From the IMG/VR virus record IMGVR_UViG_3300042197_004567, positions 1 through 38,724 of that record: a DNA stretch of 38,724 nucleotides. One strand, given 5' to 3'. Origin of the DNA: a virus. Position numbers and translations under genes: made by a program. A model generated the notes under the pieces. The model ran no database searches. It was not told the origin of the DNA and worked only from the letters and a program-made list of their open reading frames with translations. Below, one piece after another: positions 1 to 38,724 of this stretch; the first letter of the stretch is position 1; each line of letters opens with the position of its first letter.

Positions 1-2
1 GT

Positions 3-1688
3 TTGACTGGTGCTACTGGCCCTCAAGGCAGTGCTGGCGTTACAGGCGCGACCGGCCCTCAAGGCAGTCAAGGCAGTCAAGGCGCTACTGGCCCGCAGGG
101 TGCCACGGGCCCAAATGTTTTCTCTGCCGGTTCCGCGGCCGCACCGTCGATCAGTTTTGTATCCGATAGCGATACAGGTATTTTTTCTCCCGCAGCGAAT
201 ACGTGGGCTGTTAGTAACGCTGGCGTTGAGCGGCTGCGCGTAGCCGCGTCGGCTGTGACCGCTTTAGACGCCGACGGCGCCGAACGACATAAATGGCTGA
301 CCGAAGACGGTTATTACTACTCGACAGGTGCTATTCGGTCTCAAATATTTTTAAAAGGCAACTACGCTGCCGGCGCTACCGACGTCGGCGTTTTGCATTT
401 CATGAATGCTGCCAACACATATGTTGGTCGCATGGATTGCTCTAGCACAACAGCCGGCAGCGACAGTAAAGGTGTTTTTCGCTGGCACACATCCGACGGC
501 GCCGGAACGAACGTCCTCCGGGCGACGCTCGACGAAACAGGGCTCAGGCTTGACTACGGCTCTGCCGACTTGCCGTCGTTTAGTTTTTTTAGCGACATTG
601 ACACCGGCATATGGCGGCCAGCGGCGAATACATGGGCGGTCAGCACAGCCGGATTAGAGCGCCTACGCGTCGACAACGGCGGGCGTATTTTAGTGGGGAC
701 AACGGTTAGCCGTTCCGGCGGCCCGGCTACGCATCCAATTTTCCAATTAGAAGGGTTGGCCGCCGGATCGTCGGCGTTTCAATGTGTTGCTGGTTCAACA
801 ACGGCAACTGTCTCGCCGCAAATCGTTCTTGGACGGCATCGCGGCACAGTCGTCGGCCAGAGCACCGCGGTCGTAGACGCCGACTCGTTGGGCGTGATTC
901 GCTTTGTCGGCGCAGACGGCACAGAGTTAAGTAATTCGTCTACGTTTATCGAATCCGCCGTCGACGGCGCGCCCACGACCAACAGTGTTCCGGGCAGAAT
1001 TGTTTTTGCGACAACGACTGTTGGCGGTACGCAATCGCTAGAAAGAATGCGGATCACAAGCAGCGGAAACGTCGGTATCGGCACGACGACACCCGCGTCG
1101 CGACTAGACGTTTCTGGCGTCATTACGGTGTCTGCCGGAACTGCTGCGTCGCCGGCGATTGTCAGCACAACTGGCACATCTGACACCGGGTTGTTTTTTC
1201 CGGGAGCCGATACGTGGGCGGTTAGCACGGCGGGTACAGAGCGTTTGCGCGTTACGTCTGCCGGCAACGTCGGCATTGGAACTACGTCGCCGGCTAACGC
1301 CTTAGACGTTGCCGGATCGGTTTCTGTCACTGGCACAATCACCGGGCAGTTGCGCACGACGCCAGAAACGCTTACGTCTCCCGCGATCACTGCGGGTGTG
1401 CTGACGTTGAATTTAGCTAACGGTACGATATTTTCTGTGTCGATGTCGGCCAACATTACGTCGATTGTACTGCAAAATATTCCGGCCGGTACGAATGTCG
1501 TATCGTTTACATTAATTTTAACGGCGACGGGTACGGCACGTACCGTTGCGTGGCCGTCCGGGTTTCGTTGGCCTGATGGCTTAACGCCGGTGCTGACGTC
1601 GACGAACGGTAAAATAGATGTATTGTCATTTATGTCGTTTAACAACGGCACGACGTGGTTGGGGCTTGTTGGCGGACAAAACTTTTAG
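3..1688 (+). CDS. Collagen-like tail fibre protein, 5' end cut by window edge
   Basis: The reading frame is open from the first bases, so the true start lies upstream; 561 residues are visible. The visible N-terminus is Gly-X-Y collagen-like (GATGPQG units, about residues 1-37). The rest is phage fibre modules: three copies of a block reading roughly DTGIF-PAANTWAVS-AG-ERLRV (near residues 50, 195 and 390) and two VGIGTTxPA-LDV blocks, the strand-turn repeats common in distal fibres. No peptidase S74 chaperone domain follows, which is unusual for fibres with VGIGT repeats. The last 100 residues form a separate beta-rich tip ending LVGGQNF. The same DTG and VGIGT modules return in the gene at 13201-17007. 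The role as an adhesin or fibre is inferred from architecture. Confidence 0.75.
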   Translation: MTGATGPQGSAGVTGATGPQGSQGSQGATGPQGATGPNVFSAGSAAAPSISFVSDSDTGIFSPAANTWAVSNAGVERLRVAASAVTALDADGAERHKWLTEDGYYYSTGAIRSQIFLKGNYAAGATDVGVLHFMNAANTYVGRMDCSSTTAGSDSKGVFRWHTSDGAGTNVLRATLDETGLRLDYGSADLPSFSFFSDIDTGIWRPAANTWAVSTAGLERLRVDNGGRILVGTTVSRSGGPATHPIFQLEGLAAGSSAFQCVAGSTTATVSPQIVLGRHRGTVVGQSTAVVDADSLGVIRFVGADGTELSNSSTFIESAVDGAPTTNSVPGRIVFATTTVGGTQSLERMRITSSGNVGIGTTTPASRLDVSGVITVSAGTAASPAIVSTTGTSDTGLFFPGADTWAVSTAGTERLRVTSAGNVGIGTTSPANALDVAGSVSVTGTITGQLRTTPETLTSPAITAGVLTLNLANGTIFSVSMSANITSIVLQNIPAGTNVVSFTLILTATGTARTVAWPSGFRWPDGLTPVLTSTNGKIDVLSFMSFNNGTTWLGLVGGQNF

Positions 1689-1697
1689 TGAGCAGCC

Positions 1698-3062
1698 ATG
1701 GCACGCACCCGCCGAGCGTTACGCTCTCGACGTTTTCGTAGAAACTATGCAACACGCGTCGTTGTAGCCGGCGCGAAGCCCACAAGTATTGCACCACCCG
1801 CGGCGAACAATATGGCCGAATACGCCGCGGCACGCATCGGTACGCGGTATTCGTTTCCCGTAACTGGAAACAAAGACGCCGCACCCGTTTACGGCGATAA
1901 TCCGTACGCTATTAATTCTGATTTGCGCGCCGCGGCGGTGCACGCCGGCGTGCTCGCGCACGGCGAAACAGGCGTGATTGCAGTTGAACTTGTAGCCACA
2001 CCTCAACCTCGACAACCGGTGTTACGGCCGGGGCAAAGCCCGCCGGATACGCCGTTAGTTTCGCGCTATGCCGGTACGGTGCGCAACGGCGTCGTGTCGG
2101 CTTATTCCACAAGCGGTGTAGGCTATCGTTTGTTGGCAGGTAACACAAACGTAACCACGCTTAAAGGAGCTGAGTTAACAGTGTCTGCAAACGTGGTGCT
2201 CACCAGCCTCGGCGCGACCCAAACGCTGCCCCTATTCCCGACGTATGCAACAAATATGTCGGCAATCGGCGGCGCTGGGTCGGCAACGCCGAACGGCGGC
2301 CGTATTGCGCTCAATTACCGTGAAACGGTTATCGCACCGGGTACGCGATATGCCGGCACAACGGCAATAGAGCACAATCAAGACACGTGCCCGGTCTTTC
2401 GCTACGAACGCGGCCGGATATGCGGCGTCGATATTTTTGTGCAAAATGGTGTGGCTGCTAAAAGCGTTTTTACGCCAACGCTTGCATATCGTTCATTTTA
2501 TGGCTTCACTAAGCGCACAGGCGCGGCCACAGATAAACAAGTTGTGTCCGGCGGAAAATGGGTGGAGATCAGCGCAGATACGGCCCCGTTCGCCACGTGG
2601 GTGGCCGTGCGCGCCACATCCGACGGTTTCGCTTCTCCGTTTACGAATTATTCGCCGCGTTTTACGACGCTCCTCACGTTGCCCGCCCCCGGCCGCCAAA
2701 TTCGCCTTAAATACGACGCAACGACAACACTTACGAACAGTGTCGGCCAAACAACCTCTTACGACATCTACACCTTACGCGAAACAATCACGGCGCCAAA
2801 TCTTCAAGGATCAACCCTGTCGCAAGTAGAATGGTTTCGACCGTGGGCGACGTGGCCGTTTGACGGGCTTACTTACAATCTTGGCCCGCAGGCAACTATT
2901 GGAAAACCAATTGACGTAGGCACTATTCCTACAAACCCGTGGGCGCCGTCCGCTCTTTTAAGAAATGAAAATGGCGCTTACGGGTCGCTCGCGCGACAGT
3001 ATCGTCTCACGTTGCCACAAGAACTGGGTGGTTACAACCTTTACTGGATAATGACAGCATGA
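1698..3062 (+). CDS. Virion-surface protein with LCCL-like domain
   Basis: This 454-residue protein has a very basic N-terminus (MARTRRALRSRRFRRN). Residues about 61-140 read like an LCCL domain: VYGDNPYAINSDLRAAAVHAG followed by a YAGTVRNGVVSAY segment, matching the family's hallmark AAVHAGV and Y-G-xRNGV-S blocks. LCCL domains are extracellular lipid or polysaccharide-binding modules known mainly from eukaryotes and some bacteria. The remaining 300 residues are beta-rich and I do not recognise them. No signal peptide is visible, as expected for a structural virion protein. The stop overlaps the next ATG by four bases (ATGA), so it is co-translated with the FN3/Ig protein. The start at 1698 is an ATG 10 bases after the previous stop, without a strong Shine-Dalgarno. 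Confidence 0.6.
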   Translation: MARTRRALRSRRFRRNYATRVVVAGAKPTSIAPPAANNMAEYAAARIGTRYSFPVTGNKDAAPVYGDNPYAINSDLRAAAVHAGVLAHGETGVIAVELVATPQPRQPVLRPGQSPPDTPLVSRYAGTVRNGVVSAYSTSGVGYRLLAGNTNVTTLKGAELTVSANVVLTSLGATQTLPLFPTYATNMSAIGGAGSATPNGGRIALNYRETVIAPGTRYAGTTAIEHNQDTCPVFRYERGRICGVDIFVQNGVAAKSVFTPTLAYRSFYGFTKRTGAATDKQVVSGGKWVEISADTAPFATWVAVRATSDGFASPFTNYSPRFTTLLTLPAPGRQIRLKYDATTTLTNSVGQTTSYDIYTLRETITAPNLQGSTLSQVEWFRPWATWPFDGLTYNLGPQATIGKPIDVGTIPTNPWAPSALLRNENGAYGSLARQYRLTLPQELGGYNLYWIMTA

Positions 3063-6000
3063 ACTACATCGCAATTCAGGGCGAAACGCCGCGTCCGTTA
3101 GACGACCTGCGGTATTTGCTGCCAAACATTTCTTTTCCAGAAGACGAACTGACTTCGACCAGTGACTTGGCTGCGTTTATTGCTTTGGCGGGATACGAAG
3201 CCTGCACCGTCACGAATACGGAAGCGTCGGTTACGCTAGCGTGGAATCAGATTGCGCAACTGGGAACAGCCAGTCGTGTGGCCGGCGCGCTAGTTGCCGC
3301 GTGGGCGCCCGTCGCCATCTCTGCCGACGCCCAACTTACGAAACTCGCCGACGAGCGCAGTATAAAATCTTCGGCCTCCGCGGCGGCAACAGACGCCGTA
3401 TACGACGCGCCGCAAACGTTCGCCACAGGCACTGGACAAAATGACCCGGCTGTGTACATGCGGCCAAATTCCGACACAATTGATTCGCTGTCTCAACTGT
3501 TGCTCCTTGCGGTTGTGGATACGTTAGCCAATCCGCAAAACGCGGCAGCATTAATCACGATCATCGACGCCGCCGGAACGAGCGTGCCGTTGACGCAGAC
3601 TCAACTGCGCACACTGGTCGCCGCGCTAATCGACAAAAAAGCCGAGGTTATTTCTTTGCGAACGGCATTGCGCGCCGATTTGACCACATCGCGCACGCCG
3701 GACGTAACCGTGGCGGCTTTGGATTCATTTAACAACGAAATTTTAAAGACGTCATTTCAGACTATCAGCGGTTTCGACATGCAAACCAGAGACAACCAAC
3801 CGTTGTTGCAGAAACAACTCTACAGCGCGTCGTCTAGTCTGCCGTCTACCCCGACCGGACTGACCAGCACCGCCGGCAACAATCAAATATTGTTGTCGTG
3901 GACTGCGGCTAATGCGCCCGCACAGGTGCCGATTGTGGACTATTTGGTGCAGTACAGTTCCAACAATGGAACGACGTGGCAACTTTTTGACGACAGTATC
4001 GGCGCAGGGACGACGGCCACGGTGACCGGACTCACTAACGGCGCAACTTACATCTTTCGCGTTGCGGCAGTAAACGCAATCGGCGTCGGCGCCTACTCGC
4101 CGGCGACGGCACCCATCGCTCCAGTGGCGCCGTTGACGGCGCCAACAAACCTTATCGCCACTCCCGGCAACCAGCAATTGCAACTCACATGGACCGCCCC
4201 AACGAGCACCGGTGGTGGCACGATTACCGAGTATCGGTTGCGTTACACGCCCGCCGGCGGCTCACAACAAACTGTGAACACAAGTACAACGGCTACTTCG
4301 TATACTTTAACCGGGCTTACGAATGGCACTGCGTACACAATAGATGTGGCGGCAGTGTTAAGTTCAGTCGTCAGTTCGTACAGCAGCGCGGCAACTGGTA
4401 CGCCGGACGTCGTACCAAACGCGCCCACCGGTTTGTCTGCTACTGCCGCGGTGTTGTCAGCGCTGCTTTCGTGGTCTGCGCCAACGAGCAACGGCGGTAC
4501 AGAAGTTACAGAATATGCCGTCGAGTACTCCAGCAACGGCGGCACGAGTTGGACAGCTTTATCGGCAGATTCGTTGATTGGCACAACGATTTCCGGCCTT
4601 ACGGCCAACATTTCTTACTCGTTCCGGGTTGCCGCAGTGAACGATCTTGGTGCCGGACCGTGGGCGACGACATCGGCAACACCGCTTCCGCCTGTTATCA
4701 CCATCACCAGTCAGCCGGCCAATCAGACCGCCGCAAGCGGCGCCGCTACGTTCTCTGTCGCGGCAACTGTTACAGGCAACGCCACCCTGTCTTACCAGTG
4801 GCAGAAGCAAGAAAGCGGTTCTGGTTCGTTCACTAACGTGGGCGGCGCGACAAGTAGCACTCTCGCGCTGTCCGGCCTGACCAACGCCGACGACAACGGC
4901 GACGTTTACCGCGTGGTGGTCAGCGCAACCGGCGGGGCAACCAGCGTCACCAGCAACAGTGCGACGGTGACGGTGGCGGCGGAACTGTCCAATTACGCTG
5001 TAACCATCAGCGGCTCTACGACTCATCCGGTGGCGGGGACATACTTGCTCTGGGGAACACTTAACGCCAAGCCGTACTGGCTGCGGATTGTTAATGGTGC
5101 ACCGAACGGCTATATTTACTCGATTCCGGACAACAACGGTACGTGGCTGGTTGGCCCGACGCTCGGAAACGGAAGCGGCACCCAGCAAAACGCGTGGTAT
5201 TATACATACAACAATGGGGACAAAAATACTCCACCGTTGTCGGGTTGGGCGCCGCAAAATTACGGCGGAGACGTAGCACTTACGTCGGCCGCACTGGGCT
5301 CCGCCACAACAGCCGCAGCACCCACAAATCTAGTCGCTGTCGCTACAAGTCTCACAACGGTAGCATTGACATGGACAATGCCGACAGACAACGGCAATTC
5401 TGTCATTACGGGCTACCGTATTGAATACACGCCGGCTGGCGGTTCCGCACAAACGATTAATACGAGCACTACGGCAACAAGTTACGAACTCACTGACCTG
5501 ACAACAAGCACGGCGTACTCGATTCGTGTGGCCACGCTAAACGCAATTGGGGCCAGTTCGTATTCTGACGCGGCCAGTGCTACTCCGTATTACCCAATTT
5601 ATAGTGCTACCGTCGTGCTTGGCCCGCCGGGGCAGCCGCCGAGCGGCCGTTACGTTTATTCCGAAATTTATAACGGCAAACCCGTTTGGACGCACTACAC
5701 CGACGGTACACCCAGCGGCCGCATAAACTGGTCAACATTGGGTTACTGGCGTGCCGGTCCAAGTATTTCTAATGACATTTCTGACAGTTGGTTCAGAAAA
5801 TATAACGACGGCGACTATCCTCCGTTAACAGGTTGGGATGCACACTATTGGGGCGGGTCGTTTGAATTGTCGTACGCTGCTCCGCTGCCAGTCATCGCCA
5901 TCACCAGCCAGCCCTCCAATCAAACAGCCTCTGGCGGCAGTGCCGCGTTTAGCGTTTCGGCGACGGTCACGCAAAATGCCACCCTGTCTTACCAGTGGCA

Positions 6001-6175
6001 GAAACAGGAGTCCGGCGCAGGCGCGTTCTCTAACGTCAGCGGTGCTACGTCCAGTTCATTGGCGCTGTCCGGCCTCACCAACGCCGACGACAACGGCGAC
6101 GTGTATCGCGTGGTGGTGAGTGCAACACTTGGCGCCGAAAGCGTTACGAGTTCCAACGCCACGCTGACGGCATGA
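3059..6175 (+). CDS. Giant modular fibre/adhesin: FN3, Ig-like and PPxTGW modules
   Basis: 1038 residues. The first 260 form a helical head unlike the rest, probably the attachment domain. It is followed by three fibronectin III domains (about 262-352, 358-449, 453-543; LSWTAP, TGLTNGTxYxFRVAAVN), an Ig-like domain (545-640; ITSQPxNQT, LSYQWQKQESG, ADDNGDVYRVVVSA), an unnamed module of about 95 residues ending PPLSGW, another FN3 (748-838), a second copy of the unnamed module (PPLTGW) and a terminal Ig-like domain. FN3 and Ig folds on phage tails usually bind carbohydrate weakly on cell surfaces; that role is inferred here. The 104 bases at 4778-4881 are identical to 8833-8936 in a downstream gene. 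It starts inside the previous stop codon. Confidence 0.75.
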   Translation: MNYIAIQGETPRPLDDLRYLLPNISFPEDELTSTSDLAAFIALAGYEACTVTNTEASVTLAWNQIAQLGTASRVAGALVAAWAPVAISADAQLTKLADERSIKSSASAAATDAVYDAPQTFATGTGQNDPAVYMRPNSDTIDSLSQLLLLAVVDTLANPQNAAALITIIDAAGTSVPLTQTQLRTLVAALIDKKAEVISLRTALRADLTTSRTPDVTVAALDSFNNEILKTSFQTISGFDMQTRDNQPLLQKQLYSASSSLPSTPTGLTSTAGNNQILLSWTAANAPAQVPIVDYLVQYSSNNGTTWQLFDDSIGAGTTATVTGLTNGATYIFRVAAVNAIGVGAYSPATAPIAPVAPLTAPTNLIATPGNQQLQLTWTAPTSTGGGTITEYRLRYTPAGGSQQTVNTSTTATSYTLTGLTNGTAYTIDVAAVLSSVVSSYSSAATGTPDVVPNAPTGLSATAAVLSALLSWSAPTSNGGTEVTEYAVEYSSNGGTSWTALSADSLIGTTISGLTANISYSFRVAAVNDLGAGPWATTSATPLPPVITITSQPANQTAASGAATFSVAATVTGNATLSYQWQKQESGSGSFTNVGGATSSTLALSGLTNADDNGDVYRVVVSATGGATSVTSNSATVTVAAELSNYAVTISGSTTHPVAGTYLLWGTLNAKPYWLRIVNGAPNGYIYSIPDNNGTWLVGPTLGNGSGTQQNAWYYTYNNGDKNTPPLSGWAPQNYGGDVALTSAALGSATTAAAPTNLVAVATSLTTVALTWTMPTDNGNSVITGYRIEYTPAGGSAQTINTSTTATSYELTDLTTSTAYSIRVATLNAIGASSYSDAASATPYYPIYSATVVLGPPGQPPSGRYVYSEIYNGKPVWTHYTDGTPSGRINWSTLGYWRAGPSISNDISDSWFRKYNDGDYPPLTGWDAHYWGGSFELSYAAPLPVIAITSQPSNQTASGGSAAFSVSATVTQNATLSYQWQKQESGAGAFSNVSGATSSSLALSGLTNADDNGDVYRVVVSATLGAESVTSSNATLTA
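4778..4881 (+). repeat. 104-bp exact direct repeat, copy 1 (Ig-like module)
   Basis: This stretch, inside the first Ig-like domain of the 1038-residue protein, is base-for-base identical to 8833-8936. Flanking bases diverge at ordinary synonymous sites, so identity is confined to the core. That pattern suggests recent gene conversion or module shuffling. Diverged copies of the same module lie near 5980-6110 and 7795-7920. Confidence 0.85.
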
Positions 6176-6248
6176 CAATTTCGTACACACCGCCGGCGCC
6201 ATAGGCTTTAAACCGCTGCGGCGCGCCAAAACGCATTATTGCGTCACC

Positions 6249-6273
6249 TCATATTTTGTTGTAAATTAGTGCC
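6249..6273 (+). promoter_or_regulatory. AT-rich promoter-like segment upstream of fibre gene
   Basis: The gap 6176-6285 holds no gene. An AT-rich CATATTTTG...AATTAGTG segment lies 13-37 bases before the ATG at 6286. Similar TAT-rich segments ending in AGTG or AATG sit in the gaps before 8353, 11021 and 21673, so this may be a phage promoter. No clear -35 box is seen. Confidence 0.25.
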
Positions 6274-6285
6274 AAGGAAACCACT

Positions 6286-8262
6286 ATGCCAACAACACAA
6301 ATCAATCAGTTGCCGGCCGGTACCGCCCACGTCGACGCGATTGTCGCCGCAGACAACGCCACTTTAACGGCGACGGAAAAGATCAAACTCGGCGATATTG
6401 CAAAACTGGCGACAGACGCCAGCCAATTGACGACCGGCACGCTTCCTGACGCCCGGCTCTCGTCCAATATCGTCCGCACGAATGACGTCCGGCTGTCTGA
6501 CGCCCGCACACCGCTGGCGCACAATCAGGCCGCCGAGACGATTACGACCGGTACGCTTTCGGATGCCCGGCTGTCTGGCAACGTACCGCTGCTGGTCAAC
6601 GGTTTAATTCCGGCAAACGTGCTTCCGTCCTTCGTGGACGACGTTCTTGAGTTTAACGACGTAGCTGCGTTCCCGGCCACAGGAGAAGCCAACAAGATTT
6701 ATGTTGTCTTAACCGGCGGTAATGCCAACAAAATCTATCGGTGGAGCGGGTCGGCGTACGTGGAGGTATCTCCGTCGCCCGGTTCGACCGACGCCGTGCC
6801 CGAAGGCGCCACAAATCAATATTTCACGACAACACGGGCGGCAAACGCAGCGCCGGTCCAGTCGGTCGCCGGCAGAACGGGCGCCATTACGCTCGCGATT
6901 TCTGACGTCAGTGGGCTGCGCACCGAATTGGACGCGATCACCAGTGACCCGCGGTGGAATTTGTTCTTACCCGCCGCTCCGACAAATCTCTCCGGATCGG
7001 CCAGCAACGCACAAGTTGCCCTGACGTGGACCGCCCCGTCGGTGTTAGCCCAAACACCGATTACCGACTACTTTGTGCAGTACAAAGTCAGTGGCGCGGA
7101 AAGCTGGACCGCCTTCTCCGACGGCACAAGCACTGCCGCTTCTGCCACAGTCACCGGACTAACAAATGGCACGGCGTATGTTTTCCGTGTCGCCGCGGTC
7201 AACGGAATCGGCACCGGCGCCTACTCGTCGGCGTCAGCGGCGTTTACGCCTATTACGACGCCCGGGACGCCTACCAGTCTTTCTGCCACCGAAGGCAATG
7301 CGACTTTGTCGTTGTCGTGGACGGCGCCGACAACCAACGGCGGCGCTACGATCACGGGCTACCGCGTCGAGTACACGCCTGCCGGCAGTTCAGCGCAGAC
7401 GGTCAATACAGGCACAACGGCGACTACTTACGAACTTTCTGGTTTAGTCAATGGCACGGCTTATACCGTTCGGGTGGCGGCGATCAATGCGGCTGGCGCG
7501 GGGTCGTACAGTTCGCCGGCTTATGGAACCCCAGTAAATCCCGTGACAGTTCCAGGCGCCCCGACGAACTTGTCAGGCACAGCCGGAAACAATCAGGCGA
7601 GTCTGACATGGACCGCCCCGAGCAGTGATGGTGGCGCAGCGATTAGCGATTATGTTGTGCAGTACTCTCCAGACGGAGGCACAACGTGGGTGGGTGAGGA
7701 TGTGAGCGCCATCACTATCACGTCGCAGCCGTCCAATCAAACGGCTTCCAACGGTGCTGCCACATTCTCGGTTACGGCAATCGCAACTAAGAGTGCCACC
7801 CTGTCCTACCAGTGGCAGAAGCAAGAAAGTGGGGCTGGTGCGTTCTCTAATGTCAGTGGCGCGACATCCAGTTCATTAGTGTTGTCTGGTCTCACCAACG
7901 CGGACGACAACGGCGACGTGTACCGCGTGGTGGTCAGCGCAACCGGCGGGGCAACCAGCGTTAGCAGTTCCAGTGCTACGCTGACGGTGGCGGCGGCTGG
8001 TGATCCGGCCAGCACTCCGGCGTCCATTGCGGTGTCTGGCGGCTCGTACTGGTGGAACGGAACTTACACTCTTGACGGCGAGTCAGGCGGCAGGCCGCGT
8101 TATGGTTTTAGTTATCCCGGCGAGCAGCGCAATTACATTTACTGGACTGGTAGCGCTTGGCAGATTGGCGTCCCCGCGTACTATCAGGTATGGGACACCA
8201 GCGCTGCCGATACGGCAATGCCTCCAAAAACTGGCTGGAGCATAGCCACGTTGACTTACTGA
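6286..8262 (+). CDS. Modular fibre protein: tail-fibre head, FN3 and Ig-like domains
   Basis: 658 residues. The N-terminal 230 residues resemble phage fibre heads (MPTTQINQLPAGTAHVDAIV, then LTTGTLPDARL and TGTLSDARLSGNV repeats, then YFTTTRA and AGRTGAI). Two complete fibronectin III domains follow (about 232-325 and 327-418). A third begins at about 420 but stops halfway, at GGTTWVGEDV, and runs directly into an Ig-like domain (about 475-565). The protein ends with one copy of the unnamed PPxTGW module. The missing half of the third FN3 appears at the start of the next gene. ATG follows AAGGAAACCACT. It probably belongs to a receptor-binding or decorating fibre. Confidence 0.72.
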   Translation: MPTTQINQLPAGTAHVDAIVAADNATLTATEKIKLGDIAKLATDASQLTTGTLPDARLSSNIVRTNDVRLSDARTPLAHNQAAETITTGTLSDARLSGNVPLLVNGLIPANVLPSFVDDVLEFNDVAAFPATGEANKIYVVLTGGNANKIYRWSGSAYVEVSPSPGSTDAVPEGATNQYFTTTRAANAAPVQSVAGRTGAITLAISDVSGLRTELDAITSDPRWNLFLPAAPTNLSGSASNAQVALTWTAPSVLAQTPITDYFVQYKVSGAESWTAFSDGTSTAASATVTGLTNGTAYVFRVAAVNGIGTGAYSSASAAFTPITTPGTPTSLSATEGNATLSLSWTAPTTNGGATITGYRVEYTPAGSSAQTVNTGTTATTYELSGLVNGTAYTVRVAAINAAGAGSYSSPAYGTPVNPVTVPGAPTNLSGTAGNNQASLTWTAPSSDGGAAISDYVVQYSPDGGTTWVGEDVSAITITSQPSNQTASNGAATFSVTAIATKSATLSYQWQKQESGAGAFSNVSGATSSSLVLSGLTNADDNGDVYRVVVSATGGATSVSSSSATLTVAAAGDPASTPASIAVSGGSYWWNGTYTLDGESGGRPRYGFSYPGEQRNYIYWTGSAWQIGVPAYYQVWDTSAADTAMPPKTGWSIATLTY

Positions 8263-8320
8263 CATGCCAAAAGCACTTGCACACTAAGTTGCGCTATACG
8301 ACAAATCTTGAAAAGTGACT

Positions 8321-8334
8321 GTATATTAAATGTG
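8321..8334 (+). promoter_or_regulatory. TATATT promoter-like segment
   Basis: The 90-base gap before the gene at 8353 contains GTATATTAAATG, an AT-rich -10-like box similar to the boxes in other gaps of this window. There is no convincing -35 box and no strong ribosome binding site before the ATG at 8353. Confidence 0.22.
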
Positions 8335-8352
8335 CGCACCGTGAGTTAAACT

Positions 8353-9936
8353 ATGCCCTCTAACGCCACCAATCGTACAGTCACGGGACTTGTAAACGGG
8401 CAAGAGTACTTGTTCCGTGTCGCCGCTGTAAACTCGGCAGGCACCGGGCCGTTTTCCGGAACGGCGGCGGTGACGCCTAATTTTGTGCCCGGCGCGGTTA
8501 TCGTATCCGGATACGTCAACGGCACATACGGCCGCGACGGCAGCGCGGTTACGCTGACACTCGCCGGCACGTCAAACGGTCGGCCTTATTACACGGCCGG
8601 TAGCGACGCTGTTTCGTGGACCGGCAGTGTGTGGCGTTACAGTTATTCCGGCGATACTTTTGCCACGAACAGCAACGACACGCCCCTGCCGCCCAACACC
8701 GGCTGGAGCGATCCTAACATTGTTGTGACCGGTGGCACAACGCTCCCCGCTATCACCATCACCAGCCAGCCTTCCAACCAGACTGCTGCTAGTGGTGCGG
8801 CCACGTTCTCTGTGACGGCAACCGTTACACAAAACGCCACCCTGTCTTACCAGTGGCAGAAGCAAGAAAGCGGTTCTGGTTCGTTCACTAACGTGGGCGG
8901 CGCGACAAGTAGCACTCTCGCGCTGTCCGGCCTGACGAACGCCGATGACAACGGCGATGTGTACCGAGTGGTGGTCAGCGCAACGGGTGGTGCCGAGAGC
9001 GTGACGAGCAGCAGCGCCACGCTGACCGTTTCGCCCCCGGTCGCGAATCTTTTCAGCGATGTTTTTCTCTCTGGCAATACTTCACCGCGGACCGACGCGC
9101 CGTTGTTTTCTCAGACTGGCAACACGTTTACTTTTCAATATCGCTCTAATAGTTCTTCTAGCATTGAGCGATTTATAGGGATTGCGGTAACGCTAACAGG
9201 GTCCGGCACCTTGTCCATGTCCAACGGCCTCATGGAGGGAGAGTATTTGTGGGCCTTACAAGATTACGGTGGCGGCATTCTTGAGACGGGATATCCCCAC
9301 GGCCAGCCACGAACCGCCCCGCAAACCGGATATAATCCGACATATGCATACCCTCTCGGCGCGTTAAACGCCGGAACGTACTTGTTTGACCCGACCAGCA
9401 CCCTCGGAACTTACACCATTTCTTGGACAGGCACCAGCATGTCCGTGCTGGTAATCGGTGGCGGCGATTATCCGCTGACGAGCGGCTATGGAAACATTTA
9501 TGATACGCTTCAAAACGCCGAGCAAACCCGCTATGCGGGGGCGTTACATTCTGCCGTCACAATGGCGGCGTCACCCGCCCGCATCGACTATCGCGTATAC
9601 AAGGACGCGGCGGCGAGCATGAACAATGCGGTCAACGTAAATTTTACCCTTACGGAGCGCGCGGCCGTTACGTTTTACGCGAGCGCAGGTATGTTGCACT
9701 ACTACGCCAGCCAATACGGCGACTACCGCCCCCTTCGCGCCAGTAGTCTTAATGGCAACAGCGCTGGCTGGTCGCTAGAGAAAAGCGGGGACTATGTGTA
9801 CCACCCTTTTGCAAGCACAGGCAATTATACGCAGACAGTGACGCTCAACCCTGGCGCATATCGGCTGCGCCTTATGCCTGACAACATAACTTACAGCCCG
9901 CCGCTAACATCTTACATGACGGCGGTCCCGGTGTAA
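8353..9936 (+). CDS. Modular fibre protein starting mid-FN3 domain
   Basis: 527 residues. The protein begins in the middle of a fibronectin III domain (NATNRTVTGLVNGQEYLFRV, residues 4-45), so the first strands of that domain are absent. A copy of the PPxTGW module follows (about 50-130, ending PPNTGW), then an Ig-like domain (135-230) whose DNA core is identical to the one at 4778-4881. The C-terminal 295 residues are a unique beta-rich region that I do not recognise. The start has no clear Shine-Dalgarno, consistent with a recent origin by splitting of a longer gene. The alternative, an expressed fusion by frameshift, is ruled out by the stop and 90-base gap upstream. Confidence 0.65.
   Translation: MPSNATNRTVTGLVNGQEYLFRVAAVNSAGTGPFSGTAAVTPNFVPGAVIVSGYVNGTYGRDGSAVTLTLAGTSNGRPYYTAGSDAVSWTGSVWRYSYSGDTFATNSNDTPLPPNTGWSDPNIVVTGGTTLPAITITSQPSNQTAASGAATFSVTATVTQNATLSYQWQKQESGSGSFTNVGGATSSTLALSGLTNADDNGDVYRVVVSATGGAESVTSSSATLTVSPPVANLFSDVFLSGNTSPRTDAPLFSQTGNTFTFQYRSNSSSSIERFIGIAVTLTGSGTLSMSNGLMEGEYLWALQDYGGGILETGYPHGQPRTAPQTGYNPTYAYPLGALNAGTYLFDPTSTLGTYTISWTGTSMSVLVIGGGDYPLTSGYGNIYDTLQNAEQTRYAGALHSAVTMAASPARIDYRVYKDAAASMNNAVNVNFTLTERAAVTFYASAGMLHYYASQYGDYRPLRASSLNGNSAGWSLEKSGDYVYHPFASTGNYTQTVTLNPGAYRLRLMPDNITYSPPLTSYMTAVPV
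8833..8936 (+). repeat. 104-bp exact direct repeat, copy 2 (Ig-like module)
   Basis: Identical to 4778-4881. It encodes the LSYQWQKQESG to LALSGLT core of the Ig-like domain. The two copies lie about 4 kb apart in the same orientation, so recombination between them would delete or duplicate the intervening fibre genes. Confidence 0.85.
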
Positions 9937-9939
9937 TAC

Positions 9940-10464
9940 ATGCGTGGCGCAAAAATAACATTACCGAACGGCAGGCGCTTTGCGCTTGTTCCTCGCAGCG
10001 GCAGTTACGCGATCATTTGGCAGGCGCTTCCTGAAGATTCACGCACTCCCGAAGAGGGCTGGCATCCCATCAATGCGACCGGCAACACTATCGGCTCTCC
10101 GCTCGCAGTGGACGAGCCTGCCGAGGGACTGTGCTGCCTTGTCCGCGATCCGGTGGAGCGGTTCCGGTCTGCCTGCGCGCGGCAGAAAGTTACACCGGAA
10201 GAGGGCTTGCTACGGTTAGAGAGCGACGTTCACTTCTGGCCGCTGGTGGACATGGGTCTGTTAGCAGACGGCGTGAAACATTTTCGCTTCCCGGATCATA
10301 TCAACGCCTGTGCCGAATGGCTGGGCCTTGAAACTCCTGTTCCTCAATTAAATGACGAGCCAGAAGAAGCCAAGCCGGTGTTGTCCGCAGAGCAGGAACA
10401 GGCAGTGCGCGCAGCCTATGCTTACGATATCTCGCTGTGGGAATCACTAAATAATGAAACCTGA
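9940..10464 (+). CDS. Sulfotransferase-like protein
   Basis: 174 residues. VPRSGSYAI near residue 18 resembles the 5'-phosphosulfate-binding loop of sulfotransferases. RDPVERFRSA at about 69-78 is a good match to the RDP-xxR-xxS motif that binds the 3'-phosphate of PAPS. The C-terminus, LSAEQEQAVRAAYAYDISLW, resembles the end of membrane-type sulfotransferases. The protein is short for the family (usually above 200 residues) and the first loop lacks the usual Lys, so activity is uncertain. It sits three bases after the fibre gene, suggesting modification of host surface glycans or of the phage's own fibres. That role is an inference. Confidence 0.55.
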   Translation: MRGAKITLPNGRRFALVPRSGSYAIIWQALPEDSRTPEEGWHPINATGNTIGSPLAVDEPAEGLCCLVRDPVERFRSACARQKVTPEEGLLRLESDVHFWPLVDMGLLADGVKHFRFPDHINACAEWLGLETPVPQLNDEPEEAKPVLSAEQEQAVRAAYAYDISLWESLNNET

Positions 10465-10525
10465 CATCATCATCTACGCGCTGTTGACCGGCCTGTTGTT
10501 GTGGCTGGTGTGGGGCGCGCTGTAG
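10454..10525 (+). CDS. 23-residue single-pass membrane peptide
   Basis: A small frame overlapping the sulfotransferase stop by 11 bases. It encodes MKPDII followed by one hydrophobic helix (IYALLTGLLLWLVWGAL). The stop-overlapping start is the coupling pattern used elsewhere in this window. Similar tiny membrane peptides are common in phages, but coding status is not proven. Confidence 0.4.
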   Translation: MKPDIIIYALLTGLLLWLVWGAL

Positions 10526-10549
10526 CGTCGGCTGCGTGCCGCGGGTTCC

Positions 10550-10960
10550 ATGCACTTTTTTTCGACAGATCGCGCCTGCGCTACGGCGGCCAAAGCCTAT
10601 TCGCCATATTCTGGTTTTAAAGTTGGCTGCGTTGCGTATTTTGAAGACGGCGCCACGGCGTACGCAGGCACCAATGTCGAAAACGCTTCGTACGGCCTGA
10701 CGATTTGCGCCGAACGGTCGGCGATCTTTGCCGGCGTGGCGGCTGGGTGCCGGCGGCTTACGGCGCTGACACTTGCCTGCCTGAACGCCGACGACGAACC
10801 GATTTCGTGTTTTTATCCTTGCGGCGCCTGCCTGCAGGTGATCGCCGAGTTCGCTACGCCGCAAACTCGAATTTTGCTACACGGCGTCGGCGAATTTAAC
10901 CTGCGCGATTTGTTGCCGACACCGTTTTTATTAAAACAAAGCGGCGCGCAACAGCCGTAG
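10550..10960 (+). CDS. cdd: Cytidine deaminase
   Basis: 136 residues, the length of homotetrameric cytidine deaminases, which turn cytidine and deoxycytidine into uridine and deoxyuridine in the cytoplasm. The zinc site is complete: C53-A-E55 with the catalytic Glu (TICAERSAI) and P90-C91-G-A-C94 (PCGACLQVI). Substrate-binding NVENASYG lies at 42-49 and YSPYSGFKVG near the N-terminus. With the thymidine kinase at 18825 this gives the phage two steps of pyrimidine salvage toward dTMP. It interrupts the fibre genes. No strong Shine-Dalgarno precedes the ATG. Confidence 0.9.
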   Translation: MHFFSTDRACATAAKAYSPYSGFKVGCVAYFEDGATAYAGTNVENASYGLTICAERSAIFAGVAAGCRRLTALTLACLNADDEPISCFYPCGACLQVIAEFATPQTRILLHGVGEFNLRDLLPTPFLLKQSGAQQP

Positions 10961-10972
10961 GCCGGGCGGTCA

Positions 10973-10997
10973 AATTATGCTATTTTAGTGGGGTGCG
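10973..10997 (+). promoter_or_regulatory. TATTTT promoter-like segment before collagen-like gene
   Basis: The short gap after the deaminase contains ATGCTATTTTAGTGGGG, similar to the CATATTTAGTG box at 21603. It is placed 24-48 bases before the ATG at 11021. Weak evidence, by similarity among gaps only. Confidence 0.25.
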
Positions 10998-11020
10998 CAG
11001 CCTCCCGAGAGAATAGCCCT

Positions 11021-13189
11021 ATGGCCAAACGCCGTATATCCGACCTGCCGCTTAAAGACGCCCCGGATCGCGACGATCTGCTCGCGATTGTCGATCAACA
11101 GGCAGAAACGCCGACGACAAAAAAGACAACGCTGGGTCGCGTTTTAGATATCTTAACCGCGTTGGTGTGGGCCGACCGCGGTGCGCCCAACGGCGTCGCC
11201 GGGCTTGACGCATCCGGAAAAGTACCGCTGGCGCAACTTCCTGTTGACGTTATCGGCGCTGGCGCGACAGGCCCACGCGGCGCCACGGGGCCGCAGGGTG
11301 CTTTAGGCTTACCGGGCACACCGGGAGCCACTGGCGCAAGCGGTTTGGTCGGCGCATTCGGCGCCACCGGTGCGACAGGGCCGCAAGGCGTGCGCGGCAT
11401 TACGGGGCCAACGGGCGCCACCGGTTTAATTGGCCCCACGGGCGCGACGGGTGCAACAGGTTTAAGCGGCTCGACGGGACCGGCAGGGCCTACCGGCAGC
11501 GCCGGCGCCACGGGCGCGACCGGTGTAACCGGCAGCACAGGCCCCAGCGGGTTACAGGGCGCCGCGGGGGCGGCTGGCCCGACAGGCTCTGTAGGCGCGA
11601 CAGGCGCAACTGGTATTCAAGGCCCATTCGGGCCTGTAGGCGCCACGGGCGTAGCAGGCCCGACAGGTGCGGCCGGCGCCACGGGCTTTACAGGTTTAAC
11701 AGGCAACACTGGGGCCACCGGCGCTACCGGCGTCCGGGGGTCGACTGGCGTCGTTGGCCCGACAGGTGCTACCGGCGTGCCGGGTTTTACCGGCGCGACG
11801 GGTCCAGTCGGTTCATCTGGCGCAACAGGGATTGGCAGTGCCGGGCCTACCGGTGCCACCGGCATTAGCGGAGCAACCGGTCCGCTCGGGCCGACTGGAC
11901 CGACTGGTCCGCAAGGCGCTACCGGCGTCGGGTTGTCCGTTGCCGGCACGGTGGCAAATCAGGCGGCGCTCCCGCCGCCCAACACGGTGGCAACAGGGAC
12001 GACATACGCCGCGCAAGATACCGGCGAGTTATTCGTGTCCAATGGCGCCACGGCGTGGACAAATATCGGAAGTTTACGCGGTCAAACTGGCGCCACCGGA
12101 CCAATCGGCAGCACGGGCCCGAGCGGTGTCGGCACCACGGGGGCGACCGGTGCTACGGGGCCACAGGGCGCCGCAGGTGTCGCTGGCGCCCAAGGCATCT
12201 CGGGTTTACGTGGCCTCACCGGTGTGACGGGAGCCACCGGCGCCACGGGGCCGCAAGGCGCGACAGGCGCGGGTTTCGTCGTCGCTGGCACGCTCGACAA
12301 CGTGCTCTTGCTGCCGCTGGCGAACTCTGTCCCTGCCGGAACAGCCTACGTTATCACGACGACCGGAAATCTGCACGTCTCCGACGGCGTGGCGACGTGG
12401 ACGAATCTGGGCCCGATTCGCGGGCCGACAGGAGCAACGGGGCCGATTGGCGATCTTGGTGCAACTGGTCCAACTGGGCCCTCGGGCGTCGTCGGCGTTA
12501 CTGGAGCCACAGGCCCGACAGGGCCAGCCGGTGACACCGGTGTAACTGGTCCGCGCGGCATCACCGGCTCGACGGGCCCGACAGGGCCGGCGGGGATCAC
12601 CGGCGCCACGGGCGTGCTGGGTCCGACCGGAGCCACCGGGCTTCGCGGCGCCACAGGTCCGGTGGGCTTGCAAGGAAATATTGGTGCGACCGGTGTGACC
12701 GGCCTTGGTGGCCCGCCCGGCGCGACGGGGCCGACGGGACCTGCGGGCGCTACGGGCCCGGCTGGAAGCAGCGGGCCGACCGGTCCGGCTGGCGTGCAGG
12801 GTACGCAGGGGCCAACAGGGCCGGCGGGCATTACGGGCGCCACAGGGCCGACAGGCCAAACAGGCCCTACCGGTTTAAGTTCTTTCACGTTCAATGTCGC
12901 GTTTTCTGGGGATGCGCCCGGTTCCGTCAGCGGCCTGCCGACCGGCTGGTCTGCAGCCATCTCGGCTAACGACGTGACGATCACGCACAACGTAGGCCAG
13001 CAGATCGGCAACGTGGTGTACTGGGGCTACACGGCCGGTACGTTTCTCTGGCACGCCCGGTATCCGACAGCGTCCAACGAGTTAACCATGCAGGAAAGCA
13101 CAAAAACGACGCAATTTAAACTGCGGGTAACGAGTGTCGTCGCCGGCGCGGATTCCGGCGGCACGGCGCGCGTTGTTTGCTTCTTTTAG
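11021..13189 (+). CDS. Collagen-like fibre protein
   Basis: 722 residues from the ATG at 11021; an upstream GTG at 10988 would add [11 protein letters not shown] but has no ribosome site. After an 80-residue head ([21 protein letters not shown], a common phage fibre start, then [16 protein letters not shown]) there are long Gly-X-Y tracts rich in GATGPTG and GPAG, broken twice by a related 50-residue insert (VAGTVANQ...WTNIGSLRG and VAGTLDNV...WTNLGPIRG). A globular beta-rich tip of about 105 residues follows ([11 protein letters not shown] to VVCFF). Collagen-like tracts in phages form trimeric stalks. Thr is abundant at the Y position, as in other bacterial and viral collagens. The repeats make the opposite strand read as Pro-rich pseudo-ORFs. 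Confidence 0.85.
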
Positions 13190-13200
13190 TCGGATCAATC

Positions 13201-16200
13201 ATGGCGTTTTTGCCGACCAAGATTCTGCGCGTCACCACGTCGAGCACAGCGCCGGTCGCCGCGTTTTCTGGCGCCGATGACGGCTGGCTCGGATATCCGT
13301 ACCGCTGGTCGACATTTTTGTCGATTGTGCCGCAACGCCACGGATCGCGCGAAACGCCGACGCCATATTTTTACACAGGCAACGACGTCAACGTGGGCGA
13401 TTATGTCGCAACGACTGGCCGCGGCCGCATTTTGAAAATTGTCAGCATCAGCAGCAAAACGACAACGACAGTCGCCTGCACGGTCGAAGACGAAAACCGG
13501 CAGAATATCTTGTCAGACGGAACCACCAGCGGCGACGGGGGTATTCCCGACGGCGAAGGTCTTCTTTTTGTTGTCAAAAACGGATGGCCGATCCTGCACC
13601 CGTTGCCGGACGCGTTGGCGGGCAACCTGCCGGCGTATTTCGCGTCGGATATTCTGGGCCGGTTTTTAAATAACCGAAGCACGGCAATAGAAACGCACGC
13701 CAGCACGCACGCCGTCGCCGGTACCGACCCGCTTGCTCCGGGAGACATTGGTGCCGCCCCAGTCGCCAATCCAACGTTTACCGGCGTCATCGCCGCGCCG
13801 GCCGGTTCGGCGACAGCCCCCACAGTCATCGCGACCGGCGACAGCGACACCGGCCTATTTTTTCCGACAGCCAATACGTTTGCCGTCAGCACCAACGGCG
13901 TCGAACGGCTAAGTGTAAACAGCGCCGGCAATCTGCGGCTCGGAACGCAAGCCACGGCAAACGCCCCGATTGATGTTCAAGTCAGCAACACAGAGACGTA
14001 TCCCATTGTTGCCAGTGGCTTGTTGGGTCCCAGTCGCGCGGCAATTCTGGTTAGAAATACCGCGAATATTACCGGGTCGTTCGCCGGCTATTCGTTCTAT
14101 GTCAACCGCGCCGACGCTGGACTCCAAGTTGCCAGCATTGGCGCCGTGTCTAATGAAGACACAGTGTACGCGCCGCATCTTGTCGTCACCGTACGGTCGT
14201 CGTCAAACGGGCAAACCGAACGGTTGCGCATCACCGCCGCGGGTAACGTCGGCATCGGCACGACGACACCCGCGTCGCGATTGGACGTCAACGGCGTTAT
14301 TACCGCCGCAGCCGGCACCGCCGCCGCCCCCGCCTTCGTGGCGACCGGCGACAGCAACACTGGCGTACTTTTTCCGACCAGTGACACGTTCGCCATCAGC
14401 ACCGGCGGCGTCGAGCGATTGCGCGTGGACAGCGGCGGCAACGTGTCGGTGGGCGGCACGGGATCGGTCAACCACTTGCGCTTGTTCAGCGCCGCCGGAC
14501 TGACCGTGGCTCCCGCGACTCAAACCGGCGGGTTGTCCGCCTACGCCATGCGCACGCACATCAACAGCGCGACCTACGCCGGCACGGCCGTGCAGCACGG
14601 CATCGTAGCGTTAAAATTTCCGTTTGCCACCAGTACCGGTATTCGTTTTCGAATTCGCGGCCTGGACATGCAAACTACGGCGTCGGCGGAACTGTGGTCG
14701 TTCGACTACGGTGTTTACGCGTCGACCACGTTCATGGGAAACGTGCGGTCGTTTGCGGTACAGGGTTTGACCCCGTTTTCCCGGGTGCGCATTCTGGTCA
14801 AAAACGGCGAGTATTTTCTGGCGCTCGGCGAAATCGGCAATCTATGGCAATACCCGCACCTTGTCGCCGACGTTGATTTTTTTTATTCCAACGGCAGCAG
14901 TAACAACGCTAACAGCCTGCAGTGGGTGACGATTACAGACGAGACCGGATACGCCCTGTACTCGGCGAACCACGACATCACGATCGAAAACGTGTATCCG
15001 GCTTCGGGCGGCGTCGGCATCGGCACGCGAACGCCGACGACTCCGCTCGCCATCAGCAGTGACGCCGCCACGCTCGTCCGGCAGTTTCGCCCGTCGGCAA
15101 CCGGAACCAATAACGCCAAGGTTTCCGGAAACGATCAAGAAGTGCTGTACACGTTTGAACAGACCGGCTCGGCGACCGCTGGCGTGGCGTGGCAGCATAA
15201 TTCCTACGAGCCGGCCGCCTCGTTCTCCGCCGCCACATGGGGGACGACAGGTTCAACACCAGGGCAAGGCATTGCGTTTAACGCGCCGGCACTCGGCTAC
15301 AACGAAAGCGGCGCGGCGTTGGGCATGAACGCCGCCGGCAACCGCGTCGTAGTCGGCGCGCCAAAATATTCTTCGGCGCCAACCACGCCGCGCGTCGGGG
15401 CTACGCGGGTGTTTCAATTTGACGAGACCTCTGCGGCCTGGACGATCGTGGGCGCAGCGATAATCGGCGAATCGGCAGAGGATCAAAGCGGCAGCAGCGT
15501 GGCCATGAACGCCGCTGGAACACTGGTCGCTGTCGGAGCGCCGTTCAACGCCGGCGGCGGCGCGGATGCCGGGCATGTTCGCGTGTACGAGTATCTGGCA
15601 AACTCCGGCGGCGCACTCGGCTGGACGCAGCGTGGCGCCGATATCGACGGCGGCGCCGGAGAACGCAGTGGGACGAGCGTGAGCCTGGACGACACCGGAA
15701 CGCTGCTGGCGATCGGCAGCCCGAATTATTCTACCGCGACGGCAAACATCGGCCGGGTGCGCGTGTTTCGGTGGAATGACACCGCGACGCCGCCGGCATG
15801 GCAGCAGTTTGGCCCGGACGTCGTCGGCACGGTAGCCAACAGTTTTAGCGGTACTACGGTGGCGTTGAGCGGCAACGGCGATGTGTTGGCGGTCTTTAAT
15901 TTTACAGGAGCAGGAAGCTACGGAAACGTCAACACGTATTTCTGGGACGGCGCCACGTGGGGTCCGCTCGGGCAAACACTGGAGGGCGCGACACTCAACG
16001 CCGAGTTTGGCCGCGCGCTGGCCCTTAGCGCCGACGGGAGTCGGCTGGCCGTAGGCGCCCCGGGCGATTCGACCGCAGGCGCAAACCAGGGCGCCGCGCG
16101 CGTGTACGCCTGGAACAACACGACGTCGAGTTGGGATTTGTTGAACAACCCTATTTTTGGCGAAGCGGCTGGAGATCGCAGCGGCACGGCCATCGACCTG

Positions 16201-17007
16201 ACCGCCGACGGGCGGACGCTCATTGTCGGCGCGCCGCTCAACCGCGGAGCAGGAACCGCCGGCTCCAATCGCGGGCATGCGCGTATCTTCACCAATCCTG
16301 ACAACGCCGGCTGGCAACAGATTGGCGCCGACCTCGACGGGGCGGCGACAAACGACCGGTACGGAAGCGCTGTGGCGCTCAGCGACGCCGGTGACCGCAT
16401 CGTGGTCGGTGCGCCGTTTTTTACGCTGACAGGCGCCGTCACGTTTCAAAGCGCCGCCGACACCGTGACGCGTTCTGGGCACGGCTTTGTCAACGGCAAC
16501 GCGATGTCTTTCGCCAGTGTTGGAACCGCCGGGGGTGTCGCCGCCAACACGACCTATTATGTCATCAATGCCACTACCAACACGTTCCAACTGGCGACGA
16601 CGCCGGGGGGTACGACGCCCGTCGACATCACGGCAGACAGTTCGACGGGCACGTTAAACATGCCAAATTACGGGCGGCACTATATTTACAAATCAACGCT
16701 TGGCGCCCAGACGACACGCAACCGTATTCGCATGACGGATAGCAGCGTTGCCATCGAAGACGGCGCCGCCACACCGGCCGTCGCGCTGCATGTCGACACC
16801 GCGGCCAAACAAGTCGGCGTCGGCATAGGCACCGGTTTGACGGCCCCCTTGGATATTAACGGTAACACGTTGCGGTTGAGAACCGCGCGTACGCCGGCGT
16901 CTGCAACAGCCGCCGGCAACGTGGGCGACGTCTGCTGGGACGCTAACTATGTTTACGTGTGTGTCGCCGCCAACACGTGGCGACGGGCGCTTCTGGCGGC
17001 GTGGTGA
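13201..17007 (+). CDS. Large fibre protein with FG-GAP beta-propeller
   Basis: 1268 residues from ATG 13201; the longer frame adds eight residues overlapping the previous gene. The N-terminal 195 residues form a head (AFLPTKILRVTTSS...). Two DTGLFFPTANTFAVS-type modules and two VGIGT(T/R)xPxxxL modules follow, matching those in the first gene; the DNA around 14250 is nearly identical to that around 1075. Residues about 693-1076 hold at least six FG-GAP-like repeats (GADIDGGAGERSGTSVSLDD-TGTLLAIGSP; LALSADGSRLAVGAPGDS), the units of integrin-alpha-type propellers that bind Ca2+ through DxDxDG loops. The C-terminus has another short fibre tip (APLDINGNTLRLRTARTP). It is likely a receptor-binding fibre. 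No S74 domain is seen. Confidence 0.78.
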   Translation: MAFLPTKILRVTTSSTAPVAAFSGADDGWLGYPYRWSTFLSIVPQRHGSRETPTPYFYTGNDVNVGDYVATTGRGRILKIVSISSKTTTTVACTVEDENRQNILSDGTTSGDGGIPDGEGLLFVVKNGWPILHPLPDALAGNLPAYFASDILGRFLNNRSTAIETHASTHAVAGTDPLAPGDIGAAPVANPTFTGVIAAPAGSATAPTVIATGDSDTGLFFPTANTFAVSTNGVERLSVNSAGNLRLGTQATANAPIDVQVSNTETYPIVASGLLGPSRAAILVRNTANITGSFAGYSFYVNRADAGLQVASIGAVSNEDTVYAPHLVVTVRSSSNGQTERLRITAAGNVGIGTTTPASRLDVNGVITAAAGTAAAPAFVATGDSNTGVLFPTSDTFAISTGGVERLRVDSGGNVSVGGTGSVNHLRLFSAAGLTVAPATQTGGLSAYAMRTHINSATYAGTAVQHGIVALKFPFATSTGIRFRIRGLDMQTTASAELWSFDYGVYASTTFMGNVRSFAVQGLTPFSRVRILVKNGEYFLALGEIGNLWQYPHLVADVDFFYSNGSSNNANSLQWVTITDETGYALYSANHDITIENVYPASGGVGIGTRTPTTPLAISSDAATLVRQFRPSATGTNNAKVSGNDQEVLYTFEQTGSATAGVAWQHNSYEPAASFSAATWGTTGSTPGQGIAFNAPALGYNESGAALGMNAAGNRVVVGAPKYSSAPTTPRVGATRVFQFDETSAAWTIVGAAIIGESAEDQSGSSVAMNAAGTLVAVGAPFNAGGGADAGHVRVYEYLANSGGALGWTQRGADIDGGAGERSGTSVSLDDTGTLLAIGSPNYSTATANIGRVRVFRWNDTATPPAWQQFGPDVVGTVANSFSGTTVALSGNGDVLAVFNFTGAGSYGNVNTYFWDGATWGPLGQTLEGATLNAEFGRALALSADGSRLAVGAPGDSTAGANQGAARVYAWNNTTSSWDLLNNPIFGEAAGDRSGTAIDLTADGRTLIVGAPLNRGAGTAGSNRGHARIFTNPDNAGWQQIGADLDGAATNDRYGSAVALSDAGDRIVVGAPFFTLTGAVTFQSAADTVTRSGHGFVNGNAMSFASVGTAGGVAANTTYYVINATTNTFQLATTPGGTTPVDITADSSTGTLNMPNYGRHYIYKSTLGAQTTRNRIRMTDSSVAIEDGAATPAVALHVDTAAKQVGVGIGTGLTAPLDINGNTLRLRTARTPASATAAGNVGDVCWDANYVYVCVAANTWRRALLAAW

Positions 17008-17017
17008 GCAGCGTATA

Positions 17018-17046
17018 TTGACATATAAAAATACTGGCAGTACGTT
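17018..17046 (+). promoter_or_regulatory. Sigma70-like promoter
   Basis: TTGACA at 17018-17023, a 17-base spacer and TACGTT at 17041-17046 fit a sigma70-type promoter with a perfect -35 and a weak -10. It lies in the 63-base gap before the gene at 17071, which has a perfect AAGGAGG ribosome site. It would drive the run of genes from 17071 onward. Confidence 0.4.
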
Positions 17047-17070
17047 ACTGATGTTCGGCAAGGAGGCCTA

Positions 17071-17385
17071 ATGGACACGCCAATTTTTTCCGCGGCAGAC
17101 CCGCTGGTAATTCCCGCCAAAGTGTACGACCGCGTATGGGTCGAAGAGGTCATCATCTATGCCCCGGACCCGAATGGTGACGCCTCCGCACGGGTCAAGT
17201 TACGGCGATTTACTGTCGTTGACGGCGTCGCGGAGTTGGAACCCGACGCCGGCACGTGGTTGTCGGTGCCTAATGTGTTGGCCACCGCAGCCAATGATCC
17301 TGATCTGGCCCAAGCCGTGTCATCGCTCATGGCCTACATCGCCAAAACAGGTCGAGCGCAGGGCGTGATCGCGGCGGGCGCGTGA
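17071..17385 (+). CDS. Small hypothetical structural protein
   Basis: 104 residues (MDTPIFSAADPLVIPAKVYD), acidic, with no signal peptide or membrane segment. A perfect AAGGAGG lies eight bases before the ATG, the best ribosome site so far in the window. The protein has a predicted strand-rich first half and a C-terminal helix (DPDLAQAVSSLMAYIAKTGRAQGV). I do not recognise a family. Its position between the propeller fibre and the Cys-rich protein, with a seven-base gap to the latter, suggests a virion accessory role. Confidence 0.6.
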   Translation: MDTPIFSAADPLVIPAKVYDRVWVEEVIIYAPDPNGDASARVKLRRFTVVDGVAELEPDAGTWLSVPNVLATAANDPDLAQAVSSLMAYIAKTGRAQGVIAAGA

Positions 17386-17392
17386 GGACGTC

Positions 17393-18817
17393 ATGCCGCT
17401 GTACGTGAATAACGGCAAGTTGCTCGTCAAAAACAACGCGTTGGCGACCGCCCAGGCCTGCTGCTGCGGATCGGGGTGCACAGACGACAGCCAGTGCGTG
17501 GGCAATTGCACGGCTTGCTGTGGCGGCTCGTGCCAACCGATTACGGTGACGTTTTCTCTTAGTCGTACTAGCGGGTTAGAAGGCAGCACGTTCAGCGTTC
17601 TTGGGGCGTCTACGGTCACGACGTGTATTCCTGCCAACGCTTCAGTCACTATTTATGTCGCGCACATAACAACCTCTGCTGCTGATTTTAGTGGAGCGAC
17701 CTCTGGCACACGCACGATCACTGCGAACGGGCAATTGAGTAGCAATTTTACGGTAACGACGCGCAGCAACGACGGCCCCGAATGGACAGAAGATTTTCTG
17801 TTTTGTCTGCAGTACAACTCCTGTGTAATTTGCAGCAATATGGTGGCTATTATTCCGCCGACCGGCGCGTGCTGTTGGGACAGCGGCCGGTGCGATAACG
17901 GTATTTCAGAGTATGATTGCATAAACTTTTACTTAGGTTCGTGGCAGGGTCAAAACACATTTTGCGGACCGAACACGTGCACACTCGGCGCGTGCTGTAG
18001 CGGCACATCGTGTTATCAAACGACGCAAACGTTGTGCGAGTCGGCAGGCAACACGTGGAAAGGCGGGGCGTGCTCCCCGAATCCATGTGCGACCCCAACA
18101 TGCGCCTCGACCCAGACAAACATTTCCAATATTGCCCCGAGCAATAATTATAACCCCGACGCCTGCTATGCGACGGTTCACGGCTCGGTGACGTTCACGC
18201 GCAACTCGGCCGCGTGGCCCGCTGGCTGCAATTGTGTGAATATTAACGGAACGGTTGACGACGTGCTCTCAGTAAACGGCACCCCTGTGCGTACCGTGTG
18301 CGGGTCGACTTCTGGCAATGTCAATACGACGTTCAGCGTTTTTAATAATACGCTGACGCTCGCCGCTATAGATACCGTTGGCGGCGGCGCTGGTTTAGCC
18401 GTTACCGTAACGTTTACGGAAAGTTGTCCGCAGCCGTTCACCGCACAACCGCCGACCTCGCCAATCAAAAAACTTTTGACACGTTTTGGTCTTGCAGCCA
18501 AACCGCCGGAAGTAGCCGGTCTACCGGCCCCGCCGCCCGCTGAGCCGGAGCAAGGCCCCGGCACCGAACTCAAGGCCCTGCTCTCCAAGGTTGGCATCAC
18601 GAGCACGCCGACCTGCAGTTGTAACGCCCGCGCGGCAGAAATGAACCGGCAGGGCGTCCAGTGGTGCAAAGACAATGAAGAATTGATCTTGGGCTGGCTC
18701 AAAGAAGAGGCTGAAAAACGCAACTTGCCTTTTGTGAAACTTGGCGCCAAAATGCTCCTCCGCCGCGCCATCTACAACGCGGAAAAGAAGGCCAGCCAGC
18801 CCCCCAAGGACGAATAG
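17393..18817 (+). CDS. Cys-rich surface protein with GACC repeats and conserved C-terminal domain
   Basis: 474 residues in several parts. It starts MPLYVNNGKLLVKNN, then a Cys cluster (ACCCGSGC-TDDSQCVGNCTACCGGSC). A beta-sandwich follows that resembles Calx-beta (about 52-150; GLEGSTFSV, TSAADFSG, TITANGQLSSNF). Next are two Cys repeats of the form GACC-x-C-x-C-x-W-x-G-x-C-x-C (about 160-236), a second beta region (250-350), and a C-terminal helical domain (CSCNARAAEMNRQGVQWC to KMLLRRAIYNAEKK) that I recall as a recurring terminal module of phage proteins. The GACC repeats resemble repeats in planctomycete extracellular proteins (from memory). No signal peptide is visible, so it is probably carried on the virion. 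Disulfides would form after release. Confidence 0.6.
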   Translation: MPLYVNNGKLLVKNNALATAQACCCGSGCTDDSQCVGNCTACCGGSCQPITVTFSLSRTSGLEGSTFSVLGASTVTTCIPANASVTIYVAHITTSAADFSGATSGTRTITANGQLSSNFTVTTRSNDGPEWTEDFLFCLQYNSCVICSNMVAIIPPTGACCWDSGRCDNGISEYDCINFYLGSWQGQNTFCGPNTCTLGACCSGTSCYQTTQTLCESAGNTWKGGACSPNPCATPTCASTQTNISNIAPSNNYNPDACYATVHGSVTFTRNSAAWPAGCNCVNINGTVDDVLSVNGTPVRTVCGSTSGNVNTTFSVFNNTLTLAAIDTVGGGAGLAVTVTFTESCPQPFTAQPPTSPIKKLLTRFGLAAKPPEVAGLPAPPPAEPEQGPGTELKALLSKVGITSTPTCSCNARAAEMNRQGVQWCKDNEELILGWLKEEAEKRNLPFVKLGAKMLLRRAIYNAEKKASQPPKDE

Positions 18818-18824
18818 CCGGCGC

Positions 18825-19397
18825 ATGGCGAAGTTGTATTTCCGGTACGGCACTGTGGGCAGCGCCAAGACACTCAATTTACTGGCTGTCGCGCACAACT
18901 ACCGGCAGCAGGGCAAACGCGTCGTGCTGGTCAAGCCGGAGATCGACACGCGGTTCGGCGATTTTGTCATCAAAACCCGGGCGGGTCTTGAAGCCGACGC
19001 CGATCTTGTCGTGCCTGCCGACGAGCCGGCCAATTGGCCCGACATGGCCGGTGTCGTGTGCGTGCTGGTCGACGAGGCGCAGTTCTTGCCCCCGACGTTT
19101 ATCGATGACCTCCACGGCATTGCGCACGGCGTCTTTGGCGTCCCTGTTATTTGCTACGGACTGCGTACGGATTTTCGCTGTCGGTTGTTTCCCGCCGCCC
19201 AGCGCCTCTTCGAGTTGGCTGACAGCATTGAAGAGATCAAAACCACGTGCTATCACTGCTTGCGAAAAGCTGTGTTCAACCTTAAACTCGTGCACGGCCG
19301 TCCCACGTTGGCCGGCCCTGTGGTCGAATTGGGTTGTGAAGAAACATATCTCCCCGTGTGCGCGCAGTGTTACAACGCGCGGCATCGCCAACCATGA
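18825..19397 (+). CDS. tdk: Thymidine kinase (TK1-like)
   Basis: 190 residues from ATG 18825, the normal TK1 length; the longer frame starting at 18741 is an artefact running through the previous gene. It phosphorylates thymidine to dTMP. Seen: a P-loop variant G9-TVGSAKT16 with the catalytic-site Lys (the usual second Gly is Ala), DEAQF at 83-87 (the Mg2+-binding Asp), and the zinc lasso with two CxxC pairs (TCYHC at 141-145 and VCAQC at 178-182). LVHGRPTLAGPVVELG leads into the second pair. It starts eight bases after the Cys-rich gene and its stop overlaps the next ATG, so it is part of one operon. Confidence 0.88.
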   Translation: MAKLYFRYGTVGSAKTLNLLAVAHNYRQQGKRVVLVKPEIDTRFGDFVIKTRAGLEADADLVVPADEPANWPDMAGVVCVLVDEAQFLPPTFIDDLHGIAHGVFGVPVICYGLRTDFRCRLFPAAQRLFELADSIEEIKTTCYHCLRKAVFNLKLVHGRPTLAGPVVELGCEETYLPVCAQCYNARHRQP

Positions 19398-19708
19398 CAC
19401 CCGATCACGCGATTACACTCGGACATCTTGTGGTGATCGTCGGCGTGGCGATTGTCTTTCTCGCGATTCCGCTGGGCCTGCTCTGGTGGCAAGATTATGA
19501 GTACCGGCAGCGGAAGCGGCGCTATGACGCCGCCAAAGCAGACGACGAGGCGCGCTGGCAACTGTATTTGGGGCAACAACTTGCGGCCGACCGGCGGCGG
19601 CAGGCTGCGCTGGAACAGCAGCGGCAGGATCATCCGGCGGTAACAGTGCCCGTCACGCATTGCGAACGGCGCGAACGTCGGCGCATTCTTCCATTGGAGG
19701 GCCGGTAG
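19394..19708 (+). CDS. Small membrane-anchored coiled-coil protein
   Basis: 104 residues from the ATG at 19394, which overlaps the thymidine kinase stop (ATGA). One transmembrane helix (about 8-31; HLVVIVGVAIVFLAIPLGLLWW) is followed by a highly charged helix (YEYRQRKRRYDAAKADDEARWQLYLGQQL...) likely to form a coiled coil on the cytoplasmic side. The family is unknown. The layout, a short N-terminal anchor with a long charged tail, is seen in phage spanin-like and membrane scaffold proteins, but nothing specific supports either role. Confidence 0.6.
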   Translation: MTPDHAITLGHLVVIVGVAIVFLAIPLGLLWWQDYEYRQRKRRYDAAKADDEARWQLYLGQQLAADRRRQAALEQQRQDHPAVTVPVTHCERRERRRILPLEGR

Positions 19709-19709
19709 C

Positions 19710-20015
19710 GTGGACCCAAAAGACCAGCGTCTTGTACAACAAAGCCTGAATCGCGCGCTGACGCAAGTCAGCGCCATCCGCCAGCAAATGGCGCAGGCCA
19801 AGCGGACATTGCAGGCTAAAGAACAGGAATTGCGCATGGAACCGCGGCCCGCGTCGCCGGCTGCGCCACCAGCCGCCAGCCCGGCCCCAGCCGACCCTGC
19901 CGCCGATCGCGATTTTATGGCGCAACTCACGTCGGCGCTTGAAAAGTTAACCGGCGGCTGTGACTGCCCGAGTCTGCACACGTTCGATCCATCCGCTCCA
20001 GGAGCCCGGCCATGA
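19710..20015 (+). CDS. Small coiled-coil protein with Pro/Ala linker
   Basis: 101 residues with a GTG start preceded by TTGGAGGG at a good distance. Residues 5-45 are a coiled coil (LVQQSLNRALTQVSAIRQQMAQAKRTL), 48-68 a Pro/Ala linker, and the end carries a CDC pair (GGCDCPS). The stop overlaps the next ATG by four bases. No known family. It is probably an assembly or structural accessory of the same operon. Confidence 0.6.
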   Translation: MDPKDQRLVQQSLNRALTQVSAIRQQMAQAKRTLQAKEQELRMEPRPASPAAPPAASPAPADPAADRDFMAQLTSALEKLTGGCDCPSLHTFDPSAPGARP

Positions 20016-20449
20016 GTTGCTGTCATCGGCACAATTGCACAAAACAAAAAAAGGAACAGCCAGCCGAGCCGCTGCTGGAAGCTGTGTTCAATTTTGAGGC
20101 TGTCGCCGCGCTGCTTGACATCGCCAACTCGGGGCTGGATGCCGGTGTGCGGCTGCAGAAAACGGTGATGCAGCACGGGCCCCTGCGAGCCCTGGCTGCC
20201 ACCATTGCCGACTTGGCTATTGAAAACCAGTCGCTCAAAAACCTCCTCTCGCCCGTGGGCGTCGATATTAAAGGTGACACGGCCCGGCTGTCGTTTGGCG
20301 CCGACGCGCAGTACACGCTGCTCGTGCCCATTCACAACGCGACAGAGCGGCGGGTCCTGCGGCAGCAATTATTGGACGCCGCCGCGATCCTGGCGCCGGC
20401 TGCTGACGCCACCAGCCCGCACCAGCATCTGCTGCCTTTTGACAACTAA
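20012..20449 (+). CDS. Hypothetical protein with Cys-rich N-terminus
   Basis: 145 residues. The first ten include CCHRHNC, a possible metal-binding cluster. The remainder is mainly helical (LLEAVFNFEAVAALLDIANSGLDAGVRLQ) with a strand-rich middle (GVDIKGDTARLSFGADAQYTLLVPI). It overlaps the upstream stop by four bases. I do not recognise it. It lies between structural-type small genes and a glycosyltransferase. Confidence 0.55.
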   Translation: MSCCHRHNCTKQKKEQPAEPLLEAVFNFEAVAALLDIANSGLDAGVRLQKTVMQHGPLRALAATIADLAIENQSLKNLLSPVGVDIKGDTARLSFGADAQYTLLVPIHNATERRVLRQQLLDAAAILAPAADATSPHQHLLPFDN

Positions 20450-20476
20450 ATCGCCAGCCCCGCCCCAGGAAGAATC

Positions 20477-21583
20477 ATGCCCAAGCCGACGCTGCATCTA
20501 GCGGGAATTTTTCACACGGTGCACAACCAAGCGTTCTCGCACTGTGCGTTTACCGGGAAAGCCTTGCGCTTTTCCAAGATGCTGCAGATGTACGGCTACG
20601 ACGTCATCGAGTACGCCAACGAAGGGAGCGAAAGCGAGGCTAAAGAAAAAGTCGTCATGCTCACCCGGGACGACTACGCCCGGCTTATCGGCACGCGCGA
20701 CAAGAAGGCGTTTCACGGCGACTTGGCCGCTGTCGGGACGCCGCATCATGCCGCGTTTGAAGACCGGCTTATTTTGGAGATGCGCAAACGGGTCAAACCA
20801 CGAGATTTGATCTGCCACCCGTTCGGCCACGCCCACTGGAAGTTATTGACCGAATTTCCGTCGAATATCCACGTCGAAACCGGCATTGGCTACCCCACGC
20901 TCATGCAGGGCTCGATGCGTATCTTCGAAAGTTACGCGTGGCGGCACTACCATGTCGCCAAGGAAGACCGGCAGGGCACCAATTACGAGTGGGTGATTCC
21001 GAACTATTTCGAGATCAACGACTGGGAACCAAAATACGAGCCCGGGCAGTATCTGGCGTTTCTGGGCCGCATCTCCTCCTGCAAGGGCCTCGATACGCTC
21101 AAAGAGATCGCCAAGTACACCGATAAAAAGATCGTGCTGTGCGGCCAGGGCGACCCCAGTCCGTGGCGGCATTCCAACATCGAGTACTGGGGGCCGCTGA
21201 CTGGAACGCAGCGCAGCGACTTCATGCGCAACGCCATTTGCTCGCTCATGCCCACGACGTTTATCGAGCCCTTTGGCGGATCGGGCGTCGAGGGCATGCT
21301 GTGCGGCACGCCATTGATTGCCACCGACTATGGCGCCTTTACTGAAACCGTGCAGGAAGGCGTGACGGGCTTTCGCTGCAAAACGTTACGCGACTGGCTG
21401 GAGGCGATTGAACAAGTCGGCAGTTTGGATCGCAAACGGGTGGCTGATATCGCCCGGTCGACTTATAGTCTGGAAGCCTGCGGGAAACGCTACGACAAGG
21501 CGTTCACGCAAATCCACGAACTCTACGAAGACGGCTGGTATTCGTTGCCAGCGCGCTTTAAACAGCGCAAAGTCGACGCCTAA
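20477..21583 (+). CDS. Glycosyltransferase, GT-B fold (GT4-like)
   Basis: 368 residues. The C-terminal half holds the GT-B nucleotide-sugar site: FLGRISSCKGLDTLKEIA (about 195-212), VLCGQGDP, and the E-x7-E block EPFGGSGVEGMLCGTPLIAT (about 264-283) that binds the sugar-nucleotide ribose and diphosphate. The N-terminal half has a short fold with KALRFSKMLQMYGYDVIEY. It transfers a sugar from an activated donor; the acceptor could be virion protein, host surface polymer or DNA. Phage glycosyltransferases near fibre genes often decorate virions or alter receptors, and that is the inference here. ATG follows AGGAAGAATC. Length is typical. Confidence 0.85.
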   Translation: MPKPTLHLAGIFHTVHNQAFSHCAFTGKALRFSKMLQMYGYDVIEYANEGSESEAKEKVVMLTRDDYARLIGTRDKKAFHGDLAAVGTPHHAAFEDRLILEMRKRVKPRDLICHPFGHAHWKLLTEFPSNIHVETGIGYPTLMQGSMRIFESYAWRHYHVAKEDRQGTNYEWVIPNYFEINDWEPKYEPGQYLAFLGRISSCKGLDTLKEIAKYTDKKIVLCGQGDPSPWRHSNIEYWGPLTGTQRSDFMRNAICSLMPTTFIEPFGGSGVEGMLCGTPLIATDYGAFTETVQEGVTGFRCKTLRDWLEAIEQVGSLDRKRVADIARSTYSLEACGKRYDKAFTQIHELYEDGWYSLPARFKQRKVDA

Positions 21584-21595
21584 ATTATCGCCAAG

Positions 21596-21613
21596 AATCG
21601 GGCATATTTAGTG
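21596..21613 (+). promoter_or_regulatory. Candidate phage promoter, ATCGGGCATATT motif
   Basis: AATCGGGCATATTTAGTG lies in the gap 21584-21672. Close matches (ATCCGGG-C/T-ATAT) occur in gaps at 29047, 29127 and 30069 and I noticed none inside genes. A -10 role for CATATT would start RNA near 21616, upstream of the small membrane gene at 21673. Confidence 0.4.
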
Positions 21614-21672
21614 CACCCTGCGGTGTTGTACTGCAGATACTGTGCGCGTGTCTGACGGCATGGAGGGAACCG

Positions 21673-21849
21673 ATGTCTCCGCTCAGATTCTTTCGTGAAA
21701 TAGCCATCCTGCTCGCCACGGTCGGCGGGGCAGTGCTTGGCTATGCCGCCACGCTCGACATGGAGCCGGCGATTAATGTAGTCGGGCCATTTCTCGGCAT
21801 GTCGCTTTTGGGCGCCTTTGCCGATATCTGCATCCGAGGAGGAAAATGA
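21673..21849 (+). CDS. 58-residue membrane protein
   Basis: MSPLRFFREIAILLATVGGAVLGYAATLD, then a second hydrophobic stretch (INVVGPFLGMSLLGAFADICI). Two short transmembrane helices with a small loop give a hairpin topology. GGAGGGAACCG precedes the ATG and the stop overlaps the next ATG (ATGA), which supports translation. The family is unknown; a two-helix phage membrane protein could act in lysis timing or exclusion, but nothing specific shows it. Confidence 0.6.
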   Translation: MSPLRFFREIAILLATVGGAVLGYAATLDMEPAINVVGPFLGMSLLGAFADICIRGGK

Positions 21850-22358
21850 TGAGAACTGTCTTCTATGTAACGCTCGCGCTCGCCCTGCTGGCGTTTGGTG
21901 TCTCCAAGGGCGCTGAACCGGACAAGATTCGGGACGCGTTGGACGAGAACTTTGCGGCCTACAACGCCGAAGACCTGCCGCGGCTCATGCGGTCGGTATC
22001 GGCGGTGATGCCCGGTCGGCAACAGTTTGCCCGCGAGGCTGCCCAAGTCTTCGCCGATAATGACGTCTATATCAGCGTCCACGAGTACGAACTGCTTGCC
22101 GTCCGCCCGCCATGGGCTGCCGCGCGGGTGGTTCAGGTCACGCTGCCGGCGAAAGACGAACCGGTTGATCCCGCCTCGTATCGGGCCGGCACTCGGCTGC
22201 TGCCCGAAGAACGCTCGGAATATATCCAGACGTTCAAAAAAGAGGGCGGCAAATGGCGACTCTGGTTGATCGAGGAGCCGCCCGCCGCCCAACAGCGTGC
22301 GGCGTGTCCGAATGGGAATTGCAGTTTTCCGCGGGTGTCGGTCAACCTGCGCCGATAG
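21846..22358 (+). CDS. Secreted NTF2/SnoaL-like protein
   Basis: 170 residues. The first 22 are a clear signal peptide (MMRTVFYVTLALALLAFGVSKGA). The mature part starts with IRDALDENFAAYNAEDLPRLM, the helix and pocket entrance typical of NTF2-like folds, followed by strands (YISVHEYELLAVRPPWAAARVVQVTL) and a KKEGGKWRLWLIEE strand also typical of that fold. The C-terminus has CPNGNC. It would act in the periplasm or outside the cell. Phage-encoded secreted NTF2-like proteins are rare. It ends six bases before the tRNA-Lys gene. Confidence 0.6.
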   Translation: MMRTVFYVTLALALLAFGVSKGAEPDKIRDALDENFAAYNAEDLPRLMRSVSAVMPGRQQFAREAAQVFADNDVYISVHEYELLAVRPPWAAARVVQVTLPAKDEPVDPASYRAGTRLLPEERSEYIQTFKKEGGKWRLWLIEEPPAAQQRAACPNGNCSFPRVSVNLRR

Positions 22359-22364
22359 CGGGGC

Positions 22365-22630
22365 GGGGGTGAAGCATTAACAGTGATGCAAGGGACTTCA
22401 ACTTGGAGTGCTTTGAAGGAAACTTCAGAAGTAGAACTGCTCAAATTCGGCGAACCCTATATCGGCAACGCCGAGCCAAGCCCGGCAACGGGACGGTGTA
22501 GAGACTTGACGGGCAGCACCTAAACCAAACGGCACGGTGAAGGCAAAGTCCAGACCACGAACTGAAAAGGCGGTGAAAACCGAAGTGGTAAGTTAATCCC
22601 TAGAACTAGGTGCAAGTCCTAGCACCCCCA
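22365..22630 (+). tRNA. trnK: tRNA-Lys(UUU), interrupted by a group I intron
   Basis: Exon 1 is 22365-22398 and exon 2 is 22593-22630. Joined they give a perfect cloverleaf: acceptor GGGGGTG/CACCCCC (7 of 7 pairs), D stem GCAT/ATGC, anticodon stem AGGGA/TCCCT, T stem CTAGG/CCTAG and discriminator A. The anticodon loop becomes CTTTTAA, the standard Lys(UUU) loop, with the intron between U34 and U35. CCA is not encoded. Odd points: position 8 is A not U, the D loop TAACAGTG lacks GG, and the T loop TGCAAGT has G at position 55. So the usual D-loop/T-loop contact (G18-Psi55, G19-C56) cannot form as normal. T-runs follow at 22631. It could be functional or slightly degenerate. Confidence 0.8.
22399..22592 (+). 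ncRNA. Group I self-splicing intron, 194 nt (IC3-like)
   Basis: All core helices can be paired by hand. P1: exon ACUU plus intron C with GGAGU (22405-22409), giving the U-G wobble at the splice site. P2: TGAAG/CTTCA with GAAA loop (22414-22427). P3: CTGCTC (22437-22442) with GGGCAG (22511-22516). P4: TTCGGC with GCCGAG (22446-22451/22470-22475). P6a: CCCG-GCAA-CGGG (22481-22492). P7: GACTT (22503-22507) with AAGTC (22546-22550). P8: CACC/GGTG (22517-22520/22536-22539). P9: ACCAC/GTGGT (22554-22558/22585-22589) enclosing CGGT-GAAA-ACCG. The last base is G (omega G). Core sequence closely resembles the Azoarcus tRNA-Ile intron (from memory). No ORF lies within it. Confidence 0.92.
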
Positions 22631-23213
22631 TTTTTTCGAGTTTTTTAAGGCAAGATAACACGTTCTTTTTTACGTCCGCCGCAGGAAAGCGTATAACGGT
22701 CCAGCCATTCTTTCGGCTGAACGCATCTCGCCGGGCGTCGATGGTTTTGACTTTTTCTGTGTTGTGCGTGGCCCCGTCTATTTCTACGTCGAGTTTCAAC
22801 TCGGGCCACGCAAAATCATATGCGTAAATGCTGTGTTGATAGTTGTAAATCCAACCTGTGATGCCGGCCGCTAGAAGGGCGTTTTCAAACACGATCTCGG
22901 GGTAACTTTTTTTCGACGAGTGATTTATTCTGTACGGCACTTTGTCGGGATTATTCTGCAAAAATCGAATACGACTTTTTGCTATTTTTTTCTTTGTTTC
23001 AGCCGTATGGCGTCTAGGAAATTTACCTGCCGCCCACGCCCCGCGAATCGCATCGCCCCTGCGGCGCGATTTAAACTGCCCTCTTTTTTCAGCGGCTCGT
23101 ATTGTCGCCATGCCCGCACCAAACTCTTTTTGCACGTCTCTCCACGTGTGCCCGCGGTCGTAAAATTTTTGAACAGCCGCCCAGTCGTATTTTTTGCGTG
23201 CGTCCGTGCACAT
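22593..23213 (-). CDS. Homing endonuclease-like protein (HTH, NUMOD3-like, Vsr/EDxHD-type nuclease)
   Basis: 206 residues on the - strand. Residues 10-47 look like a helix-turn-helix (TWRDVQKEFGAGMATIRAAEKRG). Residues about 68-90 (RHTAETKKKIAKSRIRFLQNN) resemble NUMOD3 DNA-binding repeats. Residues 103-193 look like a Vsr/DUF559-type nuclease: SYPEIVFENALL (Glu), IYAYDFAWPELKLDVEIDGATH (Asp, Asp and His) and RRDAFSRKNGWTVIRFPA. Such proteins drive intron homing. Its stop codon (TAA, antisense of 22593-22595) falls exactly on the first base of tRNA exon 2, so the last 12 residues are antisense to the tRNA. The gene and its 140-base AT-rich upstream gap are AT-richer than the neighbours, a sign of transfer. 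AGGAT precedes the ATG. Nuclease activity is inferred. Confidence 0.8.
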   Translation of the reverse strand: MCTDARKKYDWAAVQKFYDRGHTWRDVQKEFGAGMATIRAAEKRGQFKSRRRGDAIRGAWAAGKFPRRHTAETKKKIAKSRIRFLQNNPDKVPYRINHSSKKSYPEIVFENALLAAGITGWIYNYQHSIYAYDFAWPELKLDVEIDGATHNTEKVKTIDARRDAFSRKNGWTVIRFPAADVKKNVLSCLKKLEKMGVLGLAPSSRD

Positions 23214-23356
23214 AATAGCATCCTGCTTAGTTTAAAATTTTTACATAAGTTTCCTGCAGCACTATTTTAATTCAATTTTTTTGATGCTGTAAAGTTGTTT
23301 TTCCGGCAAACGGATTGCCGGCGCGTCGATGGTTTTCTTACGCAAGGAGGTGTTCG

Positions 23357-23608
23357 ATGCAGTTTCTCGTGTTGTTTCTCTCGCTGTTCATGCCGTTTCT
23401 GCAGCCGATTGTCCAGCATAGCGCGGACAAAATGCAGCAAAAACTCGGCATTCCTCCGGCCGCCTCGCAACCGCCGGCGCAACAGCCTATGCTGGCGCAG
23501 CCGCCGGCGCAGCCTCTTCCCCAGTACCACTTCGACGGCGTGCGGTGGTACAAATACGAAAATGGACAGGTCTATGTCTGGAACAGTAACAGCCCACCCC
23601 AGTTCTAA
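23357..23608 (+). CDS. Small protein with N-terminal hydrophobic segment and Pro/Gln-rich linker
   Basis: 83 residues from ATG 23357, chosen because AAGGAGG lies five bases upstream (an earlier in-frame ATG has none). The N-terminus (MQFLVLFLSLFMPFLQPIVQ) is a membrane anchor or signal peptide. Residues 35-56 are a PPAASQPPAQQP linker, and the C-terminus YHFDGVRWYKYENGQVYVW looks like a short beta hairpin with many aromatics. The following gene starts 35 bases before this stop. Function unknown; probably envelope-located. Confidence 0.6.
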   Translation: MQFLVLFLSLFMPFLQPIVQHSADKMQQKLGIPPAASQPPAQQPMLAQPPAQPLPQYHFDGVRWYKYENGQVYVWNSNSPPQF

Positions 23609-23879
23609 TCTCGATTGCCAGTTCATTGGCGAGTATGCGCAGATTCCGCCCCACATGCAGGCGGCCATTCGTCGGTATGTGATTCAAGGCGTGCAGCCCG
23701 GTGATTTTCTGACCGCGGTGATCACCAACGATCTGCGCAACGCGGTCGGCAAAGCAGATGATGAAAATCTGCCACTGCTCAAACTTTACGTGCAGTGGTT
23801 CTACAACGAAGCCCCGGCGCCCTGCTGGGGTTCAAAGCAGAACATGACCGAATGGCTGACCGCGCGTGGGCAGGCGTAA
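23574..23879 (+). CDS. Conserved small phage protein (QGVQPGDFLTAVITNDL family)
   Basis: 101 residues from ATG 23574; an ATG at 23562 is the alternative. The core IPPHMQAAIRRYVIQGVQPGDFLTAVITNDLRNAVGKADDENLPLL-LYVQWFYNEAPAPCWGS (split here only by my dash) is a pattern I recall from many phages, with the same spacing of GDFLTAV, NDL, AD and CWGS. Its function is unknown. It is compact and helical with no membrane segment. It overlaps the upstream gene in another frame and lies seven bases before tRNA-Leu. A GGGCAG/CTGCCC hairpin (23868-23886) spans the gene end and could mark RNA processing. Confidence 0.7.
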   Translation: MSGTVTAHPSSNLDCQFIGEYAQIPPHMQAAIRRYVIQGVQPGDFLTAVITNDLRNAVGKADDENLPLLKLYVQWFYNEAPAPCWGSKQNMTEWLTARGQA

Positions 23880-23886
23880 TCTGCCC

Positions 23887-23970
23887 GGGGCTGTGGCGTA
23901 ATCGGCAGCCGCAACAGACTTAAAATCTGTTGGGAGTAATCCCGTGTGGGTTCAAGTCCCACCAGCCCCA
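23887..23970 (+). tRNA. trnL: tRNA-Leu(UAA)
   Basis: 84 nt with a class II long variable arm. Acceptor GGGGCTG/CAGCCCC pairs fully. The anticodon arm is ACAGA-CTTAAAA-TCTGT with anticodon TAA, the variable arm is GGGAGTAATCCC, and the T arm is GTGGG-TTCAAGT-CCCAC with a normal T loop. The discriminator is A, as needed for leucine, and CCA is not encoded. It reads UUA, a codon rare in GC-rich hosts. Confidence 0.95.
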
Positions 23971-23994
23971 GTTCTTTTTACCTGTGGAGATTCC

Positions 23995-24300
23995 GTGAGT
24001 TTTTTGATCGAACGGTATGTGTTTCGCCCGGGGTGTTGCACGGTGGCGCACAACGCCGCCCCGATACCCGACCACGTCACCGTCAGCGGTGCGTGCTACT
24101 TTTGCAAGGCGCCGCAACAGGTCACAGTCCGCGGCGACGCCCTGCAGCGATTTCGAGACGGCGGTTTTCCGCAGGACTGTTTTCCAGACCTGCCCGCCGC
24201 ACAGCGCGAGTTTTTAATATCGGGGATTTGCCCCACGTGTTGGAACGACATGTTTCCTGCGGAGGACGACGACGATGCCGAAGGACACAGCGAGATATAA
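23995..24300 (+). CDS. Conserved small phage protein (PDLPAAQREFLISGICPTCW family)
   Basis: 101 residues from the GTG at 23995, preceded by GTGGAG; the longer frame from 23944 begins inside tRNA-Leu and is rejected. The middle reads CYFCKAPQQVTVRGDALQRF, then FPDLPAAQREFLISGICPTCW and DMF, a pattern I recall in small proteins of many phages (hydrophobic strand, DALQRF, FP-L-REFLISG-CP-CW). Two CxxC pairs (CYFC and CPTC) suggest a bound zinc. Function unknown. The acidic tail (PAEDDDDAEGHSEI) overlaps the next start by 26 bases. Confidence 0.7.
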   Translation: MSFLIERYVFRPGCCTVAHNAAPIPDHVTVSGACYFCKAPQQVTVRGDALQRFRDGGFPQDCFPDLPAAQREFLISGICPTCWNDMFPAEDDDDAEGHSEI

Positions 24301-24634
24301 ACCGGTACGCTGCTACCAGTGCGGCGAGCCTTTCCGGTCTTACACGTTCAGCGACGTGTGGGACATGCGCATCGACGGCAAGATGCACAAGGTGCCGCTG
24401 ACCGCGGTGCCGGTCATGCGGTGTGACGCGTGCGACATCGCGGTCACCGACGGCGGGTCTGATGAGCAAATCGCGTGGTCGTACCGAGAGTACCTCCGCG
24501 CAAACGGCTTGAATACGCCGTGGCTGCGTTTTCGTCGGTGGGTGCGCCGCGATGTCGTGCGGACGTACCACCGTTGGAATTACTGGATTTTCAAAACCTT
24601 CTACCAACAGAAAGGGCACTCACATGCCTCTTGA
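24275..24634 (+). CDS. Small zinc-ribbon protein (YgiT/MqsA-like finger)
   Basis: 119 residues. RCYQCGEPFRSYTF (CxxC at about 13-16) and VPVMRCDACDIAVTDGGSDEQI (CxxC at about 50-53) match the two-CxxC layout of the YgiT/MqsA-type zinc finger, including the VPV-x-C-x-x-C block. In the antitoxin family this finger precedes a HTH. Here it is followed by a basic helical tail (WLRFRRWVRRDVVRTYHRWNYW), so an antitoxin role is not supported and no toxin gene is adjacent. GGAGGACGACGACG before the ATG is an excellent ribosome site lying within the upstream gene. Confidence 0.6.
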   Translation: MPKDTARYKPVRCYQCGEPFRSYTFSDVWDMRIDGKMHKVPLTAVPVMRCDACDIAVTDGGSDEQIAWSYREYLRANGLNTPWLRFRRWVRRDVVRTYHRWNYWIFKTFYQQKGHSHAS

Positions 24635-24848
24635 AATCGAACTGCTGCTCGCCGCGTGGGACAACGCCAAGAAAAACGCCTTCGGGGGCGACGGCTGGAA
24701 CATCGACCCCGAGACGGGCGAAGTGCTCACCGGCGGCATGTCCGACGATCTGGCCGACCTTGTTGCCGATATTGACGACAGAATGATGGACCTCCTCGAT
24801 CACTATGCGGACGAGGAAGTTGAGGACCCCACGGCGTTTGCGGTCTAA
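24624..24848 (+). CDS. Small acidic hypothetical protein
   Basis: 74 residues from ATG 24624, within the end of the previous gene and preceded by AAAGGG. It has a helical N-terminus (MPLEIELLLAAWDNAKKNAFG), then NIDPETGEVLTGGMSDDLADLVADIDDRMMDLLDHYADEE, a strongly acidic helix. Unknown family. The net negative charge resembles small phage DNA-mimic or host-takeover proteins, but nothing specific shows that. Confidence 0.5.
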   Translation: MPLEIELLLAAWDNAKKNAFGGDGWNIDPETGEVLTGGMSDDLADLVADIDDRMMDLLDHYADEEVEDPTAFAV

Positions 24849-24875
24849 GTTTCATTCCTGCACAAAGGACGCACG

Positions 24876-25034
24876 ATGCATCTGCTTCGCGTTGGTGGCG
24901 AGTTTAACGGCGGAACAATCATCGGAATTTTCCGGGACGGCGTGCTCACCCGGAAGGGCGAGTACACGCGGTTCTACCCGCAGCAGTCCGTCGAACGGAT
25001 TCTGGAACAGCATTCACACTGGTTGGCGGCCTAA
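24876..25034 (+). CDS. 52-residue hypothetical protein
   Basis: MHLLRVGGEFNGGTIIGIFRDGVLTRKGEYTRFYPQQSVERILEQHSHWLAA, split as strand-strand-helix. AAAGGACG lies before the ATG, and the frame is flanked by short gaps, so it is likely real. It is too short to place in a family. Confidence 0.5.
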   Translation: MHLLRVGGEFNGGTIIGIFRDGVLTRKGEYTRFYPQQSVERILEQHSHWLAA

Positions 25035-25054
25035 CCTTTTTTAGAAAGGCTTCT

Positions 25055-25342
25055 ATGGGGTATTACATCGAAACCGTGCAGCCCAAGAACAAGGCGGCGG
25101 CGATCCGACAGGAACTCGACGCGCTCGATATCACCGTCGACGAGGCGGAGTTCTTTCTCAAGGAACAGATGGGCGGCGCAATCATCTGCGTGGTCGATAA
25201 CGGCCCGTTCGAGGCGGCGGCGTACTGCTACAGCCTCGACGAGTTCCGGGCGTTCAACCGCGCCGACGACCCGAGGCCCCGGACGTGGCTGCTGGTTCAG
25301 GATGAAGCCAAGGTGAAAGAACTCACCCGCTTCAACAAGTAA
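25055..25342 (+). CDS. Small hypothetical protein
   Basis: 95 residues (MGYYIETVQPKNKAAAIRQELDAL). It has an alpha/beta pattern with a cluster of hydrophobic strands (GGAIICVVDNGPFEAAAYCYS) and a C-terminal DEAKVKELTRFNK helix. GAAAGG precedes the ATG. The arrangement resembles small phage regulatory proteins only in size. Its stop lies 29 bases before a strong hairpin, so transcription or RNA stability may be set there. Confidence 0.55.
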   Translation: MGYYIETVQPKNKAAAIRQELDALDITVDEAEFFLKEQMGGAIICVVDNGPFEAAAYCYSLDEFRAFNRADDPRPRTWLLVQDEAKVKELTRFNK

Positions 25343-25371
25343 ACATTCGCCCGGTGCGGGGCGTCAACGGT

Positions 25372-25395
25372 CCTGCCGGGCGCACCCCCGGCAGG
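25372..25395 (+). promoter_or_regulatory. Perfect 9-bp GC hairpin before secreted-protein gene
   Basis: CCTGCCGGG at 25372-25380 pairs with CCCGGCAGG at 25387-25395 around a six-base loop. No T-run follows, so it is not a classical terminator. It lies eight bases before the GGAGG of the next gene and may protect mRNA or modulate initiation. Confidence 0.5.
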
Positions 25396-25412
25396 CATTC
25401 ATGGAGGATTGC

Positions 25413-25775
25413 ATGGTTCGCGTTTTGCTGGCTCTCTTGGTCGTGTGTGCGGCGGTGACGGCAGAGGCAGCGCCGCGGTGGCGCCGCTCGTCGCCGGCGC
25501 GCGGGTACGTGAGTACGCCGCAGAAGGTGGAAAGTTACACCGGGTATGCCGGCGGGCATACCGGTTCGGCGCAGGGCGTGGCCGAGATGATGGCCAGCCG
25601 GGGTGTGATGCAACACTTCGGCGGCAACTCGGGCTACGAGGGCGTCGGTATGGGGTCCAGCCCCGAAGAGGCGTTAAACAACTGCTGCTACAGCCGCAAT
25701 GGCTGGGCCGTGGTCGATCAGGGCGTTGCACTCGGGGTAAATGGGCGTTACTATGCGTGTAAGCGGTACCGCTGA
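25413..25775 (+). CDS. Small secreted protein of planctomycete-like type
   Basis: 120 residues from ATG 25413, chosen because GGAGG lies six bases upstream (inside an earlier in-frame ATG at 25401). MVRVLLALLVVCAAVTAEA is a classic signal peptide. The mature part is ARGYVSTP, then SYTGYAGGHTGSAQGVAEMM and QHFGGNSGYEGVGMGSSPEEA-LNNCCYSRNG, with a terminal RYYACKRYR. I recall this core (HFGGNSGYEG, NCCY, CKRYR) from short exported planctomycete proteins, so it may be captured from the host; that recall is unverified. Two adjacent Cys plus a third near the end may form disulfides. Function unknown. Confidence 0.6.
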   Translation: MVRVLLALLVVCAAVTAEAAPRWRRSSPARGYVSTPQKVESYTGYAGGHTGSAQGVAEMMASRGVMQHFGGNSGYEGVGMGSSPEEALNNCCYSRNGWAVVDQGVALGVNGRYYACKRYR

Positions 25776-25782
25776 CTAGCAA

Positions 25783-25831
25783 ACTCGTGATGCTTGGGTT
25801 GGGGAATCCCGGCCGGCACACTTTCACGAGT
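25783..25831 (+). promoter_or_regulatory. Hairpin after the secreted-protein gene
   Basis: ACTCGTGA at 25783-25790 pairs with TCACGAGT at 25824-25831 around a structured 33-base loop (GGG/CCC pairs inside). CTTTT follows. It may be a weak terminator or an RNA end signal for the secreted-protein transcript. Confidence 0.35.
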
Positions 25832-25838
25832 CTTTTCG

Positions 25839-25884
25839 GGCGGGCACGGCAGTTTTGCCCAAGGCTGTCGTGCCCGCCTCTTTC
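25839..25884 (+). terminator. 14-bp stem-loop with short T-rich tail
   Basis: GGCGGGCACGGCAG (25839-25852) pairs with CTGTCGTGCCCGCC (25865-25878), one G-U pair, loop of 12 bases, then TCTTTCT. It is strong enough to end transcripts, or to shield the start region of the next gene, whose ribosome site GAGGTGACC lies 10 bases on. Confidence 0.5.
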
Positions 25885-25896
25885 TACGAGGTGACC

Positions 25897-26331
25897 ATGT
25901 CTGAACCCAAGAAGTGTAAATACACGGTCAAGCGGTTTGCCAAGATGCTGACCGTGCATTCCGACAAGCGCGTGACGTTTCAGGACGCCATCGATCTGCG
26001 GGCATTTATTCTTCCGCAGGCGGGTATCGAAAACGTCGAGTTTCAGTCGTTGACAGAACTCGTCACCACGATCACCGTCGACGAGGCCAGCGTCTGGACG
26101 CACGAGCGCAACGAGTATTGGCCCGGACTTGTTGAGCGGGGTGATTTGCTGGCTATTGCCAATCAGCAATTCGAACCACCGCGCGCCACCATTGCCGAAC
26201 TGGGGCCGTTGCCGTGGCAGGTGCGCGTCGAGTTTGAGGTGCATCCGGATAAAGTTGCGGCATGGCTCGCCGCGACGGGTTTTCCACAGATTTCACGGGC
26301 CAAAGAGCCTGACGACGCCCCGGCGGAATAA
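25897..26331 (+). CDS. Hypothetical alpha/beta protein
   Basis: 144 residues from ATG 25897 with GAGGTG upstream; the longer frame from 25855 runs through the hairpin and is rejected. KYTVKRFAKMLTVHSDKRVTFQDAIDLRAFI is followed by repeated strands (VEFQSLTELVTTITVDEA and WQVRVEFEVHPDKVAAWLAATGF). The second half reads like a ferredoxin-like strand-helix-strand. I do not recognise the family. Its stop lies five bases before tRNA-Glu, so it may be co-transcribed with the RNA genes. Confidence 0.55.
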   Translation: MSEPKKCKYTVKRFAKMLTVHSDKRVTFQDAIDLRAFILPQAGIENVEFQSLTELVTTITVDEASVWTHERNEYWPGLVERGDLLAIANQQFEPPRATIAELGPLPWQVRVEFEVHPDKVAAWLAATGFPQISRAKEPDDAPAE

Positions 26332-26336
26332 GCCAC

Positions 26337-26409
26337 GGCCCTATCGTCTAGAGGCCTAGGACACCGCCCTTTCACGGCGGGAACTGGAGTTCGAATCTCC
26401 ATAGGGTCA
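26337..26409 (+). tRNA. trnE: tRNA-Glu(UUC)
   Basis: 73 nt. Acceptor GGCCCTA/TAGGGTC (one G-U pair), anticodon arm CCGCC-CTTTCAC-GGCGG with anticodon TTC, T arm TGGAG-TTCGAAT-CTCCA with a normal T loop, D loop TCTAGAGGCCTAGGA containing GG. Discriminator A; CCA not encoded. It is the first gene of a run of stable RNAs. Confidence 0.95.
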
Positions 26410-26418
26410 ATGTTAAAC

Positions 26419-26475
26419 GCCCCGATCATATGGGCAAACCACCAGATTTTGTTGTCTTTGTGATATGCTCGGGGC
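26419..26475 (+). ncRNA. 57-nt structured hairpin between tRNA-Glu and a tRNA-like RNA
   Basis: GCCCCGA (26419-26425) pairs with TCGGGGC (26469-26475). Inside it CATAT/ATATG and CAAA/TTTG extend the stem. The element begins ten bases after tRNA-Glu and ends ten bases before the next structured RNA. It has a tRNA-like 7-bp closing stem but no T arm. It could be a processing signal, small RNA or attenuator; there is no T-run. Confidence 0.4.
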
Positions 26476-26484
26476 TATTCACAC

Positions 26485-26646
26485 GCGTGCGTCCGGAACC
26501 ATCGACTGACCGTTTGGGATAACCCATTCGAAAAATCACGGGGCTGGGCACTAATCCCGGTCTACCCGCAATGATTTCTTGCCGGGGTTATACGTCAAGA
26601 TAGAATGCCACTTCGCTTCGCTGGGGTTCGACTCCCCGGGCACGCT
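26485..26646 (+). ncRNA. 162-nt three-way-junction RNA with tRNA-like T arm
   Basis: A closing stem GCGTGC (26485-26490) / GCACGC (26640-26645) encloses two arms. One is a canonical T arm, CTGGGG-TTCGACT-CCCCGG (26621-26639). The other is a long nested hairpin (26507-26597): TGAC(C)GT with ACGTCA, ATAACCC with GGGTTAT (26519-26525/26585-26591), AAATCA with TGATTT (26533-26538/26572-26577), CGGG with CCCG, and CTGGG-CACTAAT-CCCGG at the tip. There is no D arm and no normal anticodon arm. It lies between tRNA-Glu and the tmRNA. I know no family with this layout. It may be a tRNA-derived small RNA or a degenerate tRNA with an expanded arm. Confidence 0.5.
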
Positions 26647-26649
26647 TTC

Positions 26650-27004
26650 GGGGCCGATTTTAGATTCGACGGGATAAGGAAGATTAAAACTGCATGCCGT
26701 GGTTGATCGGGTGGCCACGTTAAAACTCGATTACGTTTCTAACCGGCGCGTTTGCTCCGGCCCTCGCTGCCTGACCTCGGTCCGGCGGTGGGTGGGGCGG
26801 CCTGAGCCCCATCGCCCAATCAGGTTGATCGTGGTAAGCCACGTGCGTCGGTCCGGCAAAGAAATCGGACAGGATCGTGGTAGTCCACGTGACTCCGCTA
26901 AGTGTGCGGATAGCATTGCCGGTTGGTGAAAAATAACCGGATACGCATGTAGACGTTTTAGTTGGAGATATCGCCGGACGCCGGTGCAAATCCGGCCGGC
27001 TCCA
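26650..27004 (+). ncRNA. ssrA: tmRNA (transfer-messenger RNA)
   Basis: 355 nt. It rescues stalled ribosomes and tags incomplete proteins. The tRNA-like ends pair GGGGCCG (26650-26656) with CGGCTCC (26997-27003), discriminator A, T arm GCCGG-TGCAAAT-CCGGC. The conserved GATTCGACGGGAT block follows the 5' end. Helix H2 pairs TTAAAAC and TGCATGC with GCATGTA and GTTTTAG near 26945-26961, with a three-base bulge. Pseudoknot 1: CGTGG/CCACG plus GATCG/CGATT. The tag frame starts at GGC 26745 and encodes GAFAPALAA, then TGA. A second pseudoknot (GGGGC/GCCCC interleaved with CCTGA/TCAGG) and several hairpins follow. T-loop position 55 is G instead of U. CCA is not encoded. Confidence 0.93.
26745..26774 (+). 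other. tmRNA tag reading frame (GAFAPALAA, TGA)
   Basis: The resume codon is GGC at 26745, preceded by TAACC, comparable to the TAGTC before the E. coli resume codon. With the alanine carried by tmRNA the tag would be A-GAFAPALAA. The ALAA end is the standard degron read by ClpXP and similar proteases, so tagged proteins should be degraded by host machinery. Confidence 0.88.
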
Positions 27005-27018
27005 CTTTGTGCCAGAAA

Positions 27019-27058
27019 CGCCGCAGATTTTGCGGCGATTAACGGAACAATCGCCGCA
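27019..27058 (+). promoter_or_regulatory. Mutually exclusive hairpins after tmRNA
   Basis: TGCGGCG at 27031-27037 can pair with CGCCGCA upstream (27019-27025, five-base loop) or, as TGCGGCGATT, with AATCGCCGCA downstream (27049-27058, 10 bp). GCCAG (27011-27015) and CTGGC (27072-27076) could enclose the set. This resembles a two-state RNA or a 3'-end processing region. Confidence 0.45.
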
Positions 27059-27086
27059 AGAGGCGGATTGACTGGCGTGCTACAGT

Positions 27087-27129
27087 GCTGGGGCGGATTG
27101 GGCTAACCCTCAGTCCGCCCCGGCTGTTT
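27087..27129 (+). terminator. Strong intrinsic terminator of the RNA gene run
   Basis: GCTGGGGCGGA (27087-27097) pairs with TCCGCCCCGGC (27114-27124), with GGG-CTAA-CCC inside the loop. TGTTTT follows. It closes the run tRNA-Glu, hairpin RNA, tRNA-like RNA and tmRNA, and precedes the next gene by about 35 bases. Confidence 0.7.
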
Positions 27130-27162
27130 TGACAACAATACACACTCTTCGCAGGAGACGGC

Positions 27163-27531
27163 ATGCGATACTTTTCACCGGCGGCGCTCAAAGAACTCTT
27201 TTCGCTCATCGATCAGGGCTTTGAAAAACTGGCCAGCGTCGAGCGCGAACTGACGATGCTGACGCTTTTTAGCGTTGGTGCGACGCCCGAGGCCAAGGCG
27301 GTGAAAACCGCGCTCGACGGCATTGGCGCCGAGCAGCAACTGCGGTTTATTGAAGAAGCCCGGCAGACGTTGAGCGTCGTCCGAGAAAAACTCGGGTCCG
27401 ACACATTTAACGACGACGACGCCGAAGAGGTCTGTCAGGTGCTCGACCGTGTCAAGGCCATCGGCAGGAACATGCGCAGTTCGGCCGAAACGTACGGCAG
27501 GCACCTCCAGCGCATCGCCGAAACCAACTAA
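27163..27531 (+). CDS. Helical hypothetical protein
   Basis: 122 residues, almost wholly helical (LKELFSLIDQGFEKLASVERELTML and RFIEEARQTLSVVREKL). CAGGAGACGGC precedes the ATG. Charged heptads suggest a helical bundle or coiled coil. No family recognised. A 14-base gap separates it from the next gene, so the two are probably co-translated. Confidence 0.55.
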   Translation: MRYFSPAALKELFSLIDQGFEKLASVERELTMLTLFSVGATPEAKAVKTALDGIGAEQQLRFIEEARQTLSVVREKLGSDTFNDDDAEEVCQVLDRVKAIGRNMRSSAETYGRHLQRIAETN

Positions 27532-27545
27532 CTGGAGATACCAGT

Positions 27546-27815
27546 ATGTTCGACGTTCAATTTTATCTGGGGCGCGTCCGCAGCGAGGCCCATCTGGCGC
27601 GCCTCGCAAACGTCGCGGCGTATTTAGACAACAATAAGAATAAGTTCTCGTGCACGCTGTCTGTGGTCGAGGGCGCGGCCCTGTTTGACATCTGCCCGCA
27701 CGACTCGGTCGCCGCGCAGCGCTATGATTCACCGGAAAAGTTTCGTCTGTACGCGGCGGAACTAACAATGCACGCCCTCGTCAAGGAACTCGCGCATAAT
27801 GAGCCGGATAGATGA
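27546..27815 (+). CDS. Hypothetical protein
   Basis: 89 residues (MFDVQFYLGRVRSEAHLARLANVAAYL), alpha/beta. CTGGAGATACC precedes the ATG. The middle has KFSCTLSVVEGAALFDIC and the end a helix (FRLYAAELTMHALVKELAH). Unknown family. The next gene starts 17 bases before its stop. Confidence 0.55.
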   Translation: MFDVQFYLGRVRSEAHLARLANVAAYLDNNKNKFSCTLSVVEGAALFDICPHDSVAAQRYDSPEKFRLYAAELTMHALVKELAHNEPDR

Positions 27816-28050
27816 CGAAAATTGGGCTACGTTAGAAGAACTTTTAGAGGAGTGGCATCATCCAGAACACGGACTAAACGATGTTCCGATGTCCGAACTC
27901 ACCGCCCGTTTACAACAACTTTCGGAAAAAAACTACGTGGAAATCGCGTGGGACGATGAAATTAACGAACCAATTTTTCGTTTAACAACCGCAGCCTACG
28001 AAAAATACCGGCCCCGCCACGAACAAAACGGAGGCGTCGATGCCACCTAA
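27799..28050 (+). CDS. Small winged-helix-like hypothetical protein
   Basis: 83 residues (MSRIDDENWATLEELLEEWHHPEHGLNDVPMSELTARLQQLSEKNYVEI). The helix-helix-strand order ending in a wing-like IAWDDEINEPIFRLTTAAYEKY resembles a compact winged helix, but basic residues are few, so DNA binding is only a possibility. The codons are AT-richer than the neighbours. It overlaps both flanking genes. Confidence 0.5.
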   Translation: MSRIDDENWATLEELLEEWHHPEHGLNDVPMSELTARLQQLSEKNYVEIAWDDEINEPIFRLTTAAYEKYRPRHEQNGGVDAT

Positions 28051-28333
28051 ACTCGACCACTACGGCAAATGCCCTGAATGCGGCGCCAACTGGGCCGCTG
28101 CCGATATCTTCGATGTCCTGCGCCCCCAAGACTGGTGCAAGGACAAGTCCGACGAGGAACTCCGGGCCCACATCCAGCAGAGTTACAGCCCGCCCTACAA
28201 GTTCAGCCGGCTTATTGGCGTTGAACTCGCGTACGACCACCCGGACCACTATGACGGCGTAAGTTACTGGATGTGCCCCGACTGCAAGCACCAATTTCCC
28301 CGATTTCAGAAACCCCCAAGGACTGACCCGTGA
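28040..28333 (+). CDS. Small zinc-ribbon phage protein
   Basis: 97 residues. GKCPECGANW near the start and WMCPDCKHQFPRF near the end form a two-CxxC zinc ribbon, as in small phage proteins. The middle (DIFDVLRPQDWCKDKSDEELRAHIQQSY) is helical and then strand-rich (FSRLIGVELAYDHPDHYDGVSYW). I recall similar proteins in many phages, with no assigned role. The stop overlaps the next ATG region by four bases. Confidence 0.6.
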   Translation: MPPKLDHYGKCPECGANWAAADIFDVLRPQDWCKDKSDEELRAHIQQSYSPPYKFSRLIGVELAYDHPDHYDGVSYWMCPDCKHQFPRFQKPPRTDP

Positions 28334-29019
28334 AAGTTTACATCGGCCCCTACGACCACTGGTTTCAGCCGGCCACGTGGCTCAAGAGTTGGATTCACTG
28401 GTGGTACGGCTTCGGCCGCAACCGGCACTGGCACGTCGTTCAGCGGTTGAAGTACGAGCCCCACCGCGAACTGGACGACTTAGACGACTGGATTCGCCGG
28501 CTCTGGCTGTACCGCGGTTTAAATATCATTGAACGCTGGGTGGCCAACCGCGCCGAGCGCTCCATCCAGATTCGCATTGATAAATACGACGTCTGGAATC
28601 TGGGCGATACCTTGGCCCTGATCGCGCTGCCCATGCTCTACGAGTTTAAAAAGCAGGGCATTCAGGGTGCGCCTCCTGTGGACGACGCTGATGTCCCGGA
28701 ATATCTGCGTTCCACGGCCGCCCCGCCGCTCACCCCCGAAGAGCAGAATACCGGCCATGTCGACAAACTCTGGCACCAGCGTTGGCGGTGGGTGGTGGAC
28801 GAAATGATCTGGGCGATGGAGCAAATCTGCGATCCCGAAGCCGGCAGCCGGTTTCACTACGACAAAGACCCGGACAAGCCCCGCGACGAACCCGGCCTCT
28901 CGTTTGAAGAGCGCATGGACCAAGGCGAGTTCGACAAAGAGGGGTACATGCAGTTTGCCGAGCGCAAGCGCAATGGCCTCCGGCTCTTTGGTGTGTACTT
29001 CGAAGATCTCTGGAATTAA
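28330..29019 (+). CDS. Conserved phage protein (KVYIGPY / KYDVWNLGDTLA family)
   Basis: 229 residues. MKVYIGPYDHWFQPATW, then RSIQIRIDKYDVWNLGDTLALIALPML, a VDDADVPEYLRSTAAPP block, WVVDEMIWAMEQI and a terminal RKRNGLRLFGVYFEDLWN form a pattern I recall from a large family of conserved hypothetical proteins in tailed phages, especially T4-like and cyanophages. All hallmark blocks are present in order and length is normal, so it is intact. No function has been assigned that I know. Start overlaps the previous stop. Confidence 0.8.
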   Translation: MKVYIGPYDHWFQPATWLKSWIHWWYGFGRNRHWHVVQRLKYEPHRELDDLDDWIRRLWLYRGLNIIERWVANRAERSIQIRIDKYDVWNLGDTLALIALPMLYEFKKQGIQGAPPVDDADVPEYLRSTAAPPLTPEEQNTGHVDKLWHQRWRWVVDEMIWAMEQICDPEAGSRFHYDKDPDKPRDEPGLSFEERMDQGEFDKEGYMQFAERKRNGLRLFGVYFEDLWN

Positions 29020-29046
29020 CAATGGGCAGCCTCAATTTTGCCCCAA

Positions 29047-29066
29047 ATCCGGGCATATCACATGAG
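29047..29066 (+). promoter_or_regulatory. Candidate phage promoter, ATCCGGGCATATC motif (copy A)
   Basis: ATCCGGGCATATCACATGAG in the gap 29020-29200. The gap contains no other convincing gene. The same 13-base core recurs 80 bases later and at 30069. Confidence 0.42.
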
Positions 29067-29126
29067 CACCGGATAGCCGTCACCGGCGTTATCTAAAAAG
29101 GGTGTCGAGCAGAAAATGACACCAGC

Positions 29127-29140
29127 ATCCGGGCATATCT
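29127..29140 (+). promoter_or_regulatory. Candidate phage promoter, ATCCGGGCATATCT motif (copy B)
   Basis: Exact match to the core of copy A (80 bases upstream). It lies upstream of the small membrane gene and the papain-like gene. A start of RNA near 29148 would give a leader of about 50 bases to the TTG at 29201. Confidence 0.42.
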
Positions 29141-29200
29141 GGTGCAGGCCCGTGTTGTATGGGTCGCCCGCGCCAGCGGTCTCTGGCTGGAGTTCTGGTT

Positions 29201-29314
29201 TTGACAACTAAAGATCAGTACTGGGCGGTGTTTCTCGCGATTGCGCTGCCGACGCTTGGCGTTGCGCTGCTCTTTTCGTGGCTTGCAAACATCGCCCGCC
29301 CTGCTGGTCTGTAA
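29201..29314 (+). CDS. 37-residue single-pass membrane protein
   Basis: TTG start with TGGAG eight bases upstream; LTTKDQYWAVFLAIALPTLG and VALLFSWLANIARPAGL form one long hydrophobic helix. An in-frame ATG at 29159 would add 14 residues but has a weaker ribosome site. It lies 12 bases before the papain-like gene, with which it is probably co-expressed. Confidence 0.45.
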   Translation: MTTKDQYWAVFLAIALPTLGVALLFSWLANIARPAGL

Positions 29315-29326
29315 CGGAGGACAGCC

Positions 29327-29983
29327 ATGCGTTTGTTTCTTATCCGGACGGTCGTGGGTTTTGTCGTCATAATGGGGTTGTTTGTGTTGTGGGTGGGGTG
29401 GACGCTGTTTTCCACCTATCTCACGCTCAACAAGTACCAGCCGCAAGTAGGCGACGTGCTTGTGCAGGACATCGACCCCTGTGGCCGACTGCTTCGCACG
29501 GTCAAGGGCGTCACGCAATCCGAGTGGTGCCATTGCGGCGTGGTGGATTACAAGGACGGTCAGTGGGTGGTCTGTGAAGCGGTGGGCAGTGGCGTCAGGT
29601 ATACACCCCTGTACTACTTTCTGCTCCGGGGCGACAAATTTCACTTTGCCGCCTACCGGCTCACGGCTCCGCTGCGCCACCATGCCAGTTTGTTCGCCGC
29701 CAGTTGCGCCCAGTACGTCGGCCGCCCGTATGACATCCAATACGAGTTGGACGACGAGAAGATTTACTGTTCAGAACTGGTTTACAAAGCCTACAAGGTG
29801 GCCACGGGCGAGACCCTTGGCGTCGTGCAGCGCTTTGGCGACCTGAACTGGCAGCCCCATAAAGACGACATTATCTATTATCACGGAAACGGGGATTTGC
29901 CCTTGGACCGGGAAGTCGTCACCCCGGCTTCGATTCCACTGTCTCCGCAATTGGAGAAAGTGATCGAGGTTAAGGCGGCCTAA
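29327..29983 (+). CDS. YiiX-like permuted papain-fold hydrolase with N-terminal anchor
   Basis: 218 residues. The N-terminus (about 5-30) is a transmembrane anchor (VVGFVVIMGLFVLWVGWTLF). The rest fits the permuted papain-like (C92/YiiX) fold: GDVLVQDIDPCGRLLRTVKG, a His at 69 in EWCHCGVVDY, CEAVGSGVRYTPL, and the nucleophile Cys 148 in YCSELVYKAY, with QYVGRPYDIQYE before it. These enzymes cleave amide or ester bonds of lipids or peptidoglycan-type substrates. The likely location is the periplasmic face of the membrane. A phage would use it for envelope remodelling or lysis; that is inference. GGAGG precedes the ATG. A terminator follows. Confidence 0.75.
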   Translation: MRLFLIRTVVGFVVIMGLFVLWVGWTLFSTYLTLNKYQPQVGDVLVQDIDPCGRLLRTVKGVTQSEWCHCGVVDYKDGQWVVCEAVGSGVRYTPLYYFLLRGDKFHFAAYRLTAPLRHHASLFAASCAQYVGRPYDIQYELDDEKIYCSELVYKAYKVATGETLGVVQRFGDLNWQPHKDDIIYYHGNGDLPLDREVVTPASIPLSPQLEKVIEVKAA

Positions 29984-30001
29984 AGCGGTTTATTCAATCA
30001 T

Positions 30002-30035
30002 GGGGGGTAACTGTAACCAGTTCCCCCCTTTTTTT
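30002..30035 (+). terminator. Intrinsic terminator after papain-like gene
   Basis: GGGGGG-T-AACTG pairs with CAGTT-CCCCCC (11 bp, one bulged T) with a TAAC loop, followed by seven Ts at 30029-30035. A textbook Rho-independent terminator. Confidence 0.9.
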
Positions 30036-30049
30036 AGATATCAGCGCTC
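30029..30049 (+). repeat. 21-base terminator-tail repeat, copy 1
   Basis: Seven Ts followed by AGATATCAGCGCTC. Identical to 30358-30378, which also directly follows a terminator stem. The AGATATCAGCGCTC part lies beyond the expected RNA end, so its conservation needs a reason other than termination. Confidence 0.85.
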
Positions 30050-30068
30050 AACCTAAATAATCAACATA

Positions 30069-30088
30069 ATCCGGGTATATCTCATGAG
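30069..30088 (+). promoter_or_regulatory. Candidate phage promoter, ATCCGGGTATATCT motif (copy C)
   Basis: ATCCGGGTATATCTCATGAG lies directly downstream of a terminator and 29 bases before the ATG at 30117. TATATC as the -10 box would start RNA around 30089. This is the best placed of the four copies. Confidence 0.5.
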
Positions 30089-30116
30089 GACCCTTAACTA
30101 TCCCGGAGACATACAC

Positions 30117-30305
30117 ATGTCCGCAGATATGATTGAGTGGCTCGGCAATGATCCGATCACCGGACACACCAAGTCCACACCGATGACAGCCACCCGGGCT
30201 ATTCTGCACCTGATCGACAGGGCAGAGTACGACCGGCAGGTGATCGACCGGCTGTTTCTCGAAATCCGCAACTTGGAGCAGCAGATCATCGAGTTGCGGA
30301 AATAG
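30117..30305 (+). CDS. 62-residue hypothetical protein, own transcription unit
   Basis: From the ATG at 30117 with CCCGGAGAC upstream; the frame from 30084 starts inside the promoter motif. MSADMIEWLGNDPITGHTKSTPMTATRAILHLIDRAEYDRQVIDRLFLEI, then a leucine-zipper-like tail (RNLEQQIIELRK). The tail should oligomerise. It stands alone between one promoter candidate with a terminator upstream and a terminator downstream, so it is a single-gene unit. The family is unknown. Confidence 0.6.
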   Translation: MSADMIEWLGNDPITGHTKSTPMTATRAILHLIDRAEYDRQVIDRLFLEIRNLEQQIIELRK

Positions 30306-30332
30306 ACGGTCCCGACCAAGTAGTCCATGCCC

Positions 30333-30364
30333 GCCGCCTACTTAACACCTAGGCGGCTTTTTTT
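30333..30364 (+). terminator. Intrinsic terminator
   Basis: GCCGCCTA (30333-30340) pairs with TAGGCGGC (30350-30357), nine-base loop, then seven Ts. It ends the single-gene unit at 30117. Confidence 0.9.
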
Positions 30365-30378
30365 AGATATCAGCGCTC
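30358..30378 (+). repeat. 21-base terminator-tail repeat, copy 2
   Basis: Identical to 30029-30049. A near copy (one mismatch over 19 bases) lies at 36084-36102 inside the signal-peptide code of the protease gene, where no stem precedes it. Confidence 0.85.
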
Positions 30379-30439
30379 TTTACTGCCCGCGCTCCTTTTG
30401 CGAAGATATACGAACCCCGCCACGCCCGGAGCCAGTGCC

Positions 30440-32536
30440 ATGCCGTTCCAGTCCGAAAAGCAGCGGCGGTATTTGTGGGCCGAGCATCCCGAGATTGCAA
30501 AGCGTTGGGCGAAGAAATACCCCCAGTCGAATAAAGGTTTGCCCATGTACGCCGCCGATAAAGACAACAAAACCAAGGAATCGAGCGCGACCCCGGCGAC
30601 CCCTTGTTTTCAGGCACTTTCTGCACCTGTTCCGGCAGATCGTACCAATTTAATAAACTCGATTTTAGGGGAAAATCACGGGGAAAACAGCAAAACTGCG
30701 GATTCCAAGCAGGAGCGCGTGACACTTCCGCGCAGTGAGGCCCCCGTCTATGCGGGTCAGGAGCGCGCGGAGGGGAAAATGCAGCAAGAACTTCCAGATG
30801 GGCCGAATGTTAACGACGCGCAGCCCGAAACCACCATTAACTCGCTCTTGCATAAAATATCGGTCGTGCTCTCGCCGGCGTTGGCCCAAGAACTGGAGCG
30901 CCGAAAATCACTGGTCGAGGGCCGTGACCCCCAATTTCAGCCCAAAAACGTTAATTTAAAGCATTACCCCTCTTCGGCTGGGATTGTAACACCGCCGCCA
31001 ATGGGTTTAACACCGCCGCCGCAACCCCAAGCCCCGGCCCCCCAACAACCACCACCAGCACAACAGCCGCAAGCCGCGCAGCCCGCGAACACCGGCATGA
31101 ACAGTCCGTCGGCTCGGCCCATTCAGTCCTTTGGACCCCTTTCGATGACTGGCAATATCAATGGCAACGCGGCCTTCGGGGCCAAGAACTCTCCCGACAG
31201 CATGAAAATCAGCGCCGCCATCGAGAAGTGGGCAGCGGGTAATCCCACACTGGCGTGGCTCAGCAGCATGGAGTTTCCGATCTATCCAGAGCCGGAAGAT
31301 TTTGCTGTCTTAGACGACGAAAGTGACGGCCTGCGTGGAAAAGCCGCCAAGGCTCAAACGCCCTGTTCGTGCGGCTGTGGCGATACGGTCAAGACATGTA
31401 AATGTTCGGCCGACTGCTCGTGCCGTAAGCCGGGCGGGTCCTGTTACAAAGCGGAAAAAACAGCCGCCAAACAACTGGGCCTGTGGGACCGGATTCGTGC
31501 CAAGAAACAGCGCGGCGAAAAGCCAGCCCAGCCCGGCGATAAGGACTATCCAGACGCGAAAAGTTGGAAGAAAGTCACGAGGATCAGCGAGAAGCAGTCG
31601 GGTACGCCGGCGTGGCAGCGCAGCGAGGGCAAGAACTCAGAGGGCGGCCTGAACGAGAAGGGGCGCAAGAGTTATGAGCGCGAGCACGGCGGCAACCTCA
31701 AGGCCCCCGTAACTGAAAAGAACCCCAAGGGCAAGGCCAAGAAACGCCAGAATAGTTTTTGCGCCCGGATGTGCGGTATGAAGCGCGTAAACACCGGCGC
31801 CAAAACCAAGTCAGACCCCGATTCGCGCATTAACAAGTCGCTGCGCAAGTGGAATTGCAAATGCGGAAGCGCGTATGAATTTGGCCAGAAGGTGGCCCAA
31901 GACTTCGACCCGGCCATGTCGCGTGACGCTGAAAACGCCCTCATGCACGGCGCTGGCTTGGTGGGCTCCGGCGTGCTGGGCACGGTCGCTGGCCTGCCTG
32001 TGTCGGCCGGCCTAGAGCAGTTCGCCAAGGCCCGAAACTGGATTCCGTCCGACGAGAAAAACCCGCTCGGCTACAACCTTGCCAACTCGTTGCTCAAGAT
32101 ACCCATGTTCTTGGGAGGCACGCTGGGTCTTGGCCTCTATGACAACTATATCCTGCGCCCCCACACGAAACGGGAACACGAGCGCAAGCAGCAGGAAGAG
32201 GCCGTCCGGCAGCAACTCGCCCAGCAGGCTCCCGTGAAACAGGCCGAGGCGTCACTGGAGCGGGTGCTGAGTACGGCGCTCGTGTCGGCGGCCGGGGGCT
32301 TGGCTTTAGGCGGTTATCCCGGCAAATATCTGCAGGAAAAATTCGACGCCAGTGGATATCCGGCGACAGCCGGTTATATCGCGAGCAAAGTGCCGCTCGC
32401 ACTCGGCGGCGCGCTGTCTTCCGGTCTGTACAACTACTGGCGCGATAAAAACGACGTTGGCACCAAGGCGCGACGCAGCAAGCAACAGCCGGCGACACCA
32501 AGCCTGTGGCGCAACATGTTGCGTTCAATCCATTAA
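30440..32536 (+). CDS. Probable virion-associated protein with KKVTRISEKQSGTPAWQ / FCARMCGMK module
   Basis: 698 residues from ATG 30440, chosen because MPFQSEKQRRYLWAEHPEIA is a recurring start of phage proteins (from memory) and CGGAG lies upstream. Residues 190-220 are Pro/Gln-rich (PPPQPQAPAPQQPPPA). A Cys cluster follows (about 308-335; CSCGCGDTVKTCKCSADCSC), perhaps metal-binding. About 372-487 is a conserved phage module: WQRSEGKNSEGGLNEKGRKSY, NSFCARMCGMKR and LRKWNCKCG, resembling DUF6321. The C-terminal 200 residues hold several hydrophobic Gly-rich helices. A soluble-to-membrane protein ejected with DNA is one possibility; that is inference. It is separated from upstream genes by a terminator. 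Confidence 0.6.
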   Translation: MPFQSEKQRRYLWAEHPEIAKRWAKKYPQSNKGLPMYAADKDNKTKESSATPATPCFQALSAPVPADRTNLINSILGENHGENSKTADSKQERVTLPRSEAPVYAGQERAEGKMQQELPDGPNVNDAQPETTINSLLHKISVVLSPALAQELERRKSLVEGRDPQFQPKNVNLKHYPSSAGIVTPPPMGLTPPPQPQAPAPQQPPPAQQPQAAQPANTGMNSPSARPIQSFGPLSMTGNINGNAAFGAKNSPDSMKISAAIEKWAAGNPTLAWLSSMEFPIYPEPEDFAVLDDESDGLRGKAAKAQTPCSCGCGDTVKTCKCSADCSCRKPGGSCYKAEKTAAKQLGLWDRIRAKKQRGEKPAQPGDKDYPDAKSWKKVTRISEKQSGTPAWQRSEGKNSEGGLNEKGRKSYEREHGGNLKAPVTEKNPKGKAKKRQNSFCARMCGMKRVNTGAKTKSDPDSRINKSLRKWNCKCGSAYEFGQKVAQDFDPAMSRDAENALMHGAGLVGSGVLGTVAGLPVSAGLEQFAKARNWIPSDEKNPLGYNLANSLLKIPMFLGGTLGLGLYDNYILRPHTKREHERKQQEEAVRQQLAQQAPVKQAEASLERVLSTALVSAAGGLALGGYPGKYLQEKFDASGYPATAGYIASKVPLALGGALSSGLYNYWRDKNDVGTKARRSKQQPATPSLWRNMLRSIH

Positions 32537-32693
32537 ACGCGGCGCTAAAGTTTAATTTTTGGCTGTGTTGGCGGCTGAATCGGCCGAACGGTCGTGGCCC
32601 CGCGTCGATGCTGCGGCGTATACGGACAGTTATGACATCTATATCCACAGCATCGTTGCTGCGCGAGCAGCACTTCCCGTGACAACGGTTTCG

Positions 32694-33041
32694 TCATATG
32701 TGCGCGGTCGTGAACCGCTGCTCGTAGGCCGAATAAATTTCGGCATACGCCACGCCCCATGCGGCGTCGTGCGCCAGTTTATTAAACGCCTCGTCGGTGT
32801 CGGCGGCGTCCAGCCGGTGGTTCCACGCCCGCGCATGGGCCCACTCGTGGATGAGCACGTCGATGGCCCGATTCTCGTCCAGCCGGCGGTCGATCTGGAC
32901 GTGAAACTGTTTGCCCTGTTTCCAGCAGCGCCCCTCGAACTGCGAGAGTTTGACGCGGCGGACGCTCACGGGATAAGCGGCCGGGCAATCGGCCTTGAGC
33001 ATCTTGAGGACGGACTGATAATGCCGAAATTTTCCCGCCAT
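32694..33041 (-). CDS. Small zinc metallopeptidase-like protein (HExxH)
   Basis: 115 residues on the - strand from ATG at 33041; GGAGG lies nine bases upstream. LIHEWAHARAW carries the HExxH zinc motif (H65, E66, H69), and the WGVAYAEIYSAY helix after it matches small SprT-like and phage zincins. A third zinc ligand is not obvious. It would cleave peptides, perhaps on DNA-protein crosslinks as SprT-like proteins do, or in the virion; neither is shown. Alone on the - strand apart from the endonuclease. A TATAAT box sits upstream. Confidence 0.65.
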   Translation of the reverse strand: MAGKFRHYQSVLKMLKADCPAAYPVSVRRVKLSQFEGRCWKQGKQFHVQIDRRLDENRAIDVLIHEWAHARAWNHRLDAADTDEAFNKLAHDAAWGVAYAEIYSAYEQRFTTAHI

Positions 33042-33094
33042 GGGCTGCGTCCTCCGTGACACCAAAAAGCGTCGGCGTCCGCGCCGAAAACCGT

Positions 33095-33100
33095 ATTATA
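33095..33100 (-). promoter_or_regulatory. TATAAT -10 box for zinc peptidase gene
   Basis: On the - strand GCGGTATAATACGG gives a perfect TATAAT about 55 bases before the ATG at 33041. The -35 region is weak (no TTGACA at 17 bases). Confidence 0.5.
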
Positions 33101-33164
33101 CCGCGCTTACAAGAAAACGCTTTGTTCGGTTTTTGACGGCAAAATTTCGTAATTTAACTCTGTT

Positions 33165-33194
33165 TTGTCAGTTGTTTGTCGCGTGTGGTACACT
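33165..33194 (+). promoter_or_regulatory. Sigma70-like promoter (TTGTCA-18-TACACT)
   Basis: TTGTCA (33165-33170), 18 bases, TACACT (33189-33194). The TGTGGTACA context recurs at 35546-35554 before another gene with the same TTG-N18 layout, which supports it. It lies between divergent genes and would drive the gene at 33233. Confidence 0.5.
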
Positions 33195-33232
33195 GACACG
33201 CTCTGGCATCTAAAAAAAAGGAGTAACGACCA

Positions 33233-34912
33233 ATGCCGCTTAATGCCGCACTATTTGCCAAAGCGCTTGGCGAAAAACAAGCCGGACCCGTTTCTGAAAT
33301 GTTATCGGCATTTAATCCGCTCAATTCGTATTTGGGCGGCGGACTGTTGGGTGGTGGCGCTGCGTTAGCCATGCCGACCCGTTCGCTGAAAGCCCAGGCC
33401 AAATACGATTCGACGGACAATCCGTTGCGGGCTGTGGCCAACGTATTGGTGCCCGGTTACGGCGCGTACAACGGCTTCAAGCGCATCGGCGCCGGTATTC
33501 GTAGTCCTGAGATGAAGGCGATCAAGGCCGACCGGATGCGTGACCGTGCCCGTCGCGAATTAGACGCGTTGCAGCGCGCGACGCAGACAGAACAAGAGTC
33601 AGACGGCGCAGAGGAACAAAACAAATCCAACAAATCGGCCGGATGGAAAACAGAAGCGCTTGGCGCGATTGTGAATCCAATCAATCTTTTCGGCGCAAAC
33701 GTATTGGGCGCTGGCGCGGCCGGACTGACGCCTACGCGCACGTTGAATCAGCAATCCGTGTCCGACGACAGCACGTGGTCCAATTTGTTTGTGCCCGGAC
33801 AAGCGTCATACAACTGGTTTAAACGTATTGGCGCGGCTACTCGCAGTCCAGAAATGCTTGCCATGCGCCGGCAAGCGATCGTTGACCGCTTGGAGAGGGA
33901 ATCCGGCATGAAAAAAGAAAAAACCACAGACTCAGAAAAGCAATCGCGCGTGTACGAGGCTTCCGAAAGCGTTGAAGGCGTGAAACCGAAGGAGGTCTAT
34001 GAGTCGCACAAGAAGTGCACGCCGGGCGAGTTTGGCATGCACAAAGCGGGCGCAGAATTTGCGCCGACAGTCGGCCAGGGCGCGCTTACCGGCGCCGGGC
34101 TTGGAGCGCTAATCGGGGCGTTGCGCGCGCCCAAGGGTAAGATGCTCAAGTACACACTGGGTGGTGCGGGCATTGGCGGTGCGGCAGGTGCCGGCAGCAC
34201 GGCTATGTATAACCTTCACGATAGTTTAAACATTCCTGAACCGTACGGCAGCCTTACTCGACTTCCGGCCACAATCGCTGCTGGCGGTCTAGCTTCGCAT
34301 CTGGGCAATAAACTTTATGACGAAGTCGAGGAGCACGTTCCTGAAAAGAAAGAGCGCAAAAAAGAAGACACCAAAACCGGTGTCTTCTTTAAAGAAGCGC
34401 GGCTGCGCACGTTTGGCGAAAAGCTTGCAGCCGGGGCTGGCGGTATTAACTGGCAGAACGTCATGAACACTGGCCTGGGCGGTGCGGCACTGGGGGCTGG
34501 GCTGGGCGGGTTGGCCGGGCTTATCGATCCTGGTGAAGACGAGTACGGCCGGCGACGCAGTCGTTTAAGCGCGGCGTTGCGTGGCGCGCTGGGTGGCGGT
34601 TTGACGGGCGGCGGCGCGGGAGCGTTGCTGGAGGCGTACAACCCCGGCACCGGACAGACGGCTATGAATTACGGACAGACAGCCATGGATTACGGGCGCA
34701 ACATGTATCAGCAGATGTTTGGCCCCGCGCAGCAAGCGGCGCCGAAAACACCTGAATACGTGCGCCCGGCGACGACCATGGTGCCGATGGCCGGTACGAA
34801 CAAATTGCGTGCGCATCCCGGCGTTAAAACACAGGCACAACTGCAGGCTGAGCGAAACCAGTATCTGCGCGGCGGCATGGCCGAAGGCCCTGTGTTTCCA
34901 AACGCCGGCTGA
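33233..34912 (+). CDS. Glycine-zipper protein with internal duplication
   Basis: 559 residues, ATG preceded by AAAAAGGAG. Two related segments of about 80 residues (22-105 and 150-225) share G-(L/A)-G, a PTR-L block, VPG-(Y/Q)-x-(A/S)-Y-N-x-F-KRIGA-x-x-RSPEM and a basic tail; this is an internal duplication. Then GQGALTGAGLGALIGAL, LGGAGIGGAAGAGS and NTGLGGAALGAGLGGLAGL give three glycine-zipper helices, typical of membrane-inserting peptides. A YMQ/Pro-rich tail ends it. It shares glycine-rich hydrophobic helices with the protein at 30440, so both may be internal virion proteins delivered into the host envelope. That is inferred; family unknown. Confidence 0.6.
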   Translation: MPLNAALFAKALGEKQAGPVSEMLSAFNPLNSYLGGGLLGGGAALAMPTRSLKAQAKYDSTDNPLRAVANVLVPGYGAYNGFKRIGAGIRSPEMKAIKADRMRDRARRELDALQRATQTEQESDGAEEQNKSNKSAGWKTEALGAIVNPINLFGANVLGAGAAGLTPTRTLNQQSVSDDSTWSNLFVPGQASYNWFKRIGAATRSPEMLAMRRQAIVDRLERESGMKKEKTTDSEKQSRVYEASESVEGVKPKEVYESHKKCTPGEFGMHKAGAEFAPTVGQGALTGAGLGALIGALRAPKGKMLKYTLGGAGIGGAAGAGSTAMYNLHDSLNIPEPYGSLTRLPATIAAGGLASHLGNKLYDEVEEHVPEKKERKKEDTKTGVFFKEARLRTFGEKLAAGAGGINWQNVMNTGLGGAALGAGLGGLAGLIDPGEDEYGRRRSRLSAALRGALGGGLTGGGAGALLEAYNPGTGQTAMNYGQTAMDYGRNMYQQMFGPAQQAAPKTPEYVRPATTMVPMAGTNKLRAHPGVKTQAQLQAERNQYLRGGMAEGPVFPNAG

Positions 34913-34938
34913 CCAGACATTCAAGGCGAAAACAATCC

Positions 34939-35514
34939 GTGATCGTCGAAATTGGAACGTGTGACTTTGAGACGGCCGCCGGGCATGCCGACGGTTTGTT
35001 CATCGAGCCTTTGCCGTTTTATTTCAACCGGCTGCCCGCCACGTGCCGCAAGGAAAACGTGGCGGTGAGTAATTACACGGGCCAAGGCCAAGTGTATTTC
35101 TTGACGGAAGAAACCATTGCGCAACACGGGCTTCCCGACTGGTTGCGCGGATGCAATTGCTTAAATCAAATGCATCCCACCGTGGCGCAGATGGTAGCCT
35201 CTGGCAGCGTCCAGCCTGAATGGGTGCAGACTCAGCCCGTGCCTGTGGTGCGTATCAAATCGTTGCTCGATAAACACAACATTACGCACATCAAGCTGCT
35301 GAAAATCGACACCGAAGGGCACGACGCCGTCATTCTGAATGACTTTCTGGATACGGTCGATATCCTGCCGCAGCACATCTCGTTTGAGAATAACGGGTTA
35401 GTACCGGCGGAAGACGTCGCCACGGTGGTTCTGCGGTTGGAGCAGCGGAAATACAAAACCGTGGTCGTGCCGGGCCAGTGTGACGCATTTCTGCTTCCAG
35501 GCGTCCGGGCGTAA
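34939..35514 (+). CDS. FkbM-like SAM methyltransferase
   Basis: 191 residues with a GTG start at 34939 and AAGGCG upstream. MIVEIGTCDFETA is a short motif I (acidic residue, then GxxxF, binding SAM). The C-terminal HIKLLKIDTEGHDAVILNDFL is the FkbM signature (KIDTEGxExxVL). The protein lacks the usual longer N-terminus of FkbM enzymes (about 230 residues), so it is a compact version. FkbM enzymes O-methylate sugars or lipids. With the glycosyltransferase and sulfotransferase-like genes it suggests glycan tailoring, by inference. Confidence 0.75.
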   Translation: MIVEIGTCDFETAAGHADGLFIEPLPFYFNRLPATCRKENVAVSNYTGQGQVYFLTEETIAQHGLPDWLRGCNCLNQMHPTVAQMVASGSVQPEWVQTQPVPVVRIKSLLDKHNITHIKLLKIDTEGHDAVILNDFLDTVDILPQHISFENNGLVPAEDVATVVLRLEQRKYKTVVVPGQCDAFLLPGVRA

Positions 35515-35526
35515 CTTGGCGGTAAC

Positions 35527-35556
35527 TTGGCTCTTGTTAACGGCCTGTGGTACAGT
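35527..35556 (+). promoter_or_regulatory. Sigma70-like promoter (TTGGCT-18-TACAGT) with leader hairpin
   Basis: TTGGCT (35527-35532), 18 bases, TACAGT (35551-35556). It shares TGTGGTACA with the promoter at 33165. The leader then forms an 8-bp hairpin GTTCGTGG/CCACGAAC (35558-35581) before the ATG at 35605. Confidence 0.5.
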
Positions 35557-35604
35557 AGTTCGTGGGGCGGAGACCACGAACACGCACACGGGGCGGGAAC
35601 AGCC

Positions 35605-35952
35605 ATGAAACGCCGCTGGATCGCACGCTGGGTCGCCCTGTGGGTGGCGCTGTTTACAGCAGTCGCCTCAGCCGACGAAATCTTGATCTTCGGCATGGCC
35701 GGCTGCCGCCCCTGCGCCAAATTAACAGCGCTATTGGAGCGGCACCCCGAACTGCTCAAGGACTACAAGGTTTCGCACATCGACTTGGTCGAGCAGGCGG
35801 AAACGGCACAGCTTTTTGCCGTCAAAATCGCCCCCACGATCGTGCGGCTGGACGACAAAAGCAGAGAACGTGGTCGGTTTACGGGCGCGCCAGTGTCCAA
35901 GCGCCAACTGGAGCGCTGGCTGGCCGATCCTGATGTCCCGCCGGCCGAATAA
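35605..35952 (+). CDS. Secreted thioredoxin-like protein
   Basis: 115 residues from ATG 35605; an in-frame ATG at 35527 lies inside the promoter. MKRRWIARWVALWVALFTAVASA is a signal peptide. The mature part has FGMAGCRPCAKLTALLERHP with a C34-R-P-C37 active-site pair, the helix after it, and VKIAPTIVRL holding the cis-proline of the thioredoxin fold. So it is a small periplasmic thiol-disulfide protein, which could support disulfide bonds in the exported Cys-rich proteins of the phage. GGCGGGAACAGCC precedes the ATG. Confidence 0.75.
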   Translation: MKRRWIARWVALWVALFTAVASADEILIFGMAGCRPCAKLTALLERHPELLKDYKVSHIDLVEQAETAQLFAVKIAPTIVRLDDKSRERGRFTGAPVSKRQLERWLADPDVPPAE

Positions 35953-36040
35953 CGTGTTTCTATCCCTTTGCGTATTCAGGCGAGTTATGTGAGTGCTGGC
36001 TTAATTTTGTATTCGCTGTCCCGCGGAAGGAGCCGCCACC

Positions 36041-36898
36041 ATGCGTTTTCCAGACATTATTTACACGCTGCGGACGCTCCTCTTTTTTTTAGCTATCAGC
36101 GCGGTAACGCCGCCTCCCGTGCTCGGCGGCACGATTGATCCGAACACGCCCGACAGCAAGTACATCGAGTTCGGCAAGCAGTTTCCCTGTGTCGTGAAGT
36201 TTGTCGCGCCCACGACGATCACGATCACCAGGAACGAGCAGCAGATCAAAGTCACGACGCAGATGGCCGCGTCCGCCGTGGTCATCGCGCCGCACTGGGC
36301 GCTCACAGCCGCGCACGTGCTCGCTGACGCGTCTGGCATGCCCACGCTGATTGCCGACAGCGGCAAAGAACACGCCGTCGATCATGCGTTTGTCCACGAA
36401 AAATTCAAAGACACGGCCATCGGGTACTTCGACATCGCGCTGTGCTATTGCCCTGAACCGTTCGCGCTGGAGTTCTATCCGGCGCTCTATACAAAGCCCG
36501 ACGAGGTGGGCAAGGCGATCACGATTGCAGGCTACGGCACGACCGGCACGTTTCACACGGGCAACGTCCGCTCCGACAAATACAAGCGCGCCGGCCACAA
36601 CAGAATTGACAACACAGACCGCGGCGTGGTTGTGTGCTCGCCCAGTAAGCACAACAGGTTTCCCCTGGAGTTCTGCATCACGCCGGGCGATTCGGGCGGC
36701 GGCATGTTCATCGGCAATTCTCTGGCCGGCATCAATTCTTTTCTCATGGCGGTCGACGGCGTTCCCGACGGCACGTACACCGACGAATGCGCGTTTACCC
36801 GGATCAGCCTGCACGCCGATTGGGTGCGCGACAGGATTAAAAAGTATGAAATGCAGCAGGCGCCGGCAGAACCAATTATTGATTTGGTGCTGCCATGA
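36041..36898 (+). CDS. Secreted trypsin-like serine protease (S1 family)
   Basis: 285 residues; AAGGAG eight bases before the ATG. The signal peptide spans about 1-29 (LLFFLAISAVTPPPVLGG). The catalytic triad is complete: His92 in WALTAAHVLADA, Asp131 in YFDIALCYC, Ser218 in ITPGDSGGGMF. AGYGTTGTF and NRIDNTDRG are further S1-like features. It acts outside the cytoplasm. The residue six before the serine is Phe211/Cys212, so P1 preference cannot be read off. S1 proteases are very unusual in phages; degrading receptor or exclusion proteins is a possible role. The stop overlaps the CAP gene by four bases. Confidence 0.85.
   Translation: MRFPDIIYTLRTLLFFLAISAVTPPPVLGGTIDPNTPDSKYIEFGKQFPCVVKFVAPTTITITRNEQQIKVTTQMAASAVVIAPHWALTAAHVLADASGMPTLIADSGKEHAVDHAFVHEKFKDTAIGYFDIALCYCPEPFALEFYPALYTKPDEVGKAITIAGYGTTGTFHTGNVRSDKYKRAGHNRIDNTDRGVVVCSPSKHNRFPLEFCITPGDSGGGMFIGNSLAGINSFLMAVDGVPDGTYTDECAFTRISLHADWVRDRIKKYEMQQAPAEPIIDLVLP
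36084..36102 (+). repeat. Near copy of terminator-tail repeat inside coding sequence
   Basis: TTTTTTT-AGCTATCAGCGC within the signal-peptide code of the protease matches TTTTTTT-AGATATCAGCGC at 30029 and 30358 with one mismatch. No hairpin precedes it here, so it may be chance or a transferred tail. Confidence 0.45.
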
Positions 36899-37506
36899 CC
36901 TGCAATCAGGACGTCGAACTGTTAATCCAGGAGTTACGCGAAGCCAGCCGGTTGGCGCCGCTGGACTTATCGAGCCGGGCGGCCGACATGCTGGACAAGT
37001 TGCTCGTGGAGTTAAACCGGCGCGGCAAGCTTCTCACTGAGTGCCAAGATATTGCGACGGTCCTGCGGCACGAGAACGACCGGTTTCGGCGTATTTTAAA
37101 TAACAGATCGCTGCCGCTGTTGCGCAACACCGCGGCGGCCGACATGGACCAATTGATCGACCTGCACAATCGGGCGCGCCTCGACGCCAGTTGGCTGTGG
37201 CGGCTGGGTAATCTTGCGCCCCACAACGCGCTCATGACCTACGCGCAGGAACACGCCAACTGGATGGCCGGCGCCCAGGAATTAAAACACTCTAGCATCG
37301 GGGCTATTTTGAAACTGGGGTTTTCCCGGGCCGGAGAGAACATCGCGATGGGGCAGAAAACGCCCGAAAGCGTGCTGCGCAGTTGGCTCTGGTCACCCGG
37401 CCACCGCGCCAATATTCTGAGCCGGAACTTCAACCGATTGGGCTGTGGCGCCGCGTTTGATAAAAAACAGCGCCTGTACTGGTGCGTGTGCTTCGGGCGC
37501 GACTGA
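36895..37506 (+). CDS. CAP/SCP-domain protein (YkwD-like)
   Basis: 203 residues, ATG overlapping the protease stop. Residues 1-75 are a coiled-coil-rich head (LIQELREASRLAPLDL, LDKLLVELNRRGKLLTECQDI). Residues about 85-203 form a CAP domain: LIDLHNRARLDASWLW, EHANWMAGAQELKHSS, RAGENIAMGQKTPESVLRSW and SPGHRANILSRNFNRLGCGAA. The CAP His/Glu set (KHSS, GENIA, PGHRANIL) is present. CAP proteins are secreted in many organisms and their activity is mostly unknown. No N-terminal signal is obvious, so it may be cytoplasmic or exported otherwise. Co-expression with the protease suggests joint use. Confidence 0.8.
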   Translation: MTCNQDVELLIQELREASRLAPLDLSSRAADMLDKLLVELNRRGKLLTECQDIATVLRHENDRFRRILNNRSLPLLRNTAAADMDQLIDLHNRARLDASWLWRLGNLAPHNALMTYAQEHANWMAGAQELKHSSIGAILKLGFSRAGENIAMGQKTPESVLRSWLWSPGHRANILSRNFNRLGCGAAFDKKQRLYWCVCFGRD

Positions 37507-37622
37507 TATTTTGTCGTGATAATTCGCGCCCGGGCCTCGCACCATTGCGAATATAACGCCGATTTGTGAAAATGGTCGGCGGATAATGGTGTGTTACGAC
37601 GTTTTCCGCCGGTAGGTTTTCT

Positions 37623-38724
37623 ATGCCAGACTCACAGCCATTACCCGCTTCCCCCGATCTGGCCTCCCAGTTCCAGCCCGATTACACGCCCGAACAGATG
37701 GAGAATCTGGGCGTGTACGACGCGTTATACAGGGGCAAAGGCCCGCGCTTGGCCAGCCTGGGCGAGTGGAAGCCCGAGTGGATTTCTGAGCACGATCCCA
37801 AGGGCTGGGCGCAGTGGTACAAGCGCTATGCGTCCGGGCGCAGAATCCCCGACGAAGACGAGCGCCAGATGAAGCGCTGGCTGAGTTTCAAGGCGCGCCA
37901 CGGTGGTCCGTTTGTGAAAAACCCCACGGCCCGACGCGGCTGGGCATTAAGAAACTGGGGCATCGAGCCTGCGAACTTGGTCACTAAAGACCTGCGAAAT
38001 AGTACCCTAGAGATGCTCGACGCCTACAAGACCAAGGCGATGCAGAGACACATTGCCGAGCAGCAAAACCCAGAAAAACAAGCCGACCTGCTCCCCGAGG
38101 TCCAACTTCAAGACCATCAGAAGCGCATTGCCGACAGAATCACGGGCGGCGACAACCGGTTGCTCGTCTACCACGGCCTGGGCTCTGGGAAATCTTTGTC
38201 AGCCTTGGCCGCCGCTGAAGCCGCCAAGAAAGTCTACGGCGACCAGTATGGCGTCGTGGTCCCGGCCGCGCTCAAGGGGAACTTCGACAAGGAAGTGAAG
38301 AAGTTTACAACCGGCTCCGACCCCGAGATTCTGAGCTACACGGGCCTGGGGCTGGGCAAACAGTTTCAAGAGCAGCCCGAAACGCTGGTCATGGACGAGG
38401 CTCACCGGTTGCGCAATCCCGGCGGCGCGGCAGCCCAGGCGGCCAGCCGTGAAGCCCGCAGCGCCAAGAATTTACTCCTGCTCACCGGTTCGCCGATCAC
38501 CAACTCGCCGACCGATCTGGCGAATTTGCTGTCATTACTGCACAACAAGACAATCACGCCCGAGGAGTTCGAGAAGAAGTTCATCGGCCATAAACAAGTC
38601 GATCCGGGCGTGCTCAACTGGTTCCGCGGGATCAAGCCGGGCGACCAGCCTGTCGTCAAGAACGAGAAACTCCTGCGCGAATTGCTGCGGGGCAAAGTCG
38701 ACTATCAGCCCAGCAAAACCCCCG
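37623..38724 (+). CDS. SNF2-type helicase, 3' end cut by window edge
   Basis: The frame is open from ATG 37623 to the last base (367 codons visible). The N-terminus contains a DPKGWAQWYKRYASGRRIPDEDERQMKRWLSFKARHG block (about 58-94, written in two halves: DPKGWAQWYKRYA and SGRRIPDEDERQMKRW) known from giant-virus and phage proteins. The helicase core starts near 160 with LQDHQKRIADRI, the Walker A HGLGSGKS (184-191, Lys190), DEAH (258-261) and motif III-like LLTGSPITNSPTDL (287-299). It would remodel or translocate on DNA. Typical of the SNF2 branch in phages. The rest, including the second RecA lobe, lies outside the window. Confidence 0.85.
   Translation, partial: MPDSQPLPASPDLASQFQPDYTPEQMENLGVYDALYRGKGPRLASLGEWKPEWISEHDPKGWAQWYKRYASGRRIPDEDERQMKRWLSFKARHGGPFVKNPTARRGWALRNWGIEPANLVTKDLRNSTLEMLDAYKTKAMQRHIAEQQNPEKQADLLPEVQLQDHQKRIADRITGGDNRLLVYHGLGSGKSLSALAAAEAAKKVYGDQYGVVVPAALKGNFDKEVKKFTTGSDPEILSYTGLGLGKQFQEQPETLVMDEAHRLRNPGGAAAQAASREARSAKNLLLLTGSPITNSPTDLANLLSLLHNKTITPEEFEKKFIGHKQVDPGVLNWFRGIKPGDQPVVKNEKLLRELLRGKVDYQPSKTP

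Follow-up and report, generated by a model that had tools for sequence, protein, structure and literature searches.

The closest known counterparts of the locus reported here are compact introns of tRNA genes. Introns of tRNA-Leu(UAA) share its insertion point (U34/N35) and its compact, ORF-less fold, and those found there in phages are related to it, the one in the tRNA-Leu(UAA) gene of a 735-kb uncultured phage record (LR756501) being 77% identical over ~168 nt; the present intron differs from the known tRNA-Leu(UAA) type in its host gene, tRNA-Lys(UUU), in its phage replicon and in its P10 guide. The Azoarcus tRNA-Ile(CAU) intron, at ~205 nt, belongs to the same size class and appears to have the same set of helices, but interrupts another tRNA at another splice position. 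In Gordonia phage Daredevil the tRNA, the insertion point and the core are those found here, whereas the intron is 238 nt long, GC-rich and flanked by genes for an integrase and an HNH protein.

A second group of counterparts concerns the gene next door. In cyanophage S-PM2, as in our locus, an intron lacking an endonuclease is accompanied by a free-standing endonuclease gene, F-CphI, that adjoins the interrupted gene, psbA, and this pairing, termed collaborative homing, has been proposed for the two (PMC6083498). There, however, the host gene encodes a protein, the endonuclease is of another family and cutting has been shown, whereas at our locus it is hypothetical (PMC6083498). SegB of phage T4 is likewise a free-standing homing endonuclease in a phage tRNA gene region (PMC2988022, PMC13096335), but it belongs to the GIY-YIG family and has no intron beside it. 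As of a 2014 review, all known phage introns lay in protein-coding genes, despite the many tRNA genes of phages (Hausner et al., PMC3984707). We found no later paper on group I introns in phage tRNAs, and none describing a phage tRNA-Lys intron combination, in a literature that largely excludes subscription journals and leaves novelty unproven; introns go unmentioned in the main text of the huge-phage paper (PMC7162821). The tRNA-Lys group I introns reported in cyanobacteria (PMC5733544) proved to be insertions of 22-49 nt, too short for group I introns.

A group I intron in the anticodon of a phage tRNA-Lys(UUU) gene

The window, by which we mean the whole 38,724-base stretch analysed, is an IMG/VR virus record, in keeping with the phage origin assigned to it by an earlier, sequence-only reading. 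That reading had also proposed a group I intron flanked by the halves of a tRNA-Lys, and both parts of the proposal hold. A local Rfam search matches RF00028 at 22389-22574 (46.7 bits, E 6e-11, model 1-253 of 253); the default Rfam scan of the window does not report RF00028, because 46.7 bits falls below its curated cut-off of 50. When the exons are joined (22365-22398 + 22593-22630), ARAGORN calls a tRNA-Lys(ttt) of 72 nt with every stem perfect, while in the unspliced window DNA it calls no tRNA, intron mode included. The intron splits the anticodon between U34 and U35, a position that it shares, as first read, with tRNA-Leu(UAA) introns, and an endonuclease gene would not fit within its 194 nt. 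Positions 22399-22592 are thus confirmed as a group I intron inside a phage tRNA-Lys(UUU) gene, from which it is predicted to splice. The features are as follows.

22365-22398, plus strand: 5' exon of tRNA-Lys(UUU), with the acceptor 5' strand, D arm, anticodon 5' stem and C32 U33 U34 (ARAGORN; alignment with the unbroken tRNA-Lys of related phages)
22395-22409, plus strand: P1, exon ACUU (22395-22398) paired with intron GAGU (22406-22409), U.G at the 5' splice site (T22398/G22406)
22399-22592, plus strand: group I intron, 194 nt, ORF-less, first base C and last base G (RF00028, covariation, absence from 13 related contigs)
22403-22405, plus strand: P10 guide UUG, two of three pairs with 3' exon UUA, less strong than UAG, the guide in most tRNA-Lys introns
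22411-22431, plus strand: P2 with GAAA loop, double changes in 4-22 sequences per pair
22437-22516, plus strand: P3 (22437-22442 with 22511-22516), enclosing P4, P5, P6 and the P7 5' strand; kept as a helix in every sequence, with as many as 5 pair types
22501-22551, plus strand: P7, the guanosine-binding helix (22501-22506 with 22547-22551, bulged A22502), enclosing the P3 3' strand and P8; invariant in 43/43
22555-22588, plus strand: P9 (22555-22558 with 22585-22588), enclosing P9a with GAAA loop (covariation alignment)
22593-22630, plus strand: 3' exon of tRNA-Lys(UUU), with U35 U36 A37 A38, anticodon 3' stem, variable loop, T arm, acceptor 3' strand and A73 (discriminator A at 22630)
22593-23213, minus strand: free-standing DUF559 (Vsr/PD-(D/E)XK-like) endonuclease gene, 206 aa, convergent to the tRNA (PF04480, E 1.6e-10)

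The fold is complete for P1-P9, the splice-site U.G, the bulged P7 and the terminal G (G22592), and carries GNRA loops on P2 (GAAA), P6 (GCAA) and P9a (GAAA), so that each of the structural hallmarks first listed from the letters is present. We projected the helices of the window onto 43 aligned introns with pairwise identity <90%. Pairing is kept in 93.8% of the base-pair cells of these diverged introns, whereas shuffling gives 76% and sliding the partners by 1-3 columns 29-43%; of the 54 base pairs, 34 show changes on both sides. Compensatory changes occur in P3, P4 and P8, while P7 and most of P4 are invariant; every core helix thus either covaries or is invariant across the 43 related introns. 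This covariation rules out a chance origin, and likewise a bulge-helix-bulge intron. The 5' splice-site pair is U.G in 40 of the 43 and C-G in the remaining three, a conservation that is partly by construction, as the split-tRNA finder used to collect the relatives demanded a U before the intron and a G at its end; in the window itself the splice sites are fixed by the unbroken tRNA-Lys of related phages, which aligns to the exons. Lack of P5abc and of P7.1/7.2, together with size and insertion site, agrees with subgroup IC3. This is, in short, a genuine group I intron of ordinary appearance in an uncommon place.

Related introns in phages and beyond

Because ARAGORN's intron mode gave nothing, we wrote a script that searches for a tRNA cloverleaf split around the core motif; as a control, it returned 0/159 false calls elsewhere in the window. 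The short core motif occurs in at least 120 viral stretches, and among the matches listed about half of the loci are split tRNAs. The remaining half or so did not resolve as tRNAs, and some lie within protein genes; capsid genes, for instance, are apparently split by related introns in Pelagibacter phage HTVC120P and marine phage KM23-C739 (L005 2001-2141; L007 1946-2126, 2655-2835), where the annotation lists the pieces as distinct capsid proteins. A pattern built on the 3' part of tRNA-Lys introns was found in 22 viral stretches, four of them known from the first scan, and in 7 bacterial ones, including Microbacterium murale and Poribacteria.

Taken over all scans, tRNA-Lys(UUU) introns at the U34/U35 site occur in ~20 other viral contigs as well as in Gordonia phage Daredevil, Microbacterium and Poribacteria. 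The Daredevil genome (an isolate; NC_048021, with L094 the same genome in IMG/VR) carries its intron unannotated. The suggestion that this pairing of tRNA and intron was new to phages therefore fails. As to size, the 194 nt first read from the letters is borne out but its exceptional smallness is not, since nine loci (L141, L147, L137, L138, L047, L120, L140, L041, L144) have tRNA-Lys introns of 181-189 nt, 181 nt being the shortest found. Two further contigs (L131, L139) bear a clearly different group I core, with P10 guide UAA, at the same tRNA-Lys(UUU) site, and introns of the same core type as ours also reside in phage tRNA-Leu, Glu, Arg, Ser and Ala genes. The window intron thus belongs to a widespread, mostly unannotated set in phage tRNA genes, of which it is neither the smallest member nor the sole lysine case.

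Several neighbouring observations came from the same scans. On the viral contig L047, a permuted tmRNA (3451-3721, minus strand; RF04321, 70.4 bits) lies near the 184-nt tRNA-Lys intron. Intron-like matches are present in 1280 plasmid records, mostly enterobacterial, and among the matches listed most have no annotated feature; on the E. coli resistance plasmid pB4-L (L158, from 2434) a tRNA-Leu(UAA) with a group I intron adjoins tmrB and aac(3)-IId, and an Acinetobacter plasmid (L157, from 1967) has a tRNA-Leu(UAA) with a group I intron too, the plasmid introns measuring 212-214 nt.

Changes of host tRNA and of the P10 guide

A tree of 67 introns requires at least 16 changes of host tRNA, where 8 would be the fewest possible. 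Two Leu introns are nested within an otherwise Lys clade (support 100/99) and Arg(UCU) introns fall within Leu (support 99/97); the window intron has no firm placement on this tree. The P10 guide, a triplet that lies just 5' of the P1 guide and pairs with the 3' exon, tracks the host gene, reading UAG for Lys (exon UUA) and UUU for Leu (exon AAA). Averaged over Lys introns, 2.68 of 3 P10 pairs form with the native exon and 0.96 with that of Leu; for Leu introns the figures are 2.36 with the native exon and 1.13 with that of Lys. In 35 Lys/Leu introns thinned to <90% identity, none of 10000 label shuffles, which ignore relatedness, reaches the observed match. The introns therefore appear to move among U34 tRNAs, the P10 guide altering to fit the new exon. 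Because the guide in the window, UUG, resembles the Leu guide with one extra G, this intron may have moved recently from a tRNA-Leu.

Empty sites and the neighbouring endonuclease gene

We located related viral contigs through the proteins that flank the tRNA (glycosyltransferase 68-82% identical) and merged duplicate loci of one contig, which left 13 distinct contigs. At the syntenic position all 13 carry a tRNA-Lys(TTT) that is unbroken, which is the strongest single argument for the intron and supplies the intron-free relatives with which the sequence-only reading had wished to compare the locus. Downstream follow tRNA-Leu(TAA) and tRNA-Val, then tRNA-Glu and usually a tmRNA where the stretch extends far enough, and in the nearest relatives the genes on either side of the unbroken tRNA-Lys are homologous to those at 21846 and 23295 in the window. 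Once the exons are joined, the anticodon arm is identical (window AGGGACTT|TTAATCCCT, L176 GGGGACTTTTAATCCCT), while over the alignment as a whole the window exons are more diverged than the tRNA-Lys sequences of the relatives. At the tRNA-Lys of the 13 related contigs there is neither an intron nor a DUF559-type endonuclease gene, and because both are absent from all of them, both were probably gained in the lineage of the window, loss from every relative being the less likely alternative. Neither this empty site nor the adjacent endonuclease gene had figured in the earlier reading. The phage group encodes a tmRNA along with tRNA-Lys, Leu, Val and Glu (window 26650-27007; L167, L173, L174, L176, L177, L180); the window has no recognisable copy of tRNA-Val.

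The 206-aa protein encoded beside the tRNA matches PF04480 with 41.3 bits against a cut-off of 20.6, and the final dozen or so codons of its gene run antisense across the tRNA-Lys 3' exon. It matched no solved structure significantly, and a single-sequence AlphaFold model (pLDDT 44) was too poor for use. A protein search from it led to one viral locus only. In several phages homologues are annotated as homing endonucleases, and they occur inside tRNA clusters of Leptolyngbya, Rhizobium, Providencia, Aeromonas and Escherichia phages; in two further sampled Escherichia phages with a homologue, no annotated tRNA lies nearby. In phage tRNA clusters such genes repeatedly stop right at the end of a tRNA or run a few bases into it (L002 5526-5532, L037, L051, L161 1202-1203, L183 1933-1947); the homologue of Rhizobium phage RHph_TM61 does so, and that of Escherichia phage WFL6982 overlaps a tRNA by 15 bases. 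Three elements stand in series in L037 (1201-1700, reverse complement): first an endonuclease gene, next a tRNA-Lys(UUU) that is intact, and last an intron-bearing tRNA 3' half that lacks its acceptor 5' half, which looks as if recombination had displaced the 5' half.

This endonuclease may help the intron to spread, as was proposed for F-CphI and the psbA intron. Since tblastn detects no such gene near any other complete tRNA-Lys intron locus from our scans (the exception being the truncated tRNA of L037), we put this aid forward as a hypothesis, under which the two would form a collaborative-homing unit recognised here by gene order and co-presence. An even call in our judgement, bearing on the homing part only, is whether intron and endonuclease are instead unrelated insertions, the intron having moved alone by reverse splicing or by recombination with an intron-bearing phage. 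Homologues also adjoin intron-free tRNAs, so the link may be coincidental; members of the family sit in phage tRNA clusters without known introns, in line with the missing endonuclease at the other tRNA-Lys intron loci. Set against this, both elements are present in the window and both are missing from 13/13 relatives at the same tRNA.

Discussion

Judged by its fold and conservation, the identity of its exons, the empty site, the changes of host gene and the adaptation of P10, all described above, this compact, ORF-less element is very probably a mobile or recently mobile intron of a phage tRNA-Lys(UUU), resident in this lineage, for which splicing and a role of the endonuclease in mobility are inferred. 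The precursor tRNA would fold into a ribozyme that holds the 5' exon end, ACUU, in P1 with U.G at the cut; guanosine would attack after U34, the freed 5' exon would then attack just past the intron's final G, and the ligated exons would form tRNA-Lys. We suppose that the intron was gained together with, or near, the DUF559-type endonuclease gene that now stands free beside the tRNA. The wider family would spread among tRNA genes with U as the first anticodon base, since their 5' exons all finish in the same CUU.

The tRNA itself has unusual elbow bases (A8, a D loop without G18G19, and T loop TGCAAGT with G55). The D loop AG for GG and the TGCAAGT loop are common to the spliced tRNA-Lys of the window and to that of the relative L173 (4149-4224), a combination that amounts to a paired change at the usual G18-U55 elbow contact. 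Such an elbow could mean that the gene is decaying, and we considered it unlikely, if conceivable, that the tRNA is a dying copy that retains the intron fold while splicing has become slow or been lost, host tRNA-Lys being sufficient. The imperfect P10 of the window (2/3) and the greater divergence of its exons would suit such decay, but the tRNA stems are all perfect and the intron core is intact, and since L173 shares the same T loop and AG D loop, the elbow may be a tolerated variant.

The anticodon of tRNA-Lys is a known nuclease target (PrrC). Phage tRNAs counter tRNA-cutting defences (PMC13096335). That the intron is kept because it benefits the phage, perhaps as a shield of the anticodon loop against host anticodon nucleases or as a means of controlling when the tRNA matures, would fit its insertion precisely within that target but is highly improbable, as many other tRNAs host the same introns, 13 related contigs do without one, and the tRNA is exposed again after splicing.

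Returning to a mobile intron, it is possible, if on balance doubtful, that a large and mostly unannotated population of phage group I introns circulates among U34 tRNAs (Leu, Lys, Glu, Arg, Ser, Ala), re-tuning P10 as it goes, and that the window intron and its tRNA-end DUF559-type endonuclease represent a collaborative-homing pair. Introns in phage tRNA genes are in any case numerous, in contrast to the picture drawn in 2014 (PMC3984707). Because both ARAGORN and the default Rfam cut-off miss the window intron, such tRNA genes are likely omitted from annotations and the tRNA repertoires of phages undercounted. The interest thus lies in phage tRNA introns as a class, in how they move among U34 tRNAs and in the endonucleases at tRNA ends, more than in this one member, and the switch of tRNA type with a matching change in P10 offers a natural series in which the adaptation of a ribozyme to a new insertion site can be tested.
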